Assembly (NCBI GenBank): GCA_011052815.1
Contig: DRIG01000029.1
Span: 1-48,432, forward strand
Source: a candidate division WOR-3 bacterium
GTDB lineage: Bacteria > Hydrothermota > Tepidihabitantia > SM23-42
DNA: 48,432 nt
Direction of reading: 5' to 3'
A model generated the notes under the pieces. That model searched no databases. It worked only from the letters and a program-made list of their open reading frames with translations, and was not told the origin of the DNA. How positions within the stretch are numbered: the first letter of the stretch is position 1; each line of letters begins with the position of its first letter. This document shows, in pieces, positions 1 to 48,432 of this stretch. Both the position numbers and the translations under genes were made by a program.

Positions 1-708
1 AGTGCATATTATATTCGGTCACGGGTCAAGATATCTGTTCCAGATTACAATTTACTGCTGAAGGAAGTATTGTTTCTAAAACATGTGGCAGGAATAAGCG
101 CATTAAAATGGTCGAATTTCAAGAACAGTTCTGATGAGTTTAAAGATATTTTTAATATTGATTTTAAAGTCTTTATAACGATTTCTATACCTTCACATCT
201 TTCTAAAAAGTTATATAAAGCTTTACAAACAGTGGCGAGGATACCGGCAAAAGATTTCACCGGTGATTGGCGGTTAAAGGTGGCATTGAAACGCAAAGCA
301 ATAAACAGTTTAAAGCATACGCTCTTCTTTAATATCTATGAAAGGCAGCATATTGAAAATGCAAAATCGGTTTTAGTTAATGATACTGATCCATCAAAAT
401 ACAAATTTGTGATTGATAGTCCGCAGTGTTTAAACAAGAATTGGCGTGAAATCGCAAACAGTGCGGGTGTTTCAAAGGTAGAGTTTATAGCCCGATCTGA
501 AGATGAGCCGGGGATTCAATTAGCGGACATCATTGCTGGTTGTATTCAGGATATGACCAGGAATAATCGTAAGGCACGCCGAATCTATCAGCAATTAATT
601 AAAGACAAAATGGTGGATATGTATTCAGAAGACTATCCTAATCCGAATCTCATTTTCTCCCCAACTTTTACGGATCGTGAAAAACGTAAACTGCAGATAT
701 TTAGATGA
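1..708 (+). CDS. DUF3800-like protein, 5' truncated by window edge
   Basis: The frame is open from base 1 to a TGA at 706-708, so the gene begins outside the window; the TTG at 70 is only an internal codon. The C-terminal third carries IQLADIIAG (near 526-552), preceded by acidic residues (SEDEPG). This is the signature of the DUF3800 family, whose members have an RNase H-like fold and are often found near mobile elements and defence loci. The rest is basic and mixed alpha/beta, with no signal peptide or membrane segment. The biochemical role is unknown. The neighbourhood (short orphan gene, CRISPR-like remnant, repeats) suggests an accessory or horizontally acquired patch. The family call rests on the C-terminal motif alone. 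Confidence 0.6.
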   Translation, partial: SAYYIRSRVKISVPDYNLLLKEVLFLKHVAGISALKWSNFKNSSDEFKDIFNIDFKVFITISIPSHLSKKLYKALQTVARIPAKDFTGDWRLKVALKRKAINSLKHTLFFNIYERQHIENAKSVLVNDTDPSKYKFVIDSPQCLNKNWREIANSAGVSKVEFIARSEDEPGIQLADIIAGCIQDMTRNNRKARRIYQQLIKDKMVDMYSEDYPNPNLIFSPTFTDREKRKLQIFR

Positions 709-790
709 AGAACGACGTGGGGGCAGATCTTCTTCAATCTTCAAAATAAACATTGCTATGGGTGGTTGCTGTTGGTGATGTTATGGACAA

Positions 791-1267
791 ATGCGTATTA
801 CCAGATTTGAGGAAGCGCTTCTCGTAAAACCAGCTAAGCTTCCAGATGATTTATTGAAAGTTTATACAGTCGATGCAATGTCAGATGCAGAGGGTGTTGA
901 TCTCTGTGTAGCAGTCCCAGCACATTATACATTGATTGAAAAGCTAAAGTTGATCAGCAGATTACTTAATAAATACAAGTTTCCTCGAGGATTGATTGAA
1001 TTGAAAAAAATCGAGCAAAGGGGCGGTAAGAAGATTGCGGTTATAGAATTGAAAGAAACAAAGAAACATCCTACGGCGTGGAGGAGTGGATATTTTCAAG
1101 GTTCATGCGGAGGACATATTACAACATATATTCTGACAAACACCTTTTTGCAGCCGGATTACACCGGCAAATGGGTCGATGGTGTGGAGTTCTGGTATAA
1201 TGGTAAACCGATCACCGGTGATTGGGACCATATATTTTTACACGGAACTATGTATAGAAAGAACTGA
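791..1267 (+). CDS. Hypothetical protein, 158 aa
   Basis: I do not recognise this family. The protein starts at ATG 791, is soluble (no signal peptide or membrane helix) and has two apparent parts. The first is an N-terminal alpha/beta section with a Lys/Leu-rich helix around residues 45-65. The second is a C-terminal section rich in Gly, Trp and Tyr (residues about 95-158, with GKWVDGVEFWYNG and TGDWDHIFLHGT) that looks like beta strands. A single Cys lies in GSCGGH. No strong Shine-Dalgarno precedes the start (GGTGATGTTATGGACAA), and the gap from the upstream DUF3800 gene is 82 bases. The codon use and uninterrupted frame support a real gene. The CRISPR-like remnant starts 3 bases after its stop. 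Confidence 0.55.
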   Translation: MRITRFEEALLVKPAKLPDDLLKVYTVDAMSDAEGVDLCVAVPAHYTLIEKLKLISRLLNKYKFPRGLIELKKIEQRGGKKIAVIELKETKKHPTAWRSGYFQGSCGGHITTYILTNTFLQPDYTGKWVDGVEFWYNGKPITGDWDHIFLHGTMYRKN

Positions 1268-1269
1268 GT

Positions 1270-1433
1270 AACCATCGCGTACCTAATAAGAATTGAAACG
1301 GTCAAAATTCGAGGCAGTCTTGGAAAACTGCCGATGATTTATAGCAGACCTATGAGGAATTGAAACATGTGCAATTTTTGTGCAATTAATGTGCAATATG
1401 TGCATTTATAGCGTACCCCTGAGAAAGAAATCC
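1270..1433. CRISPR. Three-unit degenerate CRISPR-like remnant
   Basis: Three roughly 30-nt units at 1270-1299, 1337-1366 and 1404-1433 are separated by two spacers of exactly 37 nt (1300-1336 and 1367-1403). Units 1 and 2 share the end AGAATTGAAAC/GGAATTGAAAC and ACCTA in the middle (21 of 30 bases). Units 2 and 3 share the start ATTTATAGC, and units 1 and 3 share GCGTACC. The implied consensus (start near ATTTATAGC, middle GTACCTATGAG, end GAATTGAAAC) resembles known type I/III repeats. No cas gene is visible. Spacer 1 contains a small hairpin (GGCAGT...ACTGCC) and spacer 2 has GTGCAAT three times, both odd for spacers. The units are decayed, so the array is probably inactive. Confidence 0.5.
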
Positions 1434-1463
1434 AGGCGCGAGGTCTGGAAATGTAAGAAAGAG

Positions 1464-1514
1464 AGATTCTTCGCGGAGTTTACACTGAACAGAGTGAATG
1501 TGCTCAGAATGACA
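1464..1514. repeat. Interspersed repeat, half-element copy
   Basis: AGATTCTTC at 1464-1472 and TCAGAATGACA at 1504-1514 occur in the same order and similar spacing as at 37441-37485. Elements pairing 'agattcttcg' with 'cagaatgaca' are common non-coding interspersed repeats in many uncultured bacteria. Confidence 0.5.
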
Positions 1515-1522
1515 AGAAGGGG

Positions 1523-1783
1523 AAGCGTTTGGAGCGTTTAGAGCGTTTAGATCGTTTGGAGCGTTAGGAGCTGCGCTGGAAGAAAGATCACCCCCACCTT
1601 AATCCTCCCCCCTCAAGGGGGAGGAGAAGAGGGGTAAGGGCGGAGAGCAAAGGGCTAAGGGAGAAGCGTTTGGAGCGTTTAGAGCGTTTAGATCGTTATG
1701 AGCGTTGGGAGCTGCGCTGGATGAAAGATCACCCCCACCTTAATCCCCCCCCCATCAAGGGGGAGGAGAAGAGGGGAAAGGGG
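1523..1783. repeat. Two tandem copies of a ~141-bp repeat with nested 9-mers
   Basis: Copy 1 begins at AAGCGTTTGGAGCG (1523) and copy 2 at 1664, an offset of 141 bases. Each begins with a run of GAGCGTTTA-like 9-mers, then GAGCTGCGCTGGA, then a C-rich stretch and the hairpin CCTCCCCC-CTCAA-GGGGGAGG (copy 1; copy 2 has a longer C run). No convincing ORF crosses it. Together with the flanking sequence it makes 1434-1912 a gene-free repeat zone. Confidence 0.7.
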
Positions 1784-1912
1784 ATGGATGTTGTGCATAA
1801 AGTTCTTGATTATTACTGCAGGATATTTACAATTTGATGATTCAGCAGATTGGTTTTTGAAAATCTGGTAATGTGTTTGTAACGGTGTCAAATCTTTGTA
1901 TTTTGAAAAAGC

Positions 1913-1940
1913 TTGACTGAACAACCAGGTTGGGTAAAAT
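1913..1940 (+). promoter_or_regulatory. Promoter of MBL hydrolase gene
   Basis: TTGACT (1913-1918), 16-base spacer, TAAAAT (1935-1940). AGGAGA follows at 1948-1953, ahead of ATG 1956. Confidence 0.7.
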
Positions 1941-1955
1941 AGCAGCAGGAGAAAT

Positions 1956-2699
1956 ATGAAGATAAATTGTTTTGTTGTCGGCCCAATTTACACAAATTGC
2001 TATGTTGTTTCCTGTGACCAAACCAGACAAGCGGTTGTCATCGACCCGGGATTTACTGATACAACAGATGGAGCAGAGGTTCTTCAAAAAATAAAGAATA
2101 TGGAGGTTAAATACATTATAATTACACATGGCCATTTTGACCACACAAGCGGTATTACGGTTTTGAAGAAAGAAACAGGTGCGGAGATCCTGGTCCACGA
2201 GAAAGATGCAGATCTTCTGCCGGAACCGTGGAAAGGAATCAGCGAAATCATAAGTAAAGGCGAGCAACCTCCCTGCCCTGCATGCGGTTCATTATCTGTG
2301 CATCTTACAATTACCGCAGACAACAAAAAAGCGAATGTGAAATGCGATAACTGCGGGTTGAGTATAGAGTTTCTTTCTTCGCCGCCTGCTGATATAATGC
2401 TTAAAGACGGAGACAGTATAGAATTCGGAAACTGCAAACTTCAGGTTATTCATACGCCAGGGCACAGTATGGGTGGCATATCCCTGTATAGTGAAGAAGA
2501 AAATACGCTTTTCAGCGGTGATACACTTTTTGCCGGTTCTATCGGCAGGACAGATATATTTCGTTCTTCCTTTGATGAAATCATAAGTTCTCTTAAGAAT
2601 AAGCTGATGAAATTACCTGATAAGACGGTTGTCTATCCCGGACATGGCGATACAACGACAATAGGTAGAGAGAGAAAAACCAACCCTCATCTGGTCTGA
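1956..2699 (+). CDS. MBL-fold metallo-hydrolase with inserted zinc ribbon
   Basis: This is a 247-aa cytoplasmic metallo-beta-lactamase-fold hydrolase of the glyoxalase II/YcbL type. The metal ligands are all visible: H58-x-H60-x-D62-H63, H156 (HTPGH), D179 (SGDT) and H220 (PGHGD). Between the first metal motif and the second half it carries C107-PA-C110 and C130-DN-C133, a four-cysteine zinc-ribbon-like insertion that standard glyoxalase II-like enzymes lack. The likely reaction is hydrolysis of a thioester or similar small substrate; the ribbon may bind a partner, nucleic acid or metal. It has its own promoter and a clear SD, and is monocistronic. The substrate cannot be predicted from sequence. 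Confidence 0.85.
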   Translation: MKINCFVVGPIYTNCYVVSCDQTRQAVVIDPGFTDTTDGAEVLQKIKNMEVKYIIITHGHFDHTSGITVLKKETGAEILVHEKDADLLPEPWKGISEIISKGEQPPCPACGSLSVHLTITADNKKANVKCDNCGLSIEFLSSPPADIMLKDGDSIEFGNCKLQVIHTPGHSMGGISLYSEEENTLFSGDTLFAGSIGRTDIFRSSFDEIISSLKNKLMKLPDKTVVYPGHGDTTTIGRERKTNPHLV

Positions 2700-2754
2700 T
2701 CCGGTTGAGGGCGGAGCGGGAGTCAGCCCTGGAAAGTGGAAACTGATTTTACTG

Positions 2755-3048
2755 CTACTTGACCTTTACAATCTTCTGCACAATCTCACCGTTTATCTCA
2801 AGGAAGTAGATGCCCGGTCCTGGATTAGAGGTGTACAACCGCCGACCGGTTATATCGTAAATTCTGCTCTTGCCGTGTTTCGGGAGCTGGATCGGACCGG
2901 CGATGATCGTCGCCGTCGGATTTGGTCGCTTTATCGGTTTCTGCACCACTTCTTCAACTCCCGGCACGCCGTCGAACATTTCATTCCAGGAGTACCAGAG
3001 TTTAGGCTGGGTATGGGCGGGTTGACAGCGGCGGACGTATCCGGATGA
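2755..3048 (-). pseudogene. Remnant of a secreted protein with C-terminal sorting domain
   Basis: On the minus strand an open stretch from 3048 to a TAG at 2755-2757 encodes about 97 residues without a plausible start. It ends in a typical Por/T9SS-like C-terminal domain: a proline-containing opening (RPNPTA), a SRIYDITGRRLY strand pair, PGPGIYFLEI and the terminal QKIVKVK. The upstream part (HTQPKLWYSWNEMF) is all that remains of the main domain, and a stop (3049-3051) lies just before it. The ATG at 2979 would give 74 aa without a signal peptide. The simplest reading is the 3' end of a deleted cell-surface protein gene. The remaining 2700-3078 holds nothing else I can support. Confidence 0.6.
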
Positions 3049-3078
3049 TTACCGGAGTTGCTGATCGGATGCAGGTTG

Positions 3079-3107
3079 TTGACAATAAAGAGGGAAGTGT
3101 GTAGAAT
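3079..3107 (+). promoter_or_regulatory. Promoter of secreted C1B peptidase
   Basis: TTGACA (3079-3084), 17-base spacer, TAGAAT (3102-3107). A strong SD (AAGGAGG) at 3128-3134 precedes ATG 3139. Confidence 0.65.
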
Positions 3108-3138
3108 CTGGAGTGCTGATTATTAAAAAGGAGGTCTT

Positions 3139-4533
3139 ATGAAATCGTCATGGATTATTTTTTTCTTGCCGTTTCTGGTTTTCGCGCAGAGCGGTACATC
3201 GGGCGGATTGACCAGGAATGTCATCGAAGACATTCAGGGATCTGTCCGGCTCAGTAAAAGTGAGTATGCGATAATGAACGCCGTCACCAACAATAAATTA
3301 TCAGAACTCAGTTTGAATCGTTCTTTCTTTATCAAACACAACGACCTTTTCAGCCACCGCATCAAGACAAAGGGGATCACCGATCAGAAGAGGAGCGGCC
3401 GATGCTGGCTTTTCGCCGGCTTGAACATGCTGCGTCCCGGAGTTATTGAAAAATATAACCTGAAGAATTTCGAATTTTCACAGAGCTATCTCTATTTCTG
3501 GGATAAACTGGAAAAAGCCAATCGTTTCCTCGAATTCATTATCACTTCTTATGACCGCGGGTTGCTCGATCGGGAACTGGTGATCTTTCTTGAACGGCCG
3601 GTATTCGACGGCGGCTACTGGTCTTATGTGGTCAACCTGATCGATAAGTACGGTGTCGTACCCAAGGAGGCGATGCCTGAGACCTACAACAGTAATAATT
3701 CCTGGGTGATGAACTCAATCATCTCACGCAAACTCCGTGAAGACGCCGTGCTCTTGAGAAAGATGGCGCAGGAGGGTAAAGATGTGCAGGAGTTGAGGGA
3801 CAAAAAGATTGAGATGTTGAAGACAATCTATAAGATACTGGTTTTGAATCTCGGTGAGCCGCCCTCAGAATTCATCTGGCGGTACGAAGATACAAAGGGT
3901 AATGTATCGGCGCCGAAGAGATATACACCTGAAGAATTTTACAAAGATGTTGTCGGTGTCGATATCAGGGATTATGTCGCTCTTTTCAACTATCCGGGCA
4001 AGGTGTATAATCGTCTTTATCAATGTGACAACGTGCGCAATATCTTCGAATATTCCGACCCGGTCTATATAAATCTCGATATCGAACAGCTGAAAGAGCT
4101 CACGAAGAAATCAGTGCTCGATGATGAACCGGTCTGGTTCGCCTGCGACATCATCAAGGACAAGGATTCAGAACACGGGATTCTTTCCACCAGAATACTC
4201 GATTACAGATCGTTATACGGACTCGAAATGGAGTTGAACAAGGAGGCGCGGATATTATTCCGCGAGAGTGCGGGAAACCATGCAATGGTCTTCACCGGAG
4301 TCGATCTGCAGGATAACAGACCCGTCAAATGGTGGGTCGAGGACAGTCATGGTAAGGAGAGGGGTGATAACGGACACTGGGTGATGTATGATGATTGGTT
4401 TGATGAATACGTTTATGCGGTGATCATAAACAAAAAATATCTGCCCGGCGAGTTAAGAAATATTCTCAAGCAGGAGCCGATACATCTTCCGCCCTGGGAC
4501 CCGATGGCATGCCTGCTTAGAAACATCGAGTAA
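3139..4533 (+). CDS. Secreted C1B (bleomycin hydrolase-like) cysteine peptidase
   Basis: This 464-aa protein has an N-terminal signal peptide (hydrophobic residues 4-16, cleavage near FAQS) and then a papain-like peptidase C1B fold. The catalytic Cys is C89 in KRSGRCWLFAGLN, and the catalytic His is H381 in GNHAMVFTGV. In characterised C1B peptidases the third triad residue is the Asn of VENSWG; here the motif is VEDSHG with Asp at about 402. Family members (PepC, bleomycin hydrolase) are normally cytosolic aminopeptidases, so the signal peptide is also unusual. It probably degrades peptides in the periplasm or outside the cell. It has its own promoter and strong SD and stands alone, convergent with ruvB. 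Confidence 0.85.
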   Translation: MKSSWIIFFLPFLVFAQSGTSGGLTRNVIEDIQGSVRLSKSEYAIMNAVTNNKLSELSLNRSFFIKHNDLFSHRIKTKGITDQKRSGRCWLFAGLNMLRPGVIEKYNLKNFEFSQSYLYFWDKLEKANRFLEFIITSYDRGLLDRELVIFLERPVFDGGYWSYVVNLIDKYGVVPKEAMPETYNSNNSWVMNSIISRKLREDAVLLRKMAQEGKDVQELRDKKIEMLKTIYKILVLNLGEPPSEFIWRYEDTKGNVSAPKRYTPEEFYKDVVGVDIRDYVALFNYPGKVYNRLYQCDNVRNIFEYSDPVYINLDIEQLKELTKKSVLDDEPVWFACDIIKDKDSEHGILSTRILDYRSLYGLEMELNKEARILFRESAGNHAMVFTGVDLQDNRPVKWWVEDSHGKERGDNGHWVMYDDWFDEYVYAVIINKKYLPGELRNILKQEPIHLPPWDPMACLLRNIE

Positions 4534-4572
4534 CTGTTATGTAAAGGCCGGAATCAGGTGGTTGAACTTTGA

Positions 4573-5583
4573 TTATTTGAAGAGGGGTCCCTGCGGATTT
4601 TTGAGTTTGAAGTGTTCGTAGGCGAGCGGCGTTGCTTCTCTGCCGCGCGGCGTCCTTTTTATAAAACCTTCCATTATCAGAAACGGCTCAAAGACTTCCT
4701 CAATGGTCTGGGCGTCTTCGCCCACAGCTACTGCAAGGCTGTTGATACCGACCGGCCCGCCGCTGAACTTTTCAATAATCGTCTTTATTATTTTTTTATC
4801 CATTTCATCGAGGCCGCGCTTGTCCACTTCAAGTTTTTCGAGTGCGTAGTTGCATATCTCAATGTCGATGATCTCTTTTCCCTGTACCTGGGCGAAATCC
4901 CTTACTCTTCTTAAGAGACGGTTGGCGATCCGCGGGGTGCCCCGCGCCCTTGTTGCGATTTCCCGGGTCGCCTCGTCCGTGATTTTCAGGTCCAGTATCT
5001 TTGCGGAACGGGCGATGATATGGAAGAGGTCCTCAGCCGGATAATAATCGAGCCTGAAGCTGATACCGAATCGAGAACGCAACGGTGAGGTGAGCAGTCC
5101 GGAACGGGTCGTTGCACCGATCAGGGTGAAGTGGTTGAGGTTGAGACGCAGCACCTTGGCGCCGACCCCTTTATCCTGCATAACATCCAGGCAGAAATCT
5201 TCCAGAGCGGGGTAGAGGTATTCTTCCACCGCCTTGTTTATCCTGTGGACCTCGTCGATAAAGAGGATATCAGCGGTATTCAGGTTGCTCAGGATGCCGG
5301 CGAGGTCAAAGGGCCGTTCCAGGATGGGTCCGGCTGTCGGATAGATATTGGTTTCCATCTCCCTCGCAATGATATGGGCGAGGGTCGTCTTACCCAGTCC
5401 GGGCGGTCCGTAGAGCAGGATATGCTCAATGGGTTCCCCTCTTTTCTTCGCCGCCTTGATGAAGACCTCTAAGTTTTCAGTTATCTTTTTCTGGCCGATG
5501 AATTCGGTCAATTTTTTGGGCCGCAGGGTTAATTCATACATCTCCTCGCCTTTGAGGAGTGTATTGCTCGTCATCTTTTCCAT
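4573..5583 (-). CDS. ruvB: Holliday junction branch migration ATPase RuvB
   Basis: This is a full-length 336-aa RuvB, the AAA+ hexameric motor that drives branch migration of Holliday junctions with RuvA. Walker A GPPGLGKTT lies at about residues 59-67, Walker B LFIDEVHR at about 107-114, and sensor-1 GATTR and the arginine finger region (LRSRFG) follow. The C-terminal winged helix binds DNA. The first 15 residues (MEKMTSNTLLKGEEM) match the usual short N-terminal extension. It begins 1 base after the ruvA stop, so it is the last gene of the yebC-ruvC-ruvA-ruvB operon. Confidence 0.97.
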   Translation of the reverse strand: MEKMTSNTLLKGEEMYELTLRPKKLTEFIGQKKITENLEVFIKAAKKRGEPIEHILLYGPPGLGKTTLAHIIAREMETNIYPTAGPILERPFDLAGILSNLNTADILFIDEVHRINKAVEEYLYPALEDFCLDVMQDKGVGAKVLRLNLNHFTLIGATTRSGLLTSPLRSRFGISFRLDYYPAEDLFHIIARSAKILDLKITDEATREIATRARGTPRIANRLLRRVRDFAQVQGKEIIDIEICNYALEKLEVDKRGLDEMDKKIIKTIIEKFSGGPVGINSLAVAVGEDAQTIEEVFEPFLIMEGFIKRTPRGREATPLAYEHFKLKNPQGPLFK

Positions 5584-5584
5584 A

Positions 5585-6127
5585 TCATTTCCTCAATGCC
5601 TGTTTTACGAGTTCTTCCAGCGTGAGATTCTGGGGGAGTCCCTTTAAACGCTGGAGCGCCTCGCTGCGGCTGATTCCTAAGGAACAGAGGGCGTTCACCG
5701 CTTGAGTGAACAATTTCGGGGTTTCGTCGAATTTCAGTTTCCCTTTTAACTCAAGAATGATCTTGCTTGCGATCTTTTTGCCGATCTTCGGAACTGACGA
5801 GAGGAGCTCGACATTTTCGTTCTCAATGGCTTCGGATATCTCTTCAGGTGAAAAAGAAGAGAGCAGGTTCAGTCCTGACTTGGGTCCTACACCGGAGACC
5901 GAAATCAATTCTTCGAAGATCTTCAACTCTTCTCTGGTGAGAAATCCATAAATGAACGCCTCGTCTTCCTTGAAGATACATTTCGTGTAGAGGGTGATTT
6001 CTTCCTCTTCTTTAATCTGTTTAAAGGTCGAGAGTGGGGATTGGATCAGATAGCCGATGCCCGAGACATCGAGAATAAAGAATGGAGGAGTTTTTTCATA
6101 GACCTTACCGGTCAATCTGCCGATCAT
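5585..6127 (-). CDS. ruvA: Holliday junction DNA helicase subunit RuvA
   Basis: This 180-aa RuvA is slightly shorter than the 200-aa E. coli protein. Domain I starts with MIGRLTGKVYEK and the OB fold. Domain II has two helix-hairpin-helix motifs (SVSGVGPKSGLNLL and VPKIGKKIASKI) that contact junction DNA. Domain III, at the C-terminus (SLGISRSEALQRLK), binds RuvB; the linker before it is short, which accounts for the reduced length. Its start overlaps the ruvC stop by 4 bases (6124-6127), indicating translational coupling within the ruvCAB operon. Confidence 0.96.
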   Translation of the reverse strand: MIGRLTGKVYEKTPPFFILDVSGIGYLIQSPLSTFKQIKEEEEITLYTKCIFKEDEAFIYGFLTREELKIFEELISVSGVGPKSGLNLLSSFSPEEISEAIENENVELLSSVPKIGKKIASKIILELKGKLKFDETPKLFTQAVNALCSLGISRSEALQRLKGLPQNLTLEELVKQALRK

Positions 6128-6588
6128 AATTTTCTACTCATCCTCCTTAACGCCGTGTAGGCGATCGAGAGGGCGTCTGTCGCATGGTTACTCATCTTCT
6201 TTTTCTCGAACATAAAGACCCTCTCGACAAAATAACGCACCTGGGCTTTCGACGCCCTTCCGTTGCCCGTGGTCGTCAATTTGATCTGGGTCGGAGTATA
6301 TTCGACTATCTTTATCTTTTCCTGAAGAAGCGTGATGATTATCGCACCGCGCAGCTCTGAAGAACGGATCAAACTCTGGATGTTTTTGTGATAAAAGACT
6401 TTTTCGAGTGCGGCGAAGTCGGGTTTGTTTTCTTTTATAAGTTCTTTTATCTTCGTGCAAATTTCGATAAATTTTTCGTGAATATTATTTTTTTTAGACC
6501 TTATCGTCCCTGTGCAGACACATCTCTCATCCTCTACAATACCGTAACCGGTGGCAGTAATACCCGGGTCTATTCCAATGACCTTCAA
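6124..6588 (-). CDS. ruvC: Holliday junction resolvase RuvC
   Basis: This 154-aa RNase H-fold endonuclease resolves Holliday junctions by paired nicks. The acidic catalytic residues are present: D7 (IGIDPG), E62 (ALEKVF) and D138 with H135 (NHATDAL). A glycine/lysine-containing loop (TTTGNGRASKAQV) corresponds to the DNA-binding region. It overlaps yebC by 4 bases upstream and ruvA by 4 downstream, so all four genes are likely expressed from the promoter before yebC. Confidence 0.96.
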   Translation of the reverse strand: MKVIGIDPGITATGYGIVEDERCVCTGTIRSKKNNIHEKFIEICTKIKELIKENKPDFAALEKVFYHKNIQSLIRSSELRGAIIITLLQEKIKIVEYTPTQIKLTTTGNGRASKAQVRYFVERVFMFEKKKMSNHATDALSIAYTALRRMSRKL

Positions 6589-7343
6589 CCTGATTGAGAT
6601 GATATCTTTTCCATTACAGCGTCCGGGATATCGAAGTTGGCGTAGACATGCTGGACGTCTTCAAGTTCATCAAGCGCTTCGTATAGTTTTAAAACCTTTT
6701 CGGCTTCTTTCTCAGACAGCGGCACCGTGCTTTGCGGAGTCTTGGTCAGTTCACTGCTTGCGATTTCAATGTTGTTATTCTGCAGGATATCTTTGACCCT
6801 GGAAAAGTTCTCAGGCGAGGTGATGATTTGATAAAAGTCCTCTTCTGTTTTTATATCCGTGGCACCGCCTTCCAGTGCATACGCGATTATTGTATCTTCT
6901 TCGTATTTCTTTGCGTCTACACTGATAATCCCCTGGGCATGGAACTGCCAGGCGACCGACCCCTGACTGCCGAGACTGCCGTTGTGTCTGGAGAGAATAT
7001 GTCTTATTTCACCGGTCGTGCGATTACGATTGTCCGTGACGACTTCAATAAGAATCGCGACTCCATGAGGTCCGTATGCCTCATAGGTCACTTCTTCAAG
7101 GTGCTGTCCTTCGAGTTCGCCGGTGCCGCGTTTTATGGCACGTTCAATATTGTCGTTCGGCATATTGAGGGCTCTTGCTTCTTCAATCGCAGTGCGAAGT
7201 CTCGGGTTGGCAGTGGGGTCTCCGCCTCCATTGCGTGCCGCTACGGTAATTTCCCGGATTAATTTGGTGAAAAGTCTTCCTCTTTTTGCATCGGCACTTG
7301 CCTTTTTCCGTTTTATTTTCGACCACTTTGAATGTCCAGACAT
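6585..7343 (-). CDS. yebC: YebC/PmpR family protein
   Basis: This is a 252-aa YebC/TACO1-family protein with the diagnostic start MSGHSKWSKIKRKKASADAKR. An upstream in-frame Met (7385) was rejected because GGAG (AAAGGAGAAAATAT) sits 7 bases before 7343 and the family always begins MSGHSKW. The body shows typical motifs: GGDPTANPRLRTAI and MPNDNIERAIKRGTGE. Family members are variously described as transcriptional regulators and as ribosome-associated factors that relieve stalling at proline stretches. Adjacency to ruvC is conserved in many bacteria. First gene of the operon. Confidence 0.96.
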   Translation of the reverse strand: MSGHSKWSKIKRKKASADAKRGRLFTKLIREITVAARNGGGDPTANPRLRTAIEEARALNMPNDNIERAIKRGTGELEGQHLEEVTYEAYGPHGVAILIEVVTDNRNRTTGEIRHILSRHNGSLGSQGSVAWQFHAQGIISVDAKKYEEDTIIAYALEGGATDIKTEEDFYQIITSPENFSRVKDILQNNNIEIASSELTKTPQSTVPLSEKEAEKVLKLYEALDELEDVQHVYANFDIPDAVMEKISSQSG

Positions 7344-7362
7344 ATATTTTCTCCTTTTGATA

Positions 7363-7390
7363 ATATTAATCAAAAAAAAAGACAAGTCAA
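7363..7390 (-). promoter_or_regulatory. Promoter of yebC-ruvCAB operon
   Basis: Reading on the minus strand: TTGACT (7390-7385), 16-base spacer, TAATAT (7368-7363), with predicted transcription start about 13 bases before the yebC ATG. Confidence 0.65.
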
Positions 7391-7422
7391 GACTGCATAG
7401 CAGGCTCCTGTTTTACTCGATC

Positions 7423-7450
7423 TTGATTTTTTATTCGATTTATTTACACT
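7423..7450 (+). promoter_or_regulatory. Promoter giving a leaderless mRNA (spermidine synthase-like gene)
   Basis: TTGATT (7423-7428), 16-base spacer, TACACT (7445-7450), then 6 bases to ATG 7457. The transcription start should coincide with the start codon, and no SD is present. Confidence 0.65.
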
Positions 7451-7456
7451 TAAATA

Positions 7457-9574
7457 ATGGGACGGATAAGGACTGCGATCTTCTCTTCAGGTGTTGTCAT
7501 GGTCATCGGCCAGACCATTATGATTCGAGAGGCGCTTGTGCTCTTCGGCGGTTACGAGCTTGTTTCCGGAGTTCTTTTGTGCTTCTGGCTGCTCTGGGGA
7601 GGCCTGGGAAGTTTTATTTTTTCAAAGATAAGATTGAAACACCAATCCGTGAATGTTTATGCATCGCTGCTTATCCTGCTGGCTCTTTCTCTTATCTTCT
7701 CGATTACTTTTATGAGATTCGCATTGAAACTTTTCTCCCTGCCTTTCGGCGAGGTGATCGGTCTGGAAAAGATCCTGGAGATATCCTTTTTGAGCCTGGC
7801 TCCGACCTGTATTATATTCGGCGCACTCTATCCCGCCGCTTCGAGAATACTTGAACCGGCAAAGGTCTATCTTCTTGAAGGCCTGGGTGCCTTTCTCGGT
7901 GGTCTCTTACTTACCTTTATCCTGCTCCTCTTCCTGCCTCCTTACGCCATCATCCTCATTGCAGTGGTTCTTTTAGGGGTCTGCGCATGTATTGTAACGG
8001 CGAAACCGGGACTTCTGGTCTTCCCGTTTTTGCTTCTTTTCCTTTTTATCAAGATCCCTGCTTTTGAACTGACGATGCGCCGGGTTCAGATGCCCGGCCA
8101 GAATCTGCTCGCTGTAAAGGAGTCGAAATACGGTATGATTGCAGTCACCCGGACAGAAAACCAGCTGAATTTTTATACAAACGGCGTGTTCGATTTCACC
8201 TATCCCGACCTCTATACCAGTGAAGAGGCGGTTCATTATTCTCTTCTTCTGCATCCGGCACCGCAAAAGGTTCTGCTCGTGGGAGGCGGAATCGGAAATT
8301 GTATAAAGCAAATATTCAAACATCCCGATGTCAGGGAAGTGACATACCTTGAGCTCGACCCGCTCTTTTTCAAGATGGGTGAGGAATATATCAGAGAGAG
8401 GTTGACTTCAGTCCCAGGCTTGAAGGTGATATTCGGAGATGCACGGTTTTTCATCAAAAATACCACTGACCGCTATGACGTGATTATCATCAATCTGCCG
8501 GATCCGATAAATGCTCAACTCAATCGTTTCTATACAAAAGAGTTTTTCTTCGAGATCCGTCGGATCCTTGAACCCGACGGAATTTTATCGATCAAGATCA
8601 CGGCACCGCCGGATATCGTCAGTCCACTCTTCGGCCAGCTCCTTAATACGATCCATCGGACACTCGGTTGCTCTTACCGATATAAGGTCTGTCTTCCTGC
8701 AGCGCGTATGACATTTATCGCATCAAACCATCATCCGATTGACACGGATGGTCTTGCACGATTACTTAACCAGAGGATTCAGGAGAGGCATCTTGATCTC
8801 AAATACGTCAATGAATACTTTTTCCTTTACAATCTCACTTCGGAGAAATTGAATTATTTAAAAAGGCGTATTCAAGAATCCCGGGGCGTTATAAATACAG
8901 ATCTGAAACCGGTCTGTTATTATTTCACGACTATCTTATGGGGCGGCGTCGTATCCGGCGGTTTGAGAAATCTCTTTATCAGACTCTTTGCACTCAGCCC
9001 CTGGTGGTTTTTCGTTCCCCTGATTTTAATTTTTGTCTTTTTCAGACATAAATCAATGGTCTATATATCGGTGTTTTCAATGGGCGCGAGTGAAATCTCC
9101 GCCGAAGTGATTTTGATTATCCTCTTTCAAACTTCATATGGATATTTATATGGATGGATCGGCGGTATCATTGCATTCTATATGCTGGGGCTCGCCCTCG
9201 GAACAATCCTCTATCTGCGCTCACCGTTTAAAAAGGGGAATTTGGTCATCTTGCTTTCATACGTCGAGTTCATCACCGCACTCTATTTTATCACGATCAT
9301 CGGAATTTCCCTTGTCAAAATCCCGGGCACGAATCTTCTCATTTCAGTCCTGATATTCATCGGCGGCGTCCTCGGCGGCATACATTTTCCATTGAGTATT
9401 GATATTTTGAAGAAGAGGGCGGCGGGGATACTTTACGGCGTGGACCTCATCGGTTCAGGACTCGGCGCCCTGATAACGGCGATCATCTTCATCCCGATCC
9501 TGGGTATTGTCTTCACCCTTTTTATCTTTACGGTCTTGAATATCCTGATTGCAGTGGGGTTGAGGACGGTCTGA
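7457..9574 (+). CDS. Membrane-embedded spermidine synthase-like protein
   Basis: This 705-aa polytopic protein has an aminopropyltransferase-like domain placed between membrane regions. Several hydrophobic helices (residues about 5-200) come first. The soluble Rossmann domain follows, with the nucleotide-binding motif LLVGGGIGNCIKQIFKH, the acidic end LELDP and YDVIIINLPDP. At least six more helices end the protein. In true spermidine synthases the catalytic position of the last motif is Asp; here it reads NLPDP, as in other 'fused MFS/spermidine synthase' proteins of unknown substrate. Polyamine production is therefore uncertain. It may make or move a long-chain or branched amine, or be a methyltransferase-like enzyme. 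Predicted leaderless. Confidence 0.85.
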   Translation: MGRIRTAIFSSGVVMVIGQTIMIREALVLFGGYELVSGVLLCFWLLWGGLGSFIFSKIRLKHQSVNVYASLLILLALSLIFSITFMRFALKLFSLPFGEVIGLEKILEISFLSLAPTCIIFGALYPAASRILEPAKVYLLEGLGAFLGGLLLTFILLLFLPPYAIILIAVVLLGVCACIVTAKPGLLVFPFLLLFLFIKIPAFELTMRRVQMPGQNLLAVKESKYGMIAVTRTENQLNFYTNGVFDFTYPDLYTSEEAVHYSLLLHPAPQKVLLVGGGIGNCIKQIFKHPDVREVTYLELDPLFFKMGEEYIRERLTSVPGLKVIFGDARFFIKNTTDRYDVIIINLPDPINAQLNRFYTKEFFFEIRRILEPDGILSIKITAPPDIVSPLFGQLLNTIHRTLGCSYRYKVCLPAARMTFIASNHHPIDTDGLARLLNQRIQERHLDLKYVNEYFFLYNLTSEKLNYLKRRIQESRGVINTDLKPVCYYFTTILWGGVVSGGLRNLFIRLFALSPWWFFVPLILIFVFFRHKSMVYISVFSMGASEISAEVILIILFQTSYGYLYGWIGGIIAFYMLGLALGTILYLRSPFKKGNLVILLSYVEFITALYFITIIGISLVKIPGTNLLISVLIFIGGVLGGIHFPLSIDILKKRAAGILYGVDLIGSGLGALITAIIFIPILGIVFTLFIFTVLNILIAVGLRTV

Positions 9575-9583
9575 AACAGCTGT

Positions 9584-10468
9584 TTATTTTTCCGTATCGA
9601 CCAATCTGCTCAGTGCTTCCTGATACCGTGCCACGGTCTTTTCCACGATATCGGGCGGCAGTTCCGGCGGTGGTGAATTTTTGTCCCAGTCAGTGCCTGA
9701 CAGATAGTCGCGCACGAACTGTTTATCAAAAGACGCCTGGGAACCACCCGGTTTATAGAGGGCAGGGTCCCAGAAACGGCTTGAGTCCGGGGTGAAGATT
9801 TCATCGATGAGGATTATCTTTTCATTAATTCTTCCGAATTCGAACTTTGTATCGGCGATGATGATGTTGTGTTCCCGGGCATAATCGTGTGCGAAATTAT
9901 ACAGTTCAATACTCTTCTGTTTGATGAATTCCGCATCCTCTGTCGGGATGAGTTCTTTCATCTTTTCAAAGGTTATATTTTCATCATGGCCGGTATGTGA
10001 TTTTGTCGCAGGCGTAAACAGGGGAGAGGGTAATTTGTCACCCTGTTTTAGATTATCAATCTTTAATCCACCGATCATCCCGGTCTTTTGATAATCACGC
10101 CAGCCCGAGCCGGCGATATAGCCGCGCACCACACATTCCACGTCAATGGGTGCGGTCTTCTTCACCAGCATTGATCTGCCTTCAAGTATTTCTCGGTATT
10201 TTGCCAGCTCTGCGGGGTATTCTTCGATCCGGTCCGTGATGAAGTGGTTTTCAATGATTCCCTGAGTCGCCTTGAACCAGAACACAGATAGTTTATTCAA
10301 GATTATCCCTTTTTGCGGAATGAGGGTGGGCAGGATATAATCGAATGCGGAGATGCGGTCGGTCGCGACAATGAGATATGTTTCGCCGAGGTCGAATATT
10401 TCACGCACCTTGCCGGATTTCAATTTCTTTATGTCGGGAAGAACGACTTCGCCTATCGGTTTACTCAT
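9584..10468 (-). CDS. purC: Phosphoribosylaminoimidazole-succinocarboxamide synthase
   Basis: This 294-aa SAICAR synthetase catalyses ATP-dependent ligation of aspartate to CAIR in de novo purine synthesis. Recognisable elements are the N-terminal KLKSGKVREIFDLG phosphate-binding hairpin, ATDRISAFD, the substrate loop VECVVRGYIAGSGW, and DTKFEFG and LIDEIFTPDSSRFW near the end. The length fits the longer, yeast-like branch of PurC rather than the ~240-aa E. coli form. It overlaps the upstream hypothetical gene by 8 bases, so the two share a transcript. purN lies far away at 33.6 kb, so purine genes are scattered here. Confidence 0.95.
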   Translation of the reverse strand: MSKPIGEVVLPDIKKLKSGKVREIFDLGETYLIVATDRISAFDYILPTLIPQKGIILNKLSVFWFKATQGIIENHFITDRIEEYPAELAKYREILEGRSMLVKKTAPIDVECVVRGYIAGSGWRDYQKTGMIGGLKIDNLKQGDKLPSPLFTPATKSHTGHDENITFEKMKELIPTEDAEFIKQKSIELYNFAHDYAREHNIIIADTKFEFGRINEKIILIDEIFTPDSSRFWDPALYKPGGSQASFDKQFVRDYLSGTDWDKNSPPPELPPDIVEKTVARYQEALSRLVDTEK

Positions 10469-10874
10469 AGAATCTTATATCCTTTACTGCACTGAGCACC
10501 GCGAAAATCCTTTCGTTATTACTCTCAGGATCGATCGGTGTGAAGAAAAAACCCCGGCGCTGCGGTGAATAACCCAGGGTTAATCCGTAGAGCACTTCTC
10601 CGTCGACGAATTCGACCTTTACTTTTTTACCGATCAGTTTCTGGTCTTTCACCTGATCAAAGGTCCTCTTCACCACGGGTCGGCTTTTGTCGAGTCCGCC
10701 CAGTTCTTTTACAAAGAAGACCGCTTTGAGGGCGGCCATCTTCACGGCGATGGACCGGTCTCCTCCATCTTCTTTGACGACGAGATGGAATACATCTTTA
10801 CCGGGCTGGAAATCGGTTGTGTATCCTCTTTTGACCTCGCCGTCGAGGTAACGGACAACCACTTTATTCGGCAT
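10461..10874 (-). CDS. Hypothetical protein with duplicated small beta domain
   Basis: I do not recognise the family with certainty; it resembles short proteins sometimes filed as DUF6982. The 137-aa sequence contains two related units: residues about 4-35 (VVVRYLDGEVKRGYT, DFQPG, FHLVVKED) and about 84-117 (VKVEFVDGEVLYGLT, GYSPQ, FFFTPID). Each reads as strand-DGE-strand-G-turn-P-strand, like SH3- or Sm-like barrels, so the protein is probably an internal duplication. It is cytoplasmic. It precedes purC with an 8-base overlap, and its own promoter gives a leaderless mRNA. A ligand-binding or regulatory role is possible but not shown. Confidence 0.7.
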   Translation of the reverse strand: MPNKVVVRYLDGEVKRGYTTDFQPGKDVFHLVVKEDGGDRSIAVKMAALKAVFFVKELGGLDKSRPVVKRTFDQVKDQKLIGKKVKVEFVDGEVLYGLTLGYSPQRRGFFFTPIDPESNNERIFAVLSAVKDIRFYE

Positions 10875-10879
10875 AGGCT

Positions 10880-10907
10880 ATTCTATTCATTATGCCTGCC
10901 ATGTCAA
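10880..10907 (-). promoter_or_regulatory. Promoter giving a leaderless mRNA (hypothetical-purC)
   Basis: Minus strand: TTGACA (10907-10902), 16-base spacer, TAGAAT (10885-10880), then 5 bases to ATG 10874. No SD is visible. Confidence 0.7.
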
Positions 10908-10935
10908 GGGTGAAGAGAAACCGTAAATCAGGGAC

Positions 10936-10964
10936 TTGACTTATGCAGAAGAGAATAGTATACT
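10936..10964 (+). promoter_or_regulatory. Promoter of outer-membrane protein gene
   Basis: TTGACT (10936-10941), 17-base spacer, TATACT (10959-10964). AGGAGG at 10971-10976 lies almost at the predicted 5' end of the mRNA. Confidence 0.65.
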
Positions 10965-10982
10965 TACACCAGGAGGTGGCCG

Positions 10983-12392
10983 ATGGATAAGATTAAAGTC
11001 GTGGCGGTGATTATCGGGTGTTGCATGGTCCTGTGCCCGATTTACGCCGGTAATACAAGATTCTCAGGAATGGGTGATCTCGCCTTTTTGTTTGAAGATG
11101 ATTTTTCCAGATTTGCTCTCTATGACTTCGCCGGGATTTCAGCGGCGTTTTTTGAATACGATTCTGTGTCCAGCACTGCATTGCGCGGGTCAGGGCTCTT
11201 TGAGTCGTGGCGTGATGATTCCCTTACATACTATGCACTCGGTGACGCAATTCCAGATAAGCTCGTGGAGTACGCGCCGGTCGAAGCGATCGCCTTTTAT
11301 GATACAATACCGGTATTCGGTCTTATCCCCTGTGAATTGGTCTATGAATCGCGGCGCACCGAGGAGACCTATAATCAATTCGGAGAGATGTCTGAACCCC
11401 AGGCATGGGGTCTGCGATTGGGCTATTCCCAGCTTGAACGCCGCATCGAAGAAGAAATAGATTATCTGAGAACACCGTCTCTGTATCTTGTGTATGCAAA
11501 GCCTCTTTCTGATAATCTGAAGCTGGGTATATCCGGAGACGGCTTTTACGGAGTTTACAGTTCACAGGATAATACAGACAAGGTTACACTCTCGCCTTTT
11601 GGAGGCGGTGGAGGAATCAGTTACAACAACGGGATTCTGGCGCTGGGTATGAACCTCGAATATCACTATCCGATCTTCAAATATGAAGGGCCTTTTGCAG
11701 ACGAACAGTTCAGCGGCCATGCGGTCTCACCGGTGTTCGGCGCACTCCTTGCATTCTCAAACATAAAGTGGAGTAGTGCATTGAGCTACAGATGGGTTAA
11801 ATTGAACGGCTCTTCAGACGGTAACAGCATCGGAAGTTTGAAGATAAAAGGATATTCTGCAAAGAGTGTGTTCAGGATGAGCTCTTACTTTCTACGCGCT
11901 GCAGGATTTTTTGAATATCACAACAACCTTCCTCTGTATATCGATGAGAACGACAGTATCTGGTTTGAGACCGGGTACAGTTCTTACAGGTTCGGCGGCG
12001 GTCTGGGGATAAGTTTGACCAGACTGACAGCCGGTTTTGAAGGCAGGTATGGTCGGTCTGAGTCTGATGATCGGGTGGCGGGAACAGTGAGAAGATCGAG
12101 CGATTACGGAGTCCGGATCGGTGCTGAACTGGAAGTCGTCAGAGAATTTTTCCTGAGGGGCGGTTATAATTACAGTGAATTTGATCCCGACCTGGAAAAT
12201 TCGAACGGCATGAATGATCATACGGTCACCAACATTCTGACCTGCGGTTTCGGTATCAATCTCTTTGCGGATTCACGCATCGACTTCGCCTACAATTATA
12301 AACAGAGCCATCTGATGCTGACGGACGAGCGGGTGACAGATCACATCTTCTTTATCTATCTGAAACGTTTTCTGGGGTTGAATGAAATGTGA
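10983..12392 (+). CDS. Putative outer-membrane beta-barrel protein
   Basis: This 469-aa protein begins with a signal peptide (KVVAVIIGCCMVLCPIYAG). After it comes GNTRFSGMGDLAF, an opening seen in PorV/UPF0164-like outer-membrane proteins of bacteria with Por/T9SS-type secretion. The remainder is rich in alternating aromatic/polar residues (e.g. YSSYRFGGGLGISLTRLTAGFEGRYG and FFLRGGYNYSEF in pieces), as expected for amphipathic transmembrane strands. It ends HIFFIYLKRFLGLNEM with an aromatic-containing last strand region. The function is probably pore or envelope structure. A link to export of the sorting-domain proteins in this window is plausible but only inferred. Confidence 0.6.
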   Translation: MDKIKVVAVIIGCCMVLCPIYAGNTRFSGMGDLAFLFEDDFSRFALYDFAGISAAFFEYDSVSSTALRGSGLFESWRDDSLTYYALGDAIPDKLVEYAPVEAIAFYDTIPVFGLIPCELVYESRRTEETYNQFGEMSEPQAWGLRLGYSQLERRIEEEIDYLRTPSLYLVYAKPLSDNLKLGISGDGFYGVYSSQDNTDKVTLSPFGGGGGISYNNGILALGMNLEYHYPIFKYEGPFADEQFSGHAVSPVFGALLAFSNIKWSSALSYRWVKLNGSSDGNSIGSLKIKGYSAKSVFRMSSYFLRAAGFFEYHNNLPLYIDENDSIWFETGYSSYRFGGGLGISLTRLTAGFEGRYGRSESDDRVAGTVRRSSDYGVRIGAELEVVREFFLRGGYNYSEFDPDLENSNGMNDHTVTNILTCGFGINLFADSRIDFAYNYKQSHLMLTDERVTDHIFFIYLKRFLGLNEM

Positions 12393-12409
12393 TCGTCTTT
12401 CCGACCCTA

Positions 12410-12437
12410 TTGACGGAAAATCAATTATGTATATAAT
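12410..12437 (+). promoter_or_regulatory. Promoter of glycosidase-like gene, long leader
   Basis: TTGACG (12410-12415), 16-base spacer, TATAAT (12432-12437). The leader to ATG 12586 is about 140 bases. It holds two further SD-like sites (AGGAGGAGG from 12443 and AGGAGG from 12535) without a convincing gene after them. Confidence 0.55.
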
Positions 12438-12585
12438 AAAAATAAGGAGGAGGTCCTTTTTATTCGATTTCCGTTTACGAAAAACAGAATTCAAAGAGAA
12501 GGTATGCTAACTGAGATTTGGTATAGAAAGCATAGGAGGTTTTTAAAAACTTGGATATCGAGGTTCATAAGAAAGTGAGGGTAAG

Positions 12586-14355
12586 ATGAGCAAATTTTTA
12601 TATCTGATTTTTCTTTTTTTAACACCCGCTGTCCTGTTGAGCCAGATCCCCGGTAATATCGTGGTCTATCCTGATTCTGAGAAGATACCGATATCACCTT
12701 ATCTCTTCGGCTCCGGTGATGAGATGACGGCCTGTTTTTCGCCGCTTGCAGACATCCAGCCTTTGATTACCGCGACCCGGCCTTCACTTTTGCGCTTCGG
12801 CGGGATCGGCGCCGAGTACTTTGACTGGCAGGGTGATTCTCTCGGTGGTCTGTTCTATCTTGACTTTTTTGATACATTGATAATCCCGTCTCCGGTCTAT
12901 TTCGGTATCGACAGTTTTTTACGCATCTGTGAGGCGATCGGTGCCGAGCCCATCCTCACGGTCAATATGCAGATCGGAGATACGGCGCTCGCCCGTAATA
13001 TGGTGGAATATGTTAATGGAGATACAACGACGCCCCTGGGGAACTTACGCGCCCATCGCGGACATCCGGCACCATATAATGTTTCCATCTGGAGTCTGGG
13101 TAATGAACCCGATATCGCCGGAGGCCAGTGGCCTGTTCCTCCCTGGGGTTACTGGACGTTTTACCGCCACTACAACATTCCTTTTTCAAACTGGTCCTGG
13201 CAGGATTCCGCTTTCTGGACGCCGCAGGATTTTGCAAGTTTGATTCCCCTTTATGTGAACAGTATGGAGAACGCCAGTCCTATTCCTCTTGAGTTTATCT
13301 ATTCCATCGCCGGTAATCCTGCATGGGTCAGACCGGTTATCGAGCCCAATATCAACCTGATCGATTATCTTGATGTTCACTATTATCCGAGCAGTGCCTC
13401 TGATACCATAGCTGATACGACTGATTATATAGAATGGCTCAGAAAGTCGGATACGATATTCGCCGCAGAACCGTATATCCAGAGCTTCAGGGATTCCCTC
13501 AATGCAATCGGTGCGAGCAACATCGAACCGATCGTGCTTGAGTACAACGCCGGTATGATAATGATTCCCGATCATCTGTGGTGGAACTATCTGACAGGAC
13601 TCTTTATCGCCGATTGTATCGGCCACTGGATGCATGCAGGCCTTAAGATGGCGGCGGTCTACAGCATCCATGAAGGAGACTCCAGTAATCCGGGGGATTT
13701 CCCATATTTCGGTGTGATCAGGGGTGATACGGCAAGTCGGCGCATGCCTTCCTATGTGCTGGAGCTCTATAATACATACTTCGGAGATACACTCATATGC
13801 GCCTTTTCCGACCACAAAAACACCGGCTACGGTATAGAGTGCTGGGCTTCAAAGCGCTCGTCAGACAACAGATATGCACTGGTGGTCGTTAATAAAACCC
13901 TGGACACGACTTATGCGATGACCATCCAGATTCATGATTCCATCCAGTTGTATCGGCTGCGAAACATCACCAATAATGCTCCAATCGGTGCTCCATACAA
14001 CGGGACGACCGGGATCGAGGATCAGGGGCTCTTTGTACCGGACAGCATCCATTCCGGAGTCAGTTATCTTAATCAGGTGTTTGTTCCGGCGAGTGTTTCT
14101 CTTTTAGAGGTACTTCCTTATACAGGAATCGCCGAGGAGTCGAAGACAACGATACCTGATTTCAGAATTCCGATGATAGTCAGGAAAGGCGTGGTTCTGG
14201 AGGTACCGAGGGGTACTTATACGCTTTATTCAGTCACGGGCCGTAAAGTAGAATACTGGCGTGACACCGAAAAGTTGAGTATTCCTTACCTGCCCCAGGG
14301 GATCTATTTTTTAAGGACCGAGCCGGCTGTTTACCGAAAGATTATCATCTTTTAA
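12586..14355 (+). CDS. Secreted clan-A glycoside hydrolase-like protein with sorting domain
   Basis: This 589-aa protein has a signal peptide (FLYLIFLFLTPAVLLSQ), a TIM-barrel catalytic region and a C-terminal sorting domain. The barrel shows PSLLRFGGIGAEYFDW near strand 2, WSLGNEPDIAGG (probable acid/base Glu in NEP) and PIVLEYNAGM (probable nucleophile Glu). This arrangement is typical of GH-A clan enzymes such as GH51/GH79/GH39. A beta-sandwich segment follows (CWASKRSSDNRYALVVVNKT). The last 75 residues (IPMIVRKGVV, YTLYSVTGRKV, LPQGIYFLR, YRKIIIF) form the T9SS-like tail. It likely acts on surface or extracellular polysaccharide; the substrate is unknown. The SD is weak (GAGGGT). Confidence 0.75.
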   Translation: MSKFLYLIFLFLTPAVLLSQIPGNIVVYPDSEKIPISPYLFGSGDEMTACFSPLADIQPLITATRPSLLRFGGIGAEYFDWQGDSLGGLFYLDFFDTLIIPSPVYFGIDSFLRICEAIGAEPILTVNMQIGDTALARNMVEYVNGDTTTPLGNLRAHRGHPAPYNVSIWSLGNEPDIAGGQWPVPPWGYWTFYRHYNIPFSNWSWQDSAFWTPQDFASLIPLYVNSMENASPIPLEFIYSIAGNPAWVRPVIEPNINLIDYLDVHYYPSSASDTIADTTDYIEWLRKSDTIFAAEPYIQSFRDSLNAIGASNIEPIVLEYNAGMIMIPDHLWWNYLTGLFIADCIGHWMHAGLKMAAVYSIHEGDSSNPGDFPYFGVIRGDTASRRMPSYVLELYNTYFGDTLICAFSDHKNTGYGIECWASKRSSDNRYALVVVNKTLDTTYAMTIQIHDSIQLYRLRNITNNAPIGAPYNGTTGIEDQGLFVPDSIHSGVSYLNQVFVPASVSLLEVLPYTGIAEESKTTIPDFRIPMIVRKGVVLEVPRGTYTLYSVTGRKVEYWRDTEKLSIPYLPQGIYFLRTEPAVYRKIIIF

Positions 14356-14366
14356 GGGATACAAGA

Positions 14367-14394
14367 TTGACAAACTCCGGATTATTATTATAAT
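14367..14394 (+). promoter_or_regulatory. Promoter of two small genes
   Basis: TTGACA (14367-14372), 16-base spacer, TATAAT (14389-14394). AAGGAGG follows just before ATG 14467. Confidence 0.7.
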
Positions 14395-14466
14395 TTTCCG
14401 ATTACTTTCGAAGAGGTCGGACAGGTTTGCTGAATCGACGGCCTGATTTATATCGAAGGAGGTTAT

Positions 14467-14682
14467 ATGATAGACAAAGAGACACAAAGACAGATTCTGG
14501 CGAATATGGATGCGGCGGCCGAGCAGGCGAAAGAGGATTTCAAGAAACTGCCCGAAGAGACCAGACGTCTTGCTGCGGCATGGATAAAGAAGTGGTATCT
14601 CAAAGCAGGATACAGACGACTCGGCCGTTTTCTTGTAGCATACGCCAAGGAAACAGAGAAGAAAGAAAAGGAGAGATCGTGA
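14467..14682 (+). CDS. Small charged helical protein, 71 aa
   Basis: This small gene has a good SD (GAAGGAGGTTAT) directly before ATG 14467 and a promoter 73 bases upstream. The protein is highly charged and predicted all-helical (MIDKETQRQILANMDAAAEQ, then PEETRRLAAAWIKKWY and a basic tail), with no membrane segment. I do not recognise it. Its stop codon overlaps the GTG of the next gene (GTGA), so the two are translationally coupled; a soluble partner for the small membrane protein that follows is a reasonable guess. Confidence 0.65.
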   Translation: MIDKETQRQILANMDAAAEQAKEDFKKLPEETRRLAAAWIKKWYLKAGYRRLGRFLVAYAKETEKKEKERS

Positions 14683-14885
14683 AGAAGCTGGGGATCATTC
14701 TTATTATTATCGGAATCGCTGTCATGGTGCTGGGGATTCAGCAGACTACGGCGATTCACAATTATAATGCCGCTTTATCGTCCCATGATAATATCAAGAA
14801 TGATACTTTTGCAATTTTAACAGGCCTTTTCGGCGGCGCCGTTGTCATCGCCGGCTGGATAGTTGCCATAAAAAAGAAACGCTGA
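14679..14885 (+). CDS. Small membrane protein, 68 aa
   Basis: The start is GTG 14679 in the GTGA overlap with the upstream stop, supported by AAGGAG 9 bases before; a longer frame reaching back to 14427 would run out of frame through the preceding gene and was rejected. Two transmembrane helices are clear (LGIILIIIGIAVMVLGI and ILTGLFGGAVVIAGWIVAI), joined by a polar loop and ending KKKR, so both termini are probably cytoplasmic. The family is unknown; it may be a small envelope or stress protein. Confidence 0.65.
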   Translation: MKKLGIILIIIGIAVMVLGIQQTTAIHNYNAALSSHDNIKNDTFAILTGLFGGAVVIAGWIVAIKKKR

Positions 14886-14898
14886 TCTTTTCACGAGT

Positions 14899-16026
14899 TT
14901 ATTCGATTCTCTTCTGAAGTCGTAAAGAACTGAATACAAGGAAGAAGATTCCGAATACCGCAAGTATCATTATTTCTTTATAAATATCGATGATACCGGC
15001 GTTCTTCAAGAGAATGCCGCGTACGATAATGAGGAAGTAGGTCATTGGATTGACATATGCTATCCAGCGGACAAGGGTTGGAATACTTGAGATGGGGAAG
15101 AAGAGACCTGAGAGGAGGAACGTCGGCATCATCACCGGAAACACCGTGAGCATCGCCTGCATCTGGGTTCTGGAGACCGATGCGGCGAACAGCCCGAAGC
15201 CGAGTGTCGTGAAGAGGAATATTATCGAGGTGAAGAAGAGAAGCAGTAGATTCCCGCGGATGTAGATGTGAAAAAGGAATTTTGCGACGGATAATATCAG
15301 CACCACTTCGATGAATCCTACAAAGACAAAGGGGATTGTTTTACCGAGAATGAATTCCCATCGTTTCAGCGGTGAAACGAGTACCTGCTCAAGCGTTCCC
15401 AGTTCCCTCTCCCTGGAGATCGCCATCGCGGTTAAAAGCGATGTAATGATGAAAAGAATCATACAGATGATTCCGGGAACCATGTAATGAGAGCTCTTCA
15501 GTTCTTCATTATACCATATTCTTACACTGGGGGTGATCTTCGGCAGGGACATGGATTGTATCTGCATTAAATTCCGTTCTTCAACGATCTTGAGTGAGAA
15601 TGTCCTGATTATTTCGAGGATATAATTTTTTATTATCGTCGCGGAGTTGGCGTCTGAACCGTCGCCGATGATCATAAGAGAAGCGGTGGTATTGCGGGCG
15701 ATCTTTTTCGAAAAATCGGATGGAATTATGATAACGACCTTTGCTTTACCAGTTTTAAGGAACTCTTCGGGTTCAGAGATTGACGTTTGCTCTGGAGAGA
15801 CTTCAGAGAAGTAATTGGAGGTGAAAAATGAACTGCTTAAAGCACGACTTATGGAAGTGCGGTCGTTGTCGAAGATGACGAGGGTGACATTTTTAATATC
15901 GGTCGTGGCTACATAACCGAAGATAATCAACTGGATGATCGGGGATATAACCAGGATGAAGAGCATACGTTTATCTCTGATGGTCTGGATGAGTTCTTTC
16001 TTTATCAGGGTGGCGATTATCTGCAT
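14899..16026 (-). CDS. ABC-2 type permease (YbhR/YhhJ-like), second
   Basis: This 375-aa permease is the last gene of a five-gene exporter operon. The start is ATG 16026, in an ATGA overlap with the upstream permease stop; the longer in-frame start at 16110 was rejected. The layout is typical of ABC2_membrane_3: one N-terminal helix (MLFILVISPIIQLIIFGYVA), a large extracytoplasmic domain (about residues 45-170) and five helices in the C-terminal half, with the ERELGTLEQVLVSPL coupling motif. Together with its partner it should form the heterodimeric channel of a drug or lipid exporter. Confidence 0.9.
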   Translation of the reverse strand: MQIIATLIKKELIQTIRDKRMLFILVISPIIQLIIFGYVATTDIKNVTLVIFDNDRTSISRALSSSFFTSNYFSEVSPEQTSISEPEEFLKTGKAKVVIIIPSDFSKKIARNTTASLMIIGDGSDANSATIIKNYILEIIRTFSLKIVEERNLMQIQSMSLPKITPSVRIWYNEELKSSHYMVPGIICMILFIITSLLTAMAISRERELGTLEQVLVSPLKRWEFILGKTIPFVFVGFIEVVLILSVAKFLFHIYIRGNLLLLFFTSIIFLFTTLGFGLFAASVSRTQMQAMLTVFPVMMPTFLLSGLFFPISSIPTLVRWIAYVNPMTYFLIIVRGILLKNAGIIDIYKEIMILAVFGIFFLVFSSLRLQKRIE

Positions 16027-17141
16027 CAGGAAATCCTCTTTTTGAACCTTATGATGCTGATACCGAGGAAGAAAGAGGCGAATAAGAACATAGCAAGGAA
16101 GTCGCTCCACAGGGTGGTGATGCCGGAGTCTTTGAGAAAGACCCCCCGAATTACATTGAGAAAGTATTTTGCCGGGACCAGATAAGAAAGTCCTCTGAGG
16201 ATGAAGGGCATACTGCTGATCGGAAAGATGAATCCGGAAAGGAGGAATGCGGGCAGCACCGAGGTGAGGAAGGCGAGCATGGTTGCAATCTGCTGGCTTT
16301 TGGCGATGAGTGAGAGAAAGAGTCCCAGGCCGAGCGCTCCGAGGAGGAAGAGGATCGACGCTGTGTAGTATAGAATGATACTGCCTTTGAACGGAACATT
16401 GAAGACCATTATCCCGGTCAGAAGCACGAGCGTGGTTTGAAGCAGCCCGATTACAAGATAAGGGAAGAGTTTGCCGAATATCAATTCATGGGCTTTTATT
16501 GGCGTGTAGAAGAGCTGTTCCATAGTGCGCCTGTCCCATTCCCGGGCGATGGTCGAAGAGGTGATGAGGGTTCCGATGATCATCAGGATCACGGCGATCA
16601 ACCCCGGCACCACGAAGTTCTGACTCCGCAGTGAAGGGTTATAAAGAAATTTTATTCGGCAGTCGATCGGCATGCCGGCGTTGAAAGAATACCGTTCAGT
16701 GATTATTTTTTGTCGGTAATACTGTGAAGCACCCAGAATATAGCCGAGAAAGACACGTGCCGTGTTGCTGTCGCCGCCGTCGATGATGAGCTGAAATTCA
16801 GCCTCTTCACCGCGCGATATCTTTTTGCTGAATCCTTTCGGGATGATGATGACCGCCTTGACCACACCCTGTTTAAGCAAATTCGAACAGGTGGTTCGGG
16901 ATGAATTCGTTGTGTAGTCGATCTCAAAAGAGCCGCTCGCTTCGAGGGTGTGAAGGAATTCACGGCTTTCTCTTGAGCGGTCGAAATCCACAAAGAGGAG
17001 TCGGATGTTTTTTACGTTGAAGCTGACCGTGTAGCCGAAGAGCAGGAGGAGAAGAACAGGCCAGATGATTGCGAAATAGAGCATCCGCGCATCGCGCAGG
17101 ATGTGAATGATTTCTTTTGTTATGATCGCGGTGATTCTCAT
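16026..17141 (-). CDS. ABC-2 type permease (YbhS-like), first
   Basis: This 371-aa paralogue of the next gene has the same topology: helix MLYFAIIWPVLLLLLFGYTV, an extracytoplasmic domain, then five helices and the coupling motif REWDRRTMEQLFYTPI. Two separate permease genes match the YbhS-YbhR pair of E. coli. Its start overlaps the ATPase stop by 4 bases and its stop overlaps the next start (ATGA), indicating equal, coupled expression of the two channel halves. Confidence 0.9.
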   Translation of the reverse strand: MRITAIITKEIIHILRDARMLYFAIIWPVLLLLLFGYTVSFNVKNIRLLFVDFDRSRESREFLHTLEASGSFEIDYTTNSSRTTCSNLLKQGVVKAVIIIPKGFSKKISRGEEAEFQLIIDGGDSNTARVFLGYILGASQYYRQKIITERYSFNAGMPIDCRIKFLYNPSLRSQNFVVPGLIAVILMIIGTLITSSTIAREWDRRTMEQLFYTPIKAHELIFGKLFPYLVIGLLQTTLVLLTGIMVFNVPFKGSIILYYTASILFLLGALGLGLFLSLIAKSQQIATMLAFLTSVLPAFLLSGFIFPISSMPFILRGLSYLVPAKYFLNVIRGVFLKDSGITTLWSDFLAMFLFASFFLGISIIRFKKRIS

Positions 17142-18055
17142 AGCTGTTGTTCCATTACCGAGAGGAAGACGTCTTCAAGGGTCGGAGTGATTGCCGTGAA
17201 GCGGGTGACCTTCACATTCAGATTCTTCAGTCTCTGTTTCAATTCCGCGGCGTTACTGTCATCTTTCAAGAAGATGTGGAGTGACGAGCCGAATGGAATA
17301 ATCCGTTCGGCGGCGGACTGTTCAGCCGCCTTTTTGATAAGCGGCAGAGGGGTTCCCTGGACGAGCAGCACTTTTTCTTTTATCCCCTTTTTGAGTTCGG
17401 CTGGTTTGCCGAGGGCTCTGATTTTACCCCGTTGAATAAGAGCGACACGTTCACAATGCTCGGCTTCATCCATATAGTGGGTTGTGATGAATATGGTTAC
17501 GCCCTGTTCGTTTTTAAGCCGATAGATCAAATTCCAGAAACGACGGCGTGATATCGGATCAGTTCCGGCAGTGGGCTCGTCAAGGAATAATATTGAAGGG
17601 GAATGCATAAGTGCACAGACCAGGGCAAGGCGCTGTCTCTGTCCCGGTGGAAGTCGGTTTGTAATGGTGTTTTCAAAACCCCCCAACTCTGCGAATTCAA
17701 GAGCCCATCTCTTTTTTCTTTTCTTCTCAGAAAGTGATATACGATAGATCCCAGCGAAGAAGTCGATGTTTTCACCTGCGGTCAAATCCCTGTAGAGGGA
17801 GAATTTCTGGGACATATAACCGATATGCTGTTTTATCTTTTCGTTCTCTTTAATTACGTCAAAACCCGCGACCCTGCCGAAGCCCGACGTCGGTTTAAGA
17901 ACCCCGCACAACATCCTGATGGTGGTCGTTTTACCGGCGCCGTTGGGCCCGAGAAAACCGAATATTTCGCCTTTGTCGACGTCGAAACTTACGTTGTTCA
18001 CTGCGATAAATCCGTTGAAGACTTTCTTCAAATTATCGATCTCAATGATCTTCAT
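17138..18055 (-). CDS. ABC transporter ATP-binding protein with atypical signature
   Basis: This 305-aa ATPase is of the DrrA/YbhF type. Walker A is GPNGAGKTTT and Walker B ILFLDEPTAGTDP, with the switch His in FITTHY. The signature motif is LPPGQRQRLAL instead of LSGGQ, an unusual substitution of the Ser that touches the ATP gamma-phosphate. The C-terminal regulatory domain runs from about residue 220. In E. coli the two NBDs are fused as YbhF; here they are separate genes overlapping by 14 bases. The second, canonical ATPase could supply the functional catalytic site. Confidence 0.9.
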   Translation of the reverse strand: MKIIEIDNLKKVFNGFIAVNNVSFDVDKGEIFGFLGPNGAGKTTTIRMLCGVLKPTSGFGRVAGFDVIKENEKIKQHIGYMSQKFSLYRDLTAGENIDFFAGIYRISLSEKKRKKRWALEFAELGGFENTITNRLPPGQRQRLALVCALMHSPSILFLDEPTAGTDPISRRRFWNLIYRLKNEQGVTIFITTHYMDEAEHCERVALIQRGKIRALGKPAELKKGIKEKVLLVQGTPLPLIKKAAEQSAAERIIPFGSSLHIFLKDDSNAAELKQRLKNLNVKVTRFTAITPTLEDVFLSVMEQQL

Positions 18056-18965
18056 ATTCCCGTTTTATCACGGAGACGAAGACATCTTCAAAGTTCGTCC
18101 CGATACGTTTGACCTGCACCTTCCAGGTTTTCTCTTTAAAAAATTGCTGCAACTTTTTGCCGACAGGGTCTTTAGTTATAAGGTGGAGGGTGTCTCCGAC
18201 CGGATAGAGATCGAGTATCTGCAGTTGTTCGGGGAAGATGTCGATCTTCATCTTTAAAATATCCGGCCCTCTGAGTTCAAATATGTGATAGGGATAACGT
18301 TCTTTTATTCTCAGGGGGTCGTCAAAGAGGAGCAATTCACCTTCATAGAGAAAACCTACTTTTGAACAGCGCTCCGCTTCATCCATGTAAGGTGTCGAGA
18401 TGATGATCGTTGCACCGTCGTCGATGAGTTCATAGAAGAAATCCCATAGTTCTCTTCGTGATATGGGATCGATGCCGGTGGTGGGTTCATCGAGTAGAAG
18501 TAATGGTGGTGTATGGAGAAGGGAACAGATGAGGGCGAGTTTCTTCTGCATGCCTCCGGAAAGATTTTCGGCACGCCGTTTTCGAAACGGCTTCAGGTTC
18601 ATGATTTGAAGCAGCTTTTCTTTCCGTCTGGTACTCTCTTCATCGCCGACCCCGTACATCTTTGCGAAAAAATTCAGGTTTTCTTCCACTGTCAAATCGT
18701 GGTATAAAGAAAACTCCTGGGGTACGACTCCGATCTTCTTTTTCACCGCCTCGGGATTCGCCACAACGTCGACTGCGCAACATTCGATTGTGCCCTGATC
18801 AGGTGTGAGAACACCGGCGAGGAGTCTTAAAAGGGTGGTCTTACCGGCGCCGTCCGGTCCTATCAGACCGAAGAGTTCTCTTTTTTCGATCGAGAGGTTC
18901 AGATTTTTTATCGCCGATTTTTTATTGAATCGTTTATGAAGCCCGACGACTTCAACGATGTGCAT
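18042..18965 (-). CDS. ABC transporter ATP-binding protein, canonical
   Basis: This 307-aa ATPase has complete motifs: Walker A GPDGAGKTTLLRLL, signature LSGGMQKKLAL, Walker B LLLLDEPTTGIDP; the switch region reads IISTPYM with Pro instead of the usual His. So each ATPase of the pair has one degenerate element (signature in the other, H-loop here), which suggests an asymmetric heterodimer with one strong site. It overlaps its neighbours by 14 bases on both sides in the exporter operon. Confidence 0.9.
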   Translation of the reverse strand: MHIVEVVGLHKRFNKKSAIKNLNLSIEKRELFGLIGPDGAGKTTLLRLLAGVLTPDQGTIECCAVDVVANPEAVKKKIGVVPQEFSLYHDLTVEENLNFFAKMYGVGDEESTRRKEKLLQIMNLKPFRKRRAENLSGGMQKKLALICSLLHTPPLLLLDEPTTGIDPISRRELWDFFYELIDDGATIIISTPYMDEAERCSKVGFLYEGELLLFDDPLRIKERYPYHIFELRGPDILKMKIDIFPEQLQILDLYPVGDTLHLITKDPVGKKLQQFFKEKTWKVQVKRIGTNFEDVFVSVIKREYEDH

Positions 18966-19824
18966 TTTCTAAGATCTCGGCATCGGCAGGCATCCCCGGT
19001 AACAATTTCTGCTCAGGATTGGGAATCGTAATCTTAACTGCGAAGACGAGGTCTGCCCGCTCCTCCTTTGTCTGGATGTTTTTCGGTGTGAACTCCGCTT
19101 CCCTGGATATCCAGGTGACCCTGCCTTTGTATACTTCGTCGGGGTATGCATCCACATGGACTTCAGCCTCTGACCCCAGTGATATTTTACCGATTTCAGT
19201 CTCCGGCAGATAGATTTTCAACCAGGCACGATTTAAATCGCCGATGCGGAATATCCTCGCTCCGACGAAGACCGCTTCTCCTTCTTCAAAATTCCGCGCG
19301 AGTACGACGCCGGAGATAGGGCTTGTAATAAAGGCGTTTTCAAGCTGGGTCTTGATCAGTTCCAGGTCGGCTGATACCCCTTCGATATTCTCTTTTGCCT
19401 TTTCTTCATTCATCTTCAGAAGTCGGTATTGAAGTTCATAATTCTCCAATTCCTTCTTCGCGACATTGCCGACGGCGTAGAGTTCACGAATTCTTTCCAG
19501 GTCTTTTTTGAAATCTTCTTTTTTCAATCTGATCTCTTCTAAGGACAACTTCGCGGCATTTAGACCGGTGAGTGCCTTTCGCTGTCGGGTGAGCAGTTCA
19601 CGGTGTTCGATGACGCCGAGCGTATCTCCTTTTTCAACGAGATCTCCTTCTGCAGCAGTCAACTTTTCTATCCTGCCGTTGATCCTGGCGGAGATGTCGA
19701 CTTCTTCCACTTCGATCATACCGGAGCCGGTTATCGCTGTTTTTCTTTCTCCGGTGAAGAGCAGGACCAGTACGGCTGCGATGATTATCAAGATGACGAC
19801 TATGAGAAAAATTTGTTTTTTCAT
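18952..19824 (-). CDS. HlyD/YbhG-type membrane fusion protein
   Basis: This 290-aa periplasmic adaptor has an N-terminal membrane anchor (IFLIVVILIIIAAVLVLLF), a biotinyl-lipoyl half (GRIEKLTAAEGDLVEKGDTLG), a roughly 80-residue coiled coil and the second lipoyl half (ITSPISGVVLARNFEEGEAV). A beta-barrel domain ends near GMPADAEI. It bridges the inner-membrane exporter with an outer-membrane partner, which implies a double-membrane cell. It is the first gene of the operon, with SD GAGGAG before ATG 19824; the outer-membrane component is not in the window. Confidence 0.93.
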   Translation of the reverse strand: MKKQIFLIVVILIIIAAVLVLLFTGERKTAITGSGMIEVEEVDISARINGRIEKLTAAEGDLVEKGDTLGVIEHRELLTRQRKALTGLNAAKLSLEEIRLKKEDFKKDLERIRELYAVGNVAKKELENYELQYRLLKMNEEKAKENIEGVSADLELIKTQLENAFITSPISGVVLARNFEEGEAVFVGARIFRIGDLNRAWLKIYLPETEIGKISLGSEAEVHVDAYPDEVYKGRVTWISREAEFTPKNIQTKEERADLVFAVKITIPNPEQKLLPGMPADAEILENAHR

Positions 19825-19872
19825 ATCACTCCTCTAAGGACAGAAAGATTGTTATTTCCTGAAACTGCTGTG

Positions 19873-19901
19873 ATTATACACGAGGTTATTTATGCTGTCA
19901 A
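19873..19901 (-). promoter_or_regulatory. Promoter of ABC-2 exporter operon
   Basis: Minus strand: TTGACA (19901-19896), 17-base spacer, TATAAT (19878-19873), leader about 40 bases. Confidence 0.6.
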
Positions 19902-19945
19902 CAGGTTTATCACGAATTCCGACGGCATACCACGAGCAATGACAC

Positions 19946-19973
19946 TTGACAGAATAAATAATCTGGGTAGAAT
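19946..19973 (+). promoter_or_regulatory. Promoter of cold-shock gene
   Basis: TTGACA (19946-19951), 16-base spacer, TAGAAT (19968-19973). The mRNA would have a leader of about 78 bases, longer than others here, as is usual for thermoregulated csp genes. Confidence 0.65.
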
Positions 19974-20057
19974 ATCATTAAGCTGGACCGTAAGTTGGAG
20001 GATTTGTAGTATTATACATATCCTTAAAACTTCAGTAATGGCTTGAAAGGAGGTTAT

Positions 20058-20273
20058 GTGCCAACCTACGGAAACGTGAAATGGTTCGACAGTAAAAAGG
20101 GTTTTGGTTTCATCGCGAAAGAAGACGGCAGTGGTGATGTATTCGTCCATTTTACCGATATAGTTGGAGAAGGATATCGCACCCTCCATGAAGGTGAGAG
20201 GGTTAAGTTTGAGATTACACAATCTCCGAAAGGAGAGAAAGCCACCCAGGTTGAACGTGTCGAACGAGAATAA
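20058..20273 (+). CDS. Cold-shock domain protein
   Basis: This is a 71-aa single-domain cold-shock protein (CspA family), an OB-fold that binds single-stranded RNA/DNA. RNP1 (KGFGFI) and RNP2 (VFVHF) are intact. The start is GTG 20058 with AAAGGAGG 4 bases upstream; the TTG at 20043 lies before that SD and would give an extra MKGGY, so it was rejected. The long leader could fold in a temperature-dependent way. A strong terminator follows the stop by 17 bases, making it monocistronic. Confidence 0.95.
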
Positions 20274-20290
20274 TGTACACGTCCGGTGTA

Positions 20291-20326
20291 ACAGAGAAGC
20301 CCCTTAATCGGGGCTTCTCTGTTTTT
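20291..20326 (+). terminator. Rho-independent terminator after cold-shock gene
   Basis: A perfect 13-bp stem (20291-20303 with 20310-20322), 6-base loop TTAATC, followed by a T run (GTTTTT). Confidence 0.93.
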
Positions 20327-20337
20327 GCAAATAATTA

Positions 20338-20365
20338 TTGACTTCTTTCTCATCTTATGTAATAT
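20338..20365 (+). promoter_or_regulatory. Promoter giving a leaderless mRNA (hypothetical gene)
   Basis: TTGACT (20338-20343), 16-base spacer, TAATAT (20360-20365), then 7 bases to ATG 20373. It begins just after the csp terminator. Confidence 0.65.
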
Positions 20366-20372
20366 GTATGTA

Positions 20373-21305
20373 ATGGCGACTCATCTGGAGAATATAGAAG
20401 ATATACTTTCTTTTATCGCGAAAGACACCTCTGCTGAAACGATGCTTGATGCACTTTACAAAAAGATTCGATTTCTCGTGGAGCGCTACATCGTTCTCCG
20501 CGATGCTGAAAACTTCACCGCCTATTTCAAATTTTTACTTTCGACCGACAAACTGCCCAAGGAGTTGGTTTTCAACAATAAATTGATCCAGGCGTTCATC
20601 AATCGTACATATGCCGATTCCAAGGAGGAGATACAGAATTTCCGGGGGGACATTCTGTATCGGTATTTAAGCAAAAGTCTTGTAAAGGGGGCGGAAATCA
20701 AAGCCGGTGCCTTAGATGAGTTGGAGAATATCATCAAAAGAGAAAAAGCGCCGTCCCTGGAAATTTTAAAAGAACGTGTCCGCATCGCGATGATTTTAAA
20801 ATGGCTTCAAGGACCCCTTGAGACCCAGCTGTCCGGCGGCTTGCGGGATTACATTACATTTCTGGCGACGATCTATGGACAGTATAAGACAGACCGGGTG
20901 TATAATGTTGATTGGCAGCCTTATGACATCTCCGATGAAGATATGGCGGTACTCAACAGCGAATATGCGGTCTTTGAACTCTCTTTGATGGAAGCGATCA
21001 AACTCATCAGGGAAGCAAGAGCCAGAAAGCCGCGTTCGAACAATTACAAAGACCAGTTCCGTATCGTTCTGATAAGCCTTGATAATCTCGTCAGACTGGC
21101 CAAGAAAGGGGAACTGGATTCACCCCATGCCTTTCGCGATAAGATGATCGTCGCCACGACCCTCATCTATATCCAGGATGAATTTGTCGAGAAGGACCCG
21201 GAATTGAAAAAATTGATTCAACTCTTTGTTTCTCTGTATTATCAGTTCCGGGATAAACATTACACCTCTGTTGAAAAGAAACGGGTGGGGATAAAAGAGT
21301 CCTGA
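20373..21305 (+). CDS. Hypothetical helical protein, 310 aa
   Basis: I do not recognise the family. Start 20373 (MATHLENIEDIL) is preferred because the promoter -10 box ends 7 bases before it; the frame upstream runs into the csp terminator, and ATG 20364 lies inside the -10 box. The protein is soluble and largely alpha-helical and rich in Leu/Lys/Glu/Arg (KTDRVYNVDWQPYDISDED and LIREARARKPR are recognisable landmarks), with no signal peptide. A helical-repeat scaffold is possible. It precedes the HtrA gene by 57 bases and may be co-transcribed with it. Confidence 0.7.
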   Translation: MATHLENIEDILSFIAKDTSAETMLDALYKKIRFLVERYIVLRDAENFTAYFKFLLSTDKLPKELVFNNKLIQAFINRTYADSKEEIQNFRGDILYRYLSKSLVKGAEIKAGALDELENIIKREKAPSLEILKERVRIAMILKWLQGPLETQLSGGLRDYITFLATIYGQYKTDRVYNVDWQPYDISDEDMAVLNSEYAVFELSLMEAIKLIREARARKPRSNNYKDQFRIVLISLDNLVRLAKKGELDSPHAFRDKMIVATTLIYIQDEFVEKDPELKKLIQLFVSLYYQFRDKHYTSVEKKRVGIKES

Positions 21306-21362
21306 TCAGTGAAGATAAAAATTCTGAGGATAATAACCGGTTTAGGCCGAAGGGAGAGTTGT

Positions 21363-23417
21363 ATGAGAGAAGGATTTTATTTTGGCGGGGTCGTTTTTTT
21401 CTTAATTCATTTACTCTTGTTCTTTCCGACAGCATCCGCCGAAAGTGTCCCCGCTGGTCCGGCATTAGAATTTACGGATGATGAGAACGCCGCTGAAATC
21501 GCGGTTGCAAAGATAAAGCCGGCGTTGGTGAGACTCCATGTGGTGACGGTTTACGATGATCAGGGGCGTGAAGTGAAGTACGAGTCGGTCGGGAGCGGAG
21601 TGATTATTACAGAAGAAGGACATATCATCACAAACCACCATGTGGCGGGCAGGGCGAAGCGGATAGTGTGTACGCTCGCAAATAAAGAGGAGATTGAAGC
21701 CGAATTGGTCGGGACCGACCCCCTGGCGGACATTTCCGTGGTCAAACTGCTGCCGAACAAAAAAAGAAAATTTCCGTTTGCACAATTCGGCGACTCGGAT
21801 GAGTTGAAAGTAGGGGACAGGGTGTTTGCCATGGGTAGTCCCCTGGCACTTTCCCAGTCCGTGACCTCGGGTATCGTGAGTAATACAGAATTGGTGATTC
21901 CCGAGGTATTCTGGCCGTTCAGATTCACCCTCGAAGGAGAAGACGTCGGTTCTCTGGTGAGATGGATCGGACACGATGCAGCGATCTATCCGGGAAACTC
22001 GGGCGGTCCTCTTGTGAATGCCGAGGGAGATATCGTCGGGATAAATGAAATCAGTCTGGGTATAGGCGGTGCCATACCCGGCAATCTGGCGAAGAAGATT
22101 GCTTCTGAGTTGATTGCTCATGGAAGAGTCCGGCGCAGCTGGTTCGGTTTTGAGGTTCAGCCGCTTTTAAAACACGGTAATCAGAAAGAAGGGATTTTGA
22201 TCAGCGGTGTCATCGACGGTTCACCGGCGCAGGATGCCGGTTTTTCACCGGGTGACGTGCTTGTCAGATTCAAGGGAAAAGATATCTGCGTTCGTTTTGC
22301 AGAGGAACTTCCGATGTTCAATCAACTCCTTATGGATTGCCCGATAGGAGAGCCGGTGGAAGCCGTCGTCATACGCAACGGTGCAGAGATAACTTTACAT
22401 GTCACCCCGCGGGAACGGGAATATGTGTTGCCGAAGACAGTGGAGCTCAAGAAATGGGGGATTACTGTACGGGATGTCTCTCTTTTTATCGCCAAGGAAC
22501 TCAAAAGGGATAATCAGGACGGCGTGCTCGTCACCTCGGTGCGGCCGGGCGGGCCCTGTGGTGAAGCGAAACCGGCTGTTATCCAGGGTGATATAATCGT
22601 CAGGGTCAATGACCGCTCGATTAGAAATGTAAAGGAACTGGTTGAGTTGACCGAGAAGATCACTGATATAACCCCCATGCTGGTGACCTTTGAACGGAAG
22701 GATGAACGCCATCTTACTGTTGTCGAGGTGGGCATCAAAGAGGTCGAGGCACAGGGTGAAGAGTTGAGAAAGGCATGGCTCGGTGTGGCGATACAGGTGT
22801 TGACAAAGGATATCGCCAGGTCACTCGGCATTGAGGGTTGTAAAGGCGTACGAATTACCCAGGTTTTTAAGAAGACACCTGCTGAACGTGCGGGGATCAA
22901 GGTGGGAGATATAATTGTGGCGGTTGACGGCGATTCTGTGTCCGCCACCAATCCTGCGGATATCGATGTCTTTCCGGTTATGATACGAAGGCACAAGATC
23001 GGTTCCCGGGTTGTACTTACAGTATTACGTGATGATAAAAAATTTGATTTGACCGTGGAACTCGGAAAGTCACCTGTTCCGCCGAATGAGGTGAAACGCT
23101 ACCGCGACACGAATTTTGAACTGGTGGTGCGGGATATCGCTTTTATGGACCGCGTGGAACAGAAATGGGACGACAAAATGAAAGGGGTGCTGGTGGATGA
23201 GGTGAGCAGTGGAGGCTGGGCAGCACTCGCCCACTTAGCAGTGGGTGATCTGATCGTTATGATGGATAATAAGACCGTCGCCGACGTCGAATCGTTCAGA
23301 CGGATTATGTCTGAAGTCAAAGAGAAGAAGTCGAGGAGCGTGGTGCTGCAGGTCATACGCGGCATCCACAGTTTCTTTATTGAAATAGAACCCAATTGGG
23401 AGCAGGGAAACAGGTAG
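21363..23417 (+). CDS. HtrA/DegP-like serine protease with multiple PDZ domains
   Basis: Start ATG 21363 is chosen because GGGAGAG precedes it and it opens a clean signal peptide (residues 1-26, FPTASA). The 684-aa protein has an S1C trypsin domain with the full triad: H93 (ITNHHVAG), D123 (LADISVV) and S213 (GNSGGPL). At least three PDZ-type domains follow (GSPAQDAGFSPGDVLV, TPAERAGIKVGDIIV, WAALAHLAVGDLIVMM), with a further divergent one around VRPGGPCGEAKPAVIQGDIIV. It is longer than DegP (two PDZ). It acts in periplasmic protein quality control. The catalytically dead paralogue follows 22 bases downstream. Confidence 0.92.
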   Translation: MREGFYFGGVVFFLIHLLLFFPTASAESVPAGPALEFTDDENAAEIAVAKIKPALVRLHVVTVYDDQGREVKYESVGSGVIITEEGHIITNHHVAGRAKRIVCTLANKEEIEAELVGTDPLADISVVKLLPNKKRKFPFAQFGDSDELKVGDRVFAMGSPLALSQSVTSGIVSNTELVIPEVFWPFRFTLEGEDVGSLVRWIGHDAAIYPGNSGGPLVNAEGDIVGINEISLGIGGAIPGNLAKKIASELIAHGRVRRSWFGFEVQPLLKHGNQKEGILISGVIDGSPAQDAGFSPGDVLVRFKGKDICVRFAEELPMFNQLLMDCPIGEPVEAVVIRNGAEITLHVTPREREYVLPKTVELKKWGITVRDVSLFIAKELKRDNQDGVLVTSVRPGGPCGEAKPAVIQGDIIVRVNDRSIRNVKELVELTEKITDITPMLVTFERKDERHLTVVEVGIKEVEAQGEELRKAWLGVAIQVLTKDIARSLGIEGCKGVRITQVFKKTPAERAGIKVGDIIVAVDGDSVSATNPADIDVFPVMIRRHKIGSRVVLTVLRDDKKFDLTVELGKSPVPPNEVKRYRDTNFELVVRDIAFMDRVEQKWDDKMKGVLVDEVSSGGWAALAHLAVGDLIVMMDNKTVADVESFRRIMSEVKEKKSRSVVLQVIRGIHSFFIEIEPNWEQGNR

Positions 23418-23439
23418 GGCACCAGGACTGGAGGTTGAG

Positions 23440-24213
23440 ATGAATGAAGATTACAAGGAAAGTATAGAGTTTATGAGAATATGGTTCTTTATATTCTTCA
23501 TCGCAATAAATTTTATCCACGCCGATGAAGCAGCCGAAGCAGCCCGGAAGATCGTTGAGGAACGACAGGATGCGGTTGTGATGATAAAGGTCGTTCTGGA
23601 GATGCATGACTATGAAAACAAGGCAGAGGTTCTGGGCACGATTATTGATCCTTCTGGTTTGGTTATATTATCATTGTCGAGTATCGATCCATCCGCTATG
23701 ACCTTTGGTCTGGACAGTAAGACGAAGATAAAATCGGTTAAACTGCTTCTCTCCGACGGTACCGAGGTGCCGGCCAAGATCGTGCTGCGCGACAGGGATC
23801 TGGATATCGCCTTCCTCAGGCCGACGGAGAAGATCGAAGGTAAAATAGACTGGATCGACCTTAAGGAGAACTGCCGACCCGATATGATGGAACAGGTTGT
23901 TCTTATATCACGTCTGGGAAGTGTTGCCGGTTACACTCCCTATGCTTCGATATGCCGTATTCAGGCGATCGTCGAAAAACCGAGGATGCTTTTTGTGCCG
24001 GGCTTCAGCGGAATATTTGGTGGATTGGGAATCCCCGCCTTCAATTTGAGCGGCGAGTCGGTCGGGATACTTCTGTTGAAGGTCACCAACCCCACCCAAC
24101 TTGATATGGGCGGTATCGGAGGTGGAATACAGAGTATGGGTATGCTGCCGGTTATCCTTCCTGCAGAAGAGATTATTGATGCGGCGAGCCATGTTCCTGA
24201 GTCAGGAGATTAG
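23440..24213 (+). CDS. Catalytically dead HtrA-like paralogue
   Basis: This 257-aa protein has an N-terminal hydrophobic signal or anchor segment (FMRIWFFIFFIAINFIHA) and then a trypsin-like fold recognisable from AVVMIKVVLE, EVLGTIIDPSGLVILSL and RDRDLDIAFLRP. Where HtrA has the His of ITNxHV this protein has LSLSSI. Where HtrA has GNSGGPL it has GGLGIPAFN, so both His and Ser are lost; only the Asp position is kept. It has no PDZ domain. GGAGG 5 bases before ATG 23440 fixes the start. It is probably a regulator, chaperone-like partner or decoy for the upstream protease. Confidence 0.75.
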   Translation: MNEDYKESIEFMRIWFFIFFIAINFIHADEAAEAARKIVEERQDAVVMIKVVLEMHDYENKAEVLGTIIDPSGLVILSLSSIDPSAMTFGLDSKTKIKSVKLLLSDGTEVPAKIVLRDRDLDIAFLRPTEKIEGKIDWIDLKENCRPDMMEQVVLISRLGSVAGYTPYASICRIQAIVEKPRMLFVPGFSGIFGGLGIPAFNLSGESVGILLLKVTNPTQLDMGGIGGGIQSMGMLPVILPAEEIIDAASHVPESGD

Positions 24214-24243
24214 AAGATATAGAAGAGGGGAAGAAGAGCCGAT

Positions 24244-25032
24244 CTATGTATCGAACAGTTCTTTCTTGAGCAGACCGTATCCGTCAAAACAGGTCTTTGT
24301 GGTGAGTAAAATAGTCAGATTGATCGCGATGGTCGTGGAGACGAAGATTGCGATCATTATGGCGATCTGGTATTTGATGGCAAGCAGCGGAGAGAGTCCT
24401 CCCAGAATCTGACCGGTCATCATTCCGGGTAAGAAGACGATACCCATCGTCGCCATTGTGGCGATTGTCGGTTGTAGAGCGGCGCTCAAACTGTTTCTCA
24501 AGTAAGGTAACAGGGCTTCCATGACCGTGGCACCGACCGAAAGTCTGTATAGATACCGCTGTTCATCCCGTCTTATGCTTTTATAGAAATCGGTTATCCC
24601 GATGATGTTTCCTCTTAATGAATTTCCCAGAAGCATGCCGCCGACGACCACAAAGAATCTTGCATCAAGGATATTTTTCAGATTCAGAACAAAGGTCGTG
24701 AAATAGAGGATAACGGCGAAGGTGGCGATGAGGAATGAAATACAGGTGGGTAAAAAGAATATCTTGAATTTCAATTTTACTTTCCTGGTTACATTGAATG
24801 TCGCGACGACGATCATGACGACAAGCCAGAGGATGTTCACAATGGAGGAATTGAGGAGAAAGAGGTATTTCAAGAAGATCCCGATGAGTACGAGTTGAAT
24901 CGCCATCCTCGCGACGGAAATCAGGGTGGTTTTGATTATACCCAGTTTGGTGATGATGCTTATGACAAAGGGTATTATGAGGAGGAGGGAGCACAGAAAT
25001 AATGAAAAATTCGAGATGTCGGGTGTCTGCAT
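24244..25032 (-). CDS. fetB: FetB/YbbM-type ABC permease
   Basis: This 262-aa permease of the UPF0014 family (FetB in E. coli, implicated in iron export and oxidative stress resistance) has about seven hydrophobic helices. It contains family motifs VARMAIQLVLIG, GNSLRGNIIGI and LPGMMTGQILGG. ATG 25032 is chosen over the TTG at 25038 because GGAG is 7 bases from the ATG but too close to the TTG. It follows fetA by 2 bases. Substrate assignment to iron comes from family knowledge only. Confidence 0.85.
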   Translation of the reverse strand: MQTPDISNFSLFLCSLLLIIPFVISIITKLGIIKTTLISVARMAIQLVLIGIFLKYLFLLNSSIVNILWLVVMIVVATFNVTRKVKLKFKIFFLPTCISFLIATFAVILYFTTFVLNLKNILDARFFVVVGGMLLGNSLRGNIIGITDFYKSIRRDEQRYLYRLSVGATVMEALLPYLRNSLSAALQPTIATMATMGIVFLPGMMTGQILGGLSPLLAIKYQIAIMIAIFVSTTIAINLTILLTTKTCFDGYGLLKKELFDT

Positions 25033-25034
25033 TT

Positions 25035-25658
25035 TCAATCTCCGATCTTTATAATCTTCAAACCGGGTTGATTGAGCCAGTGTCGGTCATGGGCGATGGC
25101 GAGGACTGTCCAGTTTTTGTTTCCGATGAAGTATTCTATAACCTTTTTTTTAAGTTCGTTGTCCAGTGCAGAGGTCGCTTCATCAAGGAGGAAGATATCC
25201 CGGTTGAGGAGGACCGCGATGATGAGCGCTATCCTCTGTTTTTCGCCGCCGGACAACTTCTCGTAATCGTCGTCGAGAATATCTTTTTTTAATCTGAAAA
25301 AGAAGAGCAGTTCTTTCAACCGTTCTTTATCAAAAGGCACATCGATGTTTGTTTTATATGAAAAAATATTCCGAATCAGATTGAAGACATTACCACCGCC
25401 GATATCCAGGTCCTGGCTGACATAGGCGATCTTTTTTCTGAGTTCCCAGACTGTCTTTTCATTAAGCGGTTTTCCCAGAAAGTATATCGAACCCTTCTGA
25501 ATTTTTTCAAAACCGAGCAGCAGTCTGAATATAGTCGTCTTACCGATGCCTGATTTACCGTAGATGAGCAGCTTGTCGCCTTTTGCAACGTCGAAGTTCA
25601 GATTCTTGATGATTGTATTGTTGTTGAAAGTGACTTCAAGATTCTCGAATCTAATCAT
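25035..25658 (-). CDS. fetA: FetA-type ABC ATP-binding protein
   Basis: This 207-aa ATPase has Walker A GKSGIGKTT, Q-loop YVSQDLDIGGG, signature LSGGEKQRIAL, Walker B IFLLDEATSALD and switch IAHDR. It is short and lacks a regulatory extension, as in E. coli FetA. A GAGG SD lies before ATG 25658, and the promoter is 30-60 bases upstream. With fetB it forms a two-gene operon convergent with the HtrA pair. Confidence 0.88.
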   Translation of the reverse strand: MIRFENLEVTFNNNTIIKNLNFDVAKGDKLLIYGKSGIGKTTIFRLLLGFEKIQKGSIYFLGKPLNEKTVWELRKKIAYVSQDLDIGGGNVFNLIRNIFSYKTNIDVPFDKERLKELLFFFRLKKDILDDDYEKLSGGEKQRIALIIAVLLNRDIFLLDEATSALDNELKKKVIEYFIGNKNWTVLAIAHDRHWLNQPGLKIIKIGD

Positions 25659-25688
25659 AGATATTTTCTTTCCTCGTGATTTCAGTTA

Positions 25689-25716
25689 AGTATACGGGTG
25701 ATCGTGCCCTTGTCAA
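25689..25716 (-). promoter_or_regulatory. Promoter of fetAB
   Basis: Minus strand: TTGACA (25716-25711), 16-base spacer, TATACT (25694-25689). Confidence 0.65.
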
Positions 25717-25796
25717 GGTGATAGCCTGACATCTCACATCCCTTGACTTTTCAGTGGAATTCAGTGGGATTCATTATTATTTTATATAAGTACAGC

Positions 25797-25824
25797 TTGA
25801 CTGTTTTTGTAAGATAGATATAAT
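25797..25824 (+). promoter_or_regulatory. Promoter giving a leaderless mRNA (SufS-like gene)
   Basis: TTGACT (25797-25802), 16-base spacer, consensus TATAAT (25819-25824), then 9 bases to ATG 25834. No SD is present. Confidence 0.72.
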
Positions 25825-25833
25825 AATCCCTAT

Positions 25834-27234
25834 ATGAAACTGAATGAATTACAAAAACAGGTTGTTGGACTGGATGCAGAAGTTATTTTGCTCGACGGTT
25901 CAAAAAGAAGATATGTAAACTTTGACAACGCAGCCAGTACGCCGCCGCTGTTGCCCGTGCAGCAGAAGGTTAATGAATTCTGCAGATGGTATTCGAATGT
26001 TCATCGAGGCACGGGTTTCAAGTCGCAGATATCCTCGTGGGTGTTCGAAGAGGGCCGCCGAATGATAGCCGACTTTGTCAAGGCGGACGAAAAATCGAGT
26101 GTGATTTTCTGCAAAAACACCACCGAGGCGATAAATAAACTCGCCAGCCGGTTCTGCTGTCCGGCGGCAGGTGAAGAAAAGCCGGTCATCCTGACGACAA
26201 TCATGGAACATCATTCCAATGAGCTGCCCTGGCGCAGGGTCGGAAAGGTCGTCCATATCGCTTTGAATCCCGACGGAACGATCAACACCGCTGATTTTGA
26301 TGAAAAATTGAAGAAATACGGGGGGCAGGTGCAACTGCTGGCTGTGAACGGCGCATCCAATGTTACGGGATATATCAATCCGATACATGAATTCGCCCGA
26401 AAGGTACATGAAGTCGGAGCTCAGATCGCGGTCGACGCCGCTCAACTTGCACCCCATCGGCCCATTGACGTCAAACCGAGTGACAGTCCTGAACATCTCG
26501 ATTATCTTGCATTTGCAGCGCACAAGATGTACGCTCCTTTCGGCATCGGAGTACTGGTGACCGCAAAGAATCTTTTTGAGATTCGTGATCCTGAATATGT
26601 GGGCGGAGGCACTGTTGATGTGGTTAGTCTGGAGAGCGCCTACTGGAAAGATCTGCCGGAACGCGAAGAAGCCGGCACCCCGGATATCGTCGGTGTGATC
26701 GCACTTGCTGAAGTGATAAAACTGATTGAAGAAGTCGGTTTTCAGGAGATCATCGCGCACGAGGCTGAACTTACGGCGTATGCACTTAAAAAACTTAATG
26801 CAATGCCCGAGATAATTATCTACGGCGATAAAAACCCCGAGAATGCAGCCCAAAGGCTCGGGGTGATTTCATTTAATGTGAAGGGTGTTCATCATGCCCT
26901 TGTCGCTGCGATCCTGAGTTATGAAGGCGGTATCGGAGTACGTAACGGATGTTTCTGTTCTCAACCCTATGTGAACCATTTACTCAATATCAGTTCTGAA
27001 GAGCAGGAGGAGAACAAGGCGAGAATTCTTGCACGCGACCGTTCAAAGGTACCTGGAACGGTTCGCATCAGCTTCGGTATGTACAACACCAAAGAAGAGA
27101 TTGATTATTTCTGTGACGTCCTTAATATGATTATCAAACAGCAGTATAAAGGAAAGTATGTGATGAACAAGGAACGGGGTGAGTATTATCCCGAAGGATT
27201 CAAACTCGATTTCTCCACTTATTTTCAGTTTTAG
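25834..27234 (+). CDS. Class V PLP aminotransferase, SufS-like
   Basis: This 466-aa fold-type I PLP enzyme resembles cysteine desulfurases and related class V aminotransferases. The PLP Lys is K231 in AAHKMYAPFG. The cofactor-ring His region is EHHSNELPW (H126/H127), the PLP-nitrogen Asp is D201 (VDAAQL), and N-terminal FDNAAST is typical. C373 and C375 in RNGCFCSQPY lie where SufS/IscS place the catalytic Cys. At 466 aa it is longer than SufS (~406), with a C-terminal tail. No sufBC or iscU is adjacent, so the partner is unknown; a dedicated sulfur or selenium delivery role is conceivable. Predicted leaderless. Confidence 0.85.
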   Translation: MKLNELQKQVVGLDAEVILLDGSKRRYVNFDNAASTPPLLPVQQKVNEFCRWYSNVHRGTGFKSQISSWVFEEGRRMIADFVKADEKSSVIFCKNTTEAINKLASRFCCPAAGEEKPVILTTIMEHHSNELPWRRVGKVVHIALNPDGTINTADFDEKLKKYGGQVQLLAVNGASNVTGYINPIHEFARKVHEVGAQIAVDAAQLAPHRPIDVKPSDSPEHLDYLAFAAHKMYAPFGIGVLVTAKNLFEIRDPEYVGGGTVDVVSLESAYWKDLPEREEAGTPDIVGVIALAEVIKLIEEVGFQEIIAHEAELTAYALKKLNAMPEIIIYGDKNPENAAQRLGVISFNVKGVHHALVAAILSYEGGIGVRNGCFCSQPYVNHLLNISSEEQEENKARILARDRSKVPGTVRISFGMYNTKEEIDYFCDVLNMIIKQQYKGKYVMNKERGEYYPEGFKLDFSTYFQF

Positions 27235-27237
27235 TCT

Positions 27238-29286
27238 TTATTTTTTGAGCCTTGTTTTCTGGGCGAAAAAGACCGCTCCGTAGATTAAAAAAGCGAATCC
27301 ATACATAAAATAACGCAGTTCGTAATTCAACCCGAATAACCGGGTTATAACAGCAGGGTAGAAAAAGAGTGTTGAGGCAGCGAGCAAGAACGGAATTTCA
27401 TACCATCGGTTTTTGGTGAGAAACCATCCCTGAACCGCGTTGGAAAAGGCGAAGGCGCCGAAGACCGCCATCGCGAAAATCAAGAATCCCTGGAAAAAGT
27501 TATTTATTCCGAAGAGCACCAATTCTGAATTGAAGATGAACATAAACGGAATAACAGCGGTTCTCAGATCATAACTGAATCCTTTTATTCCCGTGGGAAT
27601 GGGGTCGGATTTTGCGATCGCCGCCGCGCTGTACGCCGCAAGCCCCACAGGCGGGGTGTCGTCGGCGAGAATTCCGAAATAGAAACAGAACAGATGTGCG
27701 GCGATCGCCGGGATATAGCCGATCCCGGCTTTCTGGCTCAAGGTCATAATGACGGGGACCGTGATCGACGCCATCACGATATAGGTGGCGGTGGTCGGTA
27801 ATCCCATTCCGATGATCAGACTGGCTACGGCGGTAATCAGAAGGAGCAGGAATATATTACCGGCGGAGATGATTTCCACGATCTGCACGATGAGACTGCC
27901 TATGCCCATTGTGACGATGCCGACGACGATCCCGGCGCATGCCGTCGCCAGGGCGACGGTGAGCATATTGCGTGAGCCGGCGATGAAACCGTTCCCGATT
28001 GTTTTTATCGACGTGATTATTCCATATATTACACTTTTTTTGTTCTTCAACGCCCGGGTTGTTTCACGGATAAAGATGATCACCATCAGAACGACGATTG
28101 CATTGAATGCGGCGAGTTTCGGAGTATGGCGCAGAACCATCAGTTCGTAAATCAACATAAAGAGGGGAATCAGATAATAGAAACCGTTCTTCAATACCGT
28201 GGTGAAATCAGGTATATCGGATTCAGGAAGTCCTTTCATACCGAGTTTTGACGCCTCAAGGTGGGTGAGATAGAAGAGGGCGAAGTATGATACAAAGGCG
28301 GGGATTGCAGCCGCCTTGACTACATCGAGATAAGGAATACTCAGGTATTCGGCGATGATGAATGCGGCGGCACCCATTATCGGCGGCATCAGTTGTCCGT
28401 TTGTGCTCGCAGCCACTTCGGTCGCCGCTGCGACTTTCGCCGGATAACCGACCTTCTTCATAAGGGGAATCGTGAATGTTCCGGTTGTGACGACGTTGGC
28501 GATACTCGAACCCGAGACAAGGCCGGTAAGACCGCTCGCCACCACAGCGGCTTTCGCCGGACCGCCTTTGAATCTGCCGAGCAGGGATATTGCGAGGTCA
28601 TTGAAGAAGTGGACTGCACCGGCACGCTCGAGCATCGCGCCCAAGAGCACGAACAGAAAAACGGTGTTCGCCGAGACATCAAGGGGAATACCATAGATGC
28701 CTTCGGTTGAAAGCGCCACCTGACTCAGATATTTTTCTAAGGATACTCCGCGCAGGGCAAAGACCGACGGCAGATAAGGACCGACAAAAGAGTAGATCGT
28801 AAAGAGGATTGCGATGAGGACGAGGGGTATGCCGATGGCACGGCGTGATGCCTCAAAGACGATGATTATCAGGAGAATACTCATTACAATGTCGCGGACC
28901 CCCGGTATTCCCGCGCGCATCGATATACCGGTCCAGTCCAGTACAATATAGAGGACGGTAAAGCAAGCGACCACTGCCAGGAGATAATCCAGCAGCGGGA
29001 TGTATTTTTTTGAATTCAAGAATTTGATTTCACCCCTTCTTTTTAAGAGAGGGATCGTAAGGAAAACAAGCATTACGGCGAAGGCAAGGTGGACGGCCCT
29101 TATCGTGATGCTGTCAAGGATGATGAAACGGGGGAGGGCGAGCTGGAAGAGCGCCCAGCCGATCGAGAGCGCAGCGATTACGATCCTGTCGCTCTTTTTG
29201 TCGGTTCTGAGTTTACCGGTTTCTTCTTCGAGAATCTCTTTTGCTAACTCGAGTTTGCTGGTTCGGCGCATCCTCTGTCTATTCAA
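27238..29286 (-). CDS. TRAP transporter fused permease (4TM + 12TM)
   Basis: This 682-aa integral membrane protein fuses the small DctQ-like and large DctM-like subunits, as is usual for TAXI-type TRAP systems. About 16-18 hydrophobic helices are visible. Family motifs include GLVSGSSIANVVTTGTF, MPPIMGAAAFIIAEY, GMGLPTTATYIV and ADDTPPVGLA. The start is a TTG at 29286, overlapping the binding-protein stop by 8 bases; ATG 29271 is the alternative. It imports carboxylate or amino-acid substrates using an ion gradient; the substrate is not predictable. Confidence 0.93.
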   Translation of the reverse strand: MNRQRMRRTSKLELAKEILEEETGKLRTDKKSDRIVIAALSIGWALFQLALPRFIILDSITIRAVHLAFAVMLVFLTIPLLKRRGEIKFLNSKKYIPLLDYLLAVVACFTVLYIVLDWTGISMRAGIPGVRDIVMSILLIIIVFEASRRAIGIPLVLIAILFTIYSFVGPYLPSVFALRGVSLEKYLSQVALSTEGIYGIPLDVSANTVFLFVLLGAMLERAGAVHFFNDLAISLLGRFKGGPAKAAVVASGLTGLVSGSSIANVVTTGTFTIPLMKKVGYPAKVAAATEVAASTNGQLMPPIMGAAAFIIAEYLSIPYLDVVKAAAIPAFVSYFALFYLTHLEASKLGMKGLPESDIPDFTTVLKNGFYYLIPLFMLIYELMVLRHTPKLAAFNAIVVLMVIIFIRETTRALKNKKSVIYGIITSIKTIGNGFIAGSRNMLTVALATACAGIVVGIVTMGIGSLIVQIVEIISAGNIFLLLLITAVASLIIGMGLPTTATYIVMASITVPVIMTLSQKAGIGYIPAIAAHLFCFYFGILADDTPPVGLAAYSAAAIAKSDPIPTGIKGFSYDLRTAVIPFMFIFNSELVLFGINNFFQGFLIFAMAVFGAFAFSNAVQGWFLTKNRWYEIPFLLAASTLFFYPAVITRLFGLNYELRYFMYGFAFLIYGAVFFAQKTRLKK

Positions 29287-30280
29287 TAATCAGTTCCGGT
29301 GCGATGTATCTGTCCAGGCCGACCTCTTTATAGTATTTTAATGCACCTTTATGAATGGGTGCGGAGAGCCCCTGCAGCATATTTTCTTTGGTCAGGATTT
29401 TATATGCCGGATGGAGCGATTTGAATTCCTCGAAATTTTCAAATACTACCTTGGTGATTGCATATACGAGGTCCTCATCGACTGCGCTGGAGGTGATGAA
29501 GGTCGCCTTGACGCCGATCGTTTCGATATCGTCGGTGTTCAGGGCGCGGGGATAGAATTCATGGGGGATCACCGCCCTGGCGTAATATGAATATTTTTCA
29601 AGCAGTTCGTCTATCGCCTTGCCGGTGATCGGCACGATGTAGACCTTGATCCGACCTGATGTCGCTTCTTTTATGTTGCCGTTGGGATGGCCCACCGTAT
29701 AGAAAAAACCGTCAAGTCGTTCATCCTGCAACAGCCCCGGTGCCTCGACCGCCTTTACGTATTCCGCAAGGATGTCTTTTTCCGTAAGTCCCGCCGCGGC
29801 AATGATATCCTTTGAATTCTGGAGTTGTCCTGAACCGGGATTTCCAAGATTTATCCGTTTTCCTTTTAAATCGGCGATTGTCTTTATCCGGCTTTTCTCC
29901 GATACCACCAGGGTGATCGGTTCAGGATGGATTGAAAAGATCGAACGCAGTTCTTTCTGGGGACCTGATTCAGACCATTCTGCCAGGCCGTTGTATGCCT
30001 GGTACTGCCGGTCTGATTGGGCGATTCCGAATTCCATATCGCCTTTTATGACCGCGTTGATGTTGAAGACCGAACCGCTCGTTGACTCGACGGTTGCTTT
30101 GATCTTGAATTCATCAACTCTTTTGTTGAGCATTCTGCTGATCGCGCCTCCTGTGGGGTAATATAAGCCGGTCACGCCGCCGGTGCCGATTGTTACAAAA
30201 GTGAGTTTTTCAGAACCACAGCCGTTTATCGAAACGGCGGTGAAGATGAAAAGTATAGTTAAAAAAAATATTTTTTTCAT
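29279..30280 (-). CDS. TAXI-family TRAP solute-binding lipoprotein
   Basis: This 333-aa binding protein is a lipoprotein: hydrophobic signal followed by lipobox SINGC with C21. The TAXI signature FVTIGTGGVTGLYYPTGG lies at about residues 29-46, and the periplasmic two-lobe fold follows with ADLKGKRINLGNPGSG and the GFFYTVGHPNG ligand-site region. It has SD GGAGGTG before ATG 30280 and its own promoter, and the permease follows with an 8-base overlap. The pair forms a complete TAXI-TRAP importer. Confidence 0.94.
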   Translation of the reverse strand: MKKIFFLTILFIFTAVSINGCGSEKLTFVTIGTGGVTGLYYPTGGAISRMLNKRVDEFKIKATVESTSGSVFNINAVIKGDMEFGIAQSDRQYQAYNGLAEWSESGPQKELRSIFSIHPEPITLVVSEKSRIKTIADLKGKRINLGNPGSGQLQNSKDIIAAAGLTEKDILAEYVKAVEAPGLLQDERLDGFFYTVGHPNGNIKEATSGRIKVYIVPITGKAIDELLEKYSYYARAVIPHEFYPRALNTDDIETIGVKATFITSSAVDEDLVYAITKVVFENFEEFKSLHPAYKILTKENMLQGLSAPIHKGALKYYKEVGLDRYIAPELIIE

Positions 30281-30316
30281 AATTTCACCTCCGTGAAGTT
30301 TTTATACCCATTTTTT

Positions 30317-30344
30317 ATTTTATCCACATCACCGTTGATGTCAA
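30317..30344 (-). promoter_or_regulatory. Promoter of TAXI-TRAP operon
   Basis: Minus strand: TTGACA (30344-30339), 16-base spacer, TAAAAT (30322-30317). Divergent from the rluB-like promoter, with 25 bases between the two -35 boxes. Confidence 0.62.
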
Positions 30345-30369
30345 TAATCGCTTATTCTGTTGATTGATA

Positions 30370-30397
30370 TTGACTGAATCGATAATTGATATAAAAT
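30370..30397 (+). promoter_or_regulatory. Promoter of pseudouridine synthase gene
   Basis: TTGACT (30370-30375), 16-base spacer, TAAAAT (30392-30397). AAGGAG (30402-30407) falls at the predicted transcription start. Confidence 0.6.
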
Positions 30398-30416
30398 AGC
30401 TAAGGAGTTATGGAAG

Positions 30417-31148
30417 ATGGCACAGGAGCGTTTGCAGAAGATTCTCGCCCGTGCAGGTGTTTGTTCACGACGCAGGGCTGAAGAATTGATACTTGCAGGT
30501 CGGGTTACAGTCAACGGCAGGGTGATTAAGAAACTCGGTACAAAGGCGGATGCGGCGAAGGATTTCGTCAAGGTGGACGGGAAGTTGATCCACGGCGCAC
30601 CGTCGAAGCAGTATTATATGGCGTATAAACCAATGAAGATGCTGACGACCCTCGCCGACCCGAAGGGGCGTCCCACAGTGGCTGATTTATTGGCGATGAA
30701 CAGGATTCGGGTGCGTGTTTTTCCGGTGGGACGGCTCGATTGGGACGCCGAAGGTTTACTTCTCTTCACCAATGACGGCGAGCTTGCAAATAAGATTATG
30801 CATCCCCGCAGCCATCTGCCCAAGACCTATCTCGTTAAGGTTAAGGGAAAGCCTGATGAGCAGGTTCTTCGACAGATACGCACAGGTGTCAGGATCGCTC
30901 CGCGTACTACGACTTTACCTGCTCGGGTTGATATAGAGCGCAGGACAAGATCCAATACCTGGCTGGTGCTTACATTGATTGAAGGGCGTCAGAATCAGAT
31001 AAAGAGGATGTTTGAGCGGCTGCACCATCCGGTTTTGCGCATCAAACGGTCGGCAATAGGACCGTTGAAGTTGAAAGGGCTGAAACCCGGTGGTCTTCGG
31101 GCACTGAGCCGGCGCGAAATCGAACAGCTCAAGAGTTCACTTGAATAG
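30417..31148 (+). CDS. rluB: Pseudouridine synthase, RsuA/RluB family
   Basis: This 243-aa enzyme converts a specific uridine in rRNA to pseudouridine. An N-terminal S4 RNA-binding domain (RLQKILARAGVCSRRRAEEL) is followed by the catalytic core with VGRLDWDAEGLLLFTNDG, whose Asp is the nucleophile, and the C-terminal motif EGRQNQIKRMFERLHHPV. Length and motif spacing fit RluB (23S rRNA U2605), but RsuA/RluE/RluF cannot be excluded by sequence alone. It lies directly upstream of the first Asp-box gene, on a separate promoter. Confidence 0.9.
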   Translation: MAQERLQKILARAGVCSRRRAEELILAGRVTVNGRVIKKLGTKADAAKDFVKVDGKLIHGAPSKQYYMAYKPMKMLTTLADPKGRPTVADLLAMNRIRVRVFPVGRLDWDAEGLLLFTNDGELANKIMHPRSHLPKTYLVKVKGKPDEQVLRQIRTGVRIAPRTTTLPARVDIERRTRSNTWLVLTLIEGRQNQIKRMFERLHHPVLRIKRSAIGPLKLKGLKPGGLRALSRREIEQLKSSLE

Positions 31149-31179
31149 GCATATATAAAGATTACTTTAAACTCAACTC

Positions 31180-31207
31180 TTGACATATATGTATATATAA
31201 TTATAAT
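31180..31207 (+). promoter_or_regulatory. Promoter of Asp-box protein gene A
   Basis: Perfect TTGACA (31180-31185), 16-base spacer, perfect TATAAT (31202-31207), the strongest promoter in the window. A leader of about 94 bases follows, whose first part resembles that of paralogue B. Confidence 0.78.
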
Positions 31208-31307
31208 ATAACATAAGATTTAAGTCTTTCGAGGGTTGATTGAGCCGTTTTGTGTTCAAGATTAAAAGCTCCTTTTTGACACAGAACGGTCTACGGAAGG
31301 AGGAGAT

Positions 31308-33557
31308 ATGAGAAAGACCCTTGTTATACTCTTTCTTATCGGATTAAGCAGTCTGGCTGCTGCTGCCTGGGAGTCCATCGGACCTGAAGGGGGATATATA
31401 CGTTCATTAGTGGTCTCAAGTAGTGACGCCAATTTGATTTATGGAGCGACATACTATTCTCCGTGTAAAATCGTAAAATCGACCGACGGCGGTGAAACCT
31501 GGAACCAGGTGGGTTCTTACGGAAATACGAACTACTGTATGGCGATTGACCCGAATAACGACAATAATCTGTACGCCGGTACTTATTATTATGTATACAG
31601 ATCAACCGACGGCGGTGTTTCGTGGAGCAGCAGTACGACCAATGGTGTCTATGTCTACGGTCTCGCCGTGAATCCCGCGAATTCATCAATCATTTACGGT
31701 GCAGGAAGGAGATACGTCAGCACAGGTAATTATGCGATGGCATTTTTGAAGAGTACAAACAGCGGAGTGAGCTGGACTACTACAGATATTGTCAGCGGCG
31801 GTTATTGTTATGGATGGTGTGTTGCTGTTGATCCTTCTTCTCCGAATACTGTTTATGTGGGAGGTTCCAGTTATTCAGGGACATATACACCAAAGGTATT
31901 CAAATCGACCGACGGTGGTTCCACCTTTACCGAGGTGTTCAGCGGCAGTGCCGGTTACTACGTCTATTCAGTGGCGGTTCATCCCGGCAATTCAAATATC
32001 GTCTACGTCGGGACTTATCTGGATGGAATATACCGTACAACCAACGGTGGTTCGACCTGGAGTAAGGTTCACACGGGTAATTACAACTACCGCATGGCGA
32101 CAACTCCGGCGGATCCTGATCTGGTGTTCAGCAGCGGTTATTATTATGTCTACAGAAGCACCAATGCCGGTGCAAGCTGGAGTACGGTGACGTCCGGATT
32201 ACCGACAGGCGGTACTTATTACGGACTGGCGATAAATGCAATGAACGCCTCAGAGGTCTATCTCGGCGAGAGATCGGGTGTTTTCAAGAGTACCAATACG
32301 GGAAATTCCTGGTATGAATCGAATAACGGGCTGCTCCTCGCCGACATCATCGCACTCAGAGCCGCTCCATCTCAGCCGTCCACGGTCTATATCACCTTTG
32401 AAGACGTCGGGGTTTATAAGACAACAAACAATGGTTCAGAATGGAACAAACTGCCGAGTTTTTCAAGCTGCGGTGATATGAATGATTTCTGGATTCACAA
32501 CGCAGACCCCAATACCGTCATTGCAATCGAAGGGCTTGGCTGAGGCACTGCCCAGGCTTATAAAAGCACAGACGGCGGGTCCGTCTGGTCAATGAGTGAT
32601 TCAGGTTATTATAATACCGGCTATGCATTAGCCGGTGATCCTAACAACAATTCAATCTGCTGGAGCAGCGGTGATTACTACACCGGCAGCGCGTATGTAA
32701 TGGCTGTTTCCAAGACGACGAACAGCGGGACGAGCTGGATAAGGTATAATCTGGGCTCCACTTCGGGTGCGACATATACGGTGGCGGTTGATCCGTTGAA
32801 CTCGAACGTCGTTTATGCCGGAGGATATGAAAGCAGTGCACCGGCTGTATACAAGACGACGAACAACGGTGCGAACTGGAGTAAGTTGCCGGCGACCGGT
32901 TTATCAGGTTATGTTTACAGTCTGGCGGTCGATCCGGTGAATACGGATGTTCTTTACGCCGGGACACTCAACGGTGTTTATAAATCGACGAACGGAGGAT
33001 CCACCTGGTCAAGCACAGGATTCAGCGGCGGCAGGACCAATGCGCTCGTCATCGACCCGGATGATAATGCTACTATCTACGCCGGTACTTCCAGTAATGG
33101 TGTTTATGTAAGTACAAACAGCGGCGCCAGTTGGTCACAGATGAATGAAGGGCTCGGAACATTTGATATCGAATGTCTGGATATTAATCCGGGAATGTAT
33201 CTCTTTGCAGGAACCAATGGTAAGAGTATGTACCGCTGGTCTTTGTTGGTAGGTACAGAAGAGGTGGACAACGACCTGAATGGAAATTTCGGTCTTTCCG
33301 CAACACCCAATCCAATGAGACAGAGAACCGTATTTCAGTATACTCTGTCAGAAGAGAGCAGGGTGAAGTTATCTGTCTATGATGTGCAGGGAAGATTGGT
33401 CAAAAATCTCGTCGATGAAATTCAGCAGGCCGGAGTTCATCAACTTTACTGGAACGGACGGGATGACAGGAATGTGCGTGTTCCAGCCGGTGTCTATTTC
33501 TGTAAGTTTGCTACCGACAATTCGATTTCCTTGAAAAAACTTATCATCTTAAAATAA
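31308..33557 (+). CDS. Secreted Asp-box propeller protein A with in-frame TGA (candidate selenoprotein)
   Basis: Read through the TGA at 32541-32543, this is a 749-residue secreted protein. It has a signal peptide (LVILFLIGLSSLAAAA), 13 Asp-box/BNR units of the STDGGSTW type, and a C-terminal sorting domain (TPNPMRQRTVF, KLSVYDVQGRLV, VPAGVYFCKF, LKKLIILK). The TGA is residue 412, between AIEGLG and GTAQAYKS. Without readthrough the product would stop at 411 aa and lose five Asp boxes and the sorting domain. A conserved Cys (C388, SSCGDM) lies 24 residues before the TGA. A SECIS-like hairpin lies 32 nt downstream. SD GGAGGAG precedes ATG 31308. Paralogue B has the same TGA. Selenocysteine is the preferred reading; Trp misreading or regulated readthrough are alternatives. 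Confidence 0.75.
32569..32587 (+). promoter_or_regulatory. Candidate bacterial SECIS hairpin, gene A
   Basis: A perfect 7-bp stem CAGACGG / CCGTCTG with 5-base loop CGGGT. The loop begins 32 nt after the in-frame TGA. This fits the published bacterial SECIS rules as I recall them (apical loop 16-37 nt after UGA, stem of at least 4 bp, a G among the first two loop bases). The same hairpin is found in gene B. Confidence 0.6.
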
Positions 33558-33564
33558 CAGAAAC

Positions 33565-33610
33565 AAGGCTGCTTCCTGCTTTTCAATACAAAAAAAACGG
33601 AAGCAGCCTT
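33565..33610. terminator. Inverted repeat after gene A, possible terminator
   Basis: A 12-bp stem AAGGCTGCTTCC (33565-33576) with GGAAGCAGCCTT (33599-33610) and a 22-base loop containing an A run. There is no clear T tract after the stem, and the right arm overlaps the purN -35 box, so termination of gene A and purN transcription may interfere. Confidence 0.5.
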
Positions 33611-33636
33611 GACTTTATCCGTAAACTGATTAAAAT
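33609..33636 (+). promoter_or_regulatory. Promoter giving a leaderless mRNA (purN)
   Basis: TTGACT (33609-33614), 16-base spacer, TAAAAT (33631-33636), then 5 bases to ATG 33642. Confidence 0.7.
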
Positions 33637-33641
33637 AGATC

Positions 33642-34253
33642 ATGAAGAATATCGCTGTTTTAGTCTCCGGCAGAGGGACCAATCTTCAGGCGATCATCGA
33701 TAATATTGAGAACGGTACATTGAAGGCGTCGCTTGTTTGTGTGATCAGTGATAATAAGGACGCCCCGGCATTGGAACGGGCGAGAAAACATAATATCGAA
33801 GCCCTCTATATCGACCCCGGTCCGAAGAAAACGTGGCTCATTCCTGAGGTGGAGCAGAAGTATGTGGAGGCGTTGAAAGAACGGAAGGTTGACCTTGTCT
33901 GTCTTGCAGGATTTATGAGAATATTGAAGAAACCGTTTCTTGAGGCGTTCGCCGGCAGGATTTTGAATATCCATCCGGCACTCTTACCCTCTTTCCCCGG
34001 ACTTGATGTTCAGCGTAAGGCGCTCGAGTACGGTGTGAAATTTTCCGGCTGCACGGTTCACTTTGTGGATGATACTGTGGACGGTGGTCCGATCATAACT
34101 CAGGCGGTTGTCCCGGTGCTTGATGATGATACACCGGAAACACTCGCCGCCCGCATTTTGAAAGAAGAACACCGGATTTACACTGAGGCGATAAATCTTG
34201 TGCTTTCCGGTAAGTACAAAATCATCGGAAGAAGGGTGGTAAAGAGCGGTTGA
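33642..34253 (+). CDS. purN: Phosphoribosylglycinamide formyltransferase
   Basis: This 203-aa GAR transformylase uses 10-formyl-THF in step 3 of purine synthesis. It shows the phosphate-binding start LVSGRGTNLQAII, the folate/catalytic motif NIHPALLPSFPG (catalytic Asn and His) and HFVDDTVDGGPI with the catalytic Asp. It is complete and of normal length. The promoter places the transcription start on the ATG, and no SD is present. It sits between the two inverted Asp-box genes and directly before tRNA-Val. Confidence 0.95.
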   Translation: MKNIAVLVSGRGTNLQAIIDNIENGTLKASLVCVISDNKDAPALERARKHNIEALYIDPGPKKTWLIPEVEQKYVEALKERKVDLVCLAGFMRILKKPFLEAFAGRILNIHPALLPSFPGLDVQRKALEYGVKFSGCTVHFVDDTVDGGPIITQAVVPVLDDDTPETLAARILKEEHRIYTEAINLVLSGKYKIIGRRVVKSG

Positions 34254-34273
34254 TGAGTTTCGCCGGTCTTTTC

Positions 34274-34347
34274 GGGCGGTTAGCTCAGTTGGTTAGAGCG
34301 TCGGTCTCACATACCGAAGGTCATGCGTTCAAATCGCATACCGCCCA
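34274..34347 (+). tRNA. tRNA-Val (CAC)
   Basis: A 74-nt cloverleaf: acceptor GGGCGGT/ACCGCCC, D arm GCTC-AGTTGGTTA-GAGC, anticodon arm TCGGT/ACCGA with loop CTCACAT (anticodon CAC at 34308-34310) and T arm ATGCG-TTCAAAT-CGCAT. The discriminator base is A. CCA is not encoded. It lies 20 bases after purN. Confidence 0.95.
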
Positions 34348-34440
34348 GTAAATTCAAGGGCTAAGTTTTTTGAAAACAGACGACGGACAAAGAGGGGTAA
34401 CTGCCCGTCGCTGCAGACAGTGGGTTAAAAAGGAGGTATT

Positions 34441-34785
34441 ATGCACGGTATCTGTCATATTGAAATTCCCACAACCGATCCGCAGAAGTCAAAGGAGTTC
34501 TACAGTAAGATTTTTGACTGGAAGATGAACCAGGAAATGGGGGAGTATATAACCTTTTCCACTCCGGACAACGACGGCGGTGGTTTTACGACCGACAGCA
34601 AACCGGTTAAAGACGGTGTGGTGCTTTACATCAAGGTCGAGGATATAAACAAGAAGCTTGCAGAGATCAAAGGAGCCGGCGGCCAGGTGGTCAAAGAGAA
34701 GACAGGTATTTCCGAGGAGTACGGATATTACGCACTCTTTACCGACCCCTGCGGCAACATCATGGGACTCTGGAGTAAACAATAG
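34441..34785 (+). CDS. VOC-family (glyoxalase-like) protein
   Basis: This 114-aa single-domain vicinal-oxygen-chelate protein has paired beta-alpha-beta-beta-beta halves. N-terminal ICHIEIPTTDPQKSKEFYSKIFDW and C-terminal YGYYALFTDPCGNIMGLWS are classic, with His in the first strand and a D-P-x-G-N motif in the last. Members bind a divalent metal and act on small substrates or bind antibiotics; the substrate is unknown. SD AAGGAGG 4 bases before ATG. The 87-base gap after the tRNA has no promoter I can see, so it may be co-transcribed with purN and the tRNA. Confidence 0.88.
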   Translation: MHGICHIEIPTTDPQKSKEFYSKIFDWKMNQEMGEYITFSTPDNDGGGFTTDSKPVKDGVVLYIKVEDINKKLAEIKGAGGQVVKEKTGISEEYGYYALFTDPCGNIMGLWSKQ

Positions 34786-34837
34786 TTTAAGGAGAGAGGT
34801 TCTTGTGTTTTTCTGATTCAGAGAATTATAGAAGAAG

Positions 34838-34874
34838 ATGCGGCTTCCTGAAGATTATCTTCAGAAAGCCGCAT
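34838..34874. terminator. Bidirectional terminator hairpin between VOC gene and gene B
   Basis: A 17-bp stem with one G-U type mismatch (34838-34854 with 34858-34874) and a 3-base loop, followed on the plus strand by an AT-rich tract (TATTTATTAT). It separates the convergent VOC gene and Asp-box gene B. Confidence 0.75.
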
Positions 34875-34885
34875 TATTTATTATA

Positions 34886-37141
34886 CTACTTTATAAGAAC
34901 TAATTTCTGGATATAAGATGTATTGCCGAGTGTGAGACGGGCAAAGTAGATTCCGGCACTCTGTTTTCGTCCTTCGTTGTTTTCTCCATTCCACTGGATC
35001 TTGTGGATACCAGGGGATTGGGTCGTTCTGACAAGTTCCTTGATAAGTCTGCCCTGAATATCATAGATGGATAATGTGACGACTCTCTCTCTGGAGAGTT
35101 GATAGGTTATCGTAGCGCGGCCCTGTGCAGGGTTGGGCATTATATAGAAGAGTTCTTTTGATATTCTGTTTTCCTGTTTTTCGTCGGCACCCACCTGAAT
35201 CGACCAGCGATGGATTCCGCCGTTCTGTGTTCCGGCATAGAGATAGGTGGACTGACTGACACCGAGACAATTGATCTCGAGGTCAGTAAGGCCTTCGTTT
35301 ATCTGGGTCCATGATGAACCGCCGTCAGTACTCCAGTACACGCCGTTGCTTTCAGTCCCGGCATAGACACCTTCATATATCGCTGAACCTCTGTTCACAA
35401 TGACCGCATTCGTCTGTCCGCCGGGACAGGCGGTGCTTGACCAGGTGTTGCCTCCGTCGGTTGATTTGTAGCAATTGATGCTCGTTCCGGCATAGATGAT
35501 ATTGGTGTTGTCAGGGTCGATCGCCAGAGAGTAGACGGTTGTGCCGGACAGACCGGTACAGGGCAGTTTTGACCAAGAATTACCGCCGTTGGTTGTTTTA
35601 TAGATCGCCACACTGCTGCTTTCGTCACCGCCGGCATAGACGATATTTGAATTTGTCGGGTCGATGGCTACGGCATTGGTGATTCCTGAACCGGTGGCAA
35701 GGTCATAGCGTATCCAGGTGGCACCGCTGTTAGTGGTTTTGGAAACGGCCATTATATAGATGGTGCCGGTGTAGTGATCACCGCCGCTCCAGTAGATTGA
35801 AGGATTATTCGGATCGGCGACTAAATCACCACCCGTGTTGTAATAACCAGGATCGGTTAGTGACCAGACGGACCCGCCGTCTGTGCTTTTATAAGCTTGA
35901 GCAGTACCTCAGCCGAGCCCTTCGATCGCCATCACATAATCAGGGTCATTGTACTTGATTGCAATGGCACACATATCACCGCAGCTTGAAAAGGAAGGGC
36001 AGAGGTTCCATTCGGTTCCGCAATCGGTTGTTTTATAAACTCCGATATCTTCCACCTGACAATATACGGTTGTGGGATTTGAAGGTGCCGCGGTTGCCGC
36101 GACGACCGGTAAGCCGAGTTCAATACCGTCACTGCTTAAAAACCAGTTTGAAGCACTGTTTGTGGTTTTAAATACTCCTGCCCGGTTGGCGACAAAGACC
36201 ATGGCTGAATTAGTCGGGTTTACAGTAAGACCGTAGTTATAACTGCCGCAGAGTCCGTCTTCCTCGGCAGTCCATGAGAGCCCTGCATTTGTACTGCGCC
36301 GAAAGTATGCATAGCCTGAACAATAGACATAATTAGGATCCGCTGGTGAGGTGGCGAGGCGGTAATTGTAGTTGTAGGTGGATACTTTGCTCCAGGTAGA
36401 GCCGCCGTCGGTCGAACGGTATATTCCATCGTAATAGGTACAGGCGTATACGACATTGGAGTTTGTCGGATGGACCGCAACATCATAGACGTAGTAACCC
36501 ACGGTGTTTGAATAGACCTGGCTGAAGGTCGCACCGCCGTCAGTGGATTTGAATATCTTGGGCTCGTAAGTGCTCGTGTAACCCGCACCGCCGCAGTAGA
36601 TGATATCAGGATTACTGGGGTCGACACCCACTCCATAGCCGTAACAATATCCGCCGCTCACCAGATCGAGTGTAGTCCAGGAAGCGCCGGCGTCCGTGCT
36701 TTTCAGGAAGGTCATTGCATAATTACCCGTACTGATATATTTTCTGCCGCAGCCGTAGATGATATTGGGGTTTGTCGGATGTGCTTCGAGGTCATAGATA
36801 TAGGTGTTCGTGATGCCGGATGACGGAGTCCAGGTCACGCCGCCGTTGGTTGATCTATATACGTAATAATAATAAGCGGCATAGAGTACACCGGTGGAGC
36901 TGATCGTCATACAGTAGTTATAGCTGTTGAAAGAACCGACCTCATTCCAGGAGAATCCCGCGTCTGTGGATTTGAAAACTCTGGTCGGGCTGGAATATGA
37001 TGTGGCATAGAGGGTATTATTGTCGACGGGCGATATTACGATAGAACGCATATAGCCACCGCATGGTCCGATTGTCTCCCAACCTGCATTGAGCAGACCG
37101 CACATTCCGATAAGAGTCAAGACTACCAGAAGTTTTTGCAT
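34886..37141 (-). CDS. Secreted Asp-box propeller protein B with in-frame TGA (candidate selenoprotein)
   Basis: This is the paralogue of gene A in opposite orientation: 751 residues when read through TGA 35911-35909 (residue 411). It has a signal peptide (LLVVLTLIGMCGLLNA), 13 Asp boxes and a C-terminal sorting domain (MPNPAQGRATI, LSIYDIQGRLI, SAGIYFARL, IQKLVLIK). The TGA again sits between AIEGLG and GTAQAYKS, with SSCGDM (C387) 24 residues before it. The part after the TGA is intact and similar to gene A, which would be unlikely for a decaying gene. The Asp box just after the TGA reads STDGGSVW; Val at that place occurs in no other box of either protein. SD GGAGGAG precedes ATG 37141. 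Confidence 0.75.
35865..35883 (-). promoter_or_regulatory. Candidate bacterial SECIS hairpin, gene B
   Basis: This is the same 7-bp stem and CGGGT loop as in gene A, again with exactly 32 nt between the TGA and the loop. It lies inside a 36-nt block identical to gene A (32556-32591), whereas the 12 nt between the TGA and that block differ at three synonymous third positions. Confidence 0.6.
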
Positions 37142-37254
37142 AGATCTCCTCCTTTTTCAGCCGTCAAGTTCGTCTCCAAGAACCATAATGGTTCCCGATT
37201 ACTTACAGGGTATTTTCACTACCCTCAGACTTAAGTATTATGTTATTGTATACA

Positions 37255-37282
37255 ATTATATATATAATTAATTAATTGTCAA
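37255..37282 (-). promoter_or_regulatory. Promoter of Asp-box protein gene B
   Basis: Minus strand: perfect TTGACA (37282-37277), 16-base spacer, perfect TATAAT (37260-37255), leader about 107 bases. It has the same strength and layout as the gene A promoter. Confidence 0.78.
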
Positions 37283-37339
37283 GAAATAATTAATCTGACT
37301 CCTCTCCACTTTTTTCTTTTTTATTTAAAGATCCTTCTT

Positions 37340-37485
37340 CTCCGTCATTCCTTCGTTACACTCAGGACGACGTCTGAGCTTGTCTTCTTTCTCTGTCATT
37401 CTGAGTGAAACGAAGAATCTTTATCAGTCATTAGTCATTGAGATTCTTCAGTCGTCTGCTTGGGGCAGACTCCTTCAGAATGACA
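37340..37485. repeat. Interspersed nested inverted repeat
   Basis: TGTCATTCTGA (37394-37404) pairs with TCAGAATGACA (37475-37485), and inside it GAAGAATCT (37412-37420) pairs with AGATTCTTC (37441-37449). A related half (GTCATTCCTTCG...) precedes it from 37344. The right half recurs at 1464-1514. It is non-coding and resembles miniature interspersed elements. The rest of 37283-37566 holds no gene. Confidence 0.65.
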
Positions 37486-37566
37486 AAAGAGCGGACAGAG
37501 GGATGATAAAAAAGTGGAGAGGACCCAGATAATTAATGGAATGATATTACAAGAATTTAAAAAATC

Positions 37567-37594
37567 TTGACAACACGAAAAATTTTGTTATTAT
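37567..37594 (+). promoter_or_regulatory. Promoter before decayed sorting-domain gene
   Basis: TTGACA (37567-37572), 16-base spacer, TATTAT (37589-37594). Confidence 0.55.
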
Positions 37595-37645
37595 TAACAG
37601 TAAGAACGGTAAGGGTTGAAAAATTATAGAAAAAGGGAGGCTAAA

Positions 37646-37830
37646 ATGATGTACATCGCGAGATGCTTTATTGCCGTTGGCATTATTACAACTGCACTAT
37701 GCGAGAAAATCTACTTCCTGGTTATTATCAAGAAAGAATAGATACAAAGGATCTTCCCAGTGGTATCTATTTTGTTGTACTTAGACAGGATAATGACAAG
37801 GTTAGTAAGAAATTTTTGCTTGTGAAATAA
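37646..37830 (+). pseudogene. Collapsed secreted-protein gene: signal peptide joined out of frame to sorting tail
   Basis: The region keeps the two ends of a secreted-protein gene. After SD AGGGAGG, ATG 37646 opens a signal peptide (MMYIARCFIAVGIITTALC) that hits a TAG at 37738-37740. In a different frame, residues NLLPGYYQERIDTKDL, PSGIYFVVLRQ and KVSKKFLLVK run to TAA 37828-37830 and are the last ~40 residues of a typical sorting domain. The promoter, SD, signal and tail are present, while the whole middle is missing. A large internal deletion with frame shift explains this best. The 37831-37895 gap holds nothing. Confidence 0.6.
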
Positions 37831-37895
37831 CTCCGATATTCTAACTCGATGTCAGGTACTTGTTTCGTCCCTCAGAATAATCTGGTGCAAAAAGC

Positions 37896-38288
37896 TCAGT
37901 CTTTCTGTTCCGCCTTCTCTTTTATTTTTTGAATTGCGGCGATTGCGGCTTCTTTTGTGTCATATATGTTCGCAGTCATCTTAGCCTTCATTGAAGTTGT
38001 TCTGACGGTCATACGTGCCCAGTCATTTGTTCCCCAGCGTGCAAAACCGAGGAGATAATGGCCTACATTGGCGCGTGCTCTTTCACCGTAATATTCCGCG
38101 ATCTGCGCCCTGACAAGCAGGCCGTCGATATGTGAAACCATATAGACTTTTTTACCGAGTTTTTCAAAGAATTTTCTGTATTTTTCAAAGAAATCGTCTA
38201 CATCCTCACGGGTCTTGATTTCTCCTTCATCGTCGGTAAAGACAATATTGAGTTTTGGGTCATATTCAAATTTTACTTCTCCAGGCAT
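37896..38288 (-). CDS. STAS-like (SpoIIAA-like) hypothetical protein
   Basis: This 130-aa soluble protein reads like the SpoIIAA-like/STAS-SEC14 group: an N-terminal strand pair (VKFEYDPKLNIVFTDDEGEI), a helix (TREDVDDFFEKYRKFFEKLG), KVYMVSHIDGLLV, and a C-terminal helix containing repeated Ala/Lys (TKEAAIAAIQKIKEKAEQKD). No catalytic residues are evident. Related proteins are assumed to bind lipid or act in regulation. SD GGGAGG lies before ATG 38288, with its own promoter overlapping the 3' end of the upstream ltaE gene. Confidence 0.65.
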   Translation of the reverse strand: MPGEVKFEYDPKLNIVFTDDEGEIKTREDVDDFFEKYRKFFEKLGKKVYMVSHIDGLLVRAQIAEYYGERARANVGHYLLGFARWGTNDWARMTVRTTSMKAKMTANIYDTKEAAIAAIQKIKEKAEQKD

Positions 38289-38338
38289 TCTTATATCCTC
38301 CCTTTCCTGTAAATAAATATCAAGCGACTGGTATTACT

Positions 38339-38366
38339 ATTTTATCTAAAAAATTTACTTTGTCAA
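38339..38366 (-). promoter_or_regulatory. Promoter of STAS-like gene
   Basis: Minus strand: TTGACA (38366-38361), 16-base spacer, TAAAAT (38344-38339). The -35 box overlaps the ltaE stop codon. Confidence 0.65.
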
Positions 38367-39406
38367 ACATTTTGCGCCATTACTTCTTTTAAGGCGTTGA
38401 GTGCGCTGTCGATGTGCTCCGGAAGGATCCCGTAGTGGGTGACCATCCGGAAACGAAATGCACCGGTGCGTAAAAATTTGATGCCCTTTTCATTCAGCCT
38501 GGTCACCAGGGCATCGGGGTTCAATCTTTTATCGATGAGGTCAAAATAGACGATGTTGGTCTTTATCCGGTCGATCTCAATGGACAGACCCGGTATCTTT
38601 GCGATTCCTTCAGCCAGGCGTCGGGCGTTTATATGGTCTTCTTCAAGACGTTCCCTCATCTTTTTTATGGCGAGTATGCCCGGTGCGGCGATGATGCCCG
38701 CCTGGCGCATACCTCCGCCCACAATCTTTCGGGTACGGCGTGCTTCAGCAATGAATTCTTTTGAACCGCAGAGCATTGAGCCTATCGGCGCGGCAAGCCC
38801 TTTGGAAAGACAGAAAGAGACGGAATCGACATTGCGGGTGAATTCCGTGGGTTCCTTTTTCAGGGCGACGGCGGCATTGAAGATTCTCGCTCCATCGAGA
38901 TGGATGCGGAGTTTATGCCGACGTGCGAGTTCGGCTACTGAGTTTGTATATTCAGGTGTCAGAGGGGCGCCGTAACAGGAGTTATGCGTATTCTCCAGGC
39001 AGATAAGGCGGGTGCGCGGCCAGTGTTCATTTTTGCCGCGGATTGCACCTTCAATATCTTCCAATCTTAATGTGCCGTCGGGTTGATTCGGGATTATATG
39101 GGGATGTATTCCACCGAGCGCGGCCATTCCTCCTGCTTCATTACGGAAGATATGGGCTTCATTGCCGAGGATCACCTCTTCACCGCGGGCGCAATGGGTG
39201 AGCACCGCGACGAGATTTGCCATTGTTCCGCTCGCCACGAGCAGAGCGGCCTCTTTACCCATAAGTTCGGCAGACAGTTCTTCAAGTTTGTTTACTGTCG
39301 GGTCTTCATGAAATACATCATCACCCAGCACCGCATTGAACATAGCCTGACGCATATCATCGGTCGGCAGGGTGACGGTATCACTTCTCAGATCTATGAT
39401 CTTCAT
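38363..39406 (-). CDS. ltaE: Low-specificity L-threonine aldolase
   Basis: This 347-aa PLP enzyme cleaves threonine or allo-threonine to glycine and acetaldehyde. It begins with the family's IDLRSDTVTLPT. PLP-stacking and phosphate-site regions (VASGTMANLVAV and HIFRNEAGG) follow, with the Asp of HLDGARIFNAAV and the PLP-Lys in FCLSKGLAAPIGS. It is complete. SD AAGGAG lies before ATG 39406; the promoter sits inside the end of the patatin-like gene. Confidence 0.93.
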   Translation of the reverse strand: MKIIDLRSDTVTLPTDDMRQAMFNAVLGDDVFHEDPTVNKLEELSAELMGKEAALLVASGTMANLVAVLTHCARGEEVILGNEAHIFRNEAGGMAALGGIHPHIIPNQPDGTLRLEDIEGAIRGKNEHWPRTRLICLENTHNSCYGAPLTPEYTNSVAELARRHKLRIHLDGARIFNAAVALKKEPTEFTRNVDSVSFCLSKGLAAPIGSMLCGSKEFIAEARRTRKIVGGGMRQAGIIAAPGILAIKKMRERLEEDHINARRLAEGIAKIPGLSIEIDRIKTNIVYFDLIDKRLNPDALVTRLNEKGIKFLRTGAFRFRMVTHYGILPEHIDSALNALKEVMAQNV

Positions 39407-39424
39407 TCTTCGACTCCTTATTTA

Positions 39425-39452
39425 ATTATATTAAGATTGCACTATTTGTCAA
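39425..39452 (-). promoter_or_regulatory. Promoter of ltaE
   Basis: Minus strand: TTGACA (39452-39447), 16-base spacer, TATAAT (39430-39425). Confidence 0.68.
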
Positions 39453-40248
39453 ATAATTTACTCAGTTCTTTACTGTATTTCTTCGCCTGCCTGTAGCCGA
39501 GTCTGATTGCATCTTTCGCCTTTTCAAAACGGCTGAGACCGATCTCAGAGGTATTGATGTTTATCAGCAGACCTTCCTTTAAATGTTCTGCCTGCTGCAC
39601 AATCAATTGTGAGGTTGTGTATTCGACTATCCTGGTGAGGACGTCTTTGATGGTGTAATCTCTGCCACTTGATTTTACGGTGCTGATTTTACGCTGTTTA
39701 TAATCAATTCTTTTCAGGACATTTACGGCGATGATCTTTGTGGCTCCCAGTTTGAGGGCGGCGGTGATCGGAACAGGGTCGACAAAGCCGCCGTCGACAA
39801 GCATCCTGCCTTCAAAAGAATAAGGGATGAAAAGACCGGGTATTGAAATCGCCGCCCTGACTGCCTTGAGCAGGTTTCCCCGATCAATGATGATTTCACA
39901 GTTCTTCTCAAGATCGGTTGCGACCGCGGCGTATCTTATCGGTAATTTTTCGATCTTTTTCCCGGCGAAATACGGTTTGAGATATTCCATTATATGGGCG
40001 TCGTGGATGAGCCCTCTTGTGGAGAGTCGAAAAGGAAAGAGCCATCTTTTCTTTGCGTTGGTTATCTGAAGGGCGATCTTTTCGATCTCCGCGGCATTGA
40101 ATCCTGCGGCGTAAAAACCACCGATCAATGCGCCCATACTCGCTCCGACGATGAGCTGCGGCTTGATCTTCTTTTTTTCCAGAAACTTCAAGACGCCGAT
40201 ATGGGCATAGCCTTTGGCTGCTCCACCACCGAGTACAAGAGTAAACAT
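39442..40248 (-). CDS. Patatin-like phospholipase/esterase (RssA/YchK-like)
   Basis: This 268-aa patatin-fold hydrolase has the oxyanion loop LVLGGGAAKGYAHIGVL, the nucleophile Ser in GASMGALIGG (GxSxG) and the dyad Asp in LVDGGFVDPVPI. There is no signal peptide. The length and arrangement fit the bacterial RssA/YchK group, probable acyl-ester hydrolases of the cytoplasmic side. It is divergent from the HD gene; both have leaderless-type promoters within an 89-base intergenic region. Confidence 0.92.
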   Translation of the reverse strand: MFTLVLGGGAAKGYAHIGVLKFLEKKKIKPQLIVGASMGALIGGFYAAGFNAAEIEKIALQITNAKKRWLFPFRLSTRGLIHDAHIMEYLKPYFAGKKIEKLPIRYAAVATDLEKNCEIIIDRGNLLKAVRAAISIPGLFIPYSFEGRMLVDGGFVDPVPITAALKLGATKIIAVNVLKRIDYKQRKISTVKSSGRDYTIKDVLTRIVEYTTSQLIVQQAEHLKEGLLININTSEIGLSRFEKAKDAIRLGYRQAKKYSKELSKLFDK

Positions 40249-40253
40249 ATCAG

Positions 40254-40281
40254 ATTATATAGGGATTTTTCTTTAAATCAA
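40254..40281 (-). promoter_or_regulatory. Promoter giving a leaderless mRNA (patatin-like)
   Basis: Minus strand: TTGATT (40281-40276), 16-base spacer, TATAAT (40259-40254), then 5 bases to ATG 40248. Confidence 0.7.
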
Positions 40282-40301
40282 GTCGCATTCCAAACTTTTT
40301 C

Positions 40302-40329
40302 TTGACTTTTTTTTGAAAATATGCATAAT
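40302..40329 (+). promoter_or_regulatory. Promoter giving a leaderless mRNA (HD-glyQS)
   Basis: TTGACT (40302-40307), 16-base spacer, CATAAT (40324-40329), then 8 bases to ATG 40338. Confidence 0.68.
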
Positions 40330-40337
40330 TATTTTCT

Positions 40338-40883
40338 ATGACAAGGGATTATGCAATCAGGATATTACGTGAGAGATTAAAGAACAACAATCTTTTTAAA
40401 CACTGTCTCGCCACTGAGGCGTGTTTAAGGGGATTGGCTGAACATCTCGGAGCCGACGCAGATAAATGGGGGCTCGCCGGTCTGGTGCATGATATAGATT
40501 ACGAAGAGACGAATAAACAGCCTGCAAAACACGGACTTGTCGGTGCCGAATATCTGGAGACCCTGGGGTTTGAACCGGATATCATTCATGCGGTAAAAGC
40601 CCACGCCGGCCATCTTTCTCCGGAATCTCAGCTGGATTGGGCGTTGTTTGCGGCTGATCCCCTGACCGGTTTGATCGTCGCTGCGGCGTTGATGCATCCT
40701 GACAAGAGCCTTAAGGCGCTGCCTCTCGACTTCGTGCTCAGACGGTTTAAGGAGAAGCGTTTTGCTGCGGGTGCCAATCGGGAACAGATCCGGACCTGTA
40801 AGAATCTCGGTCTGGAACTGGAGGAATTTGTTGATATCTGTTTGAAATCGATGCAGAAGATCTCGGATGAACTCGGACTATGA
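40338..40883 (+). CDS. HD-domain hydrolase
   Basis: This 181-aa HD-superfamily phosphohydrolase carries metal ligands His (KHCLATEAC), the HD pair (LVHDIDYE), a further His in [11 protein letters not shown] and an Asp in [11 protein letters not shown]. It belongs to the short, single-domain HDIG-like group often seen next to translation genes; its substrate (nucleotide or phosphate ester) is unknown. It ends in an ATGA overlap with glyQ, so it heads the glycyl-tRNA synthetase operon and is predicted leaderless. Confidence 0.88.
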
Positions 40884-41755
40884 AGAAGACATATACTTTT
40901 GAAAATATTATTTTGAATTTGAAACAGTACTGGCAGAAAAAAGGTTGTCTGCTCTTTGAACCGTATAATTCCGAAGTCGGGGCGGGGACATTCAATCCCG
41001 CCACCTTTATCCGGGTCCTTGATAAAAAACCGTGGAATGTCTGCTATGTTGAACTTTCAAAACGACCCCGCGACGGCAGATATGCTGAGAATCCCCATCG
41101 GGTTCAGCAGTATTATCAGCTTCAGGTCATAATGAAACCCGCTCCCAGGAACATCCAGAAAATGTATCTCGAATCTCTTCAGTCTCTCGGTTTCAAATTG
41201 AACGAGCATGAGATCAGATTCGTCGAAGGCGATTGGGAGGCGCCGACCCTTGGAGCCTGGGGACTCGGCTGGGAGGTATGGCTTGACGGTCTTGAGATCA
41301 CTCAATTCACCTATTTTCAACAAGCCGGCGGTGTCAATCTTCAGTTGATTCCGGCTGAGATAACTTACGGTCTGGAAAGAATCGCCGTGATTTTACAGAA
41401 TGCGAAGTCCATCTTTGATCTGAAATGGAATGACGAATTGACCTGGGGTGATGTTTATCGGCAGAATGAGATTGAATTTTCAGAATATAATTTCAAGACA
41501 GCGGATTCGAAATTTTTAGTATCTCTTTTCAATGAATATGAAGCAGAGGCATTGCGTATTTTTGAAAAAGGTCTGGTGCTTCCCGGTTATGATTATACGA
41601 TAAAGTGTTCGAATATTTTTAATATCCTTGAAGCAAGGGGAGCGATAAGTATCTCAGAACGGGCGAAGATGATCGGTCGGGTGAGGGCTCTTGCGAATCA
41701 GGCGGCACGGCTCTATCTGGAAAAAGAAAGATCAGAGAGTGAAGAAAATGATTGA
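40880..41755 (+). CDS. glyQ: Glycyl-tRNA synthetase alpha subunit
   Basis: This is the 291-aa alpha chain of the bacterial alpha2beta2 GlyRS, which carries the class II catalytic site for Gly-AMP formation. Family landmarks are [21 protein letters not shown] (in pieces), [19 protein letters not shown] (motif 2 region) and [21 protein letters not shown] (motif 3 region). The start overlaps the HD gene (ATGA), and its end overlaps glyS by 8 bases. Confidence 0.97.
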
Positions 41756-43796
41756 TTTTTTATTGGAGATCGGGTTCGAAGAATTTCCGCCTTCTTTTCT
41801 TAAAAAGTCGGCACAGGAGCTTTCCGACGGCGTTGTGACGCTTTTAAAGAAGAAACATATTTTTTACCGGTCGGTGAGGGTCATATATACACCGAGACGG
41901 ATCGGCACGCTTGTGCTCGGTCTGCCCAGGAAGCAGAAACCCCAGATCATCGAGATCCAGGGTCCGCCGAAAAAGGTGGCTTTTGATGAAGACAATAAGC
42001 CGACACAGATGCTCGTCGGATTTATGAACGCCAACGGCTTGAAACAATCCCAGCTGTCCATAAAGAAGACCAAAAAGGGCGAGTATGTCTGTGCCAAGAA
42101 AGAGATTGCGGGGATGCTTACCGAGGATATCCTGTATGAGGAGGTGCCCGGGATTATCCGTAATCTCGAGTTTCCCAAGACGATGATCTGGCCTGATTCA
42201 GATATGAAATTTCCGCGGCCGATCCGCTGGATCGTCGCCCTTCTGGACCGCAGGCCGTTGAGGTTCAAGCTTGCCGGTGTAAAGGCGGATCGTTATTCTT
42301 CACCCAATCAGCATTTTTCATTTAAACCGATCCGTCTTGAAAAACCCCGTGAATACCTGAACTTTCTCAGACACGGAGGAGTCGTCGCCGACCCGGCGGA
42401 GCGGAAGAGGATAATCCTTAAACGTTTGAAACAGGCCGCGGCTAAGCTCGAGGGCAAACCGATATACAGTGATGAGATGATAGAAGAGATAAATTGTGTT
42501 ACAGAATATCCTGAGGCGGTCACCGGTGAATTTGATTCGAGCTATCTCGAACTGCCCGAAGAGGTCTTGAAGACCGTACTCAAAACCCAGGGGAATTTGA
42601 TATGGATGAAACCGACGAATAAATTCATCTGTATCTTCAGTGCGAAAAAGAAAGCCCTCCAGAACGTAAAGCAGGGGTTTATAAACGTCGTCGCCGCAAA
42701 ACTTTACGACGCCCATTTCTATTACAAGAACGATCTTAAACAGGGATTGAATAAACTTTTGAAACAGACTAAAGGTATGACCTGGATCAAGGGACTGGGG
42801 AGTTTATATGACAAATCGGTCCGTCTGAGTCAGGTGGTCGAACACTTTAAAAAGGTGGAAGGAATCGACCTTGAGGTGCTGAAGCGCGCCGCCCTGTTGT
42901 GTAAAGCAGACTTGCTTTCCGAGATGGTGCGGGAAAAGGACTTCACCTCATTGCAGGGGATTATGGGCGGCTATTACGCCCGTGCAGGCGGTGAAGATGA
43001 AAGAGTGGCACTTGCGATCAAAGAACATTACCTTCCGACATCCGCCGGTGATCGACTTCCTGCAACAAAAGAAGGAGCTGTTCTGTCCATCGTCGATAAG
43101 ATCGATAATGTGGTCGGTGCCTTTCTCAGCGGAAACCGACCGAGTGGTTCTTACGACCCCCTGGCAGTACGCAGAAACGGCTATGCGGCGGTTACTTTAA
43201 TAGATAAATTTTTAATCCGGATTTCGCTTTTTGAAATAATCGAAGCCCTCCTTGAATTTTACAGGAAAGAGTTCGATAAAAGAATAATCTTTGATTTTTT
43301 CATGGAAAGGGTGACACGTTTTCTCCATGACAGGAAATACAAATATGATGAGATAAAGGTGATTCTCGCCGACTGGAAAGGTGATGTCGTGGACAGCCGG
43401 ATGAGGGCTTCCGCCCTTAAAGAATTCAGAGACAGACCCGAGTTCGTTAAACTTGTGATCGGACAGAAAAGGGTCAGGAATATCTTGAAGGGTGCAGGCA
43501 AGGTCGGCAGGGTGGATACCGCTTTATTGAAGGAAGAGGCTGAAAAGGTCTTATATGAAAAGGGACTGCAGACAGAGACCGAATTGAAGGAACTCTTCAA
43601 GGTATGTAATTACCACGGGATTTTGAATCTACTTTTGGATATGCGCCCCCACATCGATAAGTTTTTTGACGATGTACTGGTTATGTGTGAGGAGCAGGAT
43701 TTGAGGAACAACCGTCTTGCACTGGTCCGTTTCATTCATAAACTTTTCTTGAAGTTCGGCGATTTCTCGGAGATCGTCATCGAAGGAGAAAAATAA
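41748..43796 (+). CDS. glyS: Glycyl-tRNA synthetase beta subunit
   Basis: This is the 682-aa beta chain needed for tRNA binding. The canonical start [18 protein letters not shown] fixes ATG 41748 within the last codons of glyQ; an in-frame start at 41691 was rejected. It contains [12 protein letters not shown], an HD-like core and the C-terminal DALR anticodon-binding region ([19 protein letters not shown]). The split alpha/beta form is the bacterial type. aspS follows closely and is likely part of the same operon. Confidence 0.96.
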
Positions 43797-43808
43797 CCGA
43801 GGTGTTCC

Positions 43809-45503
43809 ATTAAAAAGATATTTTTCGATCGGCTTAAAAAAGAAAATGTAGGAGAGGTGATCGAGGTCTTCGGCTGGGTCGACAGGGTCAGGAACCTTGG
43901 TGGTTTGCTGTTCATCGATCTAAGGGACCGTACCGGCATGCTTCAACTTGTTATCGATCCCAAAGAGCATCCTGAAGCGGTTGACCTCGGAGCCCAGGAT
44001 TGCATTCGTGCAACAGGGATGGTGCGGGAGAGACCTGAAGGGCAGAAAAATCCTAAGTTGACGACCGGTGATATTGAACTTGACGTGGACGGTATGGAGG
44101 TGCTTGGCAAGTCGAAGGTGCCGCCTTTTGTCGTTGAGAACGACGTCAAAGCCGGCGAAGAACTGCGTTTGAGATACCGTTATCTTGATTTACGTCGTGA
44201 AACGATGCAGAGGGTGATTATCCTGCGTCACCGGATAGTCAGTGCGATGCGGGAATATCTTAACAATAACGACTTTATCGAGATTGAGACCCCGATACTC
44301 ACCCGAAGTATGCCCGAAGGTGCACGCGACTACCTTGTGCCTTCGAGATTGTATCCAAAGAAATTCTATGCCCTCGCCCAGTCCCCGCAGATGTACAAAC
44401 AACTTCTGATGGTCGCCGGTTTTGAGCGGTATTATCAGGTCGCCCGGTGTATGCGGGATGAAGATCCCAGACACGACAGACAACCCGAGCATACCCAGAT
44501 CGATATCGAACTTTCTTTTGTTGATGAAGAGGATGTCTATCAGATTACCGAAGGTATGTTCGTTCACATCCTGAAGACTGTTTTTGATCGGAAACTTGTG
44601 GTGCCTTTTCCGCGTTTGACCTATGCCGAAGCCATGGAGCGGTATGGAACGGATAAGCCGGATCTCCGTTTCGGTATGGAGATAATCGATCTGAAAGAGT
44701 TTTTCAAAGAAAGAGATTTTCCTCCTTTTGAGGGAGTGAAAGAAGTGAGGGGTATTGTCGTCAAGAAGGAGAATAAGATTTCAAGAAAACGGCTTGATGA
44801 GTTGAACAACCGGGCAAAGTCCGCCGGGCTGCGCGGTATATTCTGGGCAAGGCGTGAACAGGAATTCCGTGGAAGCATCGCAAAACTTCTTGATCATGAA
44901 ACAGCGGCGAAGATCCAGATGGAAACAGGGGACTTACTGATTATTACGGCGGGTGACGATACCGTATTCACTTTTCTCGGCGGACTCAGAAACGAAATCG
45001 CTGCCGAATACAATCTATATAAAAAAGATTATATGTTTCTGTGGGTCTATGACTTTCCCCTGTTTGAGATTGACGGAAAGACCGGTAAGATTACGGCGAG
45101 CCATCACATCTTCACCCAGCCCAGGAAAGAAGATCTTCCTTATCTTGATTCAGACCCCCTGCGTGTCCGCGGCAGACTTTATGATCTGGTGTGCAACGGG
45201 AACGAACTTGCGTCCGGCAGTATCAGAAACCACAACAGGGCATTGCAGGAGAAATTGTTTGAAATCGCCGGTATGGATAAGAATAAATACACGATGCTTC
45301 TGAACGCCTTAGAGTATGGCGCACCGCCGCACGGCGGGATCGCTCCGGGCATAGATCGTATCGTGATGATTCTCGCCGGGTTGACTTCAATCAGGGACGT
45401 CATCGCTTTCCCGAAGACCACTACAGCTCAGGGGTTGATGGAAAAGATTCCTGATGAGGTGACACCGGAACAGTTAAAAGAACTGCATTTGAAGTTCGAT
45501 TAA
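43809..45503 (+). CDS. aspS: Aspartyl-tRNA synthetase, probable AUU start
   Basis: This class IIb synthetase comprises an N-terminal OB anticodon-binding domain, a catalytic core, an insertion (GAD-type) domain and C-terminal motif 3 (GIAPGIDRIVMILAG). No ATG, GTG or TTG lies in frame between the glyS stop and the GTG at 43857, yet conserved OB residues (LKKENVGEVIEVFGWV) extend upstream of that GTG. GAGGTG at 43799-43804 matches the anti-SD and lies 4 bases before ATT 43809, so initiation at AUU (Met-KKIFFDRLKKENVGEV) is the best model, giving 564 aa. Starting at GTG 43857 would drop 16 residues, including part of the first OB strand. Whether it is discriminating for tRNA-Asp is not clear. 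Confidence 0.9.
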   Translation: MKKIFFDRLKKENVGEVIEVFGWVDRVRNLGGLLFIDLRDRTGMLQLVIDPKEHPEAVDLGAQDCIRATGMVRERPEGQKNPKLTTGDIELDVDGMEVLGKSKVPPFVVENDVKAGEELRLRYRYLDLRRETMQRVIILRHRIVSAMREYLNNNDFIEIETPILTRSMPEGARDYLVPSRLYPKKFYALAQSPQMYKQLLMVAGFERYYQVARCMRDEDPRHDRQPEHTQIDIELSFVDEEDVYQITEGMFVHILKTVFDRKLVVPFPRLTYAEAMERYGTDKPDLRFGMEIIDLKEFFKERDFPPFEGVKEVRGIVVKKENKISRKRLDELNNRAKSAGLRGIFWARREQEFRGSIAKLLDHETAAKIQMETGDLLIITAGDDTVFTFLGGLRNEIAAEYNLYKKDYMFLWVYDFPLFEIDGKTGKITASHHIFTQPRKEDLPYLDSDPLRVRGRLYDLVCNGNELASGSIRNHNRALQEKLFEIAGMDKNKYTMLLNALEYGAPPHGGIAPGIDRIVMILAGLTSIRDVIAFPKTTTAQGLMEKIPDEVTPEQLKELHLKFD

Positions 45504-45519
45504 ATAAGAGGAGGTAAAA

Positions 45520-46683
45520 ATGAAGTTGAAGAAAACAGGTTTCATTGTTATATTTTTATGTTTATTTATGTTGCCCGCTTACGGATTGGTTTTTAAAAGC
45601 GGTGACGACATAACGGTTGCCGAAGACCAGGTTATCGATGACGACCTCATTGCGTTCGGACAGAAGATTTTGATCAAAGGCGACGTGAACGGTGATCTTT
45701 ATGCCTTTGGTCAGAGCGTCACCGTGCTTGGAAATATTCAGGGGACGATCTTCTGCGGCGCAGGGAATATCGATATCAAGGCGAAGAGTGTAAAGAGTAT
45801 CTGGGCGGGCGGCGGTAATATTTCAATCAACGGCAGGGTTTCCCGAAATGTGGTGCTTGCCGGAGGACAGCTGTACATAGACGGTGATGCAGGTATCGGT
45901 CGGGACCTCAAGGCTTTCGGCGGCAACCTTGAAATCGACGGTGATGTAGCCGGGTCGATCAAAGCCGGGGTCGGTAAGTTCACGATGAACGGTTCAGGCG
46001 GTGATGTCAGGGTTGATGCGGATAAGATTGTGATTGAGTCCGGGACAGAGATCTCCGGTGACCTTATAGTGAGAGGCAAAAACAAGCCTGAGATTGAAGA
46101 TGGGGCGGTCATCAGTGGAGAGATAAAGTTTGAAGAACCCGTAGAAAAAGAGAAAGAACAGCCCAGCCTTTCAACCGTGGCACCGATGATCGGTTTCTTG
46201 GCATTGTTTTTGAAAGTGGTCTTTTTCATCGCCAAGATACTGGTCGGGATTCTTCTTATTGCTACAGCAAAGAATTTCGTCCGTCGCGTAATGGATACCC
46301 TGATTAATGAACCGTGGAAATCACTGGGGTTCGGAGCATTGGGTCTGTTTGTTATTCCGATCGTCGTGGTTATTCTGATTGCACTCCTTATCGGTTTGCC
46401 GCTTGCTATTTTCGGTATATATCTGTATACGATATTCTTCTATGTCTCGTCGATATTCATCGCCCTGGTAATCGGCGAAAAGCTGATCGCCCTCTTCAAG
46501 AAAGAAGGAGACATCTCCCTCTATCTTTCATTTCTGGTCGGTATGGTCGTTCTCTTTATCATCACCCTCATTCCGGTGCTCGGTTTTATCGTAAAGTTCT
46601 TTGTGGTGTTGTTCGGAGGAGGAATGTTCCTTCTCGGCACCTTAAATTTATGCCGGGAGATTAAAGAAAAAGAATTGATATAA
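45520..46683 (+). CDS. Bactofilin-like polymer-forming protein with membrane domain
   Basis: This 387-aa protein has a signal peptide (FIVIFLCLFMLPAYG), a right-handed beta-helix-like region of repeated hydrophobic/GD/GN steps (about residues 25-200; e.g. IKGDVNGDLYAFGQSVTVLG, GGNISINGRVSRNVVLAGG) and a short acidic linker. A C-terminal membrane domain of four to five helices follows (residues about 220-380). The repeat resembles polymer-forming bactofilins, but here it would be extracytoplasmic and membrane-tethered. It may organise the envelope. SD GGAGG before ATG. Its stop overlaps the start of the NtrC-type regulator by one base. Confidence 0.75.
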   Translation: MKLKKTGFIVIFLCLFMLPAYGLVFKSGDDITVAEDQVIDDDLIAFGQKILIKGDVNGDLYAFGQSVTVLGNIQGTIFCGAGNIDIKAKSVKSIWAGGGNISINGRVSRNVVLAGGQLYIDGDAGIGRDLKAFGGNLEIDGDVAGSIKAGVGKFTMNGSGGDVRVDADKIVIESGTEISGDLIVRGKNKPEIEDGAVISGEIKFEEPVEKEKEQPSLSTVAPMIGFLALFLKVVFFIAKILVGILLIATAKNFVRRVMDTLINEPWKSLGFGALGLFVIPIVVVILIALLIGLPLAIFGIYLYTIFFYVSSIFIALVIGEKLIALFKKEGDISLYLSFLVGMVVLFIITLIPVLGFIVKFFVVLFGGGMFLLGTLNLCREIKEKELI

Positions 46684-48017
46684 TGCATATCCTCGTCGTG
46701 GATGATGAAGAAGCCCAGCGCGCCCTGCTGGCCGATTATTTAAAGAAAAAGGGTTATATTGTAACGACGGCTGCTTCGGGCAAGGAAGCGATAGAGAAGA
46801 ACCGCACCACAGGTTTCGACCTTGCAATCCTGGATTTAAAGATGCCTGAGATCGACGGGCTCGAAACGATGATGAAGATGAAGGAGATCGACCCGCAGAC
46901 TTATTTTATCATCCTCACCGGTTTTGGAACCGTGGAGTCCGCGGTTGAGGCGATGAAGATCGGCGCCTACGACTATTTGAGTAAACCGGTTAATCTCGAT
47001 GAGCTGGATTTGAAGATCGAGCGTATCGAGGAAGAAGAAAATTTGCATCGGGAACTGGAGATTTTAAGAGAAGAAGCGGCAGAGGAGTTTGAAGCGGAAT
47101 CCATCGTCGCCGAGAGCAGAAAGATGAAAGAGGTTCTTAATATGGTCTCAAGGGTGGCGAAATCGGATTCAACGATATTGATCAGCGGAGAGTCTGGAAC
47201 CGGTAAAGAAGTGGTTGCACGTCTGCTTCACAATCTCAGTAACAGAAAACACAACCGCTTTATCGCAATTTCCTGTGCGGCTTTGCCCGAGACCCTCCTG
47301 GAAAGCGAACTCTTCGGTTATGAACGGGGTGCATTCTCCGGTGCGGAAAAACGCAAGATCGGCAAGTTCGAGCTTGCCGACAAAGGTACCCTCTTCCTTG
47401 ATGAGATCGGTGATCTGCCTCTCAGTACCCAGGTCAAGCTTCTGCGGGTGCTTCAGGAATTCACCTTTGAACGTCTCGGCAGTAATATACCGATCAAGGT
47501 CGATGTCCGTTTGATTTCAGCGACGAATCAGGATTTGAAGAAAAAGATCGCCGAAAAGAAATTCCGTGAAGACCTTTTTTATCGTTTGAATGTGATATCA
47601 ATCGATCTTGCACCTTTGCGGGAGAGAAAAGAGGATATTAAACCCCTGGCTGAGCACTTCATACGAAAATTTTCCTGCAGGTGCAACAAAAAGATACGCG
47701 GGCTTTCCCGAAGCGCCCTTGATAAATTGATGCGCTATGATTGGCCCGGAAACATCAGGGAACTGGAGAATGTTATGGAACGGGCTGTCGTGTTGTGCCG
47801 CACGAATTTAATCGATGCGAAAGATCTTCCTTTCGGCGGAGCGTCGGAACCTGTCTGTTTTGAGACAGAGACCTTACGCGGTATTGAGGAAAAACATATC
47901 CGTACAATGCTTGAAAAGACCGGTTGGAATCTTATGGAGACAGCCAGGCGACTCGGCATTCACCGCAATACCCTGCGATTGAAAATCAAGGAGTATAAGA
48001 TAGAAAAGAAGAAGTAG
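46683..48017 (+). CDS. Sigma-54-dependent response regulator, NtrC family
   Basis: This 444-aa regulator has a receiver domain (D51 in LDLKMPE as phosphoacceptor; Lys in YLSKPVNL), an AAA+ sigma-54 activation domain and a Fis-type HTH ([19 protein letters not shown]). Walker A is [10 protein letters not shown]. The sigma-54 contact loop is GAFSGA instead of GAFTGA, a conservative change also found in working activators. Walker B is [13 protein letters not shown]. The cognate kinase is not in the window. Coupling to the bactofilin-like gene suggests control of an envelope response. No -24/-12 promoter was recognised nearby. Confidence 0.94.
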
Positions 48018-48031
48018 ATATTTCAATATCC

Positions 48032-48059
48032 TTGACATAAAGTTCATTTTAACTATACT
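48032..48059 (+). promoter_or_regulatory. Promoter giving a leaderless mRNA (pyrG)
   Basis: TTGACA (48032-48037), 16-base spacer, TATACT (48054-48059), then 7 bases to ATG 48067. Confidence 0.7.
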
Positions 48060-48063
48060 TTAA

Positions 48064-48432
<369 letters not shown>

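Follow-up and report, generated by a model that had tools for sequence, protein, structure and literature searches.

The window, as we call the whole 48,432-nucleotide stretch of candidate division WOR-3 DNA analysed here, contains two paralogous genes, A and B, that very probably (roughly 95%) encode full-length selenoproteins in which one in-frame UGA specifies selenocysteine (Sec). Judged from sequence, they belong to a Sec-only family, with no Cys-containing form and widespread in WOR-3 and Fermentibacteria, that is built on a GH74-like double β-propeller with a type IX-type sorting domain and is apparently undescribed so far. A selenoprotein reading of these propellers had been proposed in an earlier note on the window, and it is supported here by the presence of the selenocysteine machinery, by a hairpin downstream of the UGA and by conservation of the site. 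Coordinates are collected in Table 1.

Table 1. Features of the two selenoprotein genes, in window coordinates.
Feature	Position	Strand	Remarks
Gene A, secreted Asp-box double-propeller selenoprotein, Sec at 412	31308..33557	+	749 residues
Gene B, paralogue of gene A, Sec at 411	34886..37141	-	751 residues
TGA read as selenocysteine, gene A codon 412	32541..32543	+	
TGA read as selenocysteine, gene B codon 411	35909..35911	-	
Cys388 (SSCGDM), gene A, proposed Sec412 partner	32469..32471	+	pairing inferred
Cys387 (SSCGDM), gene B, proposed Sec411 partner	35981..35983	-	pairing inferred
Small hairpin GCUU-AUAA-AAGC, first of two tandem hairpins, gene A	32556..32567	+	candidate recoding element
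Small hairpin, first of two tandem hairpins, gene B	35885..35896	-	candidate recoding element
Main SECIS-type hairpin CAGACGG-CGGGU-CCGUCUG, overlapping Asp-box codons, gene A	32569..32587	+	
Main SECIS-type hairpin, gene B	35865..35883	-	
C-terminal sorting domain (FlgD_ig / Por_Secre_tail), gene A	33306..33554	+	
C-terminal sorting domain (FlgD_ig / Por_Secre_tail), gene B	34889..35143	-	

The products of genes A and B are 57% identical, and each frame is interrupted by a single TGA, at homologous codons 412 and 411, in the sequence context AIEGLG-TGA-GTAQAYKSTDGG; the context common to both genes, as translated, is AIEGLG-TGA-GTAQAYKSTDGGSVW. The frames continue for 337 (gene A) and 340 (gene B) codons 3' of the TGA, where each encodes five Asp boxes and the sorting domain, and both proteins give Pfam matches to Asp-box propeller families, FlgD_ig and Por_Secre_tail. 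The lone interruption and the intact distal part described in the earlier note are thus borne out, as is the position of the SSCGDM cysteine 24 residues upstream of the Sec codon in both genes. Purifying selection acts on the distal part of the frame: dN/dS 3' of the TGA is 0.08-0.32 among closely related pairs, which exceeds the value before the TGA and is well under 1, in agreement with the claim that selection acts on the read-through product.

A third paralogue in the source genome (2.39 Mb, 97.6% complete) likewise contains one TGA. Searching 100 relatives gave 78 strong matches, of which almost all contain one TGA and no more, and dozens of homologues elsewhere, with identities as low as ~26%, carry their single TGA at the same column. 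The genome-wide scan placed the family in candidate division WOR-3/Stahlbacteria and in Fermentibacteria (Hyd24-12, Sabulitectum, Aegiribacteria), with up to seven copies per genome (G056). Following extraction and duplicate removal, the family set consisted of 87 distinct members, 68 from WOR-3 and 19 from Fermentibacteria, and the site codon is TGA in all 87, never TAA or TAG. A short probe around the site, run over 65 genomes of the class, gave no match without the TGA save for one that starts after an assembly gap; two candidate TGA-free members (in G018 and G006) were rejected, as 100 N of assembly gap cover the site in both. Neither Cys, Trp nor Gly was found at the site among the 87 members, the relatives, the 65 class genomes or the genome-wide scan. 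The expectation that other genomes would have Cys or TGA here therefore held for TGA and failed for Cys, and the absence of Trp and Gly leaves the selenocysteine reading standing. Because its homologues never have Cys, the family would be Sec-only.

A SECIS-type hairpin is located just downstream of the UGA, as selenocysteine insertion needs and as had been anticipated. In both genes the main hairpin, which begins 25 nt beyond the UGA and spans the Asp-box codons STDGGSVW, has a perfect 7-bp stem and a CGGGU loop. It was evaluated by the bSECIS rules of PMC13188914 (loop of 3-9 nt, stem of 4-16 bp, G in the first two loop positions, spacing of 16-37 nt and MFE of at most -7.5 kcal/mol), with the other Asp boxes of the same genes as the control. 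The rules are satisfied by 81/87 members, including genes A and B, as compared with 70/598 control boxes, for which the test was slightly stricter because stems were counted without 5'-side bulges; six members fail at least one rule. Mean hairpin energy is -10.5 kcal/mol at the site versus -3.5 kcal/mol at the other boxes, and in 81/87 members the site hairpin has a lower energy than every other box of its own gene. Shuffles that preserve the amino acids and the codon usage of the gene gave p ≤ 0.05 in 69/87. When folded whole, the 60-nt piece is unexceptional against dinucleotide shuffles (z of -1.0 and -1.8 for the two window genes); what stands out is the Asp-box segment, together with its conservation.

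Relative to background, synonymous entropy has a gene mean of 0.90, but most of codons 416-426 show values of 0-0.5, the hairpin codons being the most strongly constrained of the gene at synonymous sites. Compensatory changes within the stem (GAC..GTC to AAC..GTT or ACT..AGT) were observed, and the covariation score of the main hairpin, computed from 30 distinct sequences, was matched by 0/500 shuffles. Codons 416-420 fold as a second, small hairpin upstream of the main one in 86/86 members tested. The two-hairpin structure has double changes in 9/12 pairs, matched by 0/500 shuffles, and slid versions of the structure score far lower. RNAalifold, applied to a divergent set, recovered the small hairpin and did not return the main one, probably because bulged variants shift the register; pair counts on the named structure were used in its place. 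An Rfam search gave no bacterial SECIS match.

The earlier note had called for a search of the genome for selA, selB, selD and tRNA-Sec, and all four were found. The selA, selB and tRNA-Sec genes are on one contig, and the tRNA scores 77 bits (cut-off 47) and has the anticodon UCA. The selD frame itself contains an in-frame TGA (ITCPGUASK); as SelD counts among the recognised selenoprotein families, the source genome has an independent, known Sec gene. Among the relatives, selB is present in 26/30 genomes with the family and in 31/70 without it, a difference whose p value of 7e-5 is only indicative because related genomes are not independent; the many Sec users without the family are as expected. 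Four family-bearing genomes in which selB and tRNA-Sec were not found (G008, G027, G054 and G060) are all incomplete MAGs, and about three such selB misses are expected from the summed missing genome fractions. Within Fermentibacteria, selB was detected in 13/13 genomes with the family (as fragments in two) and tRNA-Sec in 11 of the 13. The tRNA-Sec gene is located ~2 kb from a family gene in G031, G033 and G045.

Cys388 is retained in 83/87 Sec members. Seven close homologues that have no Sec (L076, L119, L120, L122, L124, L125 and L126) have lost Cys388 too, and at the Sec site no clear Cys is seen in any of them. This joint loss suggests that the two residues function together and, with the conservation of Cys388, supports the proposal that Cys388/Cys387 is a candidate partner of the selenocysteine. 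In a tree made by a quick method and containing long branches, the Sec rows group together with few changes; L122 (in G064) looks like a secondary loss of Sec.

A high-confidence AlphaFold2 model built from a 38-sequence alignment (pLDDT 91.5) is a tandem double Asp-box β-propeller. Its best PDB matches are GH74 double propellers (2cn3 and 6p2o; TM ~0.64, ~18% identity), and a viral fold library returned generic propeller matches only. When the GH74 catalytic Asp pair was compared with the Sec position, the alignment slipped register between repeats. Cys388 precedes strand 1 of its own blade in the model and Sec412 is in the turn that links strands 2 and 3; given this strand order, Cys388 (loop 4-1) and Sec412 (loop 2-3) should both be on the top face, the functional side of Asp-box propellers. 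The C-terminal domain matches TIGR04183 and PF18962 over cut-off, and the genome contains an SprA-like translocon gene (SprA_N 66.7 bits, 1440-residue frame), which together with the signal peptide make a cell-surface location likely. No convincing conserved partner was found in the gene neighbourhood, where the shared sorting domain is the probable reason for the largest cluster.

With comparative genomics in support, we envisage that SelB carrying Sec-tRNA(Sec) would recognise, in the context LEGxG-UGA-G, the hairpin with its loop ~32 nt beyond the UGA. Selenocysteine would be inserted at the UGA, so that the ribosome would go on to translate the second propeller as well as the sorting domain. 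A signal peptide and a type IX-type route would probably serve to export the full-length protein, as the domain and the SprA-like gene suggest, and the Cys388-Sec412 pair on the top face may then perform redox chemistry at the cell surface. A redox-active Cys-Sec pair is the most likely role, at about even odds; metal(loid) binding comes next with distinctly lower probability, and other roles share what is left.

A substantial possibility, rated only a little under even, is a selenoprotein whose site does not catalyse redox reactions and serves instead to bind a ligand such as a metal(loid), or to handle or sense selenium or sugar. Asp-box propellers bind ligands on their top face (PMC2716378), the nearest folds are xyloglucanases, and mercury or other metals are handled by several of the prokaryotic selenoproteins listed in PMC13188914. 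On the other hand, the majority of selenoproteins to which a role has been assigned are regarded as redox proteins (PMC13188914), and a single Sec per protein argues against storage.

The remaining alternatives dispense with selenocysteine altogether. If the UGA were a leaky or regulated stop, read in part by a near-cognate tRNA (Trp, Cys or Arg) with no selenium involved, the products would be a short half-propeller and the long form. Termination at the UGA would indeed leave a one-propeller product, and some readthrough stops have hairpins downstream. However, the site is never UAA or UAG in the 87 members, the full Sec machinery is present and co-occurs with the family, the hairpin obeys the bSECIS rules, a cysteine accompanies the UGA site, and the short form would be missing its sorting domain; we consider this explanation very unlikely. 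Reassignment of UGA to Gly or Trp throughout the genome, as in some candidate phyla, is much less probable again. Code changes do occur among uncultured bacteria and Gly flanks the site, but several family members terminate with a true TGA stop and other genes read normally with table 11, and reassignment leaves both the downstream hairpin and the strong synonymous constraint unexplained. Least credible of all is the view that the TGA is a sequencing error, or a nonsense mutation inherited by paralogues that are decaying. Although metagenome assemblies contain errors and a single duplication could copy one mutation, the same codon recurs in 87 genes from two phyla and many projects with purifying selection 3' of the TGA, and the same-column TGA in the third paralogue and in dozens of homologues elsewhere excludes chance or sequencing error, as the earlier note had argued from the two copies.

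Within the selenoprotein reading, a more specific account is offered tentatively, as one that we would sooner doubt than adopt. This would be a surface family that uses only Sec, in which the SECIS was built from Asp-box codons, the Sec thus having entered the propeller with no Cys intermediate, in which tandem hairpins form the signal, and whose extracellular Cys-Sec redox chemistry would be new among propellers. Twelve percent of ordinary Asp boxes in family genes already pass the bSECIS rules. The family may also show how a SECIS can arise within a repeated protein motif, and it offers a direct test of why Cys cannot replace Sec.

Most known bacterial selenoproteins are Trx-like, and almost all of them have homologues with Cys, on which discovery methods depend. 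The deep-Sep method, by its own statement, may miss families that have no Cys forms (PMC12013277). With no Cys form, a secreted double propeller, multiple copies and a distribution over two largely uncultured phyla, the present family is a likely blind spot of annotation. A 2026 inventory of 119 prokaryotic selenoprotein families and subfamilies (PMC13188914), whose table includes families credited to Haft and Tolstoy 2025, has no family named for a propeller or Asp box, and its text is without the terms propeller, BNR, WOR-3 and Fermentibacteria. A scan of NCBIfam (June 2026) gave no matching selenoprotein model. No report of a propeller, WOR-3 or Fermentibacteria selenoprotein was found in the open-licence literature; a report elsewhere is possible.

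In common with the bSECIS selenoproteins of PMC13188914, the family has an in-frame UGA, SelA, SelB, SelD and tRNA-Sec, a hairpin at the standard distance and G at the first two loop positions. None of those proteins is a β-propeller or Asp-box protein, whereas the present family is without a Cys form and has, between the UGA and the main hairpin, a second and smaller one. GrdA, the glycine reductase selenoprotein A, is cited as having no known Cys-containing homologue (PMC1794560) and is similar in this respect, but it has an unrelated fold and a known metabolic role, whereas the present proteins are predicted to be secreted. The GH74 xyloglucanases share the tandem double 7-bladed Asp-box propeller; they have no Sec and are ~18% identical. 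Asp-box repeats of the family also match Sortilin-Vps10 (PF15902), Ycf48 and NF045728 over cut-off, as repeat-level sums and not as orthologues, and these families are without selenocysteine. Assignment to NF045728 (F510_1955 glycosylhydrolase) was rejected because its cut-off was passed by summing six repeat matches. The Sec-less WOR-3 paralogues resemble the family in length and architecture at ~27-37% identity, and they have neither Cys388 nor Sec, which makes them a natural comparison group.

The SelD gene of the genome that holds the window contains an in-frame TGA, at CPGUASK, and its product carries, fused at the N-terminus, a FeThRed_B domain (54 bits), the catalytic domain of ferredoxin:thioredoxin reductase. 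A TRAP transporter pair is located a short way upstream of gene A in the window.

Coordinates of the SelD gene and of the transporter pair near gene A
Feature	Location	Strand
SelD gene	own genome, contig C61:33517-34419 and upstream part (L207, L213)	
TRAP transporter pair: a permease of the DctM type with an NMT1-like binding protein	window, 27238-30280	-

In two relatives (L211, G031:C1; L212, G045:C2), about 2 kb separate a family gene from a tRNA-Sec gene; in L211 a further sorting-domain protein sits between them. Two single-contig assemblies (G018:C1 and G006:C1; L073, L075) have a 100-N gap precisely at the Sec/SECIS region of a family gene, perhaps resulting from collapse of near-identical copies there.

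The Sec-less homologue L126 (G054:C112) carries a single in-frame TGA, at residue 307 of the frame within an Asp box (STNQG-TGA-NW), which may represent a sequencing error, a pseudogene, or something else; this TGA is not at the family site.
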